Source of the DNA: Pigmentiphaga sp. NML030171
Lineage (GTDB): Bacteria; Pseudomonadota; Gammaproteobacteria; Burkholderiales; Burkholderiaceae_B
Direction of reading: 5' to 3'
Assembly: GCF_002188635.1 (NCBI RefSeq)
Contig: NZ_NINX01000055.1
Span: 1-64,000 of the forward strand
DNA: 64,000 nucleotides
Of this stretch, positions 1 through 64,000 are shown piece by piece. Under the pieces are notes generated by a model. The model was given only the letters and a program-made list of their open reading frames with translations. It did no database searches and was not told the origin of the DNA. The translations under genes and the position numbers were made by a program. Every line of letters begins with the position of its first letter. Positions within the stretch are counted from its first letter, which is position 1.

Positions 1-775
1 CCAGCGCGCAGCGCCGCCGCCAGGGCGCCGGCAGGGCCGCCACGGCCGGCGACACCGGCACGTCATCGGCGCACAACCGTGCGCCGCATCCGCTGGCGGC
101 CAGGACATGGCCGAGATCCTGCAGCAGGCCGTCCGAGATGTCGATCGCCGCGCTGGCCAGGCCGCGCAGCGCCAGCCCCAGCGCCACCCGCGGCTCGGGC
201 CATTCGAGCGCGCCGCGGGTCGCCGCCAGCACCGCCGCCCGGTCCGCCACCGGTACGTCCCGCTCGCCCAGCAGCAGGCGCAGCGCGAGATCGGCGTCGC
301 CCAGCGTACCCGACACCCAGATGTCGTCGCCAGGGCGGGCGCCCGAGCGGCGCAGCGCCGCCTGGGCGGGCACGCTGCCGAAGATCGTGATGGACAGGGT
401 CGTGCCCGCGTCGCTGCGCGTGGTGTCGCCCCCGACCAGGGGACAGCCGTAGGCGTCGGCCAGCGCGAACAGGCCGGCGGCGAAGGCCGAGAGCCAGGCA
501 TCGTCCACGCGCGGCAGCGCCAGCCCCAGCACGAAGGCCGTCGGTTTCGCGCCCATGGCGGCAAGATCGGACAGGTTCACGGCCAGCGACTTGTGGCCCA
601 GCGCGCGTGGATCGACGTCGGGAAAGAAGTGGCGCCCTTCCACCAGCAGGTCGGTGCTGACCGCCGTGGCGTCGGCCGAGGGCGAGAGCAGCGCGCAGTC
701 GTCGCCCACCCCCAGCATGCCCGCCGGCGCCGTCCGGGTGAAATGCCGGCGGATGAGTTCGAACTCACCGCTCAT
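1..775 (-). CDS. thiL: Thiamine-monophosphate kinase, C-terminus cut by window edge
   Basis: ThiL phosphorylates thiamine monophosphate to thiamine diphosphate in the cytoplasm. The reading frame starts at the ATG at 775 (MSGEFELIRRHF) and stays open to the left edge, so about 258 residues are visible and the C-terminus is missing. Family hallmarks seen are the N-terminal GVGDDCALL metal/ATP loop, the STDLLVEGRHF segment, NLSDLAAMGAKP, GGDTTRS, and DISDGLLQDLGH further on. It is the last visible gene of the minus-strand ribBX-ribH-nusB-thiL run, an arrangement known from many proteobacteria. It lies about 30 bases downstream of nusB and is probably cotranscribed. Identification is firm. Confidence 0.95.
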   Translation of the reverse strand, partial: MSGEFELIRRHFTRTAPAGMLGVGDDCALLSPSADATAVSTDLLVEGRHFFPDVDPRALGHKSLAVNLSDLAAMGAKPTAFVLGLALPRVDDAWLSAFAAGLFALADAYGCPLVGGDTTRSDAGTTLSITIFGSVPAQAALRRSGARPGDDIWVSGTLGDADLALRLLLGERDVPVADRAAVLAATRGALEWPEPRVALGLALRGLASAAIDISDGLLQDLGHVLAASGCGARLCADDVPVSPAVAALPAPWRRRCAL

Positions 776-805
776 GCCAGCTCCCCCGGCCCGGGCCAGG
801 CACCG

Positions 806-1273
806 TCAACCCCGACGGCCGGCCTGGACCTCGGCGGCGCGGACTTCGGCCGCGAGCTTGTCCAGCACGCCGTTGACGAACTTGAAGCCGTCGGTGCCAC
901 CGAAGGACTTGGCGAGTTCGACGGCCTCGTTGATGACGACCTTGTACGGAATCTCGACGTGGTTCTGCAGCTCGTAGGTGCCGATCAGCAGGATGCCGTG
1001 CTCGACCGGCGACAGCTCCTCGACCTGGCGGTCGAGGAAGGGCGCGAAGCGTTCGCGCAACGCGGCCGCGTCGCGGGCGGCGCCGTACAGCAGCGCCTTG
1101 TAATGGCCCAGGTCGGCTTCGGCGAAACCCTCGCCGTCCTGCATGTGGGCGTCGATCTCGCCCATCTCGCCGGCGTCGCCCCCCTTGAGCAGCCACTCGT
1201 ACACCCCTTGCAGGGCGAACTCGCGCGCGCGGCGGCGCGCGCTGCGCGCGTTCTGGCGGCTGGCCTCAGTCAT
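806..1273 (-). CDS. nusB: Transcription antitermination protein NusB
   Basis: NusB works with NusE/S10 at boxA in rRNA antitermination. The start chosen is the ATG at 1273 ([22 protein letters not shown]), giving 155 residues. A longer open frame continues upstream but runs antiparallel through ribH in another frame and is not credible. Family features are the basic N-terminus, the [12 protein letters not shown]-like helix, [45 protein letters not shown]. Its start overlaps the end of ribH by eight bases, which indicates translational coupling within the riboflavin operon. Confidence 0.96.
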
Positions 1274-1787
1274 CCTGTTCTTCCTCGTCGTCGAAATCTT
1301 CGTCGTCCTCGTCCTCGTCGTCCTCCTCGGGCTCGAGGGTGGCCAGCAGGTTCGCCATCTCGACGGCGGTCTGCGCGCAGTCGCGGCCCTTGGTCGCGGC
1401 GCGCTCCACCGCCTGCTCCTCGGTTTCCGTGGTGAGCACGCCGTTGGCGACGGGGATGCCGGTCTCGAGCGCGACGCGGCTGATGGCCGCCGCGCTCTCA
1501 TTGCTGACCACTTCGAAGTGGTAGGTCTCGCCGCGGATCACCGCGCCCAGGGCGATCAGTCCGTCGAACTCACCGGTGTGGGCGAGCTGGGCCAGCGTCA
1601 CGCCCAGTTCCAGGGCGCCGGGCACCGACACGACCATGATGTCGCGCTCGTCCACGCCCAGCTTGCCGAGTTCTTCCAGGCAGGCCTGCAGCTGCAGTTC
1701 GCCGATGTTTTCATTGAAGCGGGAGCGCACGATGCAGATATGCAGCCCTTCGCCATTCAGATCGGGAGTCATGGTATAGGGGTTCAT
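1266..1787 (-). CDS. ribH: 6,7-dimethyl-8-ribityllumazine synthase with acidic C-terminal tail
   Basis: RibH condenses the dihydroxybutanone phosphate made by RibB with the ribityl pyrimidine to give lumazine, the penultimate step of riboflavin synthesis. The 173-residue product has the usual elements: the SRFNENI segment near residue 22, the VPGALELGV loop, [14 protein letters not shown] with the catalytic His, and ANGVLTTET. After the last helix ([10 protein letters not shown]) the protein ends in a run of about 22 residues that is almost entirely Asp/Glu. Most lumazine synthases stop near 155 residues, so the tail is an addition. It overlaps nusB by eight bases, and its start overlaps the ribBX stop region by four bases. 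Confidence 0.96.
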
Positions 1788-2974
1788 GATGGGGCGCCGT
1801 CCTTGGTGGGGGGTTGGTCATGGCCGGCCTCGTAGCCGGTCACGGTAAGGGAGAAGCCGGTCATGCTGGGCATGCGGACCGGCCGTGCCAGCAGCTTCAT
1901 GCTGCCGACGTTCAGGTCTTTCAGGATCTGCGCGCCCACGCCATAGGTGCGCAAGTCCATGCGCACCGGCGCGTCGCCGCAGGCCGCGCCGGTGCGGTCC
2001 TGGTCGATCAATTGCTGGAACTCGGCCGCCAGGTCGCTGGCCGTGCCGTCGCAGTTGAGCAGGATGACCACGCCGGATTCGGCCTGGGAAATGGCTTCCA
2101 GGGCGCTGGGCACGCTCCAGCTGTGCGTGCTGCGGGCCACTTCCAGCACGTCGAGCAGCGACGTGGGCTCGTGCACGCGCACCAGGGTCTCGCGCTCGGG
2201 ATGGATCTCGCCATGGACCAGCGCGAGGTGGGGCGCGCCGCTGGGCGTATCGCGGTACATCACCGCGCGAAAGACGCCGTGCGCCGTGCGGATCGGCCGC
2301 TCGGCCACGCGCTGCACCAGCGACTCGTGTTCGCTGCGGTACTGGATCAGGTCGGCGATGGTGCCGATCTTGACGCCGTGCTGGCGCGAGAACTCGATCA
2401 GGTCGGGCAGCCTGGCCATGGAGCCGTCGTCCTTGAGCACTTCGCAGATGACCGAGGCGGGCGTGAGCCCCGCCATGGCGGTCAGGTCGCAACCGGCTTC
2501 GGTGTGGCCGGCCCGCGCCAGCACGCCGCCGCGGGCCGCCTTCAGCGGAAAGATGTGGCCGGGCTGCACCAGGTCGGACGGCTTGGCGTCGCGCGCCACG
2601 GCGGCCTGCACCGTGCGGGCCCGGTCGGCCGCCGAGATGCCGGTGGTCACGCCCTGGGCGGCTTCGATGGAAACGGTGAAATTGGTACCGTGCTTGGTGC
2701 CGTTGGCCGACACCATGAGCGGCAGGTTCAACTGGCGGCAGCGCTCTTCGGTCAGCGTCAGGCAGATCAGGCCCCGTCCGTAGCGGGCCATGAAATTGAT
2801 GGCCTCGGGCGTGACGAACTCGGCTGCCATGACGAGGTCGCCTTCGTTCTCGCGGTCCTCCTCGTCGACCAGGATGACCATGCGGCCGGCGCGCAGCTCG
2901 GCCACGATTTCCGGCACCGACGAGATCGCCGAGGAGCCGCCGGGGGTGGGAACGGGAGAAATGAATGCAGACAT
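1784..2974 (-). CDS. ribBX: 3,4-dihydroxy-2-butanone-4-phosphate synthase with degenerate GTP cyclohydrolase II domain (RibBX type)
   Basis: The N-terminal domain (about residues 15-215) is a full Rib[13 protein letters not shown] with acidic metal ligands, [28 protein letters not shown] and [11 protein letters not shown]. It converts ribulose-5-phosphate to dihydroxybutanone phosphate. The C-terminal half (from about 220) has the fold signature of GTP cyclohydrolase II ([26 protein letters not shown]), but the zinc-binding cysteines of the normal CTGDVFGSLRCDCG block are replaced by [16 protein letters not shown] and the LRQEGRG motif reads LNCDGTA. It should therefore lack RibA activity. 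Start chosen is the ATG at 2974 (MSAFISPVP), 396 residues; an upstream in-frame start at 3076 would add unconserved arginine-rich sequence. Confidence 0.93.
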
Positions 2975-3097
2975 GAAGATCGTCCGGCGCGGGGTTGCGG
3001 GGTTGTACCGGCGGCGGCGCGGGCGGTCGGCCGATACGGGGAAACCGGGTATTTTACCCGGATGCCGGGACAGCAAGGGGGCGGCGCGCAGCGCAGC

Positions 3098-3874
3098 CTA
3101 CGGCGCCGGGATCGGGTCGTCCACCCCGTCCAGCCGGGGCCTCAGCGCCGGATCCAGCGACTCGCGCCCGTCGAACACGAAGCACTCGCCGTCGTAGCCC
3201 TCCCCGCCGGTTTCCTCGAAATACTTCAGGATGCCGCCCTCGAGCTGGTAGACGTGCTCGACGCCGGCTCGCGCCATGTAGATGGCCGCCTTCTCGCAGC
3301 GGATGCCGCCGGTGCAGAAACTCACCACGGTCTTGCCCGCCAGGTCGTTCCGGTGCGCCTGCACGGCCGCCGGGAATTGCGTGAAGCGGGAAATGCGCCA
3401 GTCGATCGCGCCCCGGAAGGTGCCGTGATCGACCTCGAAGGCATTGCGGGTGTCCAGCATGACGACCTCCCGCCCTTCGTCGTCCCGGCCCTGGCGCAGC
3501 CAGCGGGCCAGCGTGCGGGCCTCGACGGCCGGCGCGCGCCCCTCCTCGGGACGGATGGCCGGATGATCCATGCGGATGATCTCGCGCTTGATCTTCACCA
3601 GCAGCTTGCGAAACGGCACCCGGGCGGACAGGCTTTCCTTGACCTCGATACCCGCCAGCCGGCCGCCGAAGTCCGGACCATGCCGCAGCCACTCCAGCCA
3701 GGCGTCGATGCCCGGGCGGGTGCCGGCCAGGAACAGGTTGATGCCCTCGTGCGCCAGCAGCACCGTGCCCTTCAGTCCGCACGCCAGGGCCCGGTCGCGC
3801 GCCGCGGCCTGCAGCGCGGGCAGGTCGTCCAGGGTCAGGAAACGGTAGGCGGCGATGTTGACGACGGCGGGCAC
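3098..3874 (-). CDS. trhO: tRNA uridine-34 hydroxylase (rhodanese-related, YceA/TrhO family)
   Basis: TrhO performs oxygen-dependent hydroxylation of wobble uridine in tRNA on the way to 5-(carboxy)methoxyuridine. The 258-residue protein has the family's N-terminal ferredoxin-like part ([16 protein letters not shown]) and a C-terminal rhodanese domain with [16 protein letters not shown] and the active-site loop [12 protein letters not shown], whose first Cys is the expected catalytic residue. It is slightly shorter than the E. coli protein. It sits alone on the minus strand, downstream of the XdhC-like gene with a small gap, and precedes ribBX by 123 bases. Confidence 0.94.
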
Positions 3875-3908
3875 GGCGGGGATCCGGAAAACGACGAGGC
3901 GCGATAGT

Positions 3909-4889
3909 TTACGCGCCGGCGCCCGGCGCCTCGAATTCGAGCTTGTGGAAGCCGTAGCGCTCGGCCGTCATGTGGGCCAGGATGGCCACGGCGATCTCGG
4001 GCGGCGTGCGGGCCCCGATGCGCAGGCCCACCGGGCCGTGCAGCCGGGCCACCTCGTCCGGGGTCAGGTCGAACTCGACCAGCCGCTCGCGGCGCTTGGC
4101 CTGGTTGGCCCGCGAACCGATGGCGCCAACGTAGAAGGCCTGGGACTTGAGCGCCTCCAGCAGCGCCAGGTCGTCCAGCTTGGGATCGTGGGTCAGCGCG
4201 ACGATGGCCGTATGGCGATCGGGGCGCATCTCGGTCACGGTATCGTCGGGCATGGTGGTCACCAGCCTCGCGCCCGGCACCTCCCAGCCCTGCGTATATT
4301 CCTCGCGCGGATCGCAGACGATGACCTCGTAGTCCAGCGCCAGCGCCATCTGCGCCAGGTACTGCGACATCTGCCCCGCGCCTATGATCAGCAGGCGCCA
4401 GCTCGGCCCGTGGGTGGCAACCAGCTCCGAGTCGGTCAGCGACAGCGTGTCGGCACGGTCGCGGGCGGCCTCCAGCACGGCGCGGCCGGTGGCCAGGTCC
4501 AGCCGGCGCAGCACCCGATGCCCCTGGGTCAGCTCCGCCAGCAGCTCTTCCACGCCACTATGGTCGGCGACCGGCTCCAGGACCAGTTCCAGCGTGCCGC
4601 CACAGGGCAGGCCGAAACGCGTGGCCTCCTCGGCCGAGACACCGTAGCGCACCACGCTGGGCACGCCGGTGGGCCAGGCGCCGGTGCGCGCCTTGTCCGA
4701 CAGGTCGTCCTCGATGCAACCGCCCGACACCGAACCGGCGATCGAACCGTCGCCGCGCACGGCCACCATCGCGCCGATGGGCCGGGGCGCCGAGCCCCAG
4801 GTGCGCGTCACCGTGCCCAGCACGACCTCGTGCCCTTCCCGCCGCCACTGGGCCAGGCGCCGCAGGACGTCCAGATCGACGTTGTCCAT
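3909..4889 (-). CDS. XdhC/CoxF family protein
   Basis: Members of this family bind and sulfurate molybdenum cofactor for xanthine-dehydrogenase-type enzymes. The protein shows the N-terminal XdhC part ([39 protein letters not shown] with the conserved Cys residues) and a C-terminal Rossmann part ([62 protein letters not shown]). The ATG at 4889 (MDNVDLDVL) was chosen; a GTG four codons earlier is also possible but lies directly on the purine-rich stretch. No molybdenum hydroxylase subunits are encoded nearby, so its client enzyme lies elsewhere or is unknown. Confidence 0.9.
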
Positions 4890-4951
4890 CGTCGTACCCA
4901 CTCCACGTCATTCTCAGGACGCCATGATAGTCCACGACGCGGCCGGGACCG

Positions 4952-5869
4952 CTATGCGCAGGCCTGCGGCGCCGGGGCCGGAAAGCGGCCGGCGCGGCTG
5001 ACGCCGCCGATGGCGGGCCGCTGCAGCCGCTCACCCAGCCACTGCGCCGTCCGCAGCACGGCGTCCAGGTCGATGCCGGTGGCCACGCCCATGCGCTCGA
5101 GCATGTAGACGACGTCCTCGGTGGCGATGTTGCCGGTGGCCGCCGGGGCGAAGGGGCAGCCGCCGAAACCGCCCGTACTGGCGTCCAGGGCATCCACGCC
5201 CGCTTCCAGCGCCGCCAGCACGTTGGCGATGCCGGTATTGCGCGTATTGTGGAAATGGCAGCGCAGGCGCGCGTGCGGCGCCAGCGCGCGCGTGCCCGCC
5301 AACAGCTCGCGTACCTGGCTCGGCACCCCGCAGCCTATGGTGTCGGCCAGCGCGATCTCGTCCGGCCGGGCCGGCAGCAGCGACTCCACCAGGGCCAGCA
5401 CCCGTTGCGCGGGCACCTCGCCCTCGAAGGGGCAGCCGAAGGCGGCGCCGACGGTGACGGAGGTACGCATGCCGGCCGCCCGCGCGCCCGCCAGGATGGC
5501 CGAGGCGGCCGCGACCACCTCGGCCACGCCCGCGCCCTGGTTCTTGCGCGAGAAGGTCTCGCTGGCGACCACCACCACGTTGGCCTCGTCGCAGCCGGCC
5601 GCCCGCGCCCGCGCCAGGCCCGGCTCGTTGAGCACCAGGCCGATCAGCGACAGGCCCGGACGGCGCTCGACGCCCGCCATGACGGCCTCGGCATCGGCCA
5701 TCTGCGGCACCCGCTTCGGATTGACGAAACTCGTCGCCTCGATCCGCCTGCCGCCGGCATCGGCGATGCGGCGGATCAGCTCGATCTTGTCAGCCGCGGG
5801 CAACAGCACGCGCTCGTTCTGGATGCCGTCGCGCGGTGCGACGTCGATGATCTCCACGTGGCCGTCCAT
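4952..5869 (-). CDS. Hydroxymethylglutaryl-CoA lyase family protein
   Basis: The family is a TIM-barrel DRE-metallolyase that cleaves HMG-CoA or related acyl-CoAs to acetyl-CoA or pyruvate and a keto acid. The product (305 residues from the ATG at 5869, preceded by GGGGGA) shows VAPRDGIQNE at the start, EATSFVNPKRVPQMAD, ADTIGCGVPSQV, the metal-binding HFHNTRN, and the C-terminal loop GGFGGCPFAPAATGNIATEDVVYML with the regulatory/catalytic Cys. Substrate cannot be fixed from sequence; relatives in Burkholderiales act on various hydroxyacyl-CoAs. It is divergent from an SDR gene, and a perfect palindrome lies between its predicted -35 and -10 elements, so it is probably repressed by a dimeric regulator. 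Confidence 0.9.
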   Translation of the reverse strand: MDGHVEIIDVAPRDGIQNERVLLPAADKIELIRRIADAGGRRIEATSFVNPKRVPQMADAEAVMAGVERRPGLSLIGLVLNEPGLARARAAGCDEANVVVVASETFSRKNQGAGVAEVVAAASAILAGARAAGMRTSVTVGAAFGCPFEGEVPAQRVLALVESLLPARPDEIALADTIGCGVPSQVRELLAGTRALAPHARLRCHFHNTRNTGIANVLAALEAGVDALDASTGGFGGCPFAPAATGNIATEDVVYMLERMGVATGIDLDAVLRTAQWLGERLQRPAIGGVSRAGRFPAPAPQACA

Positions 5870-5899
5870 GCCGGGTCCCCCGTATCTGTGGTCAGGGGC

Positions 5900-5927
5900 A
5901 GTATAACTTTGTCCGGACAAATCGACA
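5900..5927 (-). promoter_or_regulatory. Promoter with palindromic operator upstream of HMG-CoA-lyase-like gene
   Basis: On the minus strand a good -10 (TATACT, 5905-5900) lies 31 bases before the start codon. The 17-base spacer upstream of it is almost filled by the perfect 14-base palindrome TTTGTCCGGACAAA (5908-5921). A -35 would fall at about 5923-5928 and is weak. TTGTC-GACAA half-sites are typical of GntR-family operators, so this is best read as a repressor site; the cognate regulator is not obvious. Confidence 0.6.
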
Positions 5928-6045
5928 TCGCGGCGCCTCAGAATGCCCCTGCGCCCCCGCCAAGCCGCTACACTGGGACATGCACGGCGCGATACGGGCA
6001 CCGGACGGTGCGGCCGCGTGGGCGCCTCTTCCAGGAGCGAACGTC

Positions 6046-6888
6046 ATGACGGCAGATTACACGGCATCCCTGCGCGACCGCGTCGTGCTGGTCACCGGCG
6101 GCACGCGCGGACTGGGACGCGAAATGGCGCTGGCGCTGGTGGCGGCGGGCGCCCGGGTGGCGATCACCGGCGCCCATGCCTCGGACGCCATGCACGAGAC
6201 CATGGCGCAGGCCCAGGCCACGGCCGGCATCGGGCGCATGTTCGCCATCGTCGCCGACGTCACGCGCTTCGAGCACTGCTCGCGCGCGGTGGCCGAGATC
6301 CGCGACCATTTCGGCGCGCTGCACGTGCTGGTGAACAATGCCGGCATAGGCATGGGCGTCATCAGCGACACCTTCACCACCGAGCCCGCGCGCTTCTGGC
6401 AGACCGACCCGCAGGCCTGGCGGGCGATCATCGACACCAACATCAACGGCGCCTTCAACATGGCGCGCGCCGCCGCACCGCTGATGGTGGCCCAGGGTTT
6501 CGGCAAGATCATCAACATCTCGACCAGCGACCAAACCATGGTGCGCCGGGGCTATTCGCCCTACGGGCCGAGCAAGGCCGCGCTGGAGGCCGCCTCGCGC
6601 ATCTGGGCCCAGGACCTGGCGGGCACGGGCGTGGACGTGAACGTCTATCTGCCCGGCGGCGCGGCCGACACCGATTTCCTTCCCGGCGGTCCCAACAGGA
6701 AAGGCGCCGACGGCAACCTGCTGCCCGCCTCCATCATGCGGCGCGGCATCCTGTGGCTGTGCTCGGACGCCTCCAATGGCCGCACCGGCGAACGCTACAT
6801 CGCGCGGCTGTGGAATGAATCGCTGCCGGCCGAACTGGCCGCCGAAGGCGCCCGCGCGCCGCACGTGGACAAGCCGGCCATCATGTAG
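6046..6888 (+). CDS. Short-chain dehydrogenase/reductase
   Basis: This is a classical SDR oxidoreductase of 280 residues. It has the NAD(P)-binding TGGTRGLGRE motif near residue 17, VNNAGIGMG, the active-site Ser in IINISTSDQ, and the YGPSK catalytic Tyr/Lys pair. The start is the ATG at 6046 behind CCAGGAG; an in-frame ATG at 5980 would add an unconserved 22 residues. It reads away from the lyase-like gene and ends 53 bases before the convergent GntR gene. It retains a longer C-terminal tail (SLPAELAAEGARAPHVD) than most SDRs. Substrate is unknown; neighbours suggest a carbonyl/hydroxyl step in small-molecule catabolism. Confidence 0.88.
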   Translation: MTADYTASLRDRVVLVTGGTRGLGREMALALVAAGARVAITGAHASDAMHETMAQAQATAGIGRMFAIVADVTRFEHCSRAVAEIRDHFGALHVLVNNAGIGMGVISDTFTTEPARFWQTDPQAWRAIIDTNINGAFNMARAAAPLMVAQGFGKIINISTSDQTMVRRGYSPYGPSKAALEAASRIWAQDLAGTGVDVNVYLPGGAADTDFLPGGPNRKGADGNLLPASIMRRGILWLCSDASNGRTGERYIARLWNESLPAELAAEGARAPHVDKPAIM

Positions 6889-6940
6889 GCGCCCCGGGCA
6901 AGGCCGGACCGAGCACATGAACCCCTAAGGCCGGTTCCCG

Positions 6941-7693
6941 CTAACCCCGGCGCTCGATCTCCATCCGGTAACTGAAGCTGGCCGCAGGGTGCCAGTTGAA
7001 CGAACAGATGACGCTGCCCACCGCCGAGAAATAGTGGCGGATCAGGCACAGCGCGATCGCGTCGGCCCGCTCGTCCAGCAGCGGCCGCAGGTGGGCCGGC
7101 ATGGGCTCGGCGCGGATCTCCTGCGTGGCCCGCACGATGGGCTCGCCCGCGCGCGCCTCGATGTGGGCATAGAAGGGTCCCACGCAGCCGGGCAGCTCGG
7201 GTCCTATCCAAGCCAGCCGCTCGGGCAGGAAGGAACTGGTGCAGCAGATAGGCGTGCCACCCCGCTCGGTCCAGCGCACGCTGTCCACCTGCAGCCAGCG
7301 GTCGCCCTCGCGCGCGCCCAGCATGGCGGCGGTGGCCGCGTCCAGCGTCACCAGGGTCGAGGCGCGGATTTCCACGTGCGTGTCCAGCGCATACTGGAAC
7401 AGGTCGGACAGCGAGGCGATCGACTGCTGGTAGGCCCGTCGCGACCGTGACGCAAGCACCACCGTCCCGGCTCCGGGGCGGCGTTCGACCATGCCGTGCT
7501 CGACCAGGCGGGCCAGCGCGGCGCGTATCGTGTAGCGGCTGGCCTCGAACTCGCGGCACAGTTCGCCTTCGGTGGGGACGTGGCCGCCCACCGGATAGAT
7601 GCCGTGCTCGATGCGAGCCAGCAAGGCATCCAGGATCTGCCGGTAGCGGGGGCTGTCGCCGGGCTGTGTTTTCGGGTGTCGTCCTGCCGGCAT
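6941..7693 (-). CDS. GntR-family (HutC/UTRA type) transcriptional regulator
   Basis: The N-terminal winged helix (YRQILDALLARIEHGIYPVGGHVPTEGELCREFEASRYTIRAAL region, residues about 15-75) is the GntR DNA-binding domain, with GMVERRPGAGTVV as the wing. The rest is a UTRA ligand-binding domain (LYDATTAAMLG-like, WLQVDSVRW, ICCTSSFLP, QEIRAEPMPAHL). The ATG at 7693 was chosen over a TTG at 7711. It is divergent from the aldehyde dehydrogenase gene, which it probably controls together with itself; the ligand is unknown. Confidence 0.9.
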   Translation of the reverse strand: MPAGRHPKTQPGDSPRYRQILDALLARIEHGIYPVGGHVPTEGELCREFEASRYTIRAALARLVEHGMVERRPGAGTVVLASRSRRAYQQSIASLSDLFQYALDTHVEIRASTLVTLDAATAAMLGAREGDRWLQVDSVRWTERGGTPICCTSSFLPERLAWIGPELPGCVGPFYAHIEARAGEPIVRATQEIRAEPMPAHLRPLLDERADAIALCLIRHYFSAVGSVICSFNWHPAASFSYRMEIERRG

Positions 7694-7814
7694 GCCGCGG
7701 GAAATACGCAAGGTTCGGGGTAGGGAAAAGTACCCGGGAAGATAGCATGCGGGGCGGGCGGTTCATGCGGAAAATCGCCAGGCCGTGCTAGTCTATGGGG
7801 TTGCTTTTCGCTTC

Positions 7815-7840
7815 CGGAGTCCGGAACGTCCCGGACTCCG
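7815..7840. promoter_or_regulatory. Inverted repeat in the aldehyde dehydrogenase leader
   Basis: CGGAGTCCGG (7815-7824) and its exact reverse complement CCGGACTCCG (7831-7840) flank a six-base spacer just before the ribosome binding site (CAGGAG, 7845-7850) of the dehydrogenase. It could be an operator for the divergent GntR regulator, or an RNA hairpin that limits ribosome access. No U-tract follows, so it is not an intrinsic terminator. Confidence 0.5.
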
Positions 7841-7856
7841 ACCTCAGGAGACTGGC

Positions 7857-9284
7857 ATGTATCAGGACCTCGCCCTTTACATCGACGGCGAATTCATCCA
7901 AGGCGGCGATCGCCGCGAGCAGGATGTCATCAATCCTGCCACCCAGGAAGTGCTCGGCAAGCTGCCGCACGCCTCGCGCGCGGATCTGGACCGGGCCCTG
8001 GCGGCGGCCCAGCGGGCCTTCGAAAGCTGGAAGAAGACCTCGCCGCTGGAGCGTTCGCGCATCCTGCGCAAGGTGGCCGAACTGGCGCGCGAGCGTGCCC
8101 AGGACATCGGGCGCAACCTGACGCTGGACCAGGGCAAGCCGCTGGCCGAGGCCGTGGCCGAGATCATGACCTGCTCCGAGCATGCAGAATGGCATGCCGA
8201 GGAATGCCGCCGCATCTACGGCCGGGTGATTCCTCCCCGCAACCCGGCGGTGCGCCAGTTCGTCGTACGCGAGCCGGTGGGCGTCTGCGCCGCGTTCACG
8301 CCCTGGAACTTCCCGTTCAACCAGGCCATCCGCAAGGTCTCCGCGGCCGTCGCCGCCGGCTGCACCATCATCCTGAAGGGTCCGGAAGACACGCCCAGCG
8401 CGGTCGTGGCCATGGCCCAGCTGTTCCACGACGCCGGGCTGCCCCCCGGCGTGCTGAACATCGTCTGGGGCGTGCCCAGCGAAATCTCCACCTACCTGAT
8501 CGAGTCGCCCATCGTGCGCAAGATCTCGTTCACCGGATCGGTGCCGGTGGGCAAGCAGCTGTCGGCGCTGGCCGGCGCCCACATGAAGCGCACCACGATG
8601 GAACTGGGCGGCCATTCCCCGGTGCTGGTCTTCGACGACGCCGACGTCGAGCCGGCGGCCGAGATGCTGGCGCGCATGAAGATCCGCAACGCCGGCCAGG
8701 TCTGCATATCGCCGACCCGCTTCTACGTCCAGGAAAAGGCCTACGACAAGTTCGTGGCGCGCTTCGCCGACACCATCGCCTCCATCAAGGTCGGCGACGG
8801 CCTGGGCAAGGGCGTGGAAATGGGCCCCCTGGCCCACGAGCGCCGGCTGATGGCCATGGAAACCTTCCTGGACGACGCCAGCCAGCGCGGCGGCCGTGTC
8901 GTGACGGGCGGCTCGCGCATGGGCGAAAAAGGCTATTTCTTCTCGCCCGCGGTCGTGACCGACATCCCCGACGACTCCAAGCTGATGACCGAGGAGCCCT
9001 TCGGCCCCATCGCCCCGGTCACGCGCTTCAAGACCATCGAGGAAGTGCTCAAGCGAGCCAACAGCCTGCCCTTCGGCCTGGCCTCGTATGTGTTCACGAA
9101 CTCGCTCAAGACCGCGACCGCCGTGTCCAACGGCCTGGAAGCCGGGATGGTCAACATCAACCACTTCGGCGTCGCCCTGGCCGAGACGCCCTTCGGCGGC
9201 GTGAAGGACTCGGGCATAGGCAGCGAAGGCGGCGTCGAGACCTTCGACGGCTACCTGGTGACCAAGTTCATCACGCAGATTTGA
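7857..9284 (+). CDS. NAD(P)-dependent aldehyde dehydrogenase (succinate-semialdehyde-dehydrogenase-like)
   Basis: The 475-residue protein is a complete class-I-type ALDH. Visible motifs are [15 protein letters not shown] (cofactor site), [12 protein letters not shown], the catalytic Glu in [12 protein letters not shown], the nucleophilic Cys in [12 protein letters not shown], and [12 protein letters not shown]. It most resembles the GabD/AldA-like group, which oxidises small semialdehydes or hydroxyaldehydes to acids. The start at 7857 follows CAGGAG with good spacing; the longer frame from 7785 would read through the leader palindrome. It stands alone, divergent from the GntR regulator and nearly touching the convergent exporter operon. 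Confidence 0.93.
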
Positions 9285-10428
9285 CGTCCCCGCGGAGCGT
9301 CCCCGGCTCCCGGGGACGCATCCACCAGGCCAGCGCGGCAAAGCCCGCCAGCGCCCAGGCCGCCAGCCACGACAGCGATCCCGCCACGTCGGCCAGCGGC
9401 ACCCCCATCTGGTTCAGCCTGAGCGAGGCATCGATGCCGGCGGTGCTGGGAAAGATCCAGCGTGCCGCCTGCAACACGGGCGGCAGGCTTTCCACCGGCC
9501 ACGCGAATCCGGACAGGAAGGCGATGGGCAGCGACGTGAACAGCCATACCTGCAAGGCCTGCTCGCGGTCCTTGAGCCAGGCGCCCAGCAGCGCCCCCGC
9601 CACGCTGATCGCCGGGGCATAGCAAAGCAGCAGGACCAGCGCCCCCAGCGGGTTGCCGCCACGCGGGTAGTCCTGCAACCAGAAGATCCAGCCGAAATAG
9701 ACCAGCCCCGCGACCAGACCGGCGGTGGAGAAGGCCAGCACGCGCCCCAGCCAGACCCTGGCCGGCGCCCGCAGGCGGCCGGCCTCGGCCCAGGTGCCGG
9801 CCAGCATCGCGACGCCCATCAGCAGCGTCTGCTGCATGATGATCAACGCCACCGCCGGCACGACGTAGCTGCCATAGCCGCCGGTGGGGTTGTAGAGGGC
9901 CACGGCGCTGACGCCGACCGGGCTGCGGCCTGCCATGGCCTGGTTCCGCCCCTGCCCGTGCGCGGTACGCTGCGCGATCTCGATGCCGGCCGACACCGTG
10001 CCGACGACGGCCGTGAAGCCGGTCATCACCGCCTTGTTGTAGAGCGCGTAGCTGCCGTTGGTGCTGACCACGACCGGCGCCGGCCGGCCGCGCAGCACAT
10101 TGCGCCTGAGGTCTCGCGTCAGCAGCGCATAGCCTTCGATCTCGCCCCGCCACATCGCCTGCCGTGCCGTCTCTTCGTCGCCGGTCACCATCGCCACGCG
10201 CAGGTCCGGGCTGGCATCGGCGTAGCGCACGATCTGGCGCGACAGGCTGGAGTGGTCCAGGTCCACGATGGCCACCGGCACGCGTTGCAGGACCTCGGTG
10301 GCATAGGGCCAGGGATAGAAGAATCCGTAGAAGACCGGGGCCAGCACGATCAGCAGCAGCGCGCCCTTGTCGCGCAGCAGCTCAGCCAGGGTGTCTCGCC
10401 AGGCCGCGGCCCAGCCGCGCGCGTCCAT
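9271..10428 (-). CDS. ABC-2 type transporter permease (YhhJ-like), distal gene
   Basis: This 385-residue inner-membrane protein has an N-terminal transmembrane segment ([17 protein letters not shown]), a periplasmic domain ([20 protein letters not shown] onward, ending near YGSYVVPA), and five C-terminal helices ([72 protein letters not shown]). This is the ABC-2/YhhJ architecture. The ATG overlaps the stop of the upstream permease (TGATG). Its end overlaps the 3' end of the convergent dehydrogenase by 14 bases. No ATP-binding partner is encoded in the operon. Confidence 0.9.
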
Positions 10429-11702
10429 CAGCGGCCTCCCCAGCGCGCGGGCTCGGCCGCCACGCGGCACAGCAGCCACGCGCCCGCCAGCGCCAGCAGC
10501 GCCGCGCCCAGCGGCATCAGCACGAAGGCCGGCAACGAATGGCGCAGGGGCGCAGCCATCTGCAATTGCTCCACCTGCAGGCGGATGTAGTGCGTATAGG
10601 GCAGCACCAGCGCCCAGGCACGCGCACCGGCCGGCATGGCGGCCAGCGGGAAGCCCATGCCGCTGAAGGCGAAGGCCGGCGCCGTCACGATGCCGGCCAG
10701 CGACAAGGCCGTGCGCAGGGATCGCGTCGCCAGCGCGGCGGCGGCCCCCATCGCGATCGACAAGGCAATGAAAGACATCAGGGCCACGGCTACCCACGGC
10801 AGGCTGCCGGGCGGATGCCAGCCCCGGCCCCAGGTCAGCCACAGCAGGGCCGCCAGGCCCACGGCGGACAGCCCCGCCCACGGCCACGCGAGCTTGCCGG
10901 CCAATGCCGCCAGGGCCGGCCCCGCCGCGACGCGCACGCCGCCGTCGGGACGGGCCTGCGCGCCCGTGGCCGCCGCCAGCCAGGCGCCCACCGTGCGGTC
11001 GCGGATCTCCCGGCCCACGGTCCAGGCGCCGGCCGTCATCCCCAGGATGTGCAGCAGCGCAGGGACCAGCGCGGCCGCCAGGAATTGTTCGTAGTTGAGA
11101 CTGGGGTTGAACAAGGCCAGCGAACTGGCCCGAACCGGCTCGGCGCTGACCGCCACCGACTGCGCCGGCTCGCCGCGGCGGTTGCGCGCTGCCATCTCGA
11201 CGCCGGCCGACAGTGTCATGGCCACGGTCTGCACATCGCGCAGAACCAGGCCCGACACCGTGTAGAACTGCGCGTTGTGGTAGAGCGTGACGTGGCCGCT
11301 GGCCCCGCGCTTGATGTCGCGGGAGAAGTCGCGCTCGACCGCCACCACCGCGTAGACGTCGCCCCGCTCCATGCCGGCCCGCGCCTCGGCCAGGCTGGCG
11401 TCGCGCCGCGCGACGCGCAAGCCCGGCGCCGCCTCCAGCATGCGCGCGAACTGGCGCGACAGGGCCGAATGATCGCCGTCCACGACGGCGATGGGCAGGC
11501 GCGTGGGAATGCCGGCCGAGAACATCCACCACAGCAGCAGCACGGCCAGCAGCGGTACCCAGCTGATCATGGCCAGTTCGCGCGGATGCCGGCGCAGCCA
11601 CGCGGCCTCCCGGCTCGCCGCGCGCCGGAAGGCGCCCGGCCGCGCTTCGCGGGGCGCGGCCCCGCCGGCCGTATGCGGGGGAGGTCCCGCCGCTGCGCTC
11701 AT
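10428..11702 (-). CDS. ABC-2 type transporter permease, proximal gene
   Basis: This 424-residue protein is paralogous to the next gene. It has an amphipathic, arginine-rich N-terminus, a first membrane helix (WVPLLAVLLLWWMFSAG), a periplasmic domain starting LPIAVVDGDHSALSRQF, and a C-terminal block of helices that includes SGMGFPLAAMPAGARAW, equivalent to the [10 protein letters not shown] loop of its partner. The two probably form a heterodimeric channel. Start at 11702 is four bases downstream of the HlyD-like gene's stop. Coupled to the next permease by a one-base TGATG overlap. Confidence 0.88.
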   Translation of the reverse strand: MSAAAGPPPHTAGGAAPREARPGAFRRAASREAAWLRRHPRELAMISWVPLLAVLLLWWMFSAGIPTRLPIAVVDGDHSALSRQFARMLEAAPGLRVARRDASLAEARAGMERGDVYAVVAVERDFSRDIKRGASGHVTLYHNAQFYTVSGLVLRDVQTVAMTLSAGVEMAARNRRGEPAQSVAVSAEPVRASSLALFNPSLNYEQFLAAALVPALLHILGMTAGAWTVGREIRDRTVGAWLAAATGAQARPDGGVRVAAGPALAALAGKLAWPWAGLSAVGLAALLWLTWGRGWHPPGSLPWVAVALMSFIALSIAMGAAAALATRSLRTALSLAGIVTAPAFAFSGMGFPLAAMPAGARAWALVLPYTHYIRLQVEQLQMAAPLRHSLPAFVLMPLGAALLALAGAWLLCRVAAEPARWGGR

Positions 11703-11706
11703 GGCG

Positions 11707-12684
11707 TCACCGTACCAGCACGCTCATGCCCGGGCGCGCGCCTTCTATCGGCGCCTGCGGACGAGCCCGGACCTCGAAGGTGCGGACGTCGAACCCCTGG
11801 CTGGCGCGGGTGGTGCGCCAGGTGGCGAAGTCGGGCAGCACGGAGACGTAATAGACCTTGAAATCCGCGCGGCGGTTGTCCAGCGCCGGCAGTTCGGCCT
11901 GGAAGCTCGAGCCGACGGCGAAACGCGAGAGCCGATCCTCGCGCACGTTGATGACGACCCACTGGTCGGCCAGATCGACCACTGTGGCCACCGCCACGCC
12001 CTGCGGCGACAGCTCGCCGACCTTGGCATAGACCTTGGCGATCTCGCCGGCCACGGGGCTTTTCAGATTGACCTCGGCCTCGGCCGCCTCGACCTCGGCC
12101 AGCGCGCCGGCCACCTGCCGGGCCTGGCCCGCCGCCGCCTCCTTGTCCTCGGGCCGCGCGCCGTCCAGCGCAAGCTGGTACTGCGCCCGCGCCGCCAGCG
12201 CCGCATCGCGCGAAGCGTGGTAGTTGGCGCGCGCCTCGTCACGCTTCTGCTCGGCCACCAGCCCTTCGCGGGCAAGGTTGTCCACGCGGCGGAACGAGAC
12301 CTCGGCCAGGTCGGCCGCCGCCTGCGCACGCTGCCAGTTCAGCTGCGCCATCGTGATCTCCTGCGGGCGGGCACCGCGATCGGCCTTGGCCTGCACCGCG
12401 CGCGCCGCCGCCAGCGCGCCCTGGGCCTGGGCCATCTTGGCGGCCACCTCGGGGCTGTCCAGGCGCACCAGCAACGCGCCACGCTCCACCTTGTCGCCTT
12501 CTTTCACCGCCACCTCGGCCACCCGCGCCGAGATCTTGGCGGCGACGTCGGTCTCCTGGGCTTCCATGTAGCCCTGGAACTGCTCGGGCGCGGGCCGCGA
12601 CGCGCGCCAGAAGCCATAGGCGACGACGGCCAGCACCAGCATGCCGGCAATGGCAATGGCGAGAGTGGATTTTCTTGCGCTCAT
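11707..12684 (-). CDS. HlyD/EmrA-family membrane fusion protein
   Basis: This periplasmic adaptor links inner-membrane exporter to the outer-membrane channel. The 325 residues comprise an N-terminal anchor (LAIAIAGMLVLAVVAYGFW), a biotinyl-lipoyl half motif (EVAVKEGDKVERGALLVRLDSPEV), a long alpha-helical hairpin rich in Ala/Glu/Gln (about 75-205), the second lipoyl half (LKSPVAGEIAKVYAKVGELSPQG), and a beta-barrel end (GARPGMSVLVR). It lies 21 bases after the TolC-like gene and five before the first permease. Gene order TolC-HlyD-permease-permease resembles YhiI-RbbA-YhhJ systems, minus the ATPase. Confidence 0.92.
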   Translation of the reverse strand: MSARKSTLAIAIAGMLVLAVVAYGFWRASRPAPEQFQGYMEAQETDVAAKISARVAEVAVKEGDKVERGALLVRLDSPEVAAKMAQAQGALAAARAVQAKADRGARPQEITMAQLNWQRAQAAADLAEVSFRRVDNLAREGLVAEQKRDEARANYHASRDAALAARAQYQLALDGARPEDKEAAAGQARQVAGALAEVEAAEAEVNLKSPVAGEIAKVYAKVGELSPQGVAVATVVDLADQWVVINVREDRLSRFAVGSSFQAELPALDNRRADFKVYYVSVLPDFATWRTTRASQGFDVRTFEVRARPQAPIEGARPGMSVLVR

Positions 12685-12705
12685 GGCAGCTCGGTCTCGT
12701 TGTCG

Positions 12706-14145
12706 TCAGGGGCCGCGGACAGGATCGGCGGCCACGGCCGCCAGCGGCAGGCGCACGTCCGCCCGTTCGATGTAACGCGTCAATTCGCCGCCCAGCCCGC
12801 TGGCCTCCAGCAGTTCGGCCAGGGACTGGATGTAGTCGTAGGCGGCCTGCGCCCTTTCGGTCTGCACCTTGGCGCGGTTGGTCTCGGCATCGATCAGGTC
12901 CGTGGCGGTGCTGACGCCTTCGCGCAGGCCGCTGGTGCGCAGGCGCACCACCTCGTCGGCCAGTTCGACGCTGGCGCCGGTCGCCAGGAACTGGCGGCGC
13001 GCCTGATCCACCGCGCGCCACTTGCTTTCCACCAGCAGGCTGATGTCCTGCCGCGCCTGGGCCTCGGTCAGCCGGGCCTGGAGAATGGTCTTGTCGCTGG
13101 CGGCGTCCAGCGCCGGCCGGTCCAGCGAATCCCACAGCGTCCAGCGCACGCCCACGCCCACCAGCCAGCTGCCGTTCTCGCTGCGGATCTGGTGCCCGCC
13201 GAAGGCGAACACCTGCGGGCGCCGCGTGGCGGTTTCCACCGCATGCAGCTGGCGCGCCTGTTCTTCCTTGGCCGCGACCTTGCCCAGCGCGGGATGTCCG
13301 CGCATGGCGGCCTCCAGGAAGTACGACAGCGGTTCGATGGACTGGGTCAGGATGAACAGCGGCGTCGAAGGCCGCACGGCCTCGTCCATGCGCAGCGTGC
13401 GGCCCAGGGCCACCTGCGCCAGTTCGAGCGTGTCCTGCGCCTTGCGCTCTTCCCGCCGCGCATCTTCCAGCGCGACCCGTGCCTGCAGCCGGTCGACGCG
13501 GGCAATCGTGCCTTCGGCCATCATACGCTCGGCCGCGCGGTCGTGTTCGCCGATGGCGCGCAGGGCCTCGCGGCGCAGGTCCCATGCGCGCGCGGCGAGC
13601 TGCGCGGCGAAATAGCGCTTGGCCAGCGTGGTCTGCACTTCGTAGCCGGCCTGGGTCGCGTCCGCGCGCGCTTCGTCGGCCTGGGCGTTGACCAGGCCGC
13701 GCGCCGCGTCGGTGGCCCCGCCCAGATAGAGCGGCCAGATGCCGATCAGGGATTTGTTGGTCAGGGAGCCGCGCCGCTCCAGTTCCACGCTGGAAGGCAG
13801 GGGCAGTGGAATACCGATGTTGTTCAGCCCCGACAGGCTGAGATTGGCGTTGGCTTCGTAGCGGATGTGGGAGGCGGACACGCTGAGCGAGGGCCCGCCC
13901 AGATGGCGCACACCTTCGAGCTGGAGTTCCTTGCTTTCGACCGCCGCCCGCGCCGCGCCCAGCTTGTCGGATCGCGCCAGTACCTGCTGCTGCGCCGCCT
14001 GATAGCTCAGGGCGGGCAGCGCCTGGGCCGCCGCGCCCGCATGCAGGACAAAGGCCAGCCAGGCCGCAAACCCACCCGCCTTCCGCCGCCATTGCCCATC
14101 ACCACTTGGGCGATACCTCCGGCCCCCGGACGTCGACGCATGCAC
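12706..14145 (-). CDS. TolC-family outer-membrane efflux protein
   Basis: This is a TolC/OEP channel protein. The GTG at 14145 is proposed as start, because AGGGGGA sits nine bases upstream; an ATG at 14199 would add 18 residues without a clear Shine-Dalgarno site. The mature part begins after a hydrophobic stretch (FAAWLAFVLHAGAAAQA) that looks like a signal peptide behind an unusually long basic N-terminus. Two repeated coiled-coil/strand halves follow (QVLARSDKLGAARAAVESKE..., and LIDAETNRAKVQTERAQAAYDYIQSLAELLEASG near the end). It is the first gene of the exporter operon. Confidence 0.9.
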   Translation of the reverse strand: MHASTSGGRRYRPSGDGQWRRKAGGFAAWLAFVLHAGAAAQALPALSYQAAQQQVLARSDKLGAARAAVESKELQLEGVRHLGGPSLSVSASHIRYEANANLSLSGLNNIGIPLPLPSSVELERRGSLTNKSLIGIWPLYLGGATDAARGLVNAQADEARADATQAGYEVQTTLAKRYFAAQLAARAWDLRREALRAIGEHDRAAERMMAEGTIARVDRLQARVALEDARREERKAQDTLELAQVALGRTLRMDEAVRPSTPLFILTQSIEPLSYFLEAAMRGHPALGKVAAKEEQARQLHAVETATRRPQVFAFGGHQIRSENGSWLVGVGVRWTLWDSLDRPALDAASDKTILQARLTEAQARQDISLLVESKWRAVDQARRQFLATGASVELADEVVRLRTSGLREGVSTATDLIDAETNRAKVQTERAQAAYDYIQSLAELLEASGLGGELTRYIERADVRLPLAAVAADPVRGP

Positions 14146-14251
14146 GGATCCCGTCCCCCTGACAAGTTCGGCGGAGCCGGGCACCCCCTCGCCGGCCACG
14201 CTTCATGGGGACATGATAAAGAAAACGGGCCGGTAGTGCGCATCTTGCGCA

Positions 14252-15025
14252 TCACATCGCCGACAGGCCCCCATCGACCAGCACGTGGGTCCCGGTCATG
14301 AACGAGGCTTCGTCCGAGGCCAGCCACAGCACGGGCCAGGCGATTTCCTCGGGTGCCGCCCAGCGGCCCAGCAGGGAGGTATCGCTGCGCTCGCCCTTCA
14401 ACTGCTCGATCGCCTGGCCGCGCGCCCGGGCCCGGTCCACGTGGAACTCGGTCAGGGTCGATCCCGGACATACGGCGTTGACGCGCACGCCGTGCGACGC
14501 TTCCTCGAACGCCAGCGTGCGGGTCATCGCCAGCAGGCCGGCCTTGGTCGCATCGTAGATGCCCATGCCCGCCCTGCCCGTCACCGCGTAGCACGACGAC
14601 ACGATCACCAGGCTGCCCCTGCCCGACTCGCGCAGGGCGGGCAGCGCGGCACGGCAGTAATTGGCCGTACCGACCAGGTTCACGTCCACCATGGCGCGCC
14701 ACTCCTCGGGCCGGGCTTCGGACAGGCGCGAGTAGTTGCGCATGGCCGCGTTGCAGACCAGGACGTCCAGCCCGCCCCAGGTCCGCCGGGCCAGCTCGGC
14801 CGCGTTCAATGCCGCATCCTCGTCGGCCACGTCGGCGGCCAGGCACTCGACCCGGGCCTCCGGATGCTGCTCGCGCAGCGCCGCGGCGCTGCGCGCCAGC
14901 GCGTCGGCATCGCGGTCCACCAGCAGCACCGCCGCGCCTTCCAGACAGAAGACCCGGGCGATGGCGGCGCCTATGCCCGCGCCGCCGCCGGTGATCAGGG
15001 CCCTGCGTTCTGCGAGTCTGGCCAT
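14252..15025 (-). CDS. Short-chain dehydrogenase/reductase of the Rieske/Bug operon
   Basis: The 257-residue enzyme is a classical SDR with TGGGAGIGAAIA, the acidic VDRDADAL after strand two (NAD preference), NAAMRNYSRL, catalytic SSCYAVTG and YDATKAG, and the C-terminal FMTGTHVLVDGGLSAM. It is the third gene of a minus-strand operon (Rieske oxygenase, Bug receptor, SDR), starting three bases after the Bug gene stop. It could act as a dihydrodiol or alcohol dehydrogenase following ring hydroxylation; that role is inference from context. Confidence 0.92.
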   Translation of the reverse strand: MARLAERRALITGGGAGIGAAIARVFCLEGAAVLLVDRDADALARSAAALREQHPEARVECLAADVADEDAALNAAELARRTWGGLDVLVCNAAMRNYSRLSEARPEEWRAMVDVNLVGTANYCRAALPALRESGRGSLVIVSSCYAVTGRAGMGIYDATKAGLLAMTRTLAFEEASHGVRVNAVCPGSTLTEFHVDRARARGQAIEQLKGERSDTSLLGRWAAPEEIAWPVLWLASDEASFMTGTHVLVDGGLSAM

Positions 15026-15028
15026 GGC

Positions 15029-16003
15029 TTACCCCGCCTTCGCGCCGGTGGCCTTGATGACCTTGCCCCAGCGTTCGACTTCGGTCCGTATCCACGCGCC
15101 GAACTGTTCCGGCGTGTTGGCCACGACCTCGAACTCCATGTCGCGCAGCTTCTGCTGCACGTCGGGCATGTGCAGGATCTTCACGATCTCCTTGTTGTAG
15201 CGGTCGATGATGGGACGCGGCGTGCCGGCCGGCGCCAGGAAGCCGATCCACGACGTGGCAACGAAGTGGGGATAGCCCGACTCGATCATGGTCGGAATGT
15301 CGGGCGTGCTGGGAAAGCGCTTCTCGCCCGTCGAGGCCAGCAGCCTGAGCCGCCCTTCCTTCACATACTGCTGGACGTTGCCGGGCACCATGAAGGCTGC
15401 CTGCACGTTGCCCGCCACCAGGTCGACCAGGGCCGGCGAGGCGCCGCGATAGGGCACGTGCGTGGCGCTCAGCCCCGAGGCCTCGTTCAGCATCTCCATG
15501 GTCAGGTGCGAGGCGCTGCCCGTGGCCACCGACCCGTACGACAGCTTGCCCGGATGGGCCTTGGACCAGGCCACCAGATCCGCCACGCTCTTGACCGGCA
15601 ACCCCGGATTGACCACCAGGTACTGCGGCGAGCTGACCGCGAGCGTGATCGGCGCCAGGTCGGTGACCGGATCGTAGGGCATGTTGTCGAACAGCGTCTT
15701 GTTGATGGCGATGGGCCCGTTGTAGCCCACCAGCAGCGTGTAGCCGTCCGGCGGCGACTTGGCCACCAGGTCCGCGCCGATGTTGCCGCCTGCGCCCGGC
15801 TTGTTCTCGACGATGACCGGCTGCCCCAGTATGCCTTCGAGCTTAGACGCCACCAGCCGTCCCAGCACGTCGTTGGTGCTGCCCACGATGGGAACGATGA
15901 TGCGCACGGGCTTGGTGGGTGCCCATTCGCCGGCGGCCGCGGCCGCCGGCACGACGGAACAGACGGCGAGCGCACAGGCCGCCTTGCGTAGCAATGCATG
16001 CAT
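15029..16003 (-). CDS. Bug-family periplasmic substrate-binding protein (TctC-like)
   Basis: Bug proteins capture carboxylated or aromatic solutes in the periplasm for TTT-type importers. The 324 residues start with a signal peptide (ALAVCSVVPAAAAAGEW) and show the family marks VRIIVPIVGSTNDVLGRL, IVENKPGAGGNIGADLVAKSPPDGYTLL, HVPYRGASPALVDLVAGNVQAAF and FLAPAGTPRPIID. The normal PFxPGG motif reads PIVGST, which may alter ligand specificity. No TctA/TctB genes are nearby, as is usual for orphan Bug proteins in Bordetella. It lies between the oxygenase and the SDR, so its ligand is probably the operon's substrate. Confidence 0.94.
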   Translation of the reverse strand: MHALLRKAACALAVCSVVPAAAAAGEWAPTKPVRIIVPIVGSTNDVLGRLVASKLEGILGQPVIVENKPGAGGNIGADLVAKSPPDGYTLLVGYNGPIAINKTLFDNMPYDPVTDLAPITLAVSSPQYLVVNPGLPVKSVADLVAWSKAHPGKLSYGSVATGSASHLTMEMLNEASGLSATHVPYRGASPALVDLVAGNVQAAFMVPGNVQQYVKEGRLRLLASTGEKRFPSTPDIPTMIESGYPHFVATSWIGFLAPAGTPRPIIDRYNKEIVKILHMPDVQQKLRDMEFEVVANTPEQFGAWIRTEVERWGKVIKATGAKAG

Positions 16004-16040
16004 GAAAGTCTCCTTACCCTCTCGTTATCGAAGCGGCCGG

Positions 16041-17312
16041 CTACACGCTGTAGACCGGCTCGTTCAAGCCGTCCGCCAGGTGTTTCCTGGCCCACTCCAT
16101 CGGATCCGCGCCACGGTCCAGCAAGACGCCCGCAGCGCGCACGCGCTGCGCGGCGCCGTCCAGCGCCGGCGGCTCCGAACCGTTGGCCAGCCCCACGGCG
16201 GCTTCATGCAGCATGCGGCGCGCCATGACGATGGCGCGATCCGTGGGCAGCAGCCGTTCGGCCTCATGGTTCTGGATGGGGCCCATGCTTTCCTGCAGCG
16301 ACGCATCCTGCATGGCGAAGCCGAACACGCCGCTGTAGGCGCGCTTCTCCTTCTGCGCCACGCGGTCGATCAGGTAGTCGTTGTCCTTGTTCGCCAGGGG
16401 GCGGAAGGTAACGGGATCGCAGGGCGCATGGATGCCCCGGCCCGCGTCCAGGTCCGCGCGCTCCTGTTCGGACAGCGGCTTGTCGGGATGGAAGTTGATG
16501 CTCCAGGCCCAGCAGTTGTGATCGTCGATGGGAACCCAGACGTGCCCGCCCAGGGCGTGGTCGCCGAACGGCGGGATCAGCGTGAACCACGGGAACAGCC
16601 ACTGGGTGATGCGCCAGTAGTACGAATCGGGTTCGCCATTGCGGCGGCCGTACAGGGACAGGCCGAACTCGTTCTTCTCGATGTCGAACACCACGTTGCC
16701 GTCGGCCTTGATGTAGTCATTGGCCTTGGTGCCCTGGTGCAGCGGATCCACGTCGACTTCGTAGCGGTGCACGTACGACACGTGGCTGGTATCGATGCCG
16801 CCTTCCATGGCTTGCAGGTAGTTGGACTCCTGCAGCCGCTTGGACACGTAGATATGGCTTTCCGGCAGGCAGCACCACTCCACCTCGGGCAGGCTGGGCT
16901 GGGTTTCCGGCGGCCCCATGTAGGCCCACACGATGGAGCCGCGCTCGATGCACGGATAGGCCTTGATGCCCATGCGGCTGCAGCTTTGCGGCGCCGACGG
17001 CACGTCCACGCACTCTCCCAGGCGGTTGAACTTCAGGCCGTGGTAGGCGCAGCGGATGCCGTCCTCTTCATTGCGGCCGAAGTACAGCGACACGCCGCGG
17101 TGCGAACAGAACTCGTCGATCAGCCCCGCCTGCCCGCTGCTGTCGCGGAACGCCAGCAGCTTCTCGCCCATGATCTGCACGCGCACCGGGGGACAGTCGG
17201 GCTCGGCGATCTCGCTCGATTTCAGGATGGGGACCCAGTAGCGCCGCAGCAGATTGCCCATGGGCGTGCCCGGGCCGGTGCGCACCAGGATTTCCGAGGT
17301 TTCCTTGTTCAT
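16041..17312 (-). CDS. Rieske-type aromatic ring-hydroxylating oxygenase, alpha subunit
   Basis: The 423-residue protein has an N-terminal Rieske domain with CSH (C69, H71) and CAYH (C88, H91) ligands to the 2Fe-2S cluster, and a C-terminal catalytic domain with the mononuclear iron motif EGGIDTSHVSYVH. It resembles phthalate 4,5-dioxygenase-type and other O-demethylase or monooxygenase subunits. The ATG at 17312 follows AGGAGG; an upstream in-frame ATG at 17363 lies inside the promoter region and is less likely. No reductase gene is adjacent. The gene opens the operon and is divergent from an IclR regulator. Confidence 0.93.
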   Translation of the reverse strand: MNKETSEILVRTGPGTPMGNLLRRYWVPILKSSEIAEPDCPPVRVQIMGEKLLAFRDSSGQAGLIDEFCSHRGVSLYFGRNEEDGIRCAYHGLKFNRLGECVDVPSAPQSCSRMGIKAYPCIERGSIVWAYMGPPETQPSLPEVEWCCLPESHIYVSKRLQESNYLQAMEGGIDTSHVSYVHRYEVDVDPLHQGTKANDYIKADGNVVFDIEKNEFGLSLYGRRNGEPDSYYWRITQWLFPWFTLIPPFGDHALGGHVWVPIDDHNCWAWSINFHPDKPLSEQERADLDAGRGIHAPCDPVTFRPLANKDNDYLIDRVAQKEKRAYSGVFGFAMQDASLQESMGPIQNHEAERLLPTDRAIVMARRMLHEAAVGLANGSEPPALDGAAQRVRAAGVLLDRGADPMEWARKHLADGLNEPVYSV

Positions 17313-17335
17313 GACTCCACTGCCTCCTGCAGGAA

Positions 17336-17382
17336 ATGTCCGTTCTATGATAATTGAGTCCATTCTACGGACATAAAACGGA
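17336..17382. promoter_or_regulatory. Divergent promoter region with repeated IclR-type sites
   Basis: Two 11-base direct repeats, TCCGTTCTATG (17339-17349) and TCCATTCTACG (17359-17369), lie exactly 20 bases apart, two helical turns. They overlap an inverted pair ATGTCCGT (17336-17343) and ACGGACAT (17367-17374), and TCCGTTCTAT is matched inversely by ATAAAACGGA (17373-17382) with one mismatch. The cluster sits between the divergent oxygenase and IclR genes, which fits tetrameric IclR binding. Confidence 0.6.
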
Positions 17383-17467
17383 ATGTCAATGGGCAGGCGC
17401 CCACGGAACCGGGCGTCGGCTCGGCTACGATGTCGGGCTGGATGGACAGAGACGAACGAGGAAAGGC

Positions 17468-18232
17468 GTGGCGGAAACCGAGAAACCGGGCGAAAGCGTG
17501 CGGGCCGTGGACCGGGCCCTGGAAATCCTGCTGGCCTTCACGGCCACGGACTACGAGCTGACGGTGGGGCAATTGCTCAAGCGCGTGGACCTGAGCCGGC
17601 CCACGCTGTACCGCCTGCTGTACACGCTGGAGCAGTGCGGCTTCGTGGTATCGGAGGGCGATCCGCAGAAATTCCGCCTGGGGCCCTCGGTGGGCCAGCT
17701 CGCCCACGTCTGGACTTCCAGCCTGGACCTGAGCGCGCTGGCGGCGCCGCCCATGCAGCGGCTGCGCGAGCAGACCGGCGAGACGGTGGCCCTGTTCGTG
17801 CTGCAAGGCGGAGACCGGCTCTGCATCGCCGAGCTGCCCAGTCCCCAGCCCCTGAGCTTCAAGCGCGGCATCGGCTATCGCGAGCGCATATCGGTGGGCG
17901 CCAGCGGCCGGGCCATCCTGGCCAACATCGGCCAGGGCGACGAGGACCGCCGCCGCTACGCGGCCGAGCGCGGCCTGGACATCGAGCGGCCGGCCGAAGA
18001 CCTGGACATGGTGCGGCGCCGGGGCTATGCCGTCAGCAGGGATGAACTGATACAGGGCGCGGTGGCGATCGCCGCGCCCTTCTTCGATCGCAGCGGCCAG
18101 GTGGCGGGCTCGCTGGGCGTATTCGGCCCCGGCGCGCGGCTGCCCGCCGATCGCATCCAGGAATTCGGAGAAATGGTGATGCGGGAAGCCGCCGAGCTCT
18201 CGCGCACGCTGGGCAGCCGGACGGCGCCCTGA
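17468..18232 (+). CDS. IclR-family transcriptional regulator
   Basis: The protein (254 residues from a GTG at 17468 behind GAGGAAAG) has an N-terminal winged helix (residues about 10-70; LTVGQLLKRVDLSRPTLYRLLYTLEQCGFV) and a C-terminal IclR effector domain (ALFVLQGGDRLCIAELPSPQPL, VGASGRAILANI, RRRGYAVSRDELIQGAVAIAAPFFD, GSLGVFGPGARL). A longer frame from 17354 begins inside the operator cluster and is not supported. It is divergent from the Rieske/Bug/SDR operon, which it probably controls. Confidence 0.92.
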   Translation: MAETEKPGESVRAVDRALEILLAFTATDYELTVGQLLKRVDLSRPTLYRLLYTLEQCGFVVSEGDPQKFRLGPSVGQLAHVWTSSLDLSALAAPPMQRLREQTGETVALFVLQGGDRLCIAELPSPQPLSFKRGIGYRERISVGASGRAILANIGQGDEDRRRYAAERGLDIERPAEDLDMVRRRGYAVSRDELIQGAVAIAAPFFDRSGQVAGSLGVFGPGARLPADRIQEFGEMVMREAAELSRTLGSRTAP

Positions 18233-18242
18233 CGGCGGCGGA

Positions 18243-19397
18243 TCAGGCCCGCCGCGCGGGCGTGGCGGCCGCGCGAGCCGCCGCCAGCCGCCGCGGGTCC
18301 TGCGCCCGCAGCCGGACGTCCGGGCCCAGCCCGCGCACGTCCACGAACTGGAAACGGCGTGCCTGGCCCAGATCCTCGATCAGGGGCAAGCGCGCCATGC
18401 CGGCGCCCTCGCCCAACACCATGGGCGCCATGTAGACCAGCAATTCGTCCACGCAGCCCTCCTGCAGCAAGGCGCCGGTCAGCACCGCGCCGGCCTCGGC
18501 ATGGACTTCGTTGATGTCGTGCTGCCCCAGCCAGCGCATGACGCCGGGCAGGTCGACGCGGCCATCCGCGCCCGGCAGGCAAATGACCCGCGCATTGCGC
18601 GCCGCCAGTTCGGCGACCCGCCCGGCATCCTCGCGCGCCGTGAAGACCCAGGTTTCCGTGCCGTCGAGCAGGCGCGCAGCGGCCGGCATGCGCAGATGCG
18701 TATCCAGCACGATCTTGCGCGGCGGGCGCGTGGTCGCCACATGGCGCACGTCCAGGCGGGGATCGTCGGCCAGCACGGTGCCGATGCCGGTCAGCACGGC
18801 GCAACTGCGCGCGCGCCAGTGATGGCCGTCGGCGCGGGCGGCCTCGCCGGTGATCCATTGCGACCGCCCGTTGGGCAGCGCGCTGCGCCCGTCCAGCGAC
18901 GCCGCCATCTTCGCCCAGAGCCAGGGGGTGCCGCGGCTCATGCGGGCGACGAAGCCGACGTTCAGCGCCAGCGCCTCGTCCAGGCACACGCCCGCGGTGA
19001 CTTCGATGCCCGCGGCGCGCAGCCGAGCCAGGCCTTCGCCGTTGACGCGCGGATTGGGATCGCCCATCGCCACGACGACCCGCGCCGGCGCGGCGGCGAC
19101 CAGCGCATCGACGCATGGCGGCGTGCGGCCATGGTGGCTGCAGGGTTCCAGCGTGACGTAGACGGTGGCGCCTGCCACCGACAAGCCGCGCGCCTGCGCG
19201 TCGCGCAGCGCCCGCACCTCGGCATGCGGCCCGCCCACGGGCTGGGTCGCGCCTTCGCCCAGGACCTGGCCGTCGCGCACGATGACGCAGCCCACGCGCG
19301 GATTCGGCGAAGTCGTATACATGACGCCGTCGGCCAGCGACAGCGCGCGCCGCATCCAGGCGGCATCCTCGGGACGTTCGGGAATGTCGGCGCTCAT
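18243..19397 (-). CDS. ribD: Bifunctional diaminohydroxyphosphoribosylaminopyrimidine deaminase / 5-amino-6-(5-phosphoribosylamino)uracil reductase
   Basis: RibD performs the second and third steps of riboflavin synthesis. The N-terminal deaminase domain shows the zinc site GGPHAEV and PCSHHGRTPPC; the C-terminal reductase domain shows TPWLWAKMAASLDGRSAL, ITGEAARADGHHWRARSCAVLTGIGTVLADDPRL and VHAEAGAVLTGALL. At 384 residues it is full length. It is six bases downstream of nrdR and reads in the same direction. In related genomes the next gene is often ribE, followed by ribBX-ribH-nusB-thiL; here the downstream neighbour is the convergent IclR gene and the rest of the pathway lies 15 kb away. 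Confidence 0.96.
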   Translation of the reverse strand: MSADIPERPEDAAWMRRALSLADGVMYTTSPNPRVGCVIVRDGQVLGEGATQPVGGPHAEVRALRDAQARGLSVAGATVYVTLEPCSHHGRTPPCVDALVAAAPARVVVAMGDPNPRVNGEGLARLRAAGIEVTAGVCLDEALALNVGFVARMSRGTPWLWAKMAASLDGRSALPNGRSQWITGEAARADGHHWRARSCAVLTGIGTVLADDPRLDVRHVATTRPPRKIVLDTHLRMPAAARLLDGTETWVFTAREDAGRVAELAARNARVICLPGADGRVDLPGVMRWLGQHDINEVHAEAGAVLTGALLQEGCVDELLVYMAPMVLGEGAGMARLPLIEDLGQARRFQFVDVRGLGPDVRLRAQDPRRLAAARAAATPARRA

Positions 19398-19403
19398 CGG
19401 CGA

Positions 19404-19877
19404 TCAGGACTTCGCGCCGGGAGGCCGGGGCCCCTGGACCTCGCGCACGACGTCGGTGAATTCATCCACGTCCTCGAAGCTCTTGTAGACCGAGGCAAAG
19501 CGGATGTAGGCGATCTTGTCGAGCTTCTTGAGCTCCTGCATGACTAGCTCGCCCACGCGCTCGGAGGGCACCTCTCGCAGGCCGCTGGTCATCAGGGCTT
19601 CCTCGATGCGCGTGACGGCGGCTTCCACCGCGTCGGCGCTGACGGCCCGCTTGCGCAGCGCCAGCATCAGGCTGCCGCGCAGCTTGCCCTGGTCGTACTC
19701 CGACCGGCTGCCATTGCGCTTGACCACCGCCGGCAGCGACAACTCCACCCGCTCGTAGGTGGTGAAGCGCCGATCGCAATGCGTGCAGCGGCGGCGCCGT
19801 CGAATGGCGCTGCCCTCTTCCAGCACCCGGGTGTCCATCACCTGGGTGTCCTCATGGCGACAGAAAGGACACTTCAT
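19404..19877 (-). CDS. nrdR: Transcriptional repressor NrdR
   Basis: NrdR is a nucleotide-sensing repressor of ribonucleotide reductase operons. The 157-residue protein has the N-terminal zinc ribbon with Cys at residues 3, 6, 31 and 34, the basic [15 protein letters not shown], and the ATP-cone domain from [20 protein letters not shown] to [16 protein letters not shown]. It lies between glyA and ribD in the same direction, a conserved betaproteobacterial order. Confidence 0.97.
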
Positions 19878-19961
19878 CTGCGGTCCTCGGCCAAAATGGC
19901 GTCCATGCGTGCGACTCCCTCTTTAAGACCAGCCCCCCAGGGCGCAGCGGATCCGGCTTTG

Positions 19962-20073
19962 CCGGTCCGCCAGCGCCGCCCCCTTGAGGGGGCGCCCGAA
20001 GGGCGCAGGGAGTGGTCTTTCCTACCGGTCCGCCAGCGCCGCCCCCTCGAGGGGGCGCCCGAAGGGCGTAGGG
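19962..20073. repeat. Duplicated REP-like palindromic element between nrdR and glyA
   Basis: Two 49-base copies (19962-20010 and 20025-20073, period 63) share the core CCGGTCCGCCAGCGCCGCCC and differ at very few positions. Each copy contains a near-perfect or perfect palindrome (GCCCCCTTGAGGGGGC in copy one, GCCCCCTCGAGGGGGC in copy two) and a second hairpin GCGCCC-GAA-GGGCGC (GCGCCC-GAA-GGGCGT in copy two). The element follows the 3' end of glyA and could stabilise or terminate its transcript. No U-tract is present. Confidence 0.75.
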
Positions 20074-20084
20074 GGTGAGCCCTA

Positions 20085-21332
20085 CTACCCACCATAGACC
20101 GGGAACTTCGCGGTCAGGGCGTTGACGCGCTCGCGCACGGCCGCGATGTTGGCCTCGTCGCGCGGGTTGTCCAGCACGTCGGCGATGAGGTTGGCGGTCA
20201 GGCGGGCCTCGTCTTCCTTGAAGCCGCGCGTGGTCATGGCCGGCGAACCGACACGCACGCCGCTGGTGACGAAGGGCTTTTCCGGATCGTTCGGGATCGC
20301 GTTCTTGTTGACCGTGATGTGAGCCTGGCCCAGCGCCAGTTCGGCGTCCTTGCCCGTGATGCCCTTGGCGCGCAGGTCCACCAGCATGACGTGGCTCTCG
20401 GTGCGTCCGGACACGATGCGCAGGCCGCGTTCGACCAGCGTCTCCGCCATCACCTTGGCGTTGGCCACGACCTGGGCGGCATACTGCTTGAACGAGGGAT
20501 CCAGCGCTTCCTTGAAGGCCACGGCCTTGGCGGCGATGACGTGCTCCAGCGGACCGCCCTGGATGCCCGGGAAGATGGCGGAGTTGACGGCCTTCTCGAA
20601 CTCGGCCTTGCACATGATCAGTCCGCCGCGCGGGCCGCGCAGCGACTTGTGCGTGGTCGAGGTGACGAAATCGGCGTGCGGGACCGGGTTGGGATAGGCG
20701 CCGCCGGCGACCAGGCCGGCGTAGTGGGCGATGTCCACCATGAACAGCGCGCCGTTGGCCTTGGCGATCTCGGCGAAACGGGCGAAGTCGATGCGCAGCG
20801 CATAGGCCGAGGCACCGGCCACGATCAGCTTGGGCTTGTGCTCGGCGGCCAGGCGCGCGACCTGGTCGTAATCGATTTCTTCCTGGGCGTTCAGGCCGTA
20901 GGACAGGAAGTTGTAGAGCTTGCCCGAGGCATTGACCGGCGAGCCGTGCGTCAGGTGGCCGCCCTCGGCCAGGCTCATGCCCAGCACGGTGTCGCCGGGC
21001 TTGAGCACGGCCATGTACACGCCCTGGTTGGCCTGCGAGCCCGAGTTGGGCTGCACGTTCACGGCGTCGGCGCCGAAGATCTGCTTGGCGCGGTCGATGG
21101 CCAGCTGCTCGACGATGTCCACGAACTCGCAGCCGCCGTAATAGCGCTTGCCGGGATAGCCTTCGGCGTACTTGTTGGTGAGCTGCGTGCCCTGCGCCTG
21201 CATGACGGCCGGGCTGGCGTAGTTTTCCGAGGCGATCAGCTCGATGTGCTGTTCCTGGCGCTGGTTTTCCAGCTCGATGGCGGACCAGAGCTCGGGATCG
21301 GCCTGGGCGATGGTGCGGTTGCGGTCGAACAT
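20085..21332 (-). CDS. glyA: Serine hydroxymethyltransferase
   Basis: GlyA is the PLP enzyme that interconverts serine and glycine and feeds one-carbon units to folate. The 415-residue protein is full length and shows [55 protein letters not shown], the PLP lysine in [16 protein letters not shown], and [17 protein letters not shown]. The ATG at 21332 is preceded by GGAAGGAAACC. Its leader carries a ZTP riboswitch, so expression should rise when ZTP/ZMP accumulates, the sign of one-carbon shortage. Confidence 0.98.
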
Positions 21333-21334
21333 GA

Positions 21335-21498
21335 CGGTTTCCTTCCTGTGCAGAACGGGGGGCCAACCGACGGATTCAACGCGACGGCCAGCCGATATGA
21401 CGGAAACCGCGCCACATCGCCCTGCTGCGCCTGCGCGGCAGGGCAGCCGAAACGAAAGACGGCGTGACGCGATCTACGAATCTGCCTAACGGCTGCCC
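21335..21498 (-). promoter_or_regulatory. Candidate expression platform of the ZTP riboswitch
   Basis: Several competing helices can be drawn downstream of the aptamer. GGGCAGCCG-type pairing joins 21490-21498 with 21441-21449 over nine pairs and consumes the aptamer's CCTGGGCAG. A second helix, GCCCTGC with GCAGGGC (21419-21425 with 21438-21444), competes with the first. CGGTTTCC (21402-21409) can pair with GGAAACCG (21335-21342), next to the glyA ribosome binding site. No U-tract is seen, so control is probably translational. Confidence 0.5.
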
Positions 21499-21619
21499 AG
21501 GCGAACGGCGGGCGGCGCGGCCACGCCCCGGACGGGACGAACCTAACCGCCGAAACCCTGCGCTTCCTTGTGGTAAACCCACCTAGGCCCCGAAGCCTAG
21601 AGTCGCCAGTCACGCAGGG
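21493..21619 (-). ncRNA. ZTP (pfl) riboswitch in the glyA leader
   Basis: Reading the minus strand, a P1 helix (CCCTGC / GCAGGG) encloses the conserved CGTGACTGGCGA, a P2 stem with a TTCG loop, and TGGGTTTACCACAAGGAAGCG. About 40 bases later comes the conserved 3' subdomain CGCCTGGGCAG. All three blocks match the known ZTP/pfl aptamer, which is found before glyA in other proteobacteria. A plausible -10 (TAAACT, 21639-21634) lies just upstream, so transcription should begin near the aptamer. Confidence 0.93.
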
Positions 21620-21740
21620 TGAAGGCAAGAATTAGTTTACCCCAGTCTCGAGCGCCCTGGCGCACGTCTGCGCGGCGGCGCAACATGGGCTATCGTGGCA
21701 CCCTGACCGCGACCGACAACCGACTTCCAGGACTCTCCCG

Positions 21741-22676
21741 ATGAAGCACCGCATCCTGCAGATCGCCTCCATCACGCCCGCCGTCGACGCCCGCCTGGCG
21801 CGCGACTACGACATCGCCCCACTGTGGAAGCAGGCCGACCCCGCCGCCTTCCTGGCCGAGCACGGCGCCGGGTTCGAAGGCATCGCGATCCACGTGCGCG
21901 ACGCCTGTGGCGCCGACATCCTGAATGCCCTTCCCAATGCCCGCGTCATCGCCAACTTCGGCGTGGGCTACGACAAGATCGACGTCGAGACCGCCAAGCG
22001 CCAGGGCATGCAGATCAGCAACACGCCCGAAGTGCTGGACGGCTGCGTCGCCGACCTGGCCATGGGCCTGGCGATCGACGTGGCGCGCGGCATTTCCGTC
22101 ACGACCCGCTTCGTCCGGGCCGGCGGCTGGAAAACCGGCCAGCGCCCGCTGATGACGCGCGTGCACGGCAAGAACATGGGCCTGCTGGGCTTCGGCGGCA
22201 TCGGCCAGGCCATCGGCCGGCGCGCCGCCGGCTTCGACATGGACGTGCGCTACCACACGCGCCGGCCGGTCGCGGGCACCCCGTACCGGCACGAGCCCTC
22301 GCTGGTGGAACTGGCCCGATGGGCCGATTTCCTGGTGGTGGCCTGCCCCGGCGGCGCCGCCACCCGCCACCTGGTGAACGCCGAAGTCATGGAGGCGCTG
22401 GGCCCGCAGGGCATCCTGGTCAACATCGCGCGCGGCAGCGTGGTCGACGAAGCCGCGCTGGTCCGGGCCTTGCAGGAAGGCCGGCTGGGCGGCGCGGGCC
22501 TGGACGTGTTCGAGAACGAGCCCGACGTGCCCCAGGCCCTGCTGGAGATGGACAACGTAGTGGCCGTCTCGCACATCGCCGGCTTCACCCGCGAATCGCG
22601 GGCGGACATGGAAGCCCGCGTGTGCGACAACCTGGATGCGTATTTCCGGACGGGGCAGGTGCTGAATCCGGTCTGA
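21741..22676 (+). CDS. D-2-hydroxyacid dehydrogenase (glyoxylate/hydroxypyruvate-reductase-like), copy 1
   Basis: This 311-residue NAD(P)-dependent dehydrogenase has the Rossmann motif GLLGFGGIGQAI, the substrate/cofactor Arg in NIARGSVVDE, the Glu in LDVFENEP and the catalytic His in SHIAGFTRES. Such enzymes reduce hydroxypyruvate, glyoxylate or related 2-keto acids. A nearly identical paralogue lies four kb downstream with about 38 substitutions counted by eye. This copy stands alone on the plus strand, 65 bases after the end of the glyA leader region, and is convergent with a Bug gene. Confidence 0.93.
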   Translation: MKHRILQIASITPAVDARLARDYDIAPLWKQADPAAFLAEHGAGFEGIAIHVRDACGADILNALPNARVIANFGVGYDKIDVETAKRQGMQISNTPEVLDGCVADLAMGLAIDVARGISVTTRFVRAGGWKTGQRPLMTRVHGKNMGLLGFGGIGQAIGRRAAGFDMDVRYHTRRPVAGTPYRHEPSLVELARWADFLVVACPGGAATRHLVNAEVMEALGPQGILVNIARGSVVDEAALVRALQEGRLGGAGLDVFENEPDVPQALLEMDNVVAVSHIAGFTRESRADMEARVCDNLDAYFRTGQVLNPV

Positions 22677-22706
22677 GCAGCCTCCCGATTCCGCCCGCAA
22701 CGGCCG

Positions 22707-23720
22707 CTAGACCGACGCCCCCGAGAACTTCACCACCTCGGACCACTTGCGGCTTTCTTCCTGGACCTTGCGGGCGTACTCGGCCGCGCCGCCCAGCAGT
22801 GGCTCGGCGCCTTCGATGCCCAGCTTGGACTGGAATTCGGGCGTGGACGCCGCCTTCAGGATCTCGGCGCCAAGCTGCGCCACGTCCGCCTGCGGCACGC
22901 CCTTGGGAGCCAGGATGCCGTAGGTCAGCGTGCTTTCGAAACCCGCCAGCGCGGAAACGCCGGATTCGGCCACGGTCGGCACGTCCGGCAGCAGCGCCAG
23001 CCGCTTCGCGCTGGTGACGGCCAGGGCCCGCAGCTTGCCGGCCTTGACCAGCGCCATGGCGGCCGGGATCACGCTGAAACTGAAATCCACCTGGCCGCCG
23101 GCCACGTCCGCCAGCGCCGGCGCCGTGCCCTTGTACGGCGCATGGACGGCGCGCGCGCCCAGCGCGTGCAGGAACATTTCCGCCGTCAGGTGGCCGCCCG
23201 TGCCGGCGCCGCTGGACGCATAGGACAGGTCGGCATTCTTGGCCTTCAGCGCGTCGGCCAGCTGCGCGACGCTCTTGACGGGCGAGGCCGCCGGCACGAC
23301 CAGCAGCAGCGCCGACGACGCGAACATCGCGACCGGCTGCAGGTCGGTGGAGGCGTTGAACGACAGGTTCTTGTACAGCGCGGGATTGATGGCGATCGTA
23401 CCCGTATGCCCGAGCAGGAAGGTATTGCTGTCGGCCGCGGCGCGCACCACCAGTTCCGTGCCAAGGTTGCCGCCGGCGCCCGGCTTGTTCTCGACGATGA
23501 CGTCCTTCTGGGTCATCGCGTTCAGGCTGTGCGCGAGCTGGCGCGCGAACACGTCGTTCCCGCCTCCCGGCGCGAAGGGCACGATGATGCGGGTCACCCG
23601 CTTGCGGCCCTGGGCCCGGGCGCTGGGGGCTGCGGCAGCGGCCAGGCCGAGCGCCGGTGCGGCGGCCAGCAGGCGGCGGCGGGTTGAACGGAAAACGGTG
23701 CGGGAGGTGGAAGTGGCCAT
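22707..23720 (-). CDS. Bug-family substrate-binding protein with twin-arginine-like signal
   Basis: The 337-residue protein (ATG at 23720, MATSTSRTVF) starts with STRRRLLAAAPALGLAAAAAPSARA, which looks like a Tat-type signal peptide because three arginines precede LL and the hydrophobic core is weak. The mature part has RIIVPFAPGGGNDVFAR, VIVENKPGAGGNLGTELV, HAPYKGTAPALADVAGGQVDF and ILAPKGVPQADV, all Bug family marks. It is divergent from another Bug gene at 23920. A longer start at 23744 is possible. Confidence 0.92.
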   Translation of the reverse strand: MATSTSRTVFRSTRRRLLAAAPALGLAAAAAPSARAQGRKRVTRIIVPFAPGGGNDVFARQLAHSLNAMTQKDVIVENKPGAGGNLGTELVVRAAADSNTFLLGHTGTIAINPALYKNLSFNASTDLQPVAMFASSALLLVVPAASPVKSVAQLADALKAKNADLSYASSGAGTGGHLTAEMFLHALGARAVHAPYKGTAPALADVAGGQVDFSFSVIPAAMALVKAGKLRALAVTSAKRLALLPDVPTVAESGVSALAGFESTLTYGILAPKGVPQADVAQLGAEILKAASTPEFQSKLGIEGAEPLLGGAAEYARKVQEESRKWSEVVKFSGASV

Positions 23721-23919
23721 GTCGGGAAGGTGCGTGGAAATCAAGGCGCAAGCATAGCCGATCGACTTCGGGCGCTCAGACGGCGGAAACCCCTACGGCG
23801 AGGGCAGCCATATCAAAACGGCATAACAGCTGTCCATGGAACGCGGTATCGGCCAGCGCCGCGCCCGACCACAATGCTCTTCCAGGCAGGACGACACTGC
23901 CGGATCATCAGGAGACGCC

Positions 23920-24921
23920 ATGGACCGCCATCATCGCCCGCCCCCGCGCGGGCTCCTTTCCCCGTTGCTGCTAGCGCTCGCCACCCTCCTGGCCCCGCTG
24001 GCGGCGTGGCCGCAGGCCTTCCCGCAGAAGCCGGTCAAGATCGTCGTCGGCTTCGGCCCGGGCGGGCTGGGCGATACCGTGGTGCGTACCCTGGCGCAGA
24101 AAATGGCCGAATCCATGGGTCAGAGCGTAGTGGTCGAAAACGCCCCCGGCGCCGGCGGCATCACGGCCGCGTCCATGGTGGCCCGTGCCGCCCCGGACGG
24201 TTACACCCTGCTGCTGGTCAGCGGGCAGAACGCGTTCAGCCCTTATCTGTTCAAGTCGCTGCCCTACGATCCGGTCGAGAGCTTCTCGATGATCTCCACC
24301 ATCGGTACCTTCCACTTCCTGCTGGTGGCCGACAAGGACAGTCCGCTCAAGACCGTCGACGACGTCGTCGGCGCCGCCCGCCGGGATCCGGCGCACTTCA
24401 ACATTGGCACGATCAGCGTCGGCAGCGCCCAGCATCTTTCCGCGCGCCTGTTCGCGACGATGGCGGGACTGGACGTGCCCATCGTCCCGTTCAAGTCCAC
24501 CGGCGACGTCATCGCCGCGCTGCGCGGCCGCAATGTGCAGGTGGCGATGGAAACCGTCACGGGCGTGCTGGGCCAGATCCGCGGCGGGTCGCTGCGAGCC
24601 ATCGCGACCACGGCGCCCGCGCGGATAGGGTTCCTGCCCGACGTGCCCACCATCGCCGAAAGCGGCAACCCGGCCCTGGCCAGGTATGAATCCGATTCGT
24701 GGAACGGCATCGTCGCCCCCGCCGGCACGCCGCCCGCGATCGTGCAGAAGCTCAACCAGGAGATCGGCAAGGCCCTGCAGGCGCCGGACGTGCGCCAGCG
24801 CTTCATCGCGCTGGGCATAGAGCCGCGCGCCAGCACGCCGGAGGCGCTCAAGGAGGTCTTCCGCAAGGACGCCGCCAAGTGGCGGGTCGTCATCGAAGAA
24901 GCAGGCATCGAGAAGCAATGA
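23920..24921 (+). CDS. Bug-family substrate-binding protein of the hydroxyacid operon
   Basis: The start is the ATG at 23920 after CAGGAGACGCC, giving 333 residues. A signal peptide (SPLLLALATLLAPLAAWPQA) precedes VKIVVGFGPGGLGDTVVR, VVVENAPGAGGITAASMVARAAPDGYTLL and GIVAPAGTPPAIVQKLN. It is the first gene of a plus-strand operon with a class II aldolase, a second D-2-hydroxyacid dehydrogenase and a hydroxypyruvate-isomerase-like protein, so the ligand is likely a small sugar acid or hydroxyacid. Its stop overlaps the possible ATG of the aldolase. Confidence 0.93.
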   Translation: MDRHHRPPPRGLLSPLLLALATLLAPLAAWPQAFPQKPVKIVVGFGPGGLGDTVVRTLAQKMAESMGQSVVVENAPGAGGITAASMVARAAPDGYTLLLVSGQNAFSPYLFKSLPYDPVESFSMISTIGTFHFLLVADKDSPLKTVDDVVGAARRDPAHFNIGTISVGSAQHLSARLFATMAGLDVPIVPFKSTGDVIAALRGRNVQVAMETVTGVLGQIRGGSLRAIATTAPARIGFLPDVPTIAESGNPALARYESDSWNGIVAPAGTPPAIVQKLNQEIGKALQAPDVRQRFIALGIEPRASTPEALKEVFRKDAAKWRVVIEEAGIEKQ

Positions 24922-25757
24922 AACCCGACCAGGCAAACGGAAACGTCATGACCCACCGCAGCACGGCGCCTTCGGCGCCGCAGGAAACGACCGCCGCCAT
25001 CACCGAGGCGGAAAGACGAACGAGGATAGACCTGGCCGCGTGCTACCGGCTGATCGACCTGTTCGGCATGAGCGACATGATCCTCAATCACATCTCGGCG
25101 CGGGTCCCGGGCGACGACGAGCACTTCCTGATCAATCCGTTCGGCATGATGTACGAGGAGATCACCGCGTCCTGCCTGATCAAGGTCGACCTGGCCGGCA
25201 AGGTGATCCACAACCCCAATGCGCAGTACACGATCAACCTGCCCGGCTACGTGATCCACAGCGCGATCCATGGCGCGCGCCCGGACGTGGCCTGCGTCCT
25301 GCATACCCACACGCCGGCGGGCATGGCGGTCTCGGCCCTGGAATGCGGCCTGTTGCCGCTGAACCAGACCGCGATGCGCTTCGCCGGCGGCGTGGGCTAC
25401 CACGACTTCGAAGGCGTGGCGGTGGACGTGGACGAGCGCCGGCGGCTGGCCGCCAACCTGGCCGACCGCGACGTCATGATCCTGCGCAATCACGGACTGC
25501 TGGCCGTGGGCAGGACCGTGGCCGAGGCCTTCGTCAACATGCAGCGGCTCGAACGGGCATGCCAGACACAGTTGCTGACGCTGTCGGCCGGCAGCCCGCT
25601 GCACATGCCGGCGCCGGCCGTGACCGAGCGCGCCTATCAGCAGTTGCGCCACGCGCCCACGCCCAATCCGGACGGCACCCATCCCCCCCACGGCGAACGC
25701 GAGTGGCCGGCCCTGCTGCGGATGCTGGACCGACGCGATACGAGCTACCGCGATTGA
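24918..25757 (+). CDS. Class II aldolase/adducin family protein
   Basis: The product (279 residues from the ATG at 24918 that overlaps the Bug stop as ATGA, or 269 from the ATG at 24948) is a zinc class II aldolase. Metal ligands are seen in VLHTHTPAGMAVSA and LRNHGLLAVG; other marks are LIDLFGMSDMILNHISARVPG and FLINPFGMMYEEITASCLIKVD. Relatives include fuculose-phosphate aldolase and the OtnC decarboxylase of tetronate pathways. It is followed 17 bases later by the second hydroxyacid dehydrogenase. The actual substrate is unknown. Confidence 0.9.
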   Translation: MKPDQANGNVMTHRSTAPSAPQETTAAITEAERRTRIDLAACYRLIDLFGMSDMILNHISARVPGDDEHFLINPFGMMYEEITASCLIKVDLAGKVIHNPNAQYTINLPGYVIHSAIHGARPDVACVLHTHTPAGMAVSALECGLLPLNQTAMRFAGGVGYHDFEGVAVDVDERRRLAANLADRDVMILRNHGLLAVGRTVAEAFVNMQRLERACQTQLLTLSAGSPLHMPAPAVTERAYQQLRHAPTPNPDGTHPPHGEREWPALLRMLDRRDTSYRD

Positions 25758-25774
25758 CCCCGGGAGAGCCCACG

Positions 25775-26710
25775 ATGAAACACCGCATCCTGCAGATCGG
25801 CCCCATCACCGCCCCCGCCGACGAGCGGCTGGCGCGCGACTACGACGTCACCCCGCTGTGGAAGCAGTCCGATCGCGCCGCCTTCCTGGCCGAGCACGGC
25901 CCCGCGTTCGAAGGCATCGCGATCCACGTGCGCGACGCCTGCGGCGCCGACATCCTGAACGCCGTGCCCAATGTCCGCGTCATCGCCAACTTCGGCGTGG
26001 GCTACGACAAGATCGACGTCGAAACCGCCAGGCGCCTGGGCATGCAGGTCAGCAATACCCCGCGCGTCCTGGACGGCTGCGTCGCCGACCTGGCCATGGG
26101 CCTGGCGATCGACGTGGCGCGCGGCATTTCCGTCACGACCCGCTTCGTGCGGGCCGGCGGCTGGAAGACCGGCCAGCGCCCGCTGATGACCCGCGTGCAT
26201 GGCAAGAACATGGGCCTGCTGGGCTTCGGCGGCATCGGCCAGGCCGTCGCGCGCCGCGCGGCCGGCTTCGACATGGTGGTGCGCTATCACACGCGCCGGC
26301 CGGTCGCGGGCAGCCCGCACGAGCACGAGCCCTCGCTGGTGGAACTGGCCCGGTGGGCCGATTTCCTGGTGGTGGCCTGCCCCGGCGGCCCTGCCACCCG
26401 CCACCTGGTCGACGCGGAAGTGCTGGATGCGCTGGGCCCGCGAGGTATCCTGGTCAACATCGCGCGCGGCAGCGTGGTCGACGAAGCCGCGCTGGTCCGG
26501 GCCTTGCAGGAAGGCCGGCTGGGCGGCGCGGGCCTGGACGTGTTCGAGAAAGAGCCCGACGTGCCCCAGCCCCTGCTGGACATGGACCAGGTCGTGGCGC
26601 TCTCGCACATCGCCGGCTTCACGCGCGAGTCGCGCGCCGACATGGAACGGCTGGTGTGCGACAACCTGGACGCCTACTTCCGCGGCGGACAGGTCCTGAC
26701 CCCGGTCTGA
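25775..26710 (+). CDS. D-2-hydroxyacid dehydrogenase, copy 2
   Basis: This 311-residue protein is a close paralogue of the gene at 21741: roughly 88 percent of residues match by eye, and a 104-base stretch of DNA is identical. The catalytic set is retained (GLLGFGGIGQAV, NIARGSVVDE, LDVFEKEP, SHIAGFTRES). The ATG at 25775 follows GGGAGAGCC. It lies between the aldolase and the hydroxypyruvate-isomerase-like gene, so it is the copy that belongs to the operon. Confidence 0.94.
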   Translation: MKHRILQIGPITAPADERLARDYDVTPLWKQSDRAAFLAEHGPAFEGIAIHVRDACGADILNAVPNVRVIANFGVGYDKIDVETARRLGMQVSNTPRVLDGCVADLAMGLAIDVARGISVTTRFVRAGGWKTGQRPLMTRVHGKNMGLLGFGGIGQAVARRAAGFDMVVRYHTRRPVAGSPHEHEPSLVELARWADFLVVACPGGPATRHLVDAEVLDALGPRGILVNIARGSVVDEAALVRALQEGRLGGAGLDVFEKEPDVPQPLLDMDQVVALSHIAGFTRESRADMERLVCDNLDAYFRGGQVLTPV

Positions 26711-26732
26711 ACGCCCCACGGAGCCATCGACC

Positions 26733-27563
26733 ATGCCCCGCTTCGCCGCCAATCTCTCGATGCTCTATCCCGACCGCCCCTTCCTGGAGCGGTTCGGCTG
26801 CGCGATGCGGGACGGGTTCACGGCGGTCGAGTTCTTCTTTCCCTACGGCCATGCCAAAGCGGAGCTGGCGGCCCGGCTGCGCGATCACGGGCTGCGCCTG
26901 GTGTTCTTCAACGCCACGCCCAGGTCGCACCCGGATGAACGCGGAATCGCCTGCCTGCCCGACCGGCGCCGCGAATTCCGCGACAGCTTCCTACATGCGC
27001 TCGACTACGCGTCGGCGCTCGATTGCGACAACCTCCACGTCATGCCCGGCCGGATCCCTGCGCAGGCGGATCTCCCGGCCTTGCACGCCACCTACGTCGA
27101 GAACCTGGCCTGGGCCGCGGACCTGGCCGCGCGCGACCGGCGCACGGTACTGATCGAGCCGATCAACCCTGGCGACGTGCCGGGCTTTTTCCTGACCCGC
27201 CAGGATCAGGCCCATGGGATCGTCCGCGAAGTGGGCTCGCCCCACCTGAAGATCCAGATGGATCTCTATCACTGCCAGATCGTGGAAGGCGGCCTGGCCG
27301 CCCGGCTGCGCCGCTACCTGCCCACCGGGCACGTCGGCCACGTGCAGATCGCGGGCGTGCCGGACCGGCACGAGCCGGATACCGGCGAGATCAACTATCC
27401 CTATCTGTTCGGGCTGCTGGACGAACTGGGTTATGACGGCTGGGTCGGCTGCGAATACCACCCCCGGCTGGGCGCGCAGCCGGGCGGCACGTCGGCGGGG
27501 CTGGCGTGGCTGCGCCGGGCTCGCGCCGCTACATGCGCAGGCCCAGCACCAGCTCGCGCATGA
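26733..27563 (+). CDS. Hydroxypyruvate isomerase family protein (TIM barrel)
   Basis: The 276-residue protein belongs to the Hyi/OtnI group of xylose-isomerase-like TIM barrels. It begins MPRFAANLSMLYPDRPFLERF and shows VEFFFPYGH, NLHVMPGRIP, VLIEPINPGDVPGFFL with the metal-binding Glu, IQMDLYHCQIVEG with Asp/His ligands, HVQIAGVPDRHEPDTGEINYPYLF and GCEYHPR. In OtnI-type pathways such an isomerase acts with a class II aldolase-like decarboxylase, as here, though no OtnK kinase is present. It ends 35 bases inside the convergent LysR gene. Confidence 0.91.
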   Translation: MPRFAANLSMLYPDRPFLERFGCAMRDGFTAVEFFFPYGHAKAELAARLRDHGLRLVFFNATPRSHPDERGIACLPDRRREFRDSFLHALDYASALDCDNLHVMPGRIPAQADLPALHATYVENLAWAADLAARDRRTVLIEPINPGDVPGFFLTRQDQAHGIVREVGSPHLKIQMDLYHCQIVEGGLAARLRRYLPTGHVGHVQIAGVPDRHEPDTGEINYPYLFGLLDELGYDGWVGCEYHPRLGAQPGGTSAGLAWLRRARAATCAGPAPARA

Positions 27564-28419
27564 TGTCCTGCATGGCCTGCTGGGTGCGCGTGGCGGGGCG
27601 CTGCGCGCTGACCGCCAGCGCCAGCTTGCTGCGCAGGCGCGGCTTGACGATGGGTACCGCGCGGAACACCTCCTCGCGGCCCGACGTGCGAACGGCATTG
27701 ACCGACAGCACCGCGCCTCCCACGCCCTCGGCCACGAGGTCGAGCATGGCGGCCACACCGTCTATTTCCATGGCGATGCGCGGATGCAGCCCGATGTTGG
27801 CCAGTTCCGCCTCGACCAGCATGCGTATGGTGTTGGGCCGGGTCGGGATCACCAAGGGCTCGTCGGCCAGCTCGCGCACGCTGATCGACTTGCGCGCCCG
27901 CCCCTGGCGGCGGGTGACCAGGTAGAAGTCCTCCTCCAGCAGCACGACGCTGTCGATGTCCGGTGACGGTGCCGGGTTGTACAACAGCGCGATGTCCAGC
28001 CGGCCGCTCAGCAGCGACTCCTGCAGCCCGGTGGAAAGGCTCTCGGATATGGACAGCGCCGCCTCGGGCAGCCGCGCGCGCACGGCGCGGGTCAAGGGCA
28101 CGGTCAGCATCTTGGCGAAGCGGGGCGGCAGGCCGATCGCCACCCGGCCGGCCAGGGCCCCGCGCAACCGTCCCAGCTCCTCTCGGGTGCGCGCCACCTG
28201 GTGCAGGATGCCCCGTCCGTGCTCCAGCAGCATCTGTCCCGCCTCGGTGGGCACCACTCCGCGCCCGGTGCGCCTGAGCAGGCTTTGCCCCAGTTCGATC
28301 TCGAGCTGGCGCACCTGCCGGCTGAGCGCGGGCTGGGCGATGCCGAGCGCGATGGACGCCCGCGTGAAACCGCCCAGCTCGGCCACGCTGACGAAATATT
28401 CGAGTTGCTTGAGGTCCAC
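27529..28419 (-). CDS. LysR-family transcriptional regulator
   Basis: The 296-residue protein starts at a GTG (28419) with DLKQLEYFVSVAELGGFTRAS and has the LysR winged helix (IAQPALSRQVRQLEIELGQSLLRRTGRGV) followed by a periplasmic-binding-like effector domain. It resembles the NAC/CbbR-like subgroup with LSTGLQESLLSGRLDIALLYNP. It is convergent with the hydroxyacid operon, overlapping its last gene by 35 bases, and could regulate that operon in trans. Confidence 0.92.
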   Translation of the reverse strand: MDLKQLEYFVSVAELGGFTRASIALGIAQPALSRQVRQLEIELGQSLLRRTGRGVVPTEAGQMLLEHGRGILHQVARTREELGRLRGALAGRVAIGLPPRFAKMLTVPLTRAVRARLPEAALSISESLSTGLQESLLSGRLDIALLYNPAPSPDIDSVVLLEEDFYLVTRRQGRARKSISVRELADEPLVIPTRPNTIRMLVEAELANIGLHPRIAMEIDGVAAMLDLVAEGVGGAVLSVNAVRTSGREEVFRAVPIVKPRLRSKLALAVSAQRPATRTQQAMQDIMRELVLGLRM

Positions 28420-28442
28420 GGCGAGCTGGCTGGCCCCGCAGC

Positions 28443-29096
28443 CTAGGCCGCGTCGGCCGGCTCTTCCCAGGCGTCCTGCCCGGCGCCTTCCAGGTGGGCC
28501 ACGTCGCCCCAGCTCTCCACCCGCCAGCGGGCGCCGTCGATCAGCAGGCGGTTGATGCTGACGTTGTGCAGCGTGTGCCGGCGCTCGGCGCGCAGCGACA
28601 ATCCCTCGGCATGCCTGTAGGCGGTGTCCAGCACGCCGCTGTGGGTGAACACCAGTACGCGCTCGCCTTTGTGGGCGGCGGCGATGCGGTCCAGCGTGGC
28701 CACCACGCGATGATGGAACTGGCGCAGCGATTCGCCGCCGTCCAGTTCGTAGTCGGGATGCCGTTCGCGCACGGCCACCGCGGCCTGCGGGTGGCGCTCG
28801 GCCAGTTCGTCGAAGCTGAGCCCTTCGAAGACGCCGTATTTGCGTTCGCGCAGGCCGGCATCGAGCCGCACTTCCAGTCCCAGCTTGCCCGCGGTGGGAC
28901 GGGCGGTATCGTGGGCCCGCGCCAGGTCGCTGCTATAGATGGCATGCACGCGGTCGCGCCCGGGCCGGAACCGGGCGGCGACCTGCTCGGCCTGGGCGCG
29001 GCCGAGCGCATTCAGGCCGATGTCGAGCGTCCCCTGCACCCGGCGCAACCGGTTCCATTCGGTCTCGCCGTGCCGGATCAGCCAGAGCTCAGTCAT
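28443..29096 (-). CDS. Histidine phosphatase family protein (phosphoglycerate-mutase-like)
   Basis: The 217-residue protein has the phosphohistidine motif LIRHGETEWN at the N-terminus, the GLRERKYGVFEG acid residue, and VLVFTHSGVLDTAYRH with the second catalytic His. It belongs to the branch-2 histidine phosphatases that act on small phosphate esters. Its ATG overlaps the 3' end of the upstream PEBP-like gene by eight bases, so the two are translated together. Substrate unknown. Confidence 0.9.
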   Translation of the reverse strand: MTELWLIRHGETEWNRLRRVQGTLDIGLNALGRAQAEQVAARFRPGRDRVHAIYSSDLARAHDTARPTAGKLGLEVRLDAGLRERKYGVFEGLSFDELAERHPQAAVAVRERHPDYELDGGESLRQFHHRVVATLDRIAAAHKGERVLVFTHSGVLDTAYRHAEGLSLRAERRHTLHNVSINRLLIDGARWRVESWGDVAHLEGAGQDAWEEPADAA

Positions 29097-29739
29097 TGGG
29101 CGCGATCCGGCGCGGCGCCAGGGCCGGATTCAGCGTGTAGGTGCCCGTGATGGCCGCCTGCCCCAGCACGTGCTTGTCGATCGCGCGGCGCACGTCGGTC
29201 CCGCCGAACTTGCCGTCGACGTCGACCCTGGGCACGTCCAGCGCATACACGGTGAACACGTAGTGGTGGATGATGGAGTCGTTCCACGGCGGGCACGGGC
29301 CGTCGTAGCCGTAGTAATCGCCGCTCATGTCGTGGTCGGCGGCGAACCACCCGGTGTAGTCGTTGACGCCCTGGCGGGTGTCGCCGGGAGCCATCGGGCC
29401 GGCCTTGCCGCGCGGCGTCACGCCGTTGCAGAACTCGCCTTCCTCGATTTCGGTCTTGCCCGCGGGCACGTCCACCAGTACCCAGTGGAAAAAGTCCACG
29501 CGCGGCAGATCGGCCGGCACCTGCTTGCCGGCCTGGTTGACGTCGTCGCCCTTGCTGGGCACGTCGTAGTCGTGGCAGATGATCGCGAACGATTGCGTGC
29601 CGGCGGGCACGTCGTCCCAGGCCAGATGGGGATTGACGTTGTCGGACAGCGTCACCTGCGTCTTGGGATCGATCTTGCCGAAGGCATAACGCGCCGGGAT
29701 GGGTTCGCCATCCATGAAGGAATTGCTCCAGAGCTTCAT
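29089..29739 (-). CDS. YbhB/YbcL-type Raf kinase inhibitor-like (PEBP) protein
   Basis: The 216-residue product shows the PEBP fold marks: CHDYDVPSKGDD in place of the DPDxP ligand loop, FFHWVLVDVPAG, and YYGYDGPCPPWNDSIIHHYVFTVYALD with the G-x-GPCPP motif. Bacterial members bind anions and their role is unclear. It carries an insert between the two conserved loops compared with E. coli YbhB. It starts at 29739 after a weak GGAGTA and is coupled to the histidine phosphatase gene. Confidence 0.88.
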   Translation of the reverse strand: MKLWSNSFMDGEPIPARYAFGKIDPKTQVTLSDNVNPHLAWDDVPAGTQSFAIICHDYDVPSKGDDVNQAGKQVPADLPRVDFFHWVLVDVPAGKTEIEEGEFCNGVTPRGKAGPMAPGDTRQGVNDYTGWFAADHDMSGDYYGYDGPCPPWNDSIIHHYVFTVYALDVPRVDVDGKFGGTDVRRAIDKHVLGQAAITGTYTLNPALAPRRIAPND

Positions 29740-29834
29740 CGCGATACTCCTAAAAATCGTCTACCTGGCATGGTGTGCCAAAGGCGGCGCGGGGCGGGAT
29801 GGTTCGCGCCGGCCCGGAAAGCGACTCCGGTCCC

Positions 29835-31112
29835 TCATCGTACCGTGACGCGCGCGAACTTTCGTTTACCAACTTGTACGACGTAGGTGCCGGCGTCCAG
29901 CTTCAGGCCCTTGTCCTCGACCTTGGCCGCATCGATGCGCACGCCTCCTTGTTCGATGTTGCGCTGCGCCTCGGAGGCCGAGGCGCAGAGCCCCGCCTCG
30001 CGCAGCACCTGGAGGATGCCCAGCGGCGCGCCCGCGATCGAGACCTCGGGCATCTGGTCGGGAATGGCCTTCTGCTTGAAGCGGGCCTCGAAGTCCGCCA
30101 GGGCCTGTTCGGCGGCGGCGGCCGAATGAAAACGTGTAACGATTTCCTGGGCCAGCATCACCTTGATATCGCGCGGATTGCGGCCGGCCTCGGCCTCGCG
30201 CTTCAAGCCGGCGATCTCTTCCAGCGACCGGAACGACAGCAGCTCGTAGTAGCGCCACATCAGCGTGTCGGAGATCGACATGAGCTTGCCGAACATCGAC
30301 TCGGGCGCCTCGGAAATGCCGATGTAGTTGTTCTTGGACTTGGACATCTTCTCGACGCCGTCCGTCCCTTCCAGGAGCGGCATCGTCAGGATGCACTGGG
30401 GCTCCTGGCCGTATTCCTTCTGCAGCTCGCGCCCCACCAGCAGGTTGAATTTCTGGTCGGTGCCGCCCAGTTCCAGGTCCGCCTTCAGCGCCACCGAGTC
30501 GTAGCCCTGCATCAGGGGATACAGGAACTCGTGGACCGAGATGGGCACGCCGCCCTTGAAGCGCTTGGTGAAATCCTCGCGCTCCAGCATGCGGGCCACG
30601 GTGTAGCGCGAAGCCAGCTGGATCATGCCGCGCGCGCCCAGCGGGTCGCACCATTCCGAGTTGTAGCGGACCTCGGTGCGGGCCGGGTCCAGCACCAGGC
30701 TGGCCTGGGCGTAGTAGGTCTTGGCGTTGGCCTCGATCTGCTCGCGCGTCAGCGGCGGGCGGGTGGCGTTGCGGCCGCTGGGGTCGCCGATCATCGAGGT
30801 GAAGTCGCCGATCAGGAAGATGACCGTGTGGCCCAGTTCCTGCAACTGGCGCATCTTGTTCAGGACGACCGTATGGCCCAGGTGGATGTCGGGCGCGGTG
30901 GGATCCAGGCCGAGCTTGATGCGCAGCGGCACGCCGGTGGCCCGGCTGCGGGCCAGCTTGCGCGCGAATTCGGCCTCGACCAGCAGTTCGTCGCAGCCGC
31001 GCCGCACGATCGCCAGGTCCCGCTCGACCTCCGGTGTAACCGGATATGTCGCCGCCGCCCCGGGCGTGCCAGAGGGGAGGGATACGGACGAGTCGGGTTT
31101 CGTTTCGGTCAT
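29835..31112 (-). CDS. tyrS: Tyrosyl-tRNA synthetase
   Basis: TyrS charges tRNA-Tyr. The product of 425 residues from the ATG at 31112 ([10 protein letters not shown]) shows the class I signature HLGH in [64 protein letters not shown] (KMSKS loop) and a C-terminal S4 RNA-binding domain ([33 protein letters not shown]). A longer frame from 31292 runs through the promoter region of the divergent peptidase gene and is not credible. Confidence 0.97.
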
Positions 31113-31156
31113 GGCGCGGACAGCTCTGGAAAGTGTGTCAAGTGTAAACAATCGTA

Positions 31157-31186
31157 TTGGCAGGCCAGGGGGAGTTTCTATATACT
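31157..31186 (+). promoter_or_regulatory. Putative promoter of the M23 peptidase gene
   Basis: TTGGCA (31157-31162) and TATACT (31181-31186) with an 18-base spacer form a reasonable sigma70 promoter in the tyrS/peptidase divergent region. It implies a leader of about 180 bases before the peptidase ATG. Confidence 0.45.
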
Positions 31187-31375
31187 CGGCCCGTTTCGGC
31201 GACATCCCGTTGTTACAAATATGAAGGCGCGGGTTCGGTTCATGAATCGAGCCCAGCGACGCTATTTGTGCTTCGCAACAAAGTTGCGGCAATACAACGG
31301 GGCCCGAGACACGCCGCGCTCCGGACCCGCACTCCGAAGCAATTCTAGCCCAACCGACCCCAGGGGCCAGGCCGC

Positions 31376-32827
31376 ATGAATCGTAAGTTTTCCGGCATCG
31401 CCGGCGCGATGCTCAAGCGCATCGCCGCAGCGGTGCAACAAACCCTCTCCCGCATCACCTCCCATCCCGCCACCCTGACCATCACCTCGTCGCCGCTGAA
31501 ACGCCGCATCGTCATCGGCACCGGCGCCGCCGGCCTGTTCGTGACCGCCGCCGCCATCGGCGTCGCGCCGCTGGCGCCGGACGCCTCGACCCTGCCCACG
31601 ACCCGCATCGTCGAGTCGCTGGCCCTGCCGGACCTGTCCGAACAGGTCGCCGAGCAGGAGGCCAAGGCGCCGGACTTCATCCGCGAAGAACGGGTCCAGC
31701 GCGGCGACTCGGTCGCCACGCTGCTGAACCGCCTGGGCGTGGACGATCCCGAGCTCGAGCGCTTCATCCGCACCTCGCCGGACGCCCGCAGCTTCTACCA
31801 GCTCTACCCCGGCCGCGTGGTCCAGGCTTCCACCGACGCGCTAGGCGAAGTCCGCTGGCTGCGCTACATCCATACCCCGGGCGCGGAGTCCGGCGACAAG
31901 GTCGTCTCGCGCATGCTGCAGATCGAACGCTCCGCGCAAGGCCTGTCGGCCCGCGACGTGCAGCTGGACACCGAGCGCGAGACCCGCATCGCCCACGGCG
32001 AGATCTACAGCTCGCTGTTCGGCGCCACCGATGCCGCCGACATCCCCGACAGCGTCGCCACCCAGATCGCCGAGATCCTGTCGGGCGACATCGACTTCCA
32101 CCGCGACCTGCGCCGCGGCGACCATTTCAACGTGGTCTACGAAACCTATACGCACCAGGGCAACTACGTGCGGGCCGGCAAGGTCATCGCGCTGGAATTC
32201 GTCAACAAGGGCACGCCCTACCAGGCCGTCTGGTTCGACCAGCAGCCCGGCGTCAGCGGCGGCTACTACACCTTCGACGGCAAGAGCCTGCGCAAGGCCT
32301 TCCTGCGCGCGCCCATGGAGTTCACCCGGGTCACTTCCGGTTTCTCGCGCCGCTTCCACCCCATCCTGAAAACCTGGCGCGAGCACAAGGGCGTGGACTA
32401 CGGCGCGCCCACCGGCACGCCCATCCGCAGCACCGCCGACGGCACCATCGACTTCATCGGCAAGCAGAACGGCTACGGCAACGTGGTCGTGGTCCGCCAC
32501 CACGGCCAGTATTCCACGCTGTATGCCCACATGAGCGCGTTCGCGCCGGGCCTGTCCAAGGGCTCCCGCGTCAGCCAGGGCCAGTTCATCGGCCGCGTCG
32601 GCTCGACCGGCTGGGCCACCGGCCCGCACCTGCACTACGAGTTCCGCATCGCCGGCAAGCCGGTCGATCCGCTCACCGTCGCCCTGCCGCAGGCCCCCGA
32701 GCTCAGCGCCCGCGGCCTGGCGCTGTTCAAGCAGCAGACCGATCCCCTGCGCCACCAGATGTCGCTGCTCGCCCAGCTGAAGGACTACAGCATGCCGGCG
32801 GGCGACATGTCGCTGGCCGCCCAATAA
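31376..32827 (+). CDS. M23-family murein endopeptidase (MepM-like)
   Basis: The 483-residue protein is a cell-wall hydrolase that cleaves peptidoglycan cross-bridges to allow growth. It has a basic N-terminus, a membrane anchor ([20 protein letters not shown]), an OapA/LysM-like segment ([24 protein letters not shown]), a central domain, and a C-terminal LytM domain with [23 protein letters not shown] (zinc His/Asp), [17 protein letters not shown] and GPHLHYEFR. All zinc ligands are present, so it is likely active. It is followed eleven bases later by anmK, and both serve cell-wall turnover. Confidence 0.94.
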
Positions 32828-32838
32828 GGCCGTCCGCC

Positions 32839-33942
32839 ATGGCCGAACCGTACATCGGCCTGATGTCCGGAACGAGCCTGGACGGCGTGGATGGCGTGGC
32901 CGCCGTGTTCGACGGCGGCCGGCCCCGCATCCTCGCGCATGCCGACGTCGCCATGCCGCCGGCCCTGAGGGCGGAGTTGCTGGCCCTGAACACGCCGGGT
33001 CCGGACGAGATCCACAGGATGTCGCAAGCCGGCCTGGCCCTGGCGGACCTGTATGCGCAGGTCATCTCCGAACTGCTGGCCCGGACCGGCCTGGACGCCG
33101 CGCGGGTTCGCGCGATCGGCGCCCACGGGCAGACCGTCCGCCACCGTCCCGATGCCGGCTACACCGTGCAATTGAACGCCCCCGCCCGCCTGGCCGAACT
33201 GTCCGGCATCGCGGTCGTGGCCGACCTGCGCAGTCGCGACCTGGCCGCGGGCGGACATGGCGCCCCGCTGGCGCCGGCCTTCCACGCGGCGATATTCGGC
33301 ACCGACCGGCCGCGCGCCGTGGTCAACCTGGGTGGCATCGCCAACGTCACGCTATTGTCGCCCGCCGGCGTGGTGGGCTACGACACCGGCCCGGCCAACC
33401 TGCTGCTGGACGCCTGGTGCGCACGGCATACCGGCCGGGACTACGACGAAGACGGCCGCTACGCCGCCTCCGGCACCATGCGGCCAGACCTGCTGGCGGA
33501 ACTCATTGCCTCCGAACCGTGGCTGGCGGCCCCGCCGCCCAAATCCACCGGACGCGACCTGTTCAATACGTCATGGCTGGACCAGCGCCTGCAGGCCTGG
33601 CAGGCCCGCCACGGCGTATTGGCCGCGGCCGACGTGCAGGCCACGCTGCAGGCCCTGACGGTCGAAACGGTCTCGCGCGAGATACGCCGCCAGCTTCCCG
33701 CCTGCGAGCAGGTGTGGGTCTGCGGTGGCGGCGCACGCAACGGCGGCCTGATGCGGGCCCTGGCCGACGCGTTGCCCTGCCCCGTCGCACCCAGCGACGA
33801 CGCGGGCGTGCCTGCCCAGCAAATGGAGGCCCTGGCCTTCGCCTGGCTGGCCCATCGCCATGTCGCCGGCCTGTCCGGCAACCTGCCCGCCGTGACCGGC
33901 GCGGCCGGTCCCCGTGTGCTGGGCGCCTATTACCCTGCGTAG
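32839..33942 (+). CDS. anmK: Anhydro-N-acetylmuramic acid kinase
   Basis: AnmK hydrolyses and phosphorylates 1,6-anhydro-MurNAc during cell-wall recycling. The 367-residue protein has GLMSGTSLDGVDGVAAVFD, IGAHGQTVRHRP, VADLRSRDLAAGGHGAPLAPAFH, VVNLGGIANVTLL, GYDTGPANLLLDAW and VCGGGARNGGLM, the ASKHA-fold phosphate and substrate loops. It is in an apparent operon with the M23 peptidase and convergent with uup. Confidence 0.97.
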   Translation: MAEPYIGLMSGTSLDGVDGVAAVFDGGRPRILAHADVAMPPALRAELLALNTPGPDEIHRMSQAGLALADLYAQVISELLARTGLDAARVRAIGAHGQTVRHRPDAGYTVQLNAPARLAELSGIAVVADLRSRDLAAGGHGAPLAPAFHAAIFGTDRPRAVVNLGGIANVTLLSPAGVVGYDTGPANLLLDAWCARHTGRDYDEDGRYAASGTMRPDLLAELIASEPWLAAPPPKSTGRDLFNTSWLDQRLQAWQARHGVLAAADVQATLQALTVETVSREIRRQLPACEQVWVCGGGARNGGLMRALADALPCPVAPSDDAGVPAQQMEALAFAWLAHRHVAGLSGNLPAVTGAAGPRVLGAYYPA

Positions 33943-33987
33943 GGCGACGACACCGGACGGCCTGATGCGGGCTGAAACCGCGCAGGG

Positions 33988-35904
33988 TCAGCCCCGCTTG
34001 CTTTCCAGCAGTTCCCAGCGCTCGAGCTTGGCCATCAGTTCGTCCTCGATCGCCGTCAGGCGCTGCTGGATGGCGGTCGCGCCGGCCGGATCGTCGCGAT
34101 AGATCAATCCGTCGGCCAGTTTCCCGTTCAGTTCCTGCTGCTCGGCCTCCAGCGCGGCGATGGCGTCGGGCAGGCTCTCCAGTTCCTTCGCTTCCCAGGA
34201 ACTCAGGCGCGAACGGCCGGGCTTGGCGGGAGCGGCTGGTTCGTCGCGGGCGGCCTCGCGCGCGGGCTTGGCCGCGGCCGACCTGGCTTCCTCGGCCCTG
34301 GCGCGCTGCGTCGCCCAATCGTCGTAGCCGCCCACGTAGTCGCGCCAGCGCGCATCCCCTTCGTAGGCGATGGTCTGCGTCACGACGTTGTCCAGGAACA
34401 TGCGATCGTGGCTGACCAGGAAGACCGTGCCCGAGTAGTCCTGCAGCAGTTCCTCCAGCAGTTCCAGCGTCTCGATGTCGAGATCGTTGGTGGGTTCGTC
34501 CAGCACCAGCACGTTGGCCGGCCGCGCGAACAATCGCGCCAGCAGCAGCCTCGCGCGCTCGCCGCCGGACAGGCTCTTGACCGGCGAGCGGGCACGCTCG
34601 GGCGCGAACAGGAAGTCGCCCAGGTAGCTCATCACGTGCTTGCGCTGGCCGTTGATCTCTATCCACTCGCTGCCCGGGCTGATGACGTCGGCCAGGGCCA
34701 TGTCCTCGTCCAGCTGGCTGCGCATCTGGTCGAAGTAGGCCACCGACAGATTGGTGCCCTGCCTGACCGAACCCGTGTCGGGGGCCAGTTCGCCCAGAAT
34801 GAGCTTGAGCAGCGTGGTCTTGCCCGCGCCGTTCGGTCCGATCAGGCCGATACGGTCGCCGCGCATGACCGTGGTCGAGAACGAGCGGATGACGGCCTTG
34901 TCGCCGAACGACTTCGACACATCGGTCAGTTCGGCCACCAGCTTGCCCGAACGCTGTCCCTCGGCCACGTCGATGCTGACCTTGCCCATGCGTTCGCGGC
35001 GCTCGGCCCGCTGCAGGCGCAGCTGCTCCAGCCGCTTGACCCGGCCGACGCTGCGCGTGCGGCGCGCCTCGACGCCCTTGCGTATCCACACTTCCTCCTG
35101 GGCCAGGAGCTTGTCGAAACGCGCCTGCTCCAGCCGTTCGGCCTCCAGCATCTCGGCCTTGCGCATCTGGTAGGTGGAGAAGGATCCCGGAAAGCTGGAG
35201 AGCTCGCCGCGGTCGAGTTCGACGATGCGAGTGGCGACGGCGTCCAGGAAGCGGCGGTCGTGGGTGATGAAGACAATGCTGCCGGGAAAGGCCTTCAACA
35301 ATTCCTCGAGCCAGGCAATGGCCTGGAAATCCAGGTGGTTGGTGGGCTCGTCCAGCAGCAACAGATCAGGATCGCCCAGCAGCGCCCGGGCCAGCGCCAC
35401 GCGCTTGCGCGTACCGCCCGACAATCCGGCCACCGGCGCATCGGCGGGCAGGTTCAGCCGGGCCAGCGTGGCCTCGACCCGCGCCTGCACCGTCCAGCCG
35501 TCGTGCGCCTCCAGCTCCGCCTGCAGGGATTGCAGCCGGGCCAGGAGCGCGTCGTGGTCCGCTCCGCCGGCCGTTTCCGCCAGTTCGTGGGTTAGGCGCT
35601 GGTAGGCACGCAAGAGGTCGCGCCCCTTGGCCAGGCCCTCGCTGACGGCGTCGAACACCGTGCCCGATTCGTCGAATACCGGCTCCTGTTCCACCGTGGC
35701 GACCTTCAGGCCGTCCTGGCGCGAGATGAGGCCGTCGTCGGGCAGGGAGCGGCCATCCAGCAGCTTGAGCAGCGAGGACTTGCCGGTGCCGTTGCGGCCG
35801 ATCAGCCCCACCCGCTCGCCCGCCTCCACCGAGAAGCTGGCACGGTGCAAAAGAGGGACGTGGCCGTAGGCCAGTTCGATGTCGGTCAGAGCGATGAGAG
35901 CCAT
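33988..35904 (-). CDS. uup: ABC-F family ATPase Uup
   Basis: The soluble 638-residue ABC-F protein carries two ABC modules with Walker A GRNGTGKSS and GPNGAGKTT, signatures LSGGTRKRVALARAL and LSGGERARLLLARLF, and Walker B LLLLDEPTNHLD and LVLDEPTNDLD. A C-terminal coiled coil (residues about 565-635, rich in Glu/Leu/Lys) and an extra basic linker fit Uup rather than EttA. Uup works on ribosomes or branched DNA. It lies alone between anmK (convergent) and erpA (same strand, separated by a terminator). Confidence 0.93.
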   Translation of the reverse strand: MALIALTDIELAYGHVPLLHRASFSVEAGERVGLIGRNGTGKSSLLKLLDGRSLPDDGLISRQDGLKVATVEQEPVFDESGTVFDAVSEGLAKGRDLLRAYQRLTHELAETAGGADHDALLARLQSLQAELEAHDGWTVQARVEATLARLNLPADAPVAGLSGGTRKRVALARALLGDPDLLLLDEPTNHLDFQAIAWLEELLKAFPGSIVFITHDRRFLDAVATRIVELDRGELSSFPGSFSTYQMRKAEMLEAERLEQARFDKLLAQEEVWIRKGVEARRTRSVGRVKRLEQLRLQRAERRERMGKVSIDVAEGQRSGKLVAELTDVSKSFGDKAVIRSFSTTVMRGDRIGLIGPNGAGKTTLLKLILGELAPDTGSVRQGTNLSVAYFDQMRSQLDEDMALADVISPGSEWIEINGQRKHVMSYLGDFLFAPERARSPVKSLSGGERARLLLARLFARPANVLVLDEPTNDLDIETLELLEELLQDYSGTVFLVSHDRMFLDNVVTQTIAYEGDARWRDYVGGYDDWATQRARAEEARSAAAKPAREAARDEPAAPAKPGRSRLSSWEAKELESLPDAIAALEAEQQELNGKLADGLIYRDDPAGATAIQQRLTAIEDELMAKLERWELLESKRG

Positions 35905-35940
35905 GAAGCACGCCGGGCGGACCGGTCAGGAGCGAAAACG

Positions 35941-35970
35941 AAAAAAGCGCCCTGGCTTGCGCGAGGGCGC
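35941..35970 (-). terminator. Intrinsic terminator after erpA
   Basis: On the minus strand, GCGCCCT and AGGGCGC pair over seven bases around a ten-base loop, followed directly by TTTTTT. It lies between erpA and uup, so it should separate their transcripts. Confidence 0.85.
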
Positions 35971-36015
35971 CCTGGAAGAAAGGACGGAACGGCGCGGCCC
36001 CTGTGGGCCCCCGCC

Positions 36016-36384
36016 TTATACCGAGAACGACGACCCGCAGCCGCAGGTGGACGTGGCGTTCGGGTTCTTGATGACGAATTGCGCGCCTTCCAGGCCTTCC
36101 TTGTAGTCGATCTCGGCACCGACCAGGTACTGGAAGCTCATGGAATCGATCAGCAGTTGCACGCCGTTCTTGTCCAGTTGCGTATCGTCTTCGTTGACGT
36201 CTTCGTCGAAGGTGAAGCCGTACTGGAAGCCGGAACAGCCGCCGCCCTGCACGAAGACGCGCAGCTTGAGCGCCGGATTGCCTTCTTCATCGATCAGCTC
36301 CTTGACCTTGGCGGCCGCCGCATCGGTGAAGACGAGGCCCATCGGCGGGGCCTCGAGGCTGGCTTGTTCGACTGCTGCGTTCAT
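36016..36384 (-). CDS. erpA: A-type iron-sulfur cluster insertion protein ErpA
   Basis: ErpA delivers Fe-S clusters to apo-proteins. From the ATG at 36384 ([14 protein letters not shown]) the protein has 122 residues with [42 protein letters not shown] and the C-terminal [14 protein letters not shown]; the three family cysteines are present. Preceded by CAAGGAGCAGTC. Upstream on the same strand lies a coiled-coil membrane protein gene. Confidence 0.96.
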
Positions 36385-36565
36385 GACTGCTCCTTGCCTG
36401 CGCGTAGGCACGGCCCGTGCCGCGCATGCGCTGTAAATCATCTGGTTAATGGGTAATTCAACCGCTATTGGCGCTTGATTTCAACCCTGGCGCCGCCAGG
36501 GACACTCCGGTCGGCGGCCACACCCGTTAGATGCGGGCGCACCGCCAAGGTTCAAGCCCGCGGCC

Positions 36566-37369
36566 TCAGGCCGGCAGGTTGACGGTGCTTTGCGAGCGCA
36601 CCACGCCTCCCTCGACCACGCGCACCGTGACGCTGCGCACCACGAAGCCGGCCGGGACCGCGAGCGATCCCTCGGCGCGCTGATACTGCCGGAACCGCAC
36701 GGCCAGCGGGTCGGCGGCCGGCCGGGCCGCGACCGGGGCGCCGTCCCCTGCCAGCGCGTCGGTCGGGACCGAGAACGGATGCAGGTCTATCGTGGTGGCG
36801 GCGCCCGCGCGCACGCCGGACGCCGAGAATTGCAAGCGCCCGCTGAACTCGCCCGAGGGGCGCCCGCCGCGCATCAGGAGCACCCGATAGCGCAGCAGTT
36901 CGCCCTGCCGCTCCAGTTCCGCGGAACGGATATTGACCTGGGCCTGGCGCGGATCCATGGGAATGAGCTGGTCGAAAAAGGCCAGGTCATTGCGCATGTC
37001 GCCCATTTCCTTCTGCGCGGCCCGCAAATCGGCCGCGAGCTGGTCCTTGGCGGCACGCTCGATCTCCAGGCGGCTTTCCGCGGCTGCCAGGCTGCCCTGC
37101 AAGCGCTCGTTGTCGGCGATCAGCCGCTGGTGCTCGGCGCGCAATTGCGCCAGTTCGGATGCCGAAACCTGGGGCCCGCCGAAGATTCGGCGTGCCGACT
37201 CGTACAGCCCCGTTCCCAGGGCAGCGCCCAGCGCCAGCAGCAATACCAGGACCACGATCCGCCACGGCGAGGCAGGGGGCAGTCCCGTCCCGTCGGCCCG
37301 CGCAGCCGGCCCCGCGCCGCGCCGCAGCCTGCGCGGCACGAGCGCCGGAAACAGCGGCCGCCGCTTCAT
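36566..37369 (-). CDS. Inner-membrane coiled-coil protein (DUF6776-like)
   Basis: This 267-residue protein of unknown function has a proline/arginine-rich cytoplasmic start, one transmembrane helix (WRIVVLVLLLALGAALGTGLY), a coiled coil (residues about 70-135; LAQLRAEHQRLIADNERLQGS and later heptads), and a beta-rich periplasmic domain ending in RSVTVRVVEGGVVRSQSTVNL. It resembles a family conserved in betaproteobacteria near bactofilin and erpA genes, but no bactofilin gene is present here. Start and argC stop overlap by one base (TGATG), so the two are coupled. Confidence 0.75.
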   Translation of the reverse strand: MKRRPLFPALVPRRLRRGAGPAARADGTGLPPASPWRIVVLVLLLALGAALGTGLYESARRIFGGPQVSASELAQLRAEHQRLIADNERLQGSLAAAESRLEIERAAKDQLAADLRAAQKEMGDMRNDLAFFDQLIPMDPRQAQVNIRSAELERQGELLRYRVLLMRGGRPSGEFSGRLQFSASGVRAGAATTIDLHPFSVPTDALAGDGAPVAARPAADPLAVRFRQYQRAEGSLAVPAGFVVRSVTVRVVEGGVVRSQSTVNLPA

Positions 37370-38427
37370 CAGGGCAGCACCGCCACTTGGCCGAGCCCGG
37401 CGTCCTCGGGCAATCCGAACATCAGGTTCATGTTCTGCACGGCCTGGCCGGATGCGCCCTTGACCAGGTTGTCCTGCACCACCAGGACGACCAGCTGGTC
37501 GCCGTTGCCGGGCCGGTGCACGGCGATCCGGATCATGTTGGAGGCACGCACCGAGCGGGTCTCGGGCGTGCTGCCCGCGGGCATCACGTCGACGAACGGC
37601 TCATCGGCATAGCGCTGCTCGAACAGCTTCTGGAAATCGACGTCGCGCGCCTTCGGGTCGATGCGGGCGTAGATGGTCGAATGCATGCCGCGCACCATGG
37701 GCGTCAGGTGCGGCACGAAGGTCAGCCCTACCGGCCCGCCGTGCAGGGTCTGCAGGTGCTCGACGATCTCGGGATGGTGGCGATGGCCCGACACACCGTA
37801 GGCCTTGAAGTTGTCGCTGGCTTCCGAGAACAGGATGTGCAGCTCGGCCTTGCGCCCGGCACCGGTCACGCCCGATTTGCAATCGGCGATGAGCGTGGAC
37901 GCGTCCACCAGCGGCGACGCCTTGGCCCGGCCCTCGAGCAGCGGCGCCAGGCCCAGCAGCACGGTGGTCGGGTAGCACCCGGGATTGCCCACGACCCGTG
38001 CGCCGCGGATCTTCTCGCGGTTCAGTTCGACCAGGCCGTAGACCGACTCGCGCAGCACGTCCGGGCAGGCGTGCGGCATCTTGTACCACTTCTCGAACGA
38101 GGCCAGGTCCTGCAGGCGGAAATCGGCGGCCAGGTCGATGATCTTGACGCCGGCGGCCAGGAGTTCCTGCGCCTGCGCCATGGCCACGCCATGGGGCGTC
38201 GCGAAGAACACCACGTCGCATTCGGTCAGCCTGGCCTTGTCGGGCGAGGAAAACGCCAGGTCCACCTTGCCGCGCAGGTTGGAGTACATGTCGGCCACCG
38301 GCATGCCGTCTTCCTTGCGCGAGGTGATCGCGGTCAGCTCCGCGTTCGGGTGCTGCGACAGCAGGCGCAGCAGTTCCACGCCGGTGTAGCCCGTGCCGCC
38401 GACGATACCTACCTTGATCTTGGCCAT
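37369..38427 (-). CDS. argC: N-acetyl-gamma-glutamyl-phosphate reductase
   Basis: ArgC performs the third step of arginine synthesis, reducing N-acetylglutamyl phosphate to the semialdehyde. From the ATG at 38427 behind CAGGAG the protein has 352 residues with [47 protein letters not shown] (catalytic Cys) and [10 protein letters not shown] longer frame from 38577 crosses the bidirectional terminator after rpsI and is not used. Confidence 0.97.
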
Positions 38428-38562
38428 TGCAATCTCCTGGAGTCCCTTGCGCTTCCCGGCCCGGGAAAGCGGGACGGTGCCCTGCGACATGTGATGAATA
38501 AGAATACCCCACGCTCGGCAGCATCGATGTGACGCCCCTTCGGGCGAGCGCCGCTCAAAGCG

Positions 38563-38594
38563 AAAAAAAGGCCGCATCGCTGCGGCCTTTCTTG
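38563..38594. terminator. Intrinsic terminator between rpsI and argC
   Basis: AAAGGCCGCA (38567-38576) and TGCGGCCTTT (38581-38590) form a ten-base stem with a four-base loop. On the minus strand it is followed by a seven-base T run, so it ends the rplM-rpsI transcript; on the plus strand it is followed by TTTCTTG and may also work. Confidence 0.85.
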
Positions 38595-38643
38595 TCTCGC
38601 CCGCCGGCCGGAGCCGGAACGGGACGAGGGGGATCGAAGCCGA

Positions 38644-39036
38644 TCAGCGCTTGCTGAACTGCTTGCGACGTCGCGCCTTGTGCAGACCGACCTTCTTGCG
38701 CTCGACCTCGCGGGCATCGCGAGTCACGAAGCCGGCTTGCGACAGCGCGGACTTGAGCGTCGCGTCGTAGTCGATCAGCGCGCGGGTGATGCCGTGGCGC
38801 ACCGCGCCGGCCTGCCCGTTCACGCCACCACCGTGGACGTTGACGTGGAAGTCGAAGGTTTCCAGGTGGCCGGTCAGTTCCAGCGGCTGGCGAACGATCA
38901 TGCGGCCGGTCTCGCGAGCGAAGTACTCGTCGACGGGCTTGCCGTTGACGGTGATCTTGCCCGAGCCTTTCTTCAGGAACACGCGCGCCACCGAGGTCTT
39001 GCGGCGGCCGGTTCCATAATTCCAGTTACCGATCAT
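38644..39036 (-). CDS. rpsI: 30S ribosomal protein S9
   Basis: The 130-residue protein matches S9: [21 protein letters not shown] at the start, [41 protein letters not shown], and the conserved C-terminal [11 protein letters not shown] that reaches the ribosomal P site. It is ten bases downstream of rplM in the universal rplM-rpsI operon. Confidence 0.98.
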
Positions 39037-39046
39037 GCGCGGCTCC

Positions 39047-39475
39047 TCAGATGTCCAGCAGCTTGGGCTGCTGGGCGGTGTGCGGATGTTCGGATCCTGC
39101 GTACACCTTCAGCTTCTTGATCATGGCGTAGCCCAGGGGACCCTTGGGCAGCATGCCCTTGACGGCCTTCTGGATCGCACGACCAGGAAAACGCTGCTGC
39201 ATCTTCAGGAACGTGGTTTCGGTGATACCGCCGGGATAGCCCGAGTGGCGGTAGTAGCGCTTGTCCTGCGCCTTGTTGCCGGTGACGACGATATCGGCGG
39301 CGTTGATGATGACGATGTAGTCGCCGGTATCGACGTGAGGCGTGAATTCAGGCTTGTGTTTACCGCGCAAACGGCGTGCGACTTCGCTGGCCACACGACC
39401 TAGGACTTTGCCCTTGGCGTCAATCACGTACCAGTCACGCGTCACTTCATGCGGTTTCGCAACGAAGGTTTTCAT
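39047..39475 (-). CDS. rplM: 50S ribosomal protein L13
   Basis: The product of 142 residues from the ATG at 39475 ([17 protein letters not shown]) is L13, with [48 protein letters not shown] and the [18 protein letters not shown] ending. A longer frame from 39538 is not conserved. First gene of the rplM-rpsI operon. Confidence 0.98.
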
Positions 39476-39593
39476 GATGATCTCTGTGACATATCTGGTG
39501 CCCGTAAAGCCCCCTACGGGCTTCCTGACGGCAGTCACCCCGATCCCGCCTCGGCATTGTGAACTGCAGGTACGGAAAAAGGGTAAGCAGAAG

Positions 39594-39623
39594 ATGGTAA
39601 CCCGGAATATCCCGCAAAGTCAA
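39594..39623 (-). promoter_or_regulatory. Putative promoter of rplM-rpsI
   Basis: On the minus strand TTGACT (39623-39618) and TACCAT (39599-39594) are separated by 18 bases, giving a leader of roughly 110 bases before rplM. The -35 is strong, the -10 moderate. Confidence 0.45.
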
Positions 39624-39822
39624 AGGCCATGCGCCGACCCACCCGCGGCCGCCATCCGGCCCCCGGTCCAGCTGTAACGATATCCGACGCCACCGCCCGC
39701 TTCCCCTGTGATGCCACGGCCGCGCTTCATGCTTTGATAAACATCCATACATAAGAAAAGATCCCGGCGCCACTTAAGGGCAGACACTAGGCCGTTCACA
39801 GTGCCTTATGGAGAACCGTCCG

Positions 39823-40251
39823 ATGAAAACGATCAAGACGATGCTGGCCGCCGGAGCCGTGGCCGCGGGACTGGCCGCCTGCGCGGCGCCCCAGCGCGAC
39901 ACGTCCACCCAGCAGGCCTCGACGATATCGCCGCAGTCGGTTACCGACGATCAGCTGCAGCGCTTCGCCAACGCCGCCAGGAAAGTGAACGCGGTGTCGC
40001 CCGGAACCGGGGCGGCCGCCGCCACCACCGCGGGCGGCGAGCCCACCAACGCCACTTTCGACGAAGCCAATGGCCGCAAGGCGCAGGCTGTCTGGAGCGA
40101 AGGGCTGACCGTGCGGGAGTTCAACGCCATCAACGCAGCCGTCCAGCAGGATCCTGCCCTGATGCAGCGGTACGGCGCGCTGATGCAAGGCGCCGGCTCG
40201 ACCGGCGGCAGCTATGGCGGCTCCACGGGTGGCGGCACGATGATGCGCTGA
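39823..40251 (+). CDS. Small lipoprotein with DUF4168-like domain
   Basis: The product of 142 residues from the ATG at 39823 (behind GGAGAACC) has a lipoprotein signal peptide ending in the lipobox LAAC, so Cys is predicted to be acylated. The mature part contains VTDDQLQRFANAARKVNAV and GLTVREFNAINAAVQQDPALM, which resembles the two helices of DUF4168 proteins. The C-terminus is a low-complexity Gly/Ser tract with GGS repeats ending in MMR. Function unknown. It stands alone; the sRNA gene downstream is convergent. Confidence 0.75.
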   Translation: MKTIKTMLAAGAVAAGLAACAAPQRDTSTQQASTISPQSVTDDQLQRFANAARKVNAVSPGTGAAAATTAGGEPTNATFDEANGRKAQAVWSEGLTVREFNAINAAVQQDPALMQRYGALMQGAGSTGGSYGGSTGGGTMMR

Positions 40252-40264
40252 TCCGAAAACAGGC

Positions 40265-40407
40265 AAAAAAAAGCCCGAAGCCTTGCGGCTTCGGGCTAAT
40301 CCACCAAAGGAGGAGGGTGGAGGAGACACCGGTAGATGGGCTTTGCGGGGCTATCCGACGATGCCGAGGGGCCCGGGGCCGTGTCGACATACAAAGCGTC
40401 ATCCGTT
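40265..40407 (-). ncRNA. Putative trans-acting sRNA, copy 1, with anti-Shine-Dalgarno loop
   Basis: Read on the minus strand, the predicted transcript is about 143 bases. It starts close to AACGGATGACGC and ends in an intrinsic terminator: AGCCCGAAGCC and GGCTTCGGGCT pair perfectly over eleven bases around a four-base loop, followed by eight T. Upstream of the terminator a six-base stem (TCCACC/GGTGGA, 40300-40321) presents the loop CTCCTCCTTT, which contains the same CCTCCTTT as the 16S rRNA 3' end. Such loops commonly block ribosome binding sites of target mRNAs. The 5' half is GC-rich with further hairpins. An ORF that reads through the terminator is not credible. Confidence 0.8.
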
Positions 40408-40413
40408 GAACCC

Positions 40414-40442
40414 ATTATAGGGAAGCGGTTTGTGCGATGCAA
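40414..40442 (-). promoter_or_regulatory. Promoter of sRNA copy 1
   Basis: On the minus strand TTGCAT (40442-40437) and a perfect TATAAT (40419-40414) are separated by exactly 17 bases, a strong sigma70 promoter. The predicted start is near 40407. Confidence 0.85.
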
Positions 40443-40445
40443 GAA

Positions 40446-40638
40446 GTTTTTTTTGACCTGTTCACCACCATGCGGTATCAATTTTCAACAGGCAAAATTC
40501 TTTTTATATCAACAAGTTAAGTCCTTTTTTAGCGCGGTTCTGCGCGCCCCTCCCCATCCTTTTCAGGCGACTCAGGCTTGCTCAGCCATGGATGCGGATG
40601 TGCTGTCGACATATTTTGATGCGAAGCAGCATGGTACG
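40446..40638. other. AT-rich spacer between the sRNA copies
   Basis: This stretch holds poly-T runs (eight T near 40446, six near 40527) and is clearly less GC-rich than its surroundings. I see no gene, terminator stem or tRNA in it. Confidence 0.6.
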
Positions 40639-40641
40639 GGC

Positions 40642-40784
40642 AAAAAAAAGCCCGAAGCCTTGCGGCTTCGGGCTAATCCACCAAAGGAGGAGGGTGGAGG
40701 AGACACCGGTAGATGGGCTTTGCGGGGCAATCCGACGATGCCGAGGGGCCCGAGGCCGTGTCGACATACAAAGCGTCATCCGTT
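40642..40784 (-). ncRNA. Putative trans-acting sRNA, copy 2
   Basis: This is the sibling of the RNA at 40265-40407. The terminator (stem 40649-40659 with 40664-40674, then eight T), the CTCCTCCTTT loop and nearly the whole transcribed sequence are preserved; changes seen by eye include GGCAATCC for GGCTATCC and GCCCGAGG for GCCCGGGG. Both copies should be made independently because each has its own promoter. Confidence 0.8.
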
Positions 40785-40790
40785 GGGTTA

Positions 40791-40819
40791 ATTATAGAGA
40801 GATCTTTTGTGCGATGCAA
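40791..40819 (-). promoter_or_regulatory. Promoter of sRNA copy 2
   Basis: TTGCAT (40819-40814) and TATAAT (40796-40791) with a 17-base spacer on the minus strand. Hexamers are identical to copy one although much of the spacer differs, which suggests they are under selection. Confidence 0.85.
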
Positions 40820-40916
40820 GAACCCCTAAGGGTTGTTGCCTACGTACAAAAACCGATGTGGATGCCGATAAAAAACCCCTTACCAATCAATAAGTTATAC
40901 ACAAACCATCCCACCA

Positions 40917-40934
40917 CTCCGCAACGTTGCGGAG
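40917..40934. promoter_or_regulatory. Perfect 18-base palindrome upstream of the OsmC-family gene
   Basis: CTCCGCAACGTTGCGGAG reads the same on both strands and is followed by six A. It lies in the 312-base gap between sRNA copy two and the OsmC-like gene, next to a lone DnaA-box match (TTATACACA, 40895-40903). It has operator-like form; no regulator is adjacent. Confidence 0.45.
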
Positions 40935-41096
40935 AAAAAATCCGGCCCTGGAACAGCTCCGGCAGGGGGCGCGACCATTTGTCGCAGTTTTCGCCGCATC
41001 GCAACATGGCCGGAGCCGGCGACAACCGCGAAACCTGCCTCCCACCCGCTATCATCGTGCTGATCGTCAACTTTCTATCGCAGCACGAGGAATATC

Positions 41097-41522
41097 ATGG
41101 AATGCATCGTAAGCTGGGGCGGCCCCCAGGGCATGCTGTTCACCGCCCAGACGGGCAGCGGACACGTCGCCGTCATGGATGGCGCGCCGGACGGCGGGGG
41201 CAACAACCTCGCGCCCCGGCCGATGGAACTGGTGCTGGCCGGAACAGGCGGCTGCACGGCCTACGACGTCGTCCTGATTCTGAAGCGCGGCCGCCATGCC
41301 GTGCGCGGCTGCACGGTGGCGCTCAAGGCCGAGCGGGCCGACACCGACCCCAAGGTCTTCACCAAGATCCATTTCGCCTTCACGGTAACGGGCAAGAACC
41401 TTCCGCCCGCGGCGGTCGAGCGTGCAGTGCAGCTTTCCCACGAAAAGTACTGCTCGGCCTCGGCCATGCTCGAAAAGACCGCGGAACTGACCTGGTCGGT
41501 GGAAATCGTCGAAGCCGACTGA
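41097..41522 (+). CDS. OsmC family protein
   Basis: The 141-residue product belongs to the OsmC/YhfA group of thiol peroxidases or related proteins. It shows RPMELVLAGTGGCTAYDVVLILKR and, later, AVQLSHEKYCSASAMLEKTAEL; the two Cys residues (in GGCTAYD and KYCSAS) are in the positions of the family's peroxidatic and resolving cysteines. The ATG follows GAGGAATATC. It is convergent with coq7. Confidence 0.92.
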   Translation: MECIVSWGGPQGMLFTAQTGSGHVAVMDGAPDGGGNNLAPRPMELVLAGTGGCTAYDVVLILKRGRHAVRGCTVALKAERADTDPKVFTKIHFAFTVTGKNLPPAAVERAVQLSHEKYCSASAMLEKTAELTWSVEIVEAD

Positions 41523-41528
41523 AGCGCG

Positions 41529-42215
41529 TCAGAGGTAATACGCGGTGGAGGTCATGAGCCTGGACCCGCACCGCATCGCTGCCCGCACCGGAGCGGGCAG
41601 CTCGACGCCGCCACGCTGCTCCGCCGTCACCCGATGCTGGCGCTCGTCGGCGGCCATCCGTTCGACGATCGCGCGCGAACGCGCATCACTGGCCGGCAGC
41701 GTACCCAGGTGTCCGTCCAGATGGCGCTCCACCTGCCGCTCGGTTTCCGCCATGAAGCCCAGGTTCCAGGCCTCGCCCGCCTTGCCCGCCAGCATGCCCA
41801 GCCCGAAGGCCCCCGCATACCAGAACGGATTCAACAGGCTGGAATGCGAACGCAGCTCGCGCAGGCGGTCGTCCAGCCAGGCCAGGTGATCGGTCTCTTC
41901 GGCCGCCGCGTCCAGGAATACCTGGCGTGTCTCCGGCTTGTCGCAGACCAGCGCCTGGCCCCGGTACAGCGCCTGGGCGCACACCTCCCCCACATGATTG
42001 ACCCGCATCAGGCCGGCCGCGTGCTTGCGCTCGGTTTCCGTCAACGCCGGGCCCGAAGCGTCCCCGGACGTCCCCTCGGCAGCGGCGGACAGGCGTCCCG
42101 CCGGATTCGGCCGCTGCGCCGACACCGACCCCGTCAGCACGCGCACGGCGCGATCCGCCTCGGACAGCACCCGGTCCAGCAGGGAAATACGGCGAAAGGA
42201 TGCGGTTCCCGACAT
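41529..42215 (-). CDS. coq7: 2-polyprenyl-3-methyl-6-methoxy-1,4-benzoquinone monooxygenase
   Basis: Coq7 is a di-iron hydroxylase of ubiquinone synthesis at the inner membrane. The product of 228 residues from the ATG at 42215 has a variable N-terminus, then MRVNHVGEVCAQALYRGQAL, DAAAEETDHLAWLDDRLRELRSHSSLLNPFWY, the membrane-associated GAFGLGMLAGKAGEAWNLGF, VERHLDGHLG and ERMAADERQHRVTA, giving the usual Glu/His iron ligands. It ends six bases from the convergent OsmC-like gene. Confidence 0.95.
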   Translation of the reverse strand: MSGTASFRRISLLDRVLSEADRAVRVLTGSVSAQRPNPAGRLSAAAEGTSGDASGPALTETERKHAAGLMRVNHVGEVCAQALYRGQALVCDKPETRQVFLDAAAEETDHLAWLDDRLRELRSHSSLLNPFWYAGAFGLGMLAGKAGEAWNLGFMAETERQVERHLDGHLGTLPASDARSRAIVERMAADERQHRVTAEQRGGVELPAPVRAAMRCGSRLMTSTAYYL

Positions 42216-42283
42216 TGCGACCTCCGGTCCGGACATGGCCGGACAGCGACATGAACAGATTCCAGTATAGGCAATCCCCGATT

Positions 42284-42301
42284 CGTTGTTCTTGAACAAC
42301 G
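42284..42301. promoter_or_regulatory. Inverted repeat between coq7 and porin 1
   Basis: CGTTGTTC and GAACAACG are exact complements around a two-base centre. It sits in the divergent region, 69 bases from the coq7 start and 118 from the porin start, and looks like a dimer-binding operator. Confidence 0.45.
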
Positions 42302-42418
42302 TCCGGCGCGACGCAACCCCGTTGTCATTTTCGCCTCATGTTGGATCGTCATCCTCTCGTCCGAGCACTTGAGCAACGCCCTCGTGCCACATCACACAAA
42401 TCCATCTGGAGTTCTCAA

Positions 42419-43462
42419 TTGAAAAAGACCCTCATCGCCGCCGCGCTGCTGGCTGGCTTCGCCGGCACCGCGCAAGCCCAGAGCGTGACGCTGTACGGTA
42501 TCGTCGACATGGGATTCATGAACAGCAAGCAGGATGGCCAATCGGCCACCAACGGGCTGGAAAGCGGCATCGCCGGCAGCTCGCGCTTCGGCCTGCGTGG
42601 CGTGGAAGACCTGGGCAACGGCCTGAAGGCCAACTTCCAGCTGGAAAGCGGCTTCAAGGCCGACACGGGCATCCAGAGCGCCAGCGGCCAGTTGTTCGAC
42701 CGCGCCGCCTGGGTCGGTGTGTCGGGCAACTTCGGTGAAATCCGCCTGGGCCGCCAGGACTCCCTGGGCTTCAACTGGTTCCGCGGCGCCATCAACCCCT
42801 TCGGCAACGCCTACTCGCAGGCCCAGAGCAAGACCGTCTTCAACGTCAGCGGCATCGATGACCGCTTCAGCAACAGCGCCTTCTACCTGTCGCCCAAGTT
42901 CAGCGGCTTCCAGGTCGGCGCCGGCTACAGCTTCAACGCCAACGGCAGCGAAACCGCCGGCAACGACGCCGACAACGCCGCCTACTCGCTGGGCCTGCGC
43001 TACCAGAACGGCCCCCTGCTGGCCGTCCTGACGTACGAACAGAAGAACGCGGCCGACCTGGCTCCCGGTGCGGGCGTGGGCGGCTCCGACCTGAAGAACA
43101 TCCAGCTGGGCGCCACCTACGACTTCGGCGTGGCCAAGCTGCACGCCGGTTACGGCCGCCTGCAGAACTCCGGCTACAAGTCGAACGCCGAGAAGGAGAA
43201 CTCGTACCTGCTGGGCGTGACCGTGCCGTTCGGCGCGCACTCCGTGTTCGCCACCTACCAGCGCAACGACAACGCCAACATCAACGCCGGCCGCGCCGAC
43301 AAGGCCATCAATGGCTACGCCATCGGCTACAACTACACGCTGTCCAAGCGCACCATGATCTACGCCCTGTTCAACCAGTACACCGACGTGATCGTCCGCA
43401 CGGACAACAAGGCCCTGGGCGACAAGCGCGAAATCGCCATCGGCCTGCAGCACAAGTTCTAA
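42419..43462 (+). CDS. Outer-membrane porin (Gram-negative OmpC-like), copy 1
   Basis: The 347-residue protein is a betaproteobacterial general porin. A TTG at 42419 (LKKTLIAAALLAGFAGTAQA) is the best start: it gives a textbook signal peptide ending AQA and lies eight bases after TGGAG; an ATG at 42338 would add a long unrelated N-terminus. The mature part begins QSVTLYGIVDMGF and shows SRFGLRGVEDLGNGLKANFQLESGF, WVGVSGNFGEIRLGRQ and repeated beta-strands ending in the terminal Phe (LQHKF) needed for BamA recognition. It is 25 to 30 percent A/T-light like its neighbours. Confidence 0.94.
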   Translation: MKKTLIAAALLAGFAGTAQAQSVTLYGIVDMGFMNSKQDGQSATNGLESGIAGSSRFGLRGVEDLGNGLKANFQLESGFKADTGIQSASGQLFDRAAWVGVSGNFGEIRLGRQDSLGFNWFRGAINPFGNAYSQAQSKTVFNVSGIDDRFSNSAFYLSPKFSGFQVGAGYSFNANGSETAGNDADNAAYSLGLRYQNGPLLAVLTYEQKNAADLAPGAGVGGSDLKNIQLGATYDFGVAKLHAGYGRLQNSGYKSNAEKENSYLLGVTVPFGAHSVFATYQRNDNANINAGRADKAINGYAIGYNYTLSKRTMIYALFNQYTDVIVRTDNKALGDKREIAIGLQHKF

Positions 43463-43474
43463 GCCCGGCTCAGG

Positions 43475-43499
43475 CATGGGCCGGGGCATCCGGCCCATG
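43475..43499. other. Perfect ten-base hairpin after porin 1
   Basis: CATGGGCCGG and CCGGCCCATG flank a five-base loop directly after the porin stop. Only three T follow, so it may protect the 3' end rather than terminate. Confidence 0.55.
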
Positions 43500-43532
43500 T
43501 TTCGAAGTGCTTACTTCAGCAGTGAGTGTTTT

Positions 43533-43566
43533 CCCGTCTTCGGCTTGCCTGGAGACGGGCTTTTTC
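43533..43566 (+). terminator. Intrinsic terminator after porin 1
   Basis: CCCGTCT (43533-43539) and AGACGGG (43553-43559) pair around a 13-base loop, followed by CTTTTTC. It ends the porin 1 transcript. Confidence 0.8.
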
Positions 43567-43591
43567 GTTGGTTTTTTGCGCAAAAACAACG
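43566..43591. other. AT-rich inverted repeat downstream of the porin 1 terminator
   Basis: CGTTG...CAACG arms enclose the perfect palindrome TTTTTGCGCAAAAA (43573-43586). The rest of the gap up to porin 2 (43592-43802) holds no gene; it must contain the porin 2 promoter, but no clear pair of hexamers stood out. Confidence 0.45.
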
Positions 43592-43802
43592 AAAGCCGTA
43601 AGAATAAGTAAAAACCCGGCCTTCATTCGTCTCTCGACTTGGTAGTAACCCGCATTCTTTGCTGCAATATGAACAACTTCCTACCAGGAAGCTCTGGTTT
43701 TCCCGCAGCAAACGGATACCCGACGATGGATCCGCGCATTCCATCCGGCGCCTCGCACCCCCCGTCTGCCGCGACAGCCAGATCAATCATGGAGATGTAC
43801 GA

Positions 43803-44828
43803 ATGAAAAAGACCCTGATCGCTGCCGCCGTTCTGGCCGGCATGGCTGGTACCGCGCAAGCGCAAAGCTCGGTCACCCTGTACGGCATCATGGATATGGG
43901 CTACCTGTATACCAAGACCGAAGGCATGAAGGCGCGCAACGCGCTGGACAGCGGCCTGCAGAGCGATTCCCGCTTCGGCCTGCGTGGCTCGGAAGACCTG
44001 GGCAACGGCCTGAAGGCCAACTTCCTGCTGGAAGCCGGCATCAACGCCGACGACGGCACCACCACCCAGTCCGGCCTGTTCAACCGCCAATCGTGGGTGG
44101 GCCTGTCGTCCAACACGCTGGGTGAAATCCGCCTGGGCCGCCAGTTCATCCTGGGCTCGCAATTCTTCACCAACATCGATCCGTTCGGCACGACCTTCCG
44201 TCAGGCCGGCATGGGCTCGACCTTCATCGCCGCCAACCAGGTCCGCAACAGCAACAGCGTGATGTACTTCACGCCGACCTGGAACGGCCTGCAAGGCGCC
44301 ATCGGCTACAGCTTCAACCGCTCGACCAGCGAAACCCCGGTCGCCGGCACCAACAACCGCGCCATCACCTCGGGCCTGCGCTACGCCAACGGTCCCGTCG
44401 AAGTCGCCCTGACCTACGACCAGGTCGAGCCCTCGACCGGCGGCAACGTCGGCCGTTCGACCCAGTTGGGCGGTACCTATGACTTCGGCGTGGTCAAGCT
44501 GCATGCCGCCATCGCCGACCAGCGCAACGTCGCGGTCAACGTTGGCGACATCCCGGGCTGGAACGGCCGCTTCGCCAAGAAGACCCTGTCGTACATGGTC
44601 GGCGCGTCGGCTCCCGTCGGCCCCGGCTCGCTGTTCGGCTCGTACCAGAAAGCCAAGGACTGGGACATCGAAGGCTTCAGCGTCGGTTACACCTACCCGC
44701 TGTCGCGTCGTACCAACGCCTATGCCTTCTTCAGCAACATGGACAACGTCGGTCACTACGGCAGCGCCGTCACGACCGGCGACAAGACCACCCGCCAGTT
44801 CGGCGTCGGCCTGCGTCACATGTTCTAA
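43803..44828 (+). CDS. Outer-membrane porin, copy 2
   Basis: This 341-residue porin is paralogous to copy one. The ATG at 43803 follows ATGGAGATGTACGA and starts the signal peptide KKTLIAAAVLAGMAGTAQA. Marks are SVTLYGIMDMGYLY, SRFGLRGSEDLGNGLKANFLLEAGI, WVGLSSNTLGEIRLGRQFI and the terminal RHMF. Loops differ strongly from copy one, so pore properties probably differ. It has its own terminator; a second, separately regulated porin is likely. Confidence 0.95.
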   Translation: MKKTLIAAAVLAGMAGTAQAQSSVTLYGIMDMGYLYTKTEGMKARNALDSGLQSDSRFGLRGSEDLGNGLKANFLLEAGINADDGTTTQSGLFNRQSWVGLSSNTLGEIRLGRQFILGSQFFTNIDPFGTTFRQAGMGSTFIAANQVRNSNSVMYFTPTWNGLQGAIGYSFNRSTSETPVAGTNNRAITSGLRYANGPVEVALTYDQVEPSTGGNVGRSTQLGGTYDFGVVKLHAAIADQRNVAVNVGDIPGWNGRFAKKTLSYMVGASAPVGPGSLFGSYQKAKDWDIEGFSVGYTYPLSRRTNAYAFFSNMDNVGHYGSAVTTGDKTTRQFGVGLRHMF

Positions 44829-44893
44829 ATCGGCGGCGGGAGCGCCGCGCGCGCTCCTTGCAAGCGCCCAGAACCCCCTGGGCGTACGCTGGG

Positions 44894-44925
44894 AAAACCG
44901 GACCGGAAACGGTCCGGTTTTTTTT
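44894..44925 (+). terminator. Intrinsic terminator after porin 2
   Basis: AAACCGGACC and GGTCCGGTTT pair over ten bases around a six-base loop, followed by a run of eight T. It also lies at the end of the convergent LysR gene. Confidence 0.9.
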
Positions 44926-44933
44926 GCCGCCCC

Positions 44934-45839
44934 CTACCCGCCTCGCACGGCGCGGGGAATGGAGCGCTTGAGCAGATCGCAAAAATCGTCGGCGCACGGC
45001 GGCAGCTTGCGGCCGCGGTCGCGCAGTTCGTAGAACTCCAGTTCGACCAGGGGCGGGCCCAGCGGCTCGAGACGGATGCCGCGGCCCCGGCAGGCGGGGA
45101 CGGCGGTCGAGGGAAGGATGGCGATGCCGCGCCCGGCCTCGGCCAGGCCGATCTGGGTTTCGATGAAATTGACGACGAAGCGCGGCGGACCTTCGTGGCC
45201 CACCAGGGCCAGGTTCTTGTCGATCAACTGCTGCAAGGGGTTGTCGAAGGGCAGGTTGATGAACTGCTCGCCCGCCAGCGCGCTCCAGGAACGTGGCGAC
45301 CGCGCCAGCTGGAACTTCGGCGCGGCGCTGGCCGCCACCAGCGAGAAGTGGAACAGCGGCTGCCGCAACATGCCCGGCGCCGCCTTGATGAACATGCCCA
45401 GCCCGACGTCCAGGTGCCCGGCACGCACCATGCTGGACACCGATGGCAGGTCGGTGTCGACGACGGTCAGGCGCACGCCCGGATGACGCTGCTCGAAGGC
45501 CGCCACGACCGGGGGCAGCAGATAGGAACAGGTCAGCGGCGGCGCGCCGATCGACAGCGTGGTATTGGCACGCTGCGCCGATCTCCCCACCTGCTCCACG
45601 ATCTCCTCGATCCGCTTGACGTTCTGTTCGGCCACGGCGCGAAACTCGGCGCCGAACTGCGTCAGCGTGACCTGCCGCGTGGTGCGGTCGAACAGACGGA
45701 AACCCAGTTGCCCTTCCAGTTCCCGGATCATCAGGCTCAGGCCCGACTGGGCGATGTGCAGTTGCTCGGCCGCGCGGGAGAAATTCCGCTGCTGGGCCAG
45801 CAGCAGGAAGGCCTTGAGCTGGCGGTGGGAGATGTTCAT
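44934..45839 (-). CDS. LysR-family transcriptional regulator
   Basis: The protein of 301 residues from the ATG at 45839 (MNISHRQLKAFLLLAQQRNFSRAAEQL) has the LysR helix-turn-helix (IAQSGLSLMIRELEGQLGFRLFDRTTRQV) and an effector domain with LSIGAPPLTCSYLLPPVVAAFEQRHPGVRL and AGRGIAILPSTAV. It is divergent from the Bug/flavin-monooxygenase operon across an AT-rich 110-base region and probably controls it. Confidence 0.92.
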   Translation of the reverse strand: MNISHRQLKAFLLLAQQRNFSRAAEQLHIAQSGLSLMIRELEGQLGFRLFDRTTRQVTLTQFGAEFRAVAEQNVKRIEEIVEQVGRSAQRANTTLSIGAPPLTCSYLLPPVVAAFEQRHPGVRLTVVDTDLPSVSSMVRAGHLDVGLGMFIKAAPGMLRQPLFHFSLVAASAAPKFQLARSPRSWSALAGEQFINLPFDNPLQQLIDKNLALVGHEGPPRFVVNFIETQIGLAEAGRGIAILPSTAVPACRGRGIRLEPLGPPLVELEFYELRDRGRKLPPCADDFCDLLKRSIPRAVRGG

Positions 45840-45868
45840 GTCGGTGCATTGATGCAGATACCTGATCA

Positions 45869-45903
45869 ATTCATACTTTATTCATATTTCACTCGCGTAT
45901 AAA
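45869..45903 (+). promoter_or_regulatory. Divergent LysR/Bug regulatory region
   Basis: ATTCATA occurs twice (45869-45875 and 45880-45886), eleven bases apart, one helical turn. TATAAA (45898-45903) follows at promoter distance. The local sequence is much more AT-rich than the genes on either side. This fits a LysR-activated promoter for the Bug gene. Confidence 0.45.
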
Positions 45904-45949
45904 GCTCGTATTGAATGGCGATCGTTCCTGTCCCACCAGAGAGGTCGAT

Positions 45950-46936
45950 ATGCCCACCCGCCGCTGCTTCTCCCGTCGCTCGTTCTGTAATGCCTGGCTG
46001 CTGGCGCTGGCCGCCGGCGCGGTCCAGGCGGACGAACCCTATCCCACTCGCCCCATCCGCATCATCGTGCCCTTCTCGGCAGGCGGCGGCATCGACGTGC
46101 TGGGCCGGACCATAGGCCAGAAACTATCCGAGGCCTGGCAGTACGCGGCGGTAGTCGAGAACCGCCCCGGCGCCAGCGGCAACATCGGCACCGACCTGGC
46201 CGCGCGGGCCGCGCCCGACGGCTACACCTACCTGATGACGGCCAACACCATCATCATGACGCCGAGTTTCATGCAGGGCGTCACCTTCGATCCGGTAAAG
46301 GACTTCACGCCGGTGATGCCCATCGCCATCGGCAGCCTGGCGCTCGTGACCCGCCCCGACCTCCCGGCCAAGTCGGTGTCCCAACTGATCGAGCTGGCCA
46401 GGAAGCAGCCGCACAAGCTCAACTACGGCTCGCCCGGCACCGGCACGCCTCACCACTTGGCCATGGAGCTGGTCAAGCAGCGCGCCGGCATCGACGTGGT
46501 CCACGTGCCCTACAAAGGCTCGGGCGGATTGGTCAACGACGTGCTGTCGGGCCAGGTTGACCTGGCTTTCGTTCCCGTCCACCAGGCGCTGCAATTCGCC
46601 CGCGCCGGCAAGATGCAGATGCTGGCCGCCGGCGGCACGCGGCGCACCGCCGTGACGCCCGACATCCCGTCGCTGGCCGAGGCCTCCGGCATCGCCGACG
46701 TCGACGTCGACATGTGGTACGGCCTCTACCTGCCCGCCGGCACGCCGCCGGCCATCGTCGGCAAGGTGAACGCCGAGGTCGCGCAGATCCTGAAGATGCC
46801 GGACGTGGTCAAGAGCCTGTCCATGCAGGGCCTGCAGCCCAGCGGCGGCACGCCGGACGACCTGGCCAGGCTGACGCGGGACGACCTCAGGCGCTGGGCC
46901 GGCGTCATCCGCCAGGCCGGCCTGGCGTCCCAATAG
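45950..46936 (+). CDS. Bug-family substrate-binding protein of the flavin-monooxygenase operon
   Basis: The product of 328 residues from the ATG at 45950 (after AGAGAGGTCGAT) has a signal peptide with SRRSFCNAWLLALAAGAVQA, RIIVPFSAGGGIDVLGRT, VVENRPGASGNIGTDLAARAAPDGYTYLM, HVPYKGSGGLVNDVLSGQVDLAF and LPAGTPPAIVGKVN. It is followed 34 bases later by a flavin-dependent monooxygenase, so the ligand is probably the aromatic or heterocyclic substrate of that enzyme. Confidence 0.93.
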   Translation: MPTRRCFSRRSFCNAWLLALAAGAVQADEPYPTRPIRIIVPFSAGGGIDVLGRTIGQKLSEAWQYAAVVENRPGASGNIGTDLAARAAPDGYTYLMTANTIIMTPSFMQGVTFDPVKDFTPVMPIAIGSLALVTRPDLPAKSVSQLIELARKQPHKLNYGSPGTGTPHHLAMELVKQRAGIDVVHVPYKGSGGLVNDVLSGQVDLAFVPVHQALQFARAGKMQMLAAGGTRRTAVTPDIPSLAEASGIADVDVDMWYGLYLPAGTPPAIVGKVNAEVAQILKMPDVVKSLSMQGLQPSGGTPDDLARLTRDDLRRWAGVIRQAGLASQ

Positions 46937-46970
46937 CACGCATATCCCAACCACACCAAGAGGAGTCTTC

Positions 46971-48203
46971 ATGGAAGTCATGATCGTGGGCGGCGGCATA
47001 GGCGGCCTGACCCTGGCGCTGTCGCTGCACAAGATGGGCATCGCCGCCCGGGTCTTCGAGGCGGCGCCGGAAATCCAGGCGCTGGGCGTGGGCGTGAGCC
47101 TGCTGCCCCACTCGACCCGGGTCCTGGGCGAGCTCGGCCTGAACGAGGCCCTGGCGAAGGTGGCCGTCACCACCACGACCACCACCTTCTTCAACCGCTT
47201 CGGACAGCACGTCTATTCCGAGTCGACCGGCCGACAGGCGGGCTACGAGTGGCCGCAGTTCCAGGCCCATCGCGGGGACCTGCAGATGATCCTGCTCGAG
47301 GCCTGCCGCGAGCGCCTGGGCGCGGACCGCATCGTCGCGGGCCATCGTTGCACCGGTTTCACGCAGACGCCCGGCGGCGTCACCGCCTCGTTCGTCGATC
47401 CCGCCGGCAACTCCCTTGGTCCCCGCGCGGCCGATGCGCTGATCGCCTGCGACGGCCTGCACTCGGTGATCCGCAAGCAGTTGCATCCCGCCGAAGGCGA
47501 GCCGGTCTACTCCGGGGTCAACATGTGGCGCGGCGTCACCCGCTGGAAGCCCTATTTCGACGGCGCCACCTATGTCCGCGGCGGCTGGCTGACGCCGGGC
47601 AAGATGGTCATCTACCCGATCCGCAACGCGCTCGACGCCGATGGGTGCCAGTTGATCAACTGGGTGGCCGAAGTGACGACGCCCCGCTACGAGCGCCGCG
47701 ACTGGAACCGGCGGGGACGGCTGGAGGACTTCATCGGCGTATTCGAGGACTGGCGCTTCGACTGGCTGGACGTACCCGCCATGATCCGGGCCGCCGACGT
47801 CCTGCTGGAATTTCCCATGGTGGACCAGGACCCGCTGCCCTGGTGGACCCAGGGCCGGGTCACGCTGCTGGGCGACGCGGCGCACCCCATGGTGCCGCGC
47901 GGCTCGAACGGCGCGGGGCAGGCCATCCTGGACGCGCGCGCCCTGGCCGCCGCGCTGGCCGCGGAGCCGGACGTGCCGGCCGCGCTGGCGCGATATGAAT
48001 CGCAGCGCCGCCCCGCGACGACGGACATCGTGCTGGCCAACCGCAAGACGCCGCCGGACGCCATCCTGAAGGAAGTGTATGAGCGCACGGGCGATCGCCC
48101 CTTCCGGCACATCGACGATGTCATCAGCCAGGAGGAACTGGCCGCCATCTCCAACGGCTACAAGCGCGTGGCGGGCTACGACCTGGCCTCGCTGTCCCGG
48201 TAG
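46971..48203 (+). CDS. FAD-dependent monooxygenase (PhzS/salicylate-hydroxylase-like)
   Basis: The 410-residue group A flavoprotein hydroxylase has the FAD motif MIVGGGIGGLTLALSLHKMG at the N-terminus, the DG motif region ADALIACDGLHSVIRKQL, and RVTLLGDAAHPMVPRGSNGAGQAILDA for FAD ribityl binding. It most resembles PhzS and related flavin-dependent oxidoreductases. The ATG follows AAGAGGAGTCTTC. Second gene of the LysR-controlled Bug/monooxygenase unit; its substrate is unknown. Confidence 0.92.
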   Translation: MEVMIVGGGIGGLTLALSLHKMGIAARVFEAAPEIQALGVGVSLLPHSTRVLGELGLNEALAKVAVTTTTTTFFNRFGQHVYSESTGRQAGYEWPQFQAHRGDLQMILLEACRERLGADRIVAGHRCTGFTQTPGGVTASFVDPAGNSLGPRAADALIACDGLHSVIRKQLHPAEGEPVYSGVNMWRGVTRWKPYFDGATYVRGGWLTPGKMVIYPIRNALDADGCQLINWVAEVTTPRYERRDWNRRGRLEDFIGVFEDWRFDWLDVPAMIRAADVLLEFPMVDQDPLPWWTQGRVTLLGDAAHPMVPRGSNGAGQAILDARALAAALAAEPDVPAALARYESQRRPATTDIVLANRKTPPDAILKEVYERTGDRPFRHIDDVISQEELAAISNGYKRVAGYDLASLSR

Positions 48204-48251
48204 GCGCGGAGTGGGCAGCCCGCCCCCGGGCTGCATCACGCCCTTCCGTAA

Positions 48252-48266
48252 CGAGAAATATTCTCG
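48252..48266. promoter_or_regulatory. Palindrome upstream of the RND efflux operon
   Basis: CGAGAA and TTCTCG flank ATA, forming a perfect 15-base dyad in the AT-rich leader, 102 bases before the first gene. It has operator form, but no TetR or MarR gene is adjacent. Confidence 0.45.
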
Positions 48267-48367
48267 ATATTCACGATTTCCTAATCTTTTCGTTTACGCT
48301 ATCGAGTCGTCCATGCACTCTAACTGCGCGGACCGGCGGCGATCCCGCCGGCCTCCGCGCCTCCAGC

Positions 48368-49864
48368 ATGCCTCTCGCTCGCGCCCAGTCCTTTGTTTCG
48401 TCGTCGCCACGCCCCGTCCTGGGCCTGGCCTTGCTGCTGCTGATTGCCGGCTGCAGCCTGCAACCGCCCGCGCCGTCCGTGCCGCTGGCCACGCCGGCCG
48501 GCTGGCAGGCCTCGCTGCCCGCCTCCGCCGAACCCTCCCTGCCGCACGACTCCAACCCGCAGCGCCTGCTGCAATGGTGGCAACAGACCGGCGACCCGGC
48601 CCTGCCCGGACTGATCGAGGCGGCCCAGGCGGCCAGCCCGACCGTGGGCACGGCGCGCTCGCGCTTCCTGCAGGCCCGGGCCGCCCGCGTGTCCGCCGGC
48701 GCCGCCCTGGGGCCCACGCTCGACGCCACGGCGCAAACCAGCCGCGGCTTTTCGCAGATCGCGGGCGGCATCGCCACGCAGAACCAGGCCGGCCTGCAGG
48801 CCTCGTGGGAGATCGACCTGTTCGGCGCCAACGCCGCCACGCGCGACGCCGCGCAGGCCCGCCTGGAGGGCGCGCAGGCCCAATGGCACGACGCGCGCAT
48901 CTCGGTGGCCGCGGAAGTCGCCAACGAGTTGAACAACTTCCGTAGTTGCCGCCGCGAGCTCGCCATCCAGGAATCGGACGCGGCCTCGCGCGCGGAAAGC
49001 GCGCGCCTGACCGACCTCGCCATGCGCGCGGGCTTCCAGTCCACCGCCAACGCCGCGCTGGCGCGCGCCAGCAGCGCCGAAGCCGCCGCCCGCGCCCGCC
49101 AGCAGCGGGCCTCGTGCGACATCAGCGTCAAGGCGCTGGTGGCGCTGACCGCGCTGGACGAACCCGAGTTGCGTGCCCGGCTGGCCGCGCCGGCGCAACC
49201 TCCGTCCGACACGCTGTTCGCCATCGACCACCTGCCTGCCGCCGTGCTGGCGCAACGCCCCGACCTGTTCAACGCCGATCGCAACGTGGCGGCGGCCAGC
49301 GCCGAGGTCGGCAGCGCCCAGGCCAGGCGCTACCCGCGCCTGACCCTGGCCGGCAGCGTGGGCGCGGCCTCGTTCAAGGCACGCGGCATGAACGTCGACG
49401 TCTCGACCTGGTCCATCGGTCCGCTGTCGGTGTCATTGCCGCTGTTCGACGGCGGCCGCCACCGCGCCGACATCGACGCTGCCCGGGCCCGCTACGACGA
49501 AGCCGTCACGCAGTATCGCGCCACGGCGCGCCAGGCCGTGCGCGAAGTGGAGCAAGCCCTGGTCAACCTGGAAAGCACGGCCGCGCGCACCACCGACGCG
49601 CGCGCCGCGGTCGAGGGATACCAGGCTTCGTTCGAAGCCACCGAGCAGCGCTATCGCGGCGGCCTGGCCAGCCTGCTGGAACTGGAGGAGTCGCGGCGCA
49701 TGCTGCTGACGGCGCGCACCACCCAGTCCGCGCTGGAGCGCGAGCGCATGGCGGCCTGGATCGCGCTGTACCGCGCGGCGGGAGGCGGCTGGCGGCAGGA
49801 CGCGCCGGCGCCTCCGGACACGCCGCCGTCGGCCTCCGCGAAGCCTGCCGCCAACCCTTCCTGA
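48368..49864 (+). CDS. NodT-family outer-membrane efflux lipoprotein
   Basis: The 498-residue protein is the outer-membrane channel of a tripartite RND pump. It has a lipoprotein signal (LGLALLLLIAGCSLQPP with lipobox AGC), two OEP repeats (LIEAAQAASPTVGTARSRFLQARAAR and later QYRATARQAVREVEQALVNLE), QAGLQASWEIDLFG, and AVLAQRPDLFNADRNVAAASAEVG. A disordered Pro/Ala/Ser tail ends it. It is the first gene of the operon OEP-MFP-RND and precedes the fusion protein by 59 bases. Confidence 0.94.
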   Translation: MPLARAQSFVSSSPRPVLGLALLLLIAGCSLQPPAPSVPLATPAGWQASLPASAEPSLPHDSNPQRLLQWWQQTGDPALPGLIEAAQAASPTVGTARSRFLQARAARVSAGAALGPTLDATAQTSRGFSQIAGGIATQNQAGLQASWEIDLFGANAATRDAAQARLEGAQAQWHDARISVAAEVANELNNFRSCRRELAIQESDAASRAESARLTDLAMRAGFQSTANAALARASSAEAAARARQQRASCDISVKALVALTALDEPELRARLAAPAQPPSDTLFAIDHLPAAVLAQRPDLFNADRNVAAASAEVGSAQARRYPRLTLAGSVGAASFKARGMNVDVSTWSIGPLSVSLPLFDGGRHRADIDAARARYDEAVTQYRATARQAVREVEQALVNLESTAARTTDARAAVEGYQASFEATEQRYRGGLASLLELEESRRMLLTARTTQSALERERMAAWIALYRAAGGGWRQDAPAPPDTPPSASAKPAANPS

Positions 49865-49923
49865 CGACATCTCACGAACCTTGTCGCCGCAGGGCTCGTT
49901 GCCGCCCCGGCCCCACCCCAACC

Positions 49924-51075
49924 ATGATCCCGTCCATGCCGCTACGCCCTCTCATCGCCGCCGCCGTGCTCGGCGCCATCCTGGCCGGCGCCTTCCTCGC
50001 GCCCGCCCTGCGCGCGGCCGACACCGGCGCCGCCCCGGCCGTCCGGCCAGCCCTGACCGTCACCGTCGCCCAGCCGCAGATGCGGTCCCTGCGCCTCGCC
50101 CTGCAGGCCAATGGCAACATCATGGCCTGGCAGGAAGCCAGCCTGGGCGCCGAGATCGGCGGCCTGCGCCTGCAGGACGTCCTGGTCAACGTGGGCGATA
50201 CCGTCAAGGCCGGCCAGGTACTGGCCACCTTCGCGCAGGAAACCGTGCGCGCGGACATCGCCCAGGCCCGCGCCGCGCTGGCCGAGGCCGAGGCCAGCGC
50301 CGCCGAGGCCCGCGCCAACGCCGAGCGCGCCCAGTCCCTGAAAGCCTCCGGCGCCCTGAGCGAATCGCAGATCAACCAGTACGTGACCGGCGGCCAGACC
50401 GCCCAGGCGCGCGTGGAGTCCGCCCGGGCTAGCCTTGCCGCGCAGGAATTGCGCCTGAAATTCACGCAGGTCCGCGCGCCCGACAGCGGCGTCATCTCGT
50501 CGCGCACCGCCACGGTAGGCGCGGTCGTGGGCGCCGGCACCGAACTCTTCCGCATGATCCGCAAGGGCCGCCTGGAATGGCGCGGCGAGGTCACCTCCGC
50601 CGAGGTCGGCCGCGTGCGCGTGGGCGACCCCGTCACCGTCGTCGCGGCCAGCGGCGAACGCCTGCAGGGCAAGGTCCGCACCATCGGCCCCACCGTCGAC
50701 CCGCAAACGCGCAATACCCTGGTCTACGTCGACCTGCCCGGCGCCGGCGCGCCGAACTCCTCGGCCAAGGCCGGCATGTTCGCGCGCGGCGAATTCGAAC
50801 TGGGCTCCGCGCAGGGCCTGACGGTGCCCCAGCAGGCCGTCGTCATGCGCGAGGCCTTCAACTACGTCTTCGTCGTAGGCGCGGACAACCGGGTGGCCCA
50901 GCGCAAGATCCAGCCGGGACGGCGCGACGGCGACCGGGTCGAGGTCCTGGACGGCCTCGCACCCACCGACCGCGTCGCCGTGCGCGGCGCGGGCTTCCTG
51001 ACCGACGGCGACCTGGTGCGCGTGGTCGACACGCCCGCTCCCGCGGCCACCCCTGCCACCGCCGTGACGCGCTGA
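49924..51075 (+). CDS. RND efflux periplasmic adaptor (membrane fusion protein)
   Basis: The product of 383 residues from the ATG at 49924 has an N-terminal membrane anchor or signal (LIAAAVLGAILAGAFLAPALRA), lipoyl halves GLRLQDVLVNVGDTVKAGQVLATF and FTQVRAPDSGVISSRTATVGAVVGAG, an intervening helical hairpin rich in Ala/Glu, a beta barrel and a membrane-proximal domain (GEFELGSAQGLTVPQQAVV, APTDRVAVRGAGFLTDGDLVRV). It lies eleven bases before the RND gene. Confidence 0.94.
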   Translation: MIPSMPLRPLIAAAVLGAILAGAFLAPALRAADTGAAPAVRPALTVTVAQPQMRSLRLALQANGNIMAWQEASLGAEIGGLRLQDVLVNVGDTVKAGQVLATFAQETVRADIAQARAALAEAEASAAEARANAERAQSLKASGALSESQINQYVTGGQTAQARVESARASLAAQELRLKFTQVRAPDSGVISSRTATVGAVVGAGTELFRMIRKGRLEWRGEVTSAEVGRVRVGDPVTVVAASGERLQGKVRTIGPTVDPQTRNTLVYVDLPGAGAPNSSAKAGMFARGEFELGSAQGLTVPQQAVVMREAFNYVFVVGADNRVAQRKIQPGRRDGDRVEVLDGLAPTDRVAVRGAGFLTDGDLVRVVDTPAPAATPATAVTR

Positions 51076-51086
51076 GAGCCGACGCG

Positions 51087-54000
51087 ATGAACGTCTCGAC
51101 CTGGTCCATACGCAACCCCATTCCGTCGGTCATGCTGTTCGTGCTGCTGACCTTCGCGGGCCTGCTGTCGTTCAGCGCCATGAAGGTGCAGAACTTCCCC
51201 GACATCGACCTGCCCATGGTCATGGTCACGGCCTCGCTGCCCGGGGCCTCGCCCAGCCAACTGGAGAACGACGTCGCCCGCAAGCTGGAGAACTCCATCG
51301 CCACCTTGCAGGGCCTCAAGCACGTCTACACCAAGATCCAGGATGGCAGCGTCAGCCTGACCGCCGAGTTCGAGCTGGAAAAACCCCTGCAGGAAGCGGT
51401 GGACGATGTACGCTCGGCGGTCTCGCGCGTGCGCGCCGACATGCCTGCCGACCTGCGCGACCCCATCATCAACAAGGTCGACCTGGCAGGCCAGCCCGTG
51501 CTGGCCTTCACCGTGCGCGCGAGCAGCATGGACGACGAAGCGCTGTCCTGGCTGGTCGACAACGACGTCGCCCGCAAACTGCTGAACGTGCCCGGCGTGG
51601 GAGCGGTCAACCGCGTGGGCGGCGTAACCCGCGAGATACGCATCGCGCTCGACCCGCAGCGCCTGCAGGCCCTGGGGGCGTCCGCCGCCGACATCTCGCG
51701 CCAGTTGCGCCAGGTGCAGCGCGAAAGCTCCGGCGGCCGCACCGACATCGGCGACGCCGAACAACCCGTGCGCACCCTGGCCACCGTGGGCACCGCCGAA
51801 GAACTCGCCGGCCTGCGGCTGGTCCTGAGCGACGGCCGGTCCATCCGGCTATCCGACGTCGCCACCGTGACCGACACCATCGCCGAGCGGCGCTCGGCCG
51901 CCCTGCTCGACGGCCAGCCCGTCGTCGGCTTCGAGGTGGCCCGCAGCCGCGGCGCGAGCGAACTGGACGTTGCCGCGGGCGTGCAGCGCGCGCTGGACGA
52001 ACTCAAGGCCCAGCATGCCGACCTGCAGATCACCGAGTCCTTCAACTTCGTCACGCCGGTCCAGGAAGAATACGACGGCTCCATGCGCCTCTTGTACGAA
52101 GGCGCGCTGCTGGCCGTGCTGGTCGTCTGGCTGTTCCTGCGCGACTGGCGCGCCACGCTGATCTCCGCCGTCGCGCTGCCGCTGTCGGTCATCCCCGCCT
52201 TCGCAGGCATGTACTTCCTGGGATTCTCGATCAACGTCATCACCCTGCTGGCGCTGTCCCTGGTCATCGGCATCCTGGTGGACGACGCCATCGTCGAAGT
52301 CGAGAACATCGTGCGCCACCTGCGCATGGGCAAGAGCCCCTACCAGGCCGCCATGGAAGCCGCCGACGAAATCGGACTGGCCGTGGTCGCCACCACCTTC
52401 ACCCTGATCGCCGTCTTCCTGCCCACCGCCTTCATGAGCGGCGTCGCCGGACGCTTCTTCAAGCAATTCGGCTGGACCGCCTCGCTGGCCGTGTTCGCCT
52501 CGCTCATCGTCGCGCGCGTACTCACGCCCATGATGGCCGCCTACCTGCTCAAGCCCGTCGTGCATGCCGGCAAGGAACCGCGCTGGCTCCAGACCTACAT
52601 GCGCTGGGTGGCCGCCTGCCTGCGCCACCGCTGGCTGACCGTGCTGGGCGCCGCCGTCTTCTTCCTCCTGTCGATCGGCATGATCCCGCTGCTGCCCGCC
52701 GGCTTCATGCCCGCCGACGACAACTCCCAGACCCAGGTCGTGGTCGAGCTGCCGCCCGGCTCCACCCTGGCCCAGACCCTGGACACCGCCGAACTCGTCC
52801 GCCTGCGGCTGGCCAAGGTCCCCCACGTGCGCAGCGTCTACACCACCATCGGCGGCGGCACCGCCGGCGGCGACCCGTTCTCCATGTCCGGCGCGGCCGA
52901 AGTCCGCAAGGCCACCCTGACCATCCAGCTCGACCCGCGCGAAGACCGCCCCAGGAAACAAGGCATCGAAGAAGACATGCGCGCCGCCCTGCAGGAAATC
53001 CCCGGCATACGCAGCCGCGTCGGCCTGGGCGGCTCCAACAACAAATACGTGCTCGTGCTGACCGGCGACAACCCCGACGCGCTGAACCAGGCGGCCCTGG
53101 CCGTCTCCAAGGAACTGCGCACCATACCGGGCCTGGGCAATATCTCGTCCACCGCCAGCCTCATCCGCCCCGAAATCGCCGTACGCCCCGACTTCGCCCG
53201 CGCCGCCGACCTGGGCGTCACCAGCAGCGCCATCGCCGACACCCTGCGCATCGCCACCGTCGGCGACTACGACATCTCCCTGCCCAAGCTCAACCTGTCC
53301 CAGCGCCAGGTCCCCATCGTCGTGCGCCTGGACCAGGCCGCGCGCCAAGACCTCTCCCTGCTCGGCCGCCTGTCCGTACCCGGCACGCGAGGCCCGGTCC
53401 TGCTCGACCAGGTCGCCACCCTGGACTTCTCCGCGGGACCGTCCGTCATCGACCGCTACGACCGCTCGCGCAACATCAACTTCGAGATCGAGCTGGCCGG
53501 CATGGACCTGGGCGAAGTCGCCCAGCGCGTGGCCGACCTGCCCACCATCAAGAACCTGCCGCCTGGCGTGCGCCAGGCCACCGTGGGCGACGCCGAAGTC
53601 ATGGGCGAACTGTTCCAGAGCTTCGGCCTGGCCATGCTGACCGGCGTGCTGTGCATCTACGTCGTGCTGGTGCTGCTGTTCAAGCACTTCCTGCACCCCG
53701 TCACCATCCTGGCCGCCCTGCCCCTGTCACTGGGCGGCGCCTTCGTCGGCCTGCTCATCGCGCACAAGAGCTTCTCCATGCCCTCGCTGATCGGCCTGGT
53801 CATGCTGATGGGCATCGCCACCAAGAACTCCATCCTGCTCGTCGAATACGCCATCCTGGCGCGGCGGGGACACCCCGCCACCGACGTGCGGCCGGCCGTG
53901 CCCGGCATGAGCCGCTGGGATGCCCTGATCGACGCCTGCCACAAGCGGGCCCGGCCCATCATCATGACCACCATGGCGATGGGCGCCGGGATGCTGCCGA

Positions 54001-54182
54001 TCGCGATCGGCTACGGAGCCGCGGACCCGAGCTTCCGGTCGCCGATGGCGATCGCGGTGCTGGGAGGGTTGATCACGTCGACGTTTTTGAGTTTGCTGGT
54101 GATACCGGTGGTGTTCTTGTTTGTGGATGATTTTGGGCAGTGGGTGCTGCGGTTGGTTCGGCGGGGGCACGCCGATGGGTAA
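51087..54182 (+). CDS. RND-family inner-membrane efflux transporter
   Basis: This proton-driven pump of 1031 residues starts MNVSTWSIRNPIPSVMLFV and has twelve predicted helices in two halves with large periplasmic loops. The proton-relay acids are seen in IGILVDDAIVEVENIV (TM4), and KNSILLVEYAILARRG and LGGLITSTFLSLLVIPVVFLF mark the C-terminal half. It resembles the multidrug AcrB/MdtB group. The stop codon TAA lies inside the terminal repeat of an inserted IS3-type element, so the last one or two residues and the original stop may have been replaced; the end ADG is short compared with relatives. Confidence 0.93.
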   Translation: MNVSTWSIRNPIPSVMLFVLLTFAGLLSFSAMKVQNFPDIDLPMVMVTASLPGASPSQLENDVARKLENSIATLQGLKHVYTKIQDGSVSLTAEFELEKPLQEAVDDVRSAVSRVRADMPADLRDPIINKVDLAGQPVLAFTVRASSMDDEALSWLVDNDVARKLLNVPGVGAVNRVGGVTREIRIALDPQRLQALGASAADISRQLRQVQRESSGGRTDIGDAEQPVRTLATVGTAEELAGLRLVLSDGRSIRLSDVATVTDTIAERRSAALLDGQPVVGFEVARSRGASELDVAAGVQRALDELKAQHADLQITESFNFVTPVQEEYDGSMRLLYEGALLAVLVVWLFLRDWRATLISAVALPLSVIPAFAGMYFLGFSINVITLLALSLVIGILVDDAIVEVENIVRHLRMGKSPYQAAMEAADEIGLAVVATTFTLIAVFLPTAFMSGVAGRFFKQFGWTASLAVFASLIVARVLTPMMAAYLLKPVVHAGKEPRWLQTYMRWVAACLRHRWLTVLGAAVFFLLSIGMIPLLPAGFMPADDNSQTQVVVELPPGSTLAQTLDTAELVRLRLAKVPHVRSVYTTIGGGTAGGDPFSMSGAAEVRKATLTIQLDPREDRPRKQGIEEDMRAALQEIPGIRSRVGLGGSNNKYVLVLTGDNPDALNQAALAVSKELRTIPGLGNISSTASLIRPEIAVRPDFARAADLGVTSSAIADTLRIATVGDYDISLPKLNLSQRQVPIVVRLDQAARQDLSLLGRLSVPGTRGPVLLDQVATLDFSAGPSVIDRYDRSRNINFEIELAGMDLGEVAQRVADLPTIKNLPPGVRQATVGDAEVMGELFQSFGLAMLTGVLCIYVVLVLLFKHFLHPVTILAALPLSLGGAFVGLLIAHKSFSMPSLIGLVMLMGIATKNSILLVEYAILARRGHPATDVRPAVPGMSRWDALIDACHKRARPIIMTTMAMGAGMLPIAIGYGAADPSFRSPMAIAVLGGLITSTFLSLLVIPVVFLFVDDFGQWVLRLVRRGHADG

Positions 54183-55265
54183 TCCCCCCATTTTTAACGG
54201 CTGTGGATTCAGACGGTCATGGCCAACCGCTATTTAGGGATAAAGCCGCTCAGGGCCATATTCGGGCGTTCGTGATTGTAGGACCACATCCAGTCGGTGG
54301 CGACGCGCTGGACGTGATCCAAGTCGTCCAGTGATATTGGGACAGCCATTCATAGAGAACGGTCCTGTTGAACCGCTCAACGTAGGCGTTTTGTTGTGGC
54401 TTCCCCGGCTGGATATATTCGAGCGTGATGCCCCATCGACCCGCCCATTCGACGATCGCTGCGCTCAGATATTCCGGGCCGTTGTCGCAACGTATCGCCA
54501 ACGGCCGGCCACGCCAGCCGATGATCTGCTTGAGCGCACGGATCACGCGTTCGGATGGCAGCGAGAAGTCCATCGACCACACCTGGTTGAAGCCCGTCGG
54601 CACCGTCAACGGCTCGGGCGCCAGCCGCACCAGCCGCTTACGCGGCTTGATCCGCAGATTCAACTCAAGCTCGCGGTAGATCCGGTACACGCGCTTGTGA
54701 TTCCATCCGTAGCCTCTGACATTGCGCAGGTACAGAAACACAGCCCGAAGCCCCAGTTGCGGTGATTGTCGGTCAGGCGCAGCAACCAAGTGGCAATCTC
54801 TTCGTTCTCGGCGTCGGCCTTGGCCACATATCGATAGCACGTCTAGCTGACCCGAAATGCTTGGCAGGCCGCCGGATCGATACGCTTCGCTCTTGCACGG
54901 CACGTTGGGCCATCTCGCGGCGGCGAGATGGCCTCACCACTTTTTTTCGAGCGCCTCCGACACGATCTCGGCCTTGAGCTTCTCTTCAATGTACATCTTG
55001 TGTGCAGCCGGGCGTTCTCGGCTTCCAGCTCCTTCATCCGCGCCATCAGCGACACATCCAGCCGCCGTACTTCGAACGCCACTCGTAGAACGTCGCCGAG
55101 CTGATGCCCAACACTCCGCACAGCTCCGGCACCGCCAATCCGGCTTCCACCCGTTTGATCGCCTCGATGATCTGGCTGTCCGTGAATCTCGACTTCTTCA
55201 TGCTGTAGAACTCCTCAATGAGAAAACTCTACTTCTGACTTCACCAGTCTTGCGGGGAAATTACC
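54179..55265 (-). mobile_element. Decayed IS3-family (IS407-group-like) insertion sequence
   Basis: Ends were placed by terminal inverted repeats: GGTAATCCCCCC (54179-54190) and, on the other strand, GGTAATTTCCCC (55265-55254), 10 of 12 matching. Inside are orfA- and orfB-type transposase remnants on the minus strand. No target duplication is visible: the flanks differ (GCCGATG on the left, AGAAAAAT on the right), so one side has been rearranged. The right end abuts the Rhs immunity gene. Confidence 0.75.
54220..55201 (-). pseudogene. IS3-family transposase (OrfA/OrfB), inactivated
   Basis: OrfA begins at 55201 (MKKSRFTDSQIIEAIKRVEAG) with the family helix-turn-helix, but frameshifts break it near RSKYGG and again after MKELEAENARLH. 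OrfB is partly intact: NVRGYGWNHKRVYRIYRELELNLRIK, then VWSMDF directly joined to SLPSERVIRALKQI, where about 25 residues normally found between the first catalytic Asp and this helix are deleted. IRCDNGPEYLSAA (second Asp) and NAYVERFNRTV (Glu) remain. Near the end GFIPK is followed by a stop in place of the usual Gln before RLAM. It cannot make active transposase. Confidence 0.85.
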
Positions 55266-55289
55266 AGAAAAATAACATGCCATCTCTAT

Positions 55290-55664
55290 CTAGTCTTCTC
55301 TTACTAAGTGGAAATCTAGTTCTTCTAAAGGGGTGTTTAGATATTTTCCGTCTTGGCGAAAAATTTCTAATTCTAATGGATAAAAATCCAATCCGATCAC
55401 GAGAACTGCCTGAACCATAACCTGGTCATAGTCGACAGCATCGCCAACAAAGGCAGAGGCTTCATATCCTTGTCGCTCGACGTTGATTTGATCAGGTCGA
55501 GACAGTCGTAAACAATATCCGTCGCCCATGTTTCTTGCGAGTAATTCTGCAACTGAATGCACGACAAGCAGAGTATCTTTCCCTTGCCATAATCGAGCGA
55601 CGAGACTCGCCTCTGCTTTTGTGAGCTTTCTCCATTTCTTAGCGGGTTCGAATCGATCCGACAT
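55290..55664 (-). CDS. Candidate Rhs-tip immunity protein
   Basis: The ATG at 55664 (MSDRFEPAKKWRKLTKAEASLVARL) follows GGAGCGATT at good distance and lies inside the end of the Rhs gene, overlapping it by 26 bases; ATGs at 55676 and 55679 are alternatives. The 124-residue soluble protein has no signal peptide and shows alternating helix and strand segments (LLVVHSVAELLARNMGDGY, VQAVLVIGLDFYPLELEIFRQDG). It loosely resembles the DUF6984 type. Gene position directly after a toxin tip is the standard immunity arrangement, so the role is inferred from context. Base composition is more AT-rich than the neighbours. Confidence 0.6.
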   Translation of the reverse strand: MSDRFEPAKKWRKLTKAEASLVARLWQGKDTLLVVHSVAELLARNMGDGYCLRLSRPDQINVERQGYEASAFVGDAVDYDQVMVQAVLVIGLDFYPLELEIFRQDGKYLNTPLEELDFHLVRED

Positions 55665-57365
55665 TAATCGCTCCATCATCGAACTTATAAGCGGAATAGC
55701 GGACAGTAACGCCTTGTACATTGACAGGGTTGTGTCCACCCACCCCCCCGGGTGGAAGAGCCTGGACGTCGCGAACGATCAAGTCTTGACGAATGGCATT
55801 TTGCACCTGATTTACATCAAGCCCTTTGCTTTCCACCCATCGCATAGCATGGGAACTATCGTTCTTATTGGTTCCCCAATGGATTACGAGTTCATCTCGT
55901 GTGAAGAAATTTACTAAGTTTCGTAATAATGAAACCCCGCGACCAGCCGGCACCAAAGCAACTTCCGGATATACACCCTGTAGTCCCGGCTCCAGAGAAG
56001 CAGTGCGCGCAGCCGCCTCTCGCTCAATTTGCGAGGGTGCCGCCTTACACATCACACTACCACTCCCAAGGCAGGCTTTATGCGCCATTTGGTTGTAGAG
56101 ATACCCAAAGGCAGATGTCATGGCGCCGTTGGCGAATTGTCCACCACCGATGACTGAGACTGTTCCACCCACCGCGACGGTCATGGCGAATCGCTCATAG
56201 TCCTCCCAGCCCTTTGTATTGACCGTCATCAGCTTACCCGCCACGGCAGAGGCGGCACCGCGCAGGCACCCACCGCCCTGCAACTCTCCACTGGCACATC
56301 CTACGGCCGCATGCCCCGCATAGATCAGGTTCCCTTTAAGGCCACCCGCCCAACCAAACCCTGCCCCAATAATTGCCCCTTTTACCGAAGCTTCGAAGTC
56401 CCCGCCCGTTGCCACCATCGTTCCGGAGAAACCTCCTAGAGCGCCGGCCGCCACGCTAGCTCCGCTCCATCCTCCGAAATTTGCCAGGTACCATTGCCCC
56501 GTCATATAGCCCACCCCAATGGACAGGCCCATGCGCCCGACCTTGGACTCAGCGATGCTGCTGACCCCCTTGGCGACACTGCCGATGAGATCCCCGACGG
56601 CATCAAAGATATCGTTTATAAAGCTAAGGAGTCCATACCCTGACAGATCGACACCATTGAGCGGACTGTTAAATGCATAGGAGTAGCGGTTGTAGGACTG
56701 CAGGTTGTACGGGGCCTGGATCATCGGATCGGCGCTCGTGAAGCGGCCGATGCGCCGATCGTAGATCCGCCCATTCATGTGCACGAGCCCCACTTCTTCG
56801 AGGTGCTCGTGCCCCGTAAAGCCCCGATCCGTATTGACGCCTGCCAGCGTATTGCCCGGATCGGTCGTGCCGTTGGGGAACTGCCGCTTGCCCCACGCAT
56901 CGTAGGCCAGCCGCTCGACCACCGCGCCGGTCTCGTCCGAGATCGCGTTGGTTAAACCCGGATGATCCTTGTGCAGATAGCGTAGCGTCGTCACATTGGT
57001 ACTGCGCGTCGTGTAGATCGCAACCGTGCCGCTCGAGGCGGTGATGTAGTGCTTGTGTTCGGTCACCCGCCGGTCTTGACCTCCTTCTCGTAGAAGAGGC
57101 CGCTGACGCTGTCCGGATGCACGTAGTACACCGTGCCCGAGGGGCGATCTGCTTGACCCGCTGATGCGTGTCGTCGTACACGAAGGACAGCGTGGTGCCG
57201 TTGCCGGTGATCGTGGCCGGCATATTGAAGCCGGTGTAGGTTACCGTGTGACCCGCCCCCGTCAGCATGCTGCCGTTGGCATCGTAGGTGTAGGTCAGCG
57301 TACCGTCATCGCGCAAAATACTTGCGACGGTGTGCGGCCGGACGCTGTTCGCGCCGCTGGTGTTG
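55639..57365 (-). pseudogene. Rhs-family polymorphic toxin, 5'-truncated remnant with intact tip
   Basis: The minus strand holds YD-repeat core sequence (LTYTYDANGSMLTGAGH, NMPATITGNGTTLSFVYDD), broken by two one-base frameshifts near 57140 and 57066. From 57066 the frame is open for 475 residues: the core end YLHKDHPGLTNAISDETG, DAWGKRQFPNGTTD, FTGHEHLEEVGLVHMNGRIYD, FTSADPMIQAPYNLQSYNRYSYAFNSP and then a Gly/Ala-rich linker and a variable tip (from about residue 360) ending GAINVGSIRTR. The tip contains HWGTNKNDSSHAMRWVESKG and is a toxin candidate with no clear family. The 5' end is lost at a junction with a PAP2-family gene fragment. Confidence 0.8.
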
Positions 57366-57672
57366 TGGTACGGTGGCCTGCCCAGCAACCATAGCGCCCT
57401 CGTCAGCAGCACGGCCGCGCTGATCGCCCTCAAGAGGGGAGTCGAACATCCCGCTTTCGGCGTAGCTATCACGCTGGCCTTTATCGTCACGCTCGACGCC
57501 AGCAGCCTGCGCCGGCAAGTGGGCAAGCACGCGACGGCAATCAACAAACTGGCCGTAGGGTGTTTCGGTCATCCACCGCCTCTGACCGCATGGGGCATAC
57601 TCGTTGGAAATTGCCGCTGGTATCGGCATTGGCATCGCCGTGGCCTTCGCAGTAAATCCAATTTTGACCTGA
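57366..57672 (+). pseudogene. Divergent PAP2 (DUF212/YuiD) family gene fragment
   Basis: On the plus strand GGLPSNHSALVSSTAALIALKRG, AITLAFIVTLDASSLRRQVGKHATAINKLA match the divergent PAP2 family, normally small membrane proteins with a phosphatase-like motif GGxPSxHSA. After NKLA the frame shifts by one, and the family's C-terminal helix (SLEIAAGIGIGIAVAFAV) continues in another frame to a stop at 57670-57672. The N-terminal helix is missing, replaced by Rhs DNA. It is a broken gene that once lay next to the polysaccharide locus. Confidence 0.75.
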
Positions 57673-57812
57673 TGGAGTATTCCGATCACCAAGGACGGGC
57701 GCACGACAGTTCGCATGTCGTCGCCATCAGTTACAGGCAGACATGGCGCCAAAGAGTAAAAACCTAAGAAACACCTCGGTCGACAAAAAACTCCGCGCTC
57801 AACCTTGACGAA

Positions 57813-59108
57813 ATGCGGTCAAGCGCCGGAAAATCCATGTTTTCCGGCGCAGCCAGCCATCATGATTTTTACATCATATTTTTAGTGATTTTTTCTTTGA
57901 AAAATTCGAAACCGTTGCACGATGGACTGATTTTCCTCTCCATCTTGTTGCCCACCTTGTATTTCGATACCGCATTGGGTTTTTCATCGATCGCCGCCTA
58001 CGGCTGGGCCCTGTCCGCATGCGGGCTCGTCGCACTGCATGTGTCCTCTGGACAGCGGTTCGAGATCGACCGGCGCCTGATATTATTGGCGGCCATCATC
58101 GCCGCCTATTTCGTCGCCCGATATATTCTCGTTCCTCCCGTTTCCAGCCGATCTCTGAAAAATACGCTGATGATCGGCTTCGGCTGCGTGCTGACTCCCA
58201 CGCTCGTTCATGCCTACAACCAGTACTCCGACGCAACCACAAAAGCCATCAAGCTGTGCCTTGCGCTCCACCTGACGGTCATGGTCGCGCAGCTCATCGC
58301 ATGGTACGGCTGGGGCTATGATCTGGACATAGGCAATGCCTTGGGAGGAGAGGGACACCGATCGCTCCAGGGAGATTTGTACCGGCCGACCGGGGTTTTT
58401 GACGAACCAGCCCTTTACGCCATGGTCATGGCCGGGCTCTGCATTGCACTTTATGTCCGCCAGAGAAAAATGACCACGCTCTGGTGGGCGGGCATGATAT
58501 CCCTTGTGCTTACCTCGTCGCTGCTCGCTCTGGTCGTTTTTTTCCTGATTCTCTTATTCATCAACATTCGTGTCGGCCTGATCGCGATAGTCGTTTACTT
58601 CGGCGGACAATATTTTCTTTCACAAATAATCCCGAGCGACGCCTACAGTCCGCTGGGACATGCCGTGACCCGTTCGGCCGAGGTTGGAAACAACAATGAT
58701 CCGAGCACGCAGGTAAAATTCCAGGTAATCGAAGAATTTTTGAAAACCCCAACGCTGTGGGCAACCGGCTATGGACTGGAAGGCTATATCAGCGGCGACC
58801 CGATGTACTACCAGGCGCTGAACGACCTGACCTTTCCCATCACCACTCTTACCACCTACGGCCTGGTTGTCGGCATCGTCATCCTGCTTGTTTTTTCTGC
58901 CTACTTGTTCACGAGCTACCGGCCATCAACATTATTACTGATAGGGGTATTCCTGCTGAAGGGCGCGTACTTCCATCTTCCCTTCCTGTGGCTGTTCTTC
59001 GCCATCAGTCCCGATGCAATCGCCGCCGGCTCTGCATGGAACCGTTGGCTTGCATGGCGTCGGTCGAAACGACATGACACGGACTGCAGAGCAGTTCGCC
59101 AGGCATGA
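57813..59108 (+). CDS. O-antigen polymerase/ligase-like membrane protein (Wzy-type)
   Basis: This hydrophobic protein of about 431 residues has ten or more predicted membrane helices (for example LIFLSILLPTLYFDTA, LILLAAIIAAYFVARYIL, LALHLTVMVAQLIAWYGWG, VVGIVILLVFSAYLFTSY) and one larger loop with RPTGVFDEPALYAMVMAGLC and LWATGYGLEGYISGDP, typical of Wzy polymerases. The first ATG (57813) or one at 57837 could be used. Sequence is very divergent in this family, so assignment rests on topology and its place next to a flippase and glycosyltransferases. Lower GC than the core genes. Confidence 0.7.
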   Translation: MRSSAGKSMFSGAASHHDFYIIFLVIFSLKNSKPLHDGLIFLSILLPTLYFDTALGFSSIAAYGWALSACGLVALHVSSGQRFEIDRRLILLAAIIAAYFVARYILVPPVSSRSLKNTLMIGFGCVLTPTLVHAYNQYSDATTKAIKLCLALHLTVMVAQLIAWYGWGYDLDIGNALGGEGHRSLQGDLYRPTGVFDEPALYAMVMAGLCIALYVRQRKMTTLWWAGMISLVLTSSLLALVVFFLILLFINIRVGLIAIVVYFGGQYFLSQIIPSDAYSPLGHAVTRSAEVGNNNDPSTQVKFQVIEEFLKTPTLWATGYGLEGYISGDPMYYQALNDLTFPITTLTTYGLVVGIVILLVFSAYLFTSYRPSTLLLIGVFLLKGAYFHLPFLWLFFAISPDAIAAGSAWNRWLAWRRSKRHDTDCRAVRQA

Positions 59109-59226
59109 TCCGCGCACGCATCTTCTGAAAACCGTGGCACCCAGGGGCTCCAGGGCAAGGAGCACGGGTATGCGGGCTCGCGCGAGCATCACGAAGGCAT
59201 CTATCCGAAGAAAGCTCTGAATCTGC

Positions 59227-60537
59227 TTGAATGCCGCGACTATCGATATAGGCCCGCCCTCCATGCGTTTCGACCGCTGCGCAAATCTGCTGCGAAATCC
59301 CAGCATACATAGTCTGGCATGGCTATCCATGGAGAAGGCCGTGCAACTGGCCTTTTCCTTCATATCCATAGGAATCATTGCCCGGGCACTGGGTCCCCAG
59401 CATTACGGCGAATTTCAGTACGTACTTGCCGTGCTGTTCATTTTTTCCGCAGTTACGCTGGGCTGCGGAGCGGAAGTCATCGCTCCGGATCTGGTGAAAC
59501 TGTCCTACGTAAAATCCCGGCAAGGCATCCTGGGTTCTGCACTATTGATCCGGTTGGCCCTTGGCGGCGTTGCCATGCTTCTCATGGCAACGAGCGGGTT
59601 GTTTTGGTTCAGCGGCACGGTCGGACAAGGGGTGGCCATCATGGCGCTGAGTCTGCTCATCGCGGAACCCTTCAATATCCTGCGGATCATCAGAGAATCC
59701 GCGTCCAATACCAGAGTGATCGCGCGCATCCGCTTCCAGACAAGTGTCCTGAAGCTGGTGGCTATCGCCGGGGTCGCCGCGCTGGGCGGCGGTGTCCTCT
59801 CGATGCTGGCAATCTACCTGGCTGAAACCATCGTCATCGCCGCTGCCTACGTCTACCTCATCGCGGATGACGGGCGGCCCTGGGACTGGCGTCCAACGCG
59901 GCGACACACGGCGAGATTGCTTCGGGCGAGCGTCCCCGTATGGTTGGGGCTTGCCTTGATGATAGGCATGCAGCGCATGGACCGGCTGGTTCTAGGCATT
60001 TCACTGCCGCCAGCGATTTTTGGCGAATACGCCGCGGCCATGAGTCTGATGGATAGTGTCATGTTCTTCGGGCCTGTCGTCATGACAGCCCTGGCCCCAA
60101 GACTCTTGTATCGACATGAGAACCTGTCAATAGTGGCCAGAAACGCCGGACGGCTCTTGATAATATTGACGTGCCTGGGGCTCGCAGCCGTCATTGGTTT
60201 TTATCTCTTCTCCGGTTTACTTACCACCGCGATTTTTGGGGAAAGATTCGTGCAAGTGCAGGAAATCTTGCGCGCAGCCTCGTGGATCACGGTCGTCGGT
60301 TTCTTCGATACCGGGGTCACGGCCTTGTTGGTACGCCTGAGGTACTTCAGGTTGATTGCCGCAAAGTGGCTGGGCGGATTCCTGGTGTGCTTCCTGGTGC
60401 TGTGGCTGGGCGATCGGGGCGAATGGCTGACTGGCATTGCCGGGCTGATCGCTGGATATACGACCGCCGCATCAATCGGCATGGGCACCGTATTTTTCAA
60501 GCTTCGTAAATCGCGTATGGGAGTGCGTGCGCTTTGA
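59227..60537 (+). CDS. Oligosaccharide flippase family protein (Wzx-like)
   Basis: The protein has 436 residues with about twelve membrane helices and belongs to the polysaccharide-transport (PST/MATE-like) superfamily: SMEKAVQLAFSFISIGIIARALGPQHYGEFQYVL at the start is the classic Wzx signature. It moves lipid-linked repeat units across the inner membrane. The TTG at 59227 or the ATG at 59263 are possible starts; neither has a strong Shine-Dalgarno. Its stop overlaps the TTG start of the following glycosyltransferase. The N-terminal part follows the Wzy-like gene by 118 bases. Confidence 0.85.
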   Translation: MNAATIDIGPPSMRFDRCANLLRNPSIHSLAWLSMEKAVQLAFSFISIGIIARALGPQHYGEFQYVLAVLFIFSAVTLGCGAEVIAPDLVKLSYVKSRQGILGSALLIRLALGGVAMLLMATSGLFWFSGTVGQGVAIMALSLLIAEPFNILRIIRESASNTRVIARIRFQTSVLKLVAIAGVAALGGGVLSMLAIYLAETIVIAAAYVYLIADDGRPWDWRPTRRHTARLLRASVPVWLGLALMIGMQRMDRLVLGISLPPAIFGEYAAAMSLMDSVMFFGPVVMTALAPRLLYRHENLSIVARNAGRLLIILTCLGLAAVIGFYLFSGLLTTAIFGERFVQVQEILRAASWITVVGFFDTGVTALLVRLRYFRLIAAKWLGGFLVCFLVLWLGDRGEWLTGIAGLIAGYTTAASIGMGTVFFKLRKSRMGVRAL

Positions 60538-61610
60538 GAATCGTCTCAGTCTACGATGAGTTCAGGATAAAAGGCGGAGTCGAGCGCGTCATGAGCTTGA
60601 TGAGCAGCCACTGGGCGGAACAAGGCCACGAAGTGACGCTACTGATCAGGCAGGAACCCGTCATTCCTCCGTACGATCTCGATGCGAGGGTGGCGGTTCA
60701 CAGCCTGGGCGGGAAAGAAAGGAGCAGCCGCTGGCAACGTCTGCTCGAGTACTGGAAGGCTCTACGCCGCCTGAAACAGAGTGCGGCGCTGGCCTCGGCC
60801 GATGTCGTGGTCGCAAATGGCCCCTGGTCGGCCCTGCTCCTGCTCATGCTCGGCCGAAGGTTCAAACTGGTGATATGCGACCACAACAACCCGCGCGGGT
60901 TTGGACGGCACACTCGCTGGTTATGCCGGTTGCTGTACCCCAGGGCCGACGCCCTGATCGCACTGACCTCCACGCAACGACGCTACTATGAAGCGCACGG
61001 ATACAACCGGCTTGTCGTGCAAATACCGAATCCGGTAAACCTCGTGCCGTCCGCTGGACGGACAAGACAGCCAATTGTTCTAGCCGTGGGACGTTGCAGC
61101 CATCAAAAGGGGTTCGACCTGTTGTTGGCGGCATGGCATCTCATAAGGAGTGATGTTGCCGGTTGGCGCCTGTCGATAATCGGCGAAGGTGAACTGCGCA
61201 CACAGCTGGAGCGGCAGGCCCAGGAACTGGACCTGGGAAGTTCGGTCGAGTTTCTTCCCTTTTCGAACGATCTGGCTTCGTTCTACGAGACCGCGTCACT
61301 GCTGGCGGTGAGTTCTCGATTCGAAGGTTTTCCCCTGGTCATGCTGGAGGCTCAAACCTGCGGACTGCCCATCGTCTCGTTCGATTGCGACTTCGGTCCG
61401 CGGGACATCATCACGGATCAGGTCGACGGCCTGCTGTGCGCCCCGGAAGATGTTGGTGCGCTGGCCAAGGGAATAAAAACGCTGATCGACGCCCCCGCCG
61501 TCAGACAAGCCATGAGCCTCGTAGCGCTGAAGACAGCGCAGGCTTACAGGATGGAGAAAGTAGGCGCGCTGTGGGATGCGCTATTCAAGCAATTGGAAAC
61601 AGGCAGGTGA
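60534..61610 (+). CDS. GT4-type glycosyltransferase
   Basis: The product of 358 residues starts at a TTG (60534) that overlaps the flippase stop; no in-frame ATG or GTG lies upstream. It shows the N-terminal KGGVERVMSLMSSHWAEQGHEV acceptor side, LAVGRCSHQKGFDLLLAAW, and the donor site EGFPLVMLEAQTCGLPIVSFDCDFGPRDII with both Glu residues of the EX7E motif. It is a retaining GT-B enzyme of surface polysaccharide assembly; donor sugar unknown. It is convergent with the 2-epimerase gene. Confidence 0.9.
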   Translation: MRIVSVYDEFRIKGGVERVMSLMSSHWAEQGHEVTLLIRQEPVIPPYDLDARVAVHSLGGKERSSRWQRLLEYWKALRRLKQSAALASADVVVANGPWSALLLLMLGRRFKLVICDHNNPRGFGRHTRWLCRLLYPRADALIALTSTQRRYYEAHGYNRLVVQIPNPVNLVPSAGRTRQPIVLAVGRCSHQKGFDLLLAAWHLIRSDVAGWRLSIIGEGELRTQLERQAQELDLGSSVEFLPFSNDLASFYETASLLAVSSRFEGFPLVMLEAQTCGLPIVSFDCDFGPRDIITDQVDGLLCAPEDVGALAKGIKTLIDAPAVRQAMSLVALKTAQAYRMEKVGALWDALFKQLETGR

Positions 61611-61642
61611 CACGCCAGACACGTGACACAGCAGCTCCGTCT

Positions 61643-62767
61643 TCAGGACGGCAACTGCTGTAGCAGGCAGCTCACGATCCGTTCGGCGGCGCGGCCATCT
61701 CCGTAGGGATTGTGCCTTTCCGCCATGGCGCGATATTTTTCCGTGGAATCCAGCAGGGCCCAGGCCTCGTCCAGAATCCTGTCCGAATCGGTCCCCACGA
61801 GCTTGACCGTTCCCGCCTCCACGGCTTCGGGCCGCTCGGTCGTATCCCGCATGACCAGGACTGGCTTGCCCAACGACGGCGCCTCTTCCTGGACGCCTCC
61901 CGAATCGGTCAGGATGAGGTACGAGCGCTGCATCAGCCACACAAAGGACATGTAGTCGCACGGCTCGATCAGGTGCACGTTCCTGATTTTCCCCAGCACC
62001 CGCTGAACCGGCTCTCGCACCTGCGGGTTCAAATGGACGGGATAGACGATGTCGAGATCTTTCCGCTGCGCCAGTTGTTTCAACGCCGCGCAGATCTGTT
62101 CGAAACCGGCTCCGAAATTCTCGCGCCGATGTCCGGTCACCAGGATCATGCGGGCATCCTGGCGAATGAAGGAGAAACGCGCACGCATCTCCAGTTCCAG
62201 CGTTTCGCTCTTCAAACGCGCAGCCGTTTCGAGCAAGGCGTCCACGACAGTATTACCCACGACGTGAATGTTGCTTGCGGCGACCCCTTCGCCCTGCAGG
62301 TTCCGCTGCGCCGTCGTCGTCGGAGCGAAATGGAAGCGGGTCAACACCGAAGTCAGTTGGCGGTTGGCCTCTTCCGGCCACGGCGACAGCAGATTGTGCG
62401 TGCGCAAGCCGGCTTCGACGTGGCCCACGGGAATCTTGTGATAGAAGGCCGCCAACGCGCCAGCGAAGGTCGTGCTGGTGTCTCCATGGACGAGCACGAG
62501 GTTCGGCCTGGATGCCGACAAGACCTCATCCATCCGAGTCAGAATGCGGGAAGTGATGTCCGACAGGGACTGGTTCTTCTTCATGACGCTCAGGTCGTAG
62601 GCGGGCTTCATCTGGAACCAGTCAAGAACCTGATCCAGCATTTCCCGGTGCTGTCCCGTAACGCACACTTCCGCCTGCACACCCTTGGCGGCCATCAGCG
62701 CCTTGTATACCGGCGCCATCTTGATGGCTTCGGGGCGAGTGCCAAATACGAGTAGGACTTTCATCAT
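61643..62767 (-). CDS. wecB: Non-hydrolysing UDP-N-acetylglucosamine 2-epimerase
   Basis: WecB converts UDP-GlcNAc to UDP-ManNAc for O-antigen and related glycans. The 374-residue protein shows FGTRPEAIKMAPVYKAL, VCVTGQHREMLDQVLDWF, HGDTSTTFAGALAAFYHKIPVGHVEAGLRTHNLLSPWPEEANRQL, HRRENFG and LTDSGGVQEEAPSLGKPVLVMRDTTERPEA. All are strong family motifs. Its ATG overlaps the stop of the upstream glycosyltransferase (ATGA), so it belongs to the minus-strand part of the locus. Confidence 0.95.
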   Translation of the reverse strand: MMKVLLVFGTRPEAIKMAPVYKALMAAKGVQAEVCVTGQHREMLDQVLDWFQMKPAYDLSVMKKNQSLSDITSRILTRMDEVLSASRPNLVLVHGDTSTTFAGALAAFYHKIPVGHVEAGLRTHNLLSPWPEEANRQLTSVLTRFHFAPTTTAQRNLQGEGVAASNIHVVGNTVVDALLETAARLKSETLELEMRARFSFIRQDARMILVTGHRRENFGAGFEQICAALKQLAQRKDLDIVYPVHLNPQVREPVQRVLGKIRNVHLIEPCDYMSFVWLMQRSYLILTDSGGVQEEAPSLGKPVLVMRDTTERPEAVEAGTVKLVGTDSDRILDEAWALLDSTEKYRAMAERHNPYGDGRAAERIVSCLLQQLPS

Positions 62768-63897
62768 TTCACCCGATCATTCCTGCGCGCCGCAATCCGG
62801 CCGCGCACGTACTCGGCATAAAACCCGGCATAGTTCTCCTCGTAATAGTTCTCGTACTCCGTATCCCATTTCATCCGGGCATTTCGGCCACGCCTTTCGA
62901 TCTCTGCCGGGCCGACATCAGCCAGCCACTGCAGAATAGGGGCTTCACCTTCGTCCAATGCCCAGCCCGTTTCATATTGACCGACCTTGTCCCCGGGTGG
63001 CGTCCCCTTCGTCGTCAGCAACGGTCGCCCCAGCAGCAGATGCTCGTAATACTTGTTGGGAGCGGCAAAGCGGTGATTGGGCACGGTCAGGTAATAGAAA
63101 CCCGCCACGACGTCCATCGACGACATCAAGGAGAGGCCCGCCGCCACGTCCATCGCGCCATGGAACGTCACGTTCTCATGCTGTCGGGCCGCCTCTCGCG
63201 CCAACGGCGCCACCGGACCATAACCGGCCAGATGCAACTCCACCTTGTCCGCCGAGCGTGTGCAGGCGGCGATCAGATCTTCCAGTCCCCTGTTGCGTTC
63301 CTCCAGGACACCGAAATAGCCGATACGTATCGGCACCTGCGGCTGAACCGCCCGGTAGGACAAGTCGTGCCCGGACACTGGCACGTTTTCAAGCACGCGG
63401 ATGCGGGAAGACGGGCGCAAGCCATGCTGTTCGTAGCGTGATGCATCGGCCAGCAGGACGAGATCGGCCTTGCTCGCCACCCAGGATTCCAGCGTGTCGA
63501 TCACAGCCGCGACCGGGCCCGCCATGCCGCGGGTCTCCGTATATTTGTCGTAGAGGTCGAACACGAAAGGCACCCGGCGCAAGCGACTGAACACGTAGGC
63601 GGGAAGACAGGAGTCGAAATCCACACCGTGGACGAGATCGATATCGCGCCGGTTGTGCCACAGCCACCGCAATACGAAACCATTCCACAGCACGAGATTC
63701 AACACGTTCCGCCAGCCGCCTCCCAGCGGAGCCGGGCGCCGGTAAAAGGCGTCGTTGGCTTCGTCCACATTCGGGATGCTCTCGCCCCGCAGCCAGCCCA
63801 GGGCGACAGTCCGCATGCCGGCTTCCGCCAAGGCCTGCCGGTATTTCCGCATCCTTCCATCGAGCTGGGGAACATGTGAGCGGATGAAAACTATCAT
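62764..63897 (-). CDS. Glycosyltransferase (GT4-like)
   Basis: The 377-residue protein has a GT-B fold: MIVFIRSHVPQLDGRMRKYRQALAEAG at the N-terminus, DLVHGVDFDSCLPAYVFSRLRRVPFVFDLYD, a second domain beginning IRIGYFGVLEERNRGLEDLI and the donor region APNKYYEHLLLGRPLLTTKGTPPG. The C-terminal Glu motif is less typical than in the gene at 60534. Start and upstream gene stop overlap (ATGA), and its stop overlaps wecB, so three genes are tightly coupled. Donor and acceptor are unknown. Confidence 0.85.
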   Translation of the reverse strand: MIVFIRSHVPQLDGRMRKYRQALAEAGMRTVALGWLRGESIPNVDEANDAFYRRPAPLGGGWRNVLNLVLWNGFVLRWLWHNRRDIDLVHGVDFDSCLPAYVFSRLRRVPFVFDLYDKYTETRGMAGPVAAVIDTLESWVASKADLVLLADASRYEQHGLRPSSRIRVLENVPVSGHDLSYRAVQPQVPIRIGYFGVLEERNRGLEDLIAACTRSADKVELHLAGYGPVAPLAREAARQHENVTFHGAMDVAAGLSLMSSMDVVAGFYYLTVPNHRFAAPNKYYEHLLLGRPLLTTKGTPPGDKVGQYETGWALDEGEAPILQWLADVGPAEIERRGRNARMKWDTEYENYYEENYAGFYAEYVRGRIAARRNDRVK

Positions 63898-64000
63898 GCT
63901 GAATTCGACGACGGCCGCTCAGCCGATCGGCCGGAAAAGAAATGCTTTCCCACGCCTCTGCAGGCGTAGTGAGCGAACAGATACGCGGAGCGAACGGCCG
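63894..64000 (-). CDS. C-terminal end of an upstream polysaccharide-locus gene (cut by window edge)
   Basis: On the minus strand one frame is open from the right edge to the TGA at 63896-63894 and overlaps the ATG of the next glycosyltransferase as ATGA. The last 34 residues read like AVRSAYLFAHYACRGVGKHFFS followed by a Ser/Arg-rich end. The four-base coupling is the same as in the following two genes. Family cannot be assigned from this fragment. Confidence 0.5.
   Translation of the reverse strand, partial: AVRSAYLFAHYACRGVGKHFFSGRSAERPSSNSA

Follow-up and report, generated by a model that had tools for sequence, protein, structure and literature searches.

A tandem pair of RF02278-type small RNA genes in Pigmentiphaga, with bodies kept alike under two separately conserved promoters

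The window analysed here, a 64,000-nucleotide stretch of Pigmentiphaga sp. NML030171 (contig NZ_NINX01000055.1, positions 1 to 64,000), carries two tandem small RNA (sRNA) genes that are members of a described sRNA family, RF02278. They are best explained, with a probability of about 0.8, as a pair of S17-type trans-acting sRNAs that have two promoters, each with its own upstream elements, and RNA bodies that evolve in concert. The two genes occupy a direct repeat of 187 nt (40259-40445 and 40636-40822; 93% identity, spacing 377), in which an earlier, sequence-only reading had placed two sibling sRNA genes starting at 40407 and 40784. Both genes are confirmed, with matching starts, and both lie on the minus strand:

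40642 to 40784, minus strand: sRNA copy A, nearer osmC/coq7; predicted 143-nt transcript from promoter and terminator geometry; RF02278 match of 70 bits at 40643-40705
40265 to 40407, minus strand: sRNA copy B, nearer rplM; predicted 143-nt transcript from promoter and terminator geometry; RF02278 match of 70 bits at 40266-40328
40791 to 40819, minus strand: copy A promoter, TTGCAT-17-TATAAT (-35 at 40814-40819, -10 at 40791-40796)
40414 to 40442, minus strand: copy B promoter, TTGCAT-17-TATAAT (-35 at 40437-40442, -10 at 40414-40419)
40649 to 40674, minus strand: copy A intrinsic terminator stem, 11 pairs
40272 to 40297, minus strand: copy B intrinsic terminator stem, 11 pairs

The predicted start of each transcript is an A seven bases past the -10 (40784 in copy A and 40407 in copy B), and each gene would be transcribed from its own sigma-70 promoter and end at a strong hairpin. 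The promoter hexamers with their 17-base spacer, the transcript length of about 143 nt and the perfect 11-base terminator stem were found in both copies as first described; the run of eight T is obtained only when the last base of the stem is included, seven T lying beyond it. The terminator helix of each copy is closed by a GCAA loop. Among orthologues, copy A retains TATAAT in 9/9 cases with a -35 of the form TTGCNN and a spacer of 17 in eight and 18 in one, and copy B retains TATAAT and the 17-base spacer in 9/9 with TTGCAN as its -35. A generic scan based on the TTGACA consensus returned no promoters at the sRNA locus, and terminator-like sites there were not clearly above shuffled sequence (3 against a mean of 2.3); the promoter and terminator signals are therefore backed by their conservation rather than by generic scanning. 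The two transcripts fold more stably than shuffled sequences (z-scores of -3.42 and -3.81 for the 142 nt folded, with 0/200 shuffles equally stable in each case), as does the 63-nt 3' part (z-score -5.91; 0/200).

The pair had not been recognised as belonging to a named family, a view overturned by a covariance search in which each copy scores 70 bits against Rfam RF02278, "Betaproteobacteria toxic small RNA", over the whole model (1-64 of 64), where the gathering score is 50. The anti-hemB and NmsRb models and the remaining Rfam families with E <= 10 all fall under their own gathering scores for both copies, NmsRb reaching 43.3 and 43.0 bits where 52 is required. RF02278 was matched in none of 14 control genomes and, at E <= 1e-7, in 186 of the 200 genomes examined from the window's family; nine of the 14 family genomes that lack a match are under 1 Mb and two are under 85% complete. 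Studied members of RF02278 type include S17 of Bordetella pertussis (PMC11722255, a preprint) and, in the accessible parts of the respective papers, RNAs of Burkholderia cenocepacia (PMC5688073, PMC4603805) and Herbaspirillum (PMC7011215). As two highly similar sRNAs encoded in one genome, the window copies also belong to the general class of sibling sRNAs. Their assignment to the named family follows from the full-length RF02278 matches together with the S17 position beside osmC/coq7, which is set by two genes:

41097 to 41522, plus strand: OsmC-family gene (Pfam OsmC, 66.1 bits), adjoining the sRNA in 10/10 fetched genus loci
41529 to 42299, minus strand: coq7 homologue (Pfam COQ7, 144.7 bits), the marker of the S17 locus

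In B. pertussis, S17 sits between a glycosyltransferase gene and coq7 (PMC11722255). Of 11 loci fetched from other genera of the family, 10 have coq7 no further than about 400 bp from the sRNA, and at the eleventh (G021) osmC alone was found among the neighbours searched. The window copies share the location beside coq7 expected of an S17 orthologue, with osmC intervening between the sRNAs and coq7 in this genus. In all ten fetched Pigmentiphaga loci, the sRNA genes are flanked by osmC/coq7 on one side and rplM on the other, with two copies in nine loci and one in G010; from this position we infer that the pair arose by duplication in place. On the opposite flank, a small DUF4168-domain gene (39808-40330, plus strand) converges on copy B; transcription of this gene might continue antisense to the sRNA, as the shared hairpin is followed on the plus strand by AATCC and not by a T run. 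Beyond coq7 lie two adjacent porin genes (42338-44828, plus strand; Pfam Porin_4) that are 46% identical and both adjoin coq7 in 9/10 genus loci. Elsewhere in the window, a ZMP/ZTP riboswitch (21488-21623, minus strand; 50.4 bits) is found upstream of a serine hydroxymethyltransferase gene (20085-21332, minus strand; Pfam SHMT), an ordinary arrangement.

The mode of action of the pair may be read from S17, which has a sigma-A promoter, is cut by RNase E at GU/GU to a stable form of 67 nt, depends on Hfq, is subject to Bvg control, and represses a reporter of a sigma-54 activator by pairing through its Site 1, as established with compensatory mutations (PMC11722255). The corresponding features of the window are:

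40696 to 40704, minus strand: copy A Site 1, GUCUCCUCC, a single-stranded pairing site whose equivalent is proven in S17 (PMC11722255)
40319 to 40327, minus strand: copy B Site 1, GUCUCCUCC, a single-stranded pairing site
40677 to 40698, minus strand: copy A anti-Shine-Dalgarno (anti-SD) hairpin, TCCACC-CTCCTCCTTT-GGTGGA, its loop being Site 2
40300 to 40321, minus strand: copy B anti-SD hairpin, TCCACC-CTCCTCCTTT-GGTGGA, its loop being Site 2
40642 to 40704, minus strand: predicted processed 63-nt form of copy A (S17S-like), by analogy to the S17 RNase E site
40265 to 40327, minus strand: predicted processed 63-nt form of copy B (S17S-like), by analogy to the S17 RNase E site

Both window copies possess GUGU at the expected RNase E cut, and their predicted 63-nt products are identical. 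By analogy, the RNA of about 143 nt is probably processed by RNase E to a stable form of about 63 nt that represses translation through C/U-rich sites pairing with Shine-Dalgarno regions. More specifically, RNase E would cut just before GUCUCCUCC to release a stable, Hfq-bound RNA, whose Site 1 and hairpin loop (Site 2) would pair with the purine-rich Shine-Dalgarno regions of selected mRNAs and thus block ribosome binding. The earlier proposal that these are trans-acting translational repressors with anti-SD sequences is, on the same analogy, likely right. Its transcript of about 143 nt agrees with the predicted length, but it is probably the 3' product, of about 63 nt (67 nt in S17), that is active; likewise, the loop on which it based pairing is indeed Site 2, but Site 1, upstream of the hairpin and the best supported site, was omitted.

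Conservation of these sites was assessed in 42 fetched loci (19 from the genus and 23 from elsewhere), which were mostly best-scoring matches and are thus biased towards conserved ones. Within this sample, all 42 loci have Site 1 (GTCTCCTCCACC) and the hairpin stem; 38/42 have the loop sequence CCTCCTTT, which is missing from both copies of G001 and G006, and 35/42 have the exact 30-mer spanning Sites 1 and 2. The hairpin with its anti-SD loop, noted earlier, is confirmed in both window copies. Among the fetched loci, the window copies both carry the 30-mer without mismatch, as do 22 of the 23 loci outside the genus; for S17S, positions 2-28, which hold its Sites 1 and 2, are reported to be 100% conserved over many Betaproteobacteria (PMC11722255). 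The leader forms a fold of its own, with four pair types at one of its pairs, and changes on both sides were seen in 2 of 34 consensus pairs; covariation lends modest to little support, as the hairpin stem pairs never vary in the genus. The loop had also been matched to the 3' tail of 16S rRNA. This tail, TGGATCACCTCCTTT, was found in two of the four genus genomes examined (G007 and G010), but neither in G009 nor in the window's own draft genome, in which a longer pattern was likewise unmatched.

A candidate target was sought among 11 strong PF00158 matches of the window's genome, considered in the frame of the match (15 in total, four weak ones being left out). One of these, P0001 (L186, on contig C2 of G000), contains response regulator, sigma-54 activator and Fis domains and has a ribosome site, TGGAGGAGAC, just ahead of its ATG that complements 10 nt of the Site 1 region; its predicted duplex with Site 1 has an energy of -20.8 kcal/mol. 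In the other ten sigma-54 activators, GGAGGAGAC precedes none of the in-frame starts, and the strongest duplex is -16.7. The best matches of P0001 in ten genus genomes are 60-100% identical, and the 10-mer is kept in six of these relatives, which are mutually close (90-100% protein identity), and is absent from G001, G006, G009 and G010. P0001 is offered as a lead only, and as no more than a possible orthologue of the S17 target BP2158. Within the window there are no perfect Site 1 targets, GGAGGAGAC occurring only as the complement of the two sRNAs.

The tandem pair is present in 9 of 11 genus genomes, in keeping with the earlier suggestion that both copies are maintained; G010 has one copy and G009 none. 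In G009 osmC was not found either, so that the absence there is not proof of sRNA loss. Across the wider family, at least two RF02278 matches occur in 13 of 200 genomes, and no same-contig pair was seen outside the genus, the copies of G022, G023, G068 and G192 being on different contigs, in a survey whose strict filters and cut of 1e-7 could miss weak neighbouring matches. A genome from another family, G042, has nine RF02278 matches; one pair is separated by 378 bases, and another match lies 3.6 kb from that pair. Tandem copies are therefore not unique to the genus.

Copies A and B were compared part by part in the nine two-copy genomes. Upstream of the -35, mean identity is 0.34 between the two copies of one genome, 0.53 among A copies and 0.62 among B copies; for the RNA body, the corresponding values are 0.94, 0.89 and 0.90. 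A tree built on the promoter and the 75 bp upstream of it resolves A and B as one clade apiece (100/100), with 0/500 shuffles as low. The body tree does not separate the copies (6 label changes; 289/500 shuffles as low) and unites both copies of G001 and G006 at 100/99; the bootstrap had settled for neither tree, and of the 15 inner branches in the body tree 9 are weak. In the body, twelve columns set the G001/G006 clade apart from the rest in both copies, and none divides all A from all B, a second count from which G004 was left out. As body identity in the six closest genomes is 0.963 within genomes and 0.964 among A orthologues (0.955 among B), the signal of concerted evolution comes mostly from a single, deeper split.

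The split between promoter and body is suggestive of an RNA evolving in concert while its two promoters stay distinct and conserved. Its simplest reading is one old duplication, after which the promoters would have been inherited separately and the bodies homogenised by gene conversion, itself a postulated step, and selection. The sequence-only reading had remarked that the promoter hexamers are kept and the spacer has diverged, which holds but understates the case, given that each copy's own upstream sequence is conserved among its orthologues in nine genomes. Two elements may be discerned in these upstream regions:

40821 to 40834, minus strand: copy A upstream element, AACCCTTAGGGGTT, an imperfect palindrome touching the -35, with its centre near -43; a putative regulator site
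40464 to 40476, minus strand: copy B upstream element, ACCGCATGGTGGT, an imperfect palindrome with its centre near -63; a putative activator site

In the stretch examined, AACCCT occurs upstream of 9/9 A copies and 0/9 B copies, and CRYATKGTGG, about 20 bases upstream of the -35, in 9/9 B copies and 0/9 A copies; these counts describe and do not test, as the motifs were read from the same sequences. Among 24 single-locus rows, two of which have misplaced promoters, a stricter A pattern (present in 7/9 A copies) is found in one and the B pattern in none. A search with a loose form of the B pattern gave 22-48 sites per genome and indicated no regulator. As the upstream element of each promoter is its own and has been conserved, the pair probably answers to two signals with a single RNA product. 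A fuller scenario, to which we give about even odds, is that a tandem duplication arose early in the genus, gene conversion keeps the anti-SD RNAs alike and selection keeps two operators, such that two environmental signals would converge on one repressor RNA.

It is also possible, if on the unlikely side, that the duplicate only raises gene dosage, the copies being redundant, their promoters having drifted and purifying selection alone keeping the bodies alike. The identity of the predicted 63-nt products in the window accords with this, and body identity within the six closest genomes does not tell paralogues from orthologues. Against it, upstream sequences differ by copy and yet are conserved within each orthologous group across nine genomes, and purifying selection alone is not an easy source of 12 clade-shared body columns of which none is copy-specific. 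A switch in which RNase E frees Site 1 by removing a 5' leader that masks it would fit the weaker repression by S17L than by S17S (PMC11722255) and the predicted pairing of the 5' end with Site 1 in part of the ensemble of the window copies (0.46 and 0.45). As a conserved device it is rather improbable, such pairing being predicted at 0.44-0.47 in 5/18 genus copies but at no more than 0.06 in the other 13, with a maximum of 0.23 among 23 other rows.

A general inhibitor of translation, or toxic RNA, whose anti-SD sequences mimic the 16S tail, pair broadly with ribosome sites and slow growth, is suggested by the family name, by the presence of CCTCCTTT in 38/42 loci, by members reported as toxic when cloned in Escherichia coli in the accessible text of PMC4603805, and by a statement that growth of E. 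coli or B. cenocepacia is suppressed on overexpression (PMC11722255). Nevertheless, overexpression of S17S left exponential growth of E. coli unimpaired, with modest impairment on entry into stationary phase, and about 91 genes, rather than all, were raised when S17 was deleted (PMC11722255), making so broad an action improbable. That the RNA encodes a small protein, a 32-residue ORF having been noted in S17, is highly improbable: an ATG-led open frame does run through the body in 16/18 genus copies, but the ATG is missing in two (G001A and G006A), the frame is shifted relative to the majority in three (G004B, G006B and G001B), no stop precedes the terminator and the predicted cut removes the start of the ORF.

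The preferred reading, of S17-type siblings with bodies evolving in concert under two promoters, may be set against several known systems. S17 of B. pertussis resembles the window pair in its RF02278-type 3' domain, its TTGCAT followed at 17 bases by a -10, its GU/GU cut site and its place beside coq7; it differs in being a single gene, flanked by coq7 and the glycosyltransferase gene, whose 190-nt RNA is cut to 67 nt (PMC11722255), whereas the window has two genes in tandem, each about 143 nt long, and osmC separates them from coq7. The double-hairpin sRNAs ncS03, ncS05, ncS27, ncS62 and bdhR1 of B. cenocepacia likewise belong to RF02278 according to the available portion of PMC4603805, but the copies in that species are dispersed and, in the portion of PMC5688073 available, are stated not to occur in tandem. 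Neisseria NmsRA/NmsRB (NgncR_162/163), as described in the accessible section of PMC5362039, are, like the window pair, tandem siblings with two anti-SD stretches, and act directly on mRNAs of metabolic enzymes, but they are 70% identical and have an Lrp gene as neighbour. The resemblance to these siblings, which had been pointed out from the letters, was rightly perceived, as seen in the NmsRb scores given above, though these lie under the gathering value. The OmrA/OmrB RNAs of E. coli are unrelated to the RF02278 pair. They too are tandem siblings with differing promoter regions and expression, as far as the available text of PMC4211561 describes them, but are near-identical only at their two ends, unlike the window copies, which are alike over the whole body.

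The family and its mode of action were thus already known, and what is newer is the tandem pair itself, genus-wide, with bodies that are alike and promoters that are separate. Concerted evolution restricted to the transcribed part of sibling sRNA genes was not met among the best matches listed in a search of open-licence literature, which is weak evidence. How and why sibling sRNAs are kept is an open question, according to the accessible part of a review (PMC4211561), for which this genus constitutes a natural experiment, the product having been held alike and the promoters having diverged. As the family has a worked-out mechanism, the window pair is testable at once, and under the best explanation mRNAs carrying GGAGGAGA-type ribosome sites would be the expected class of targets.
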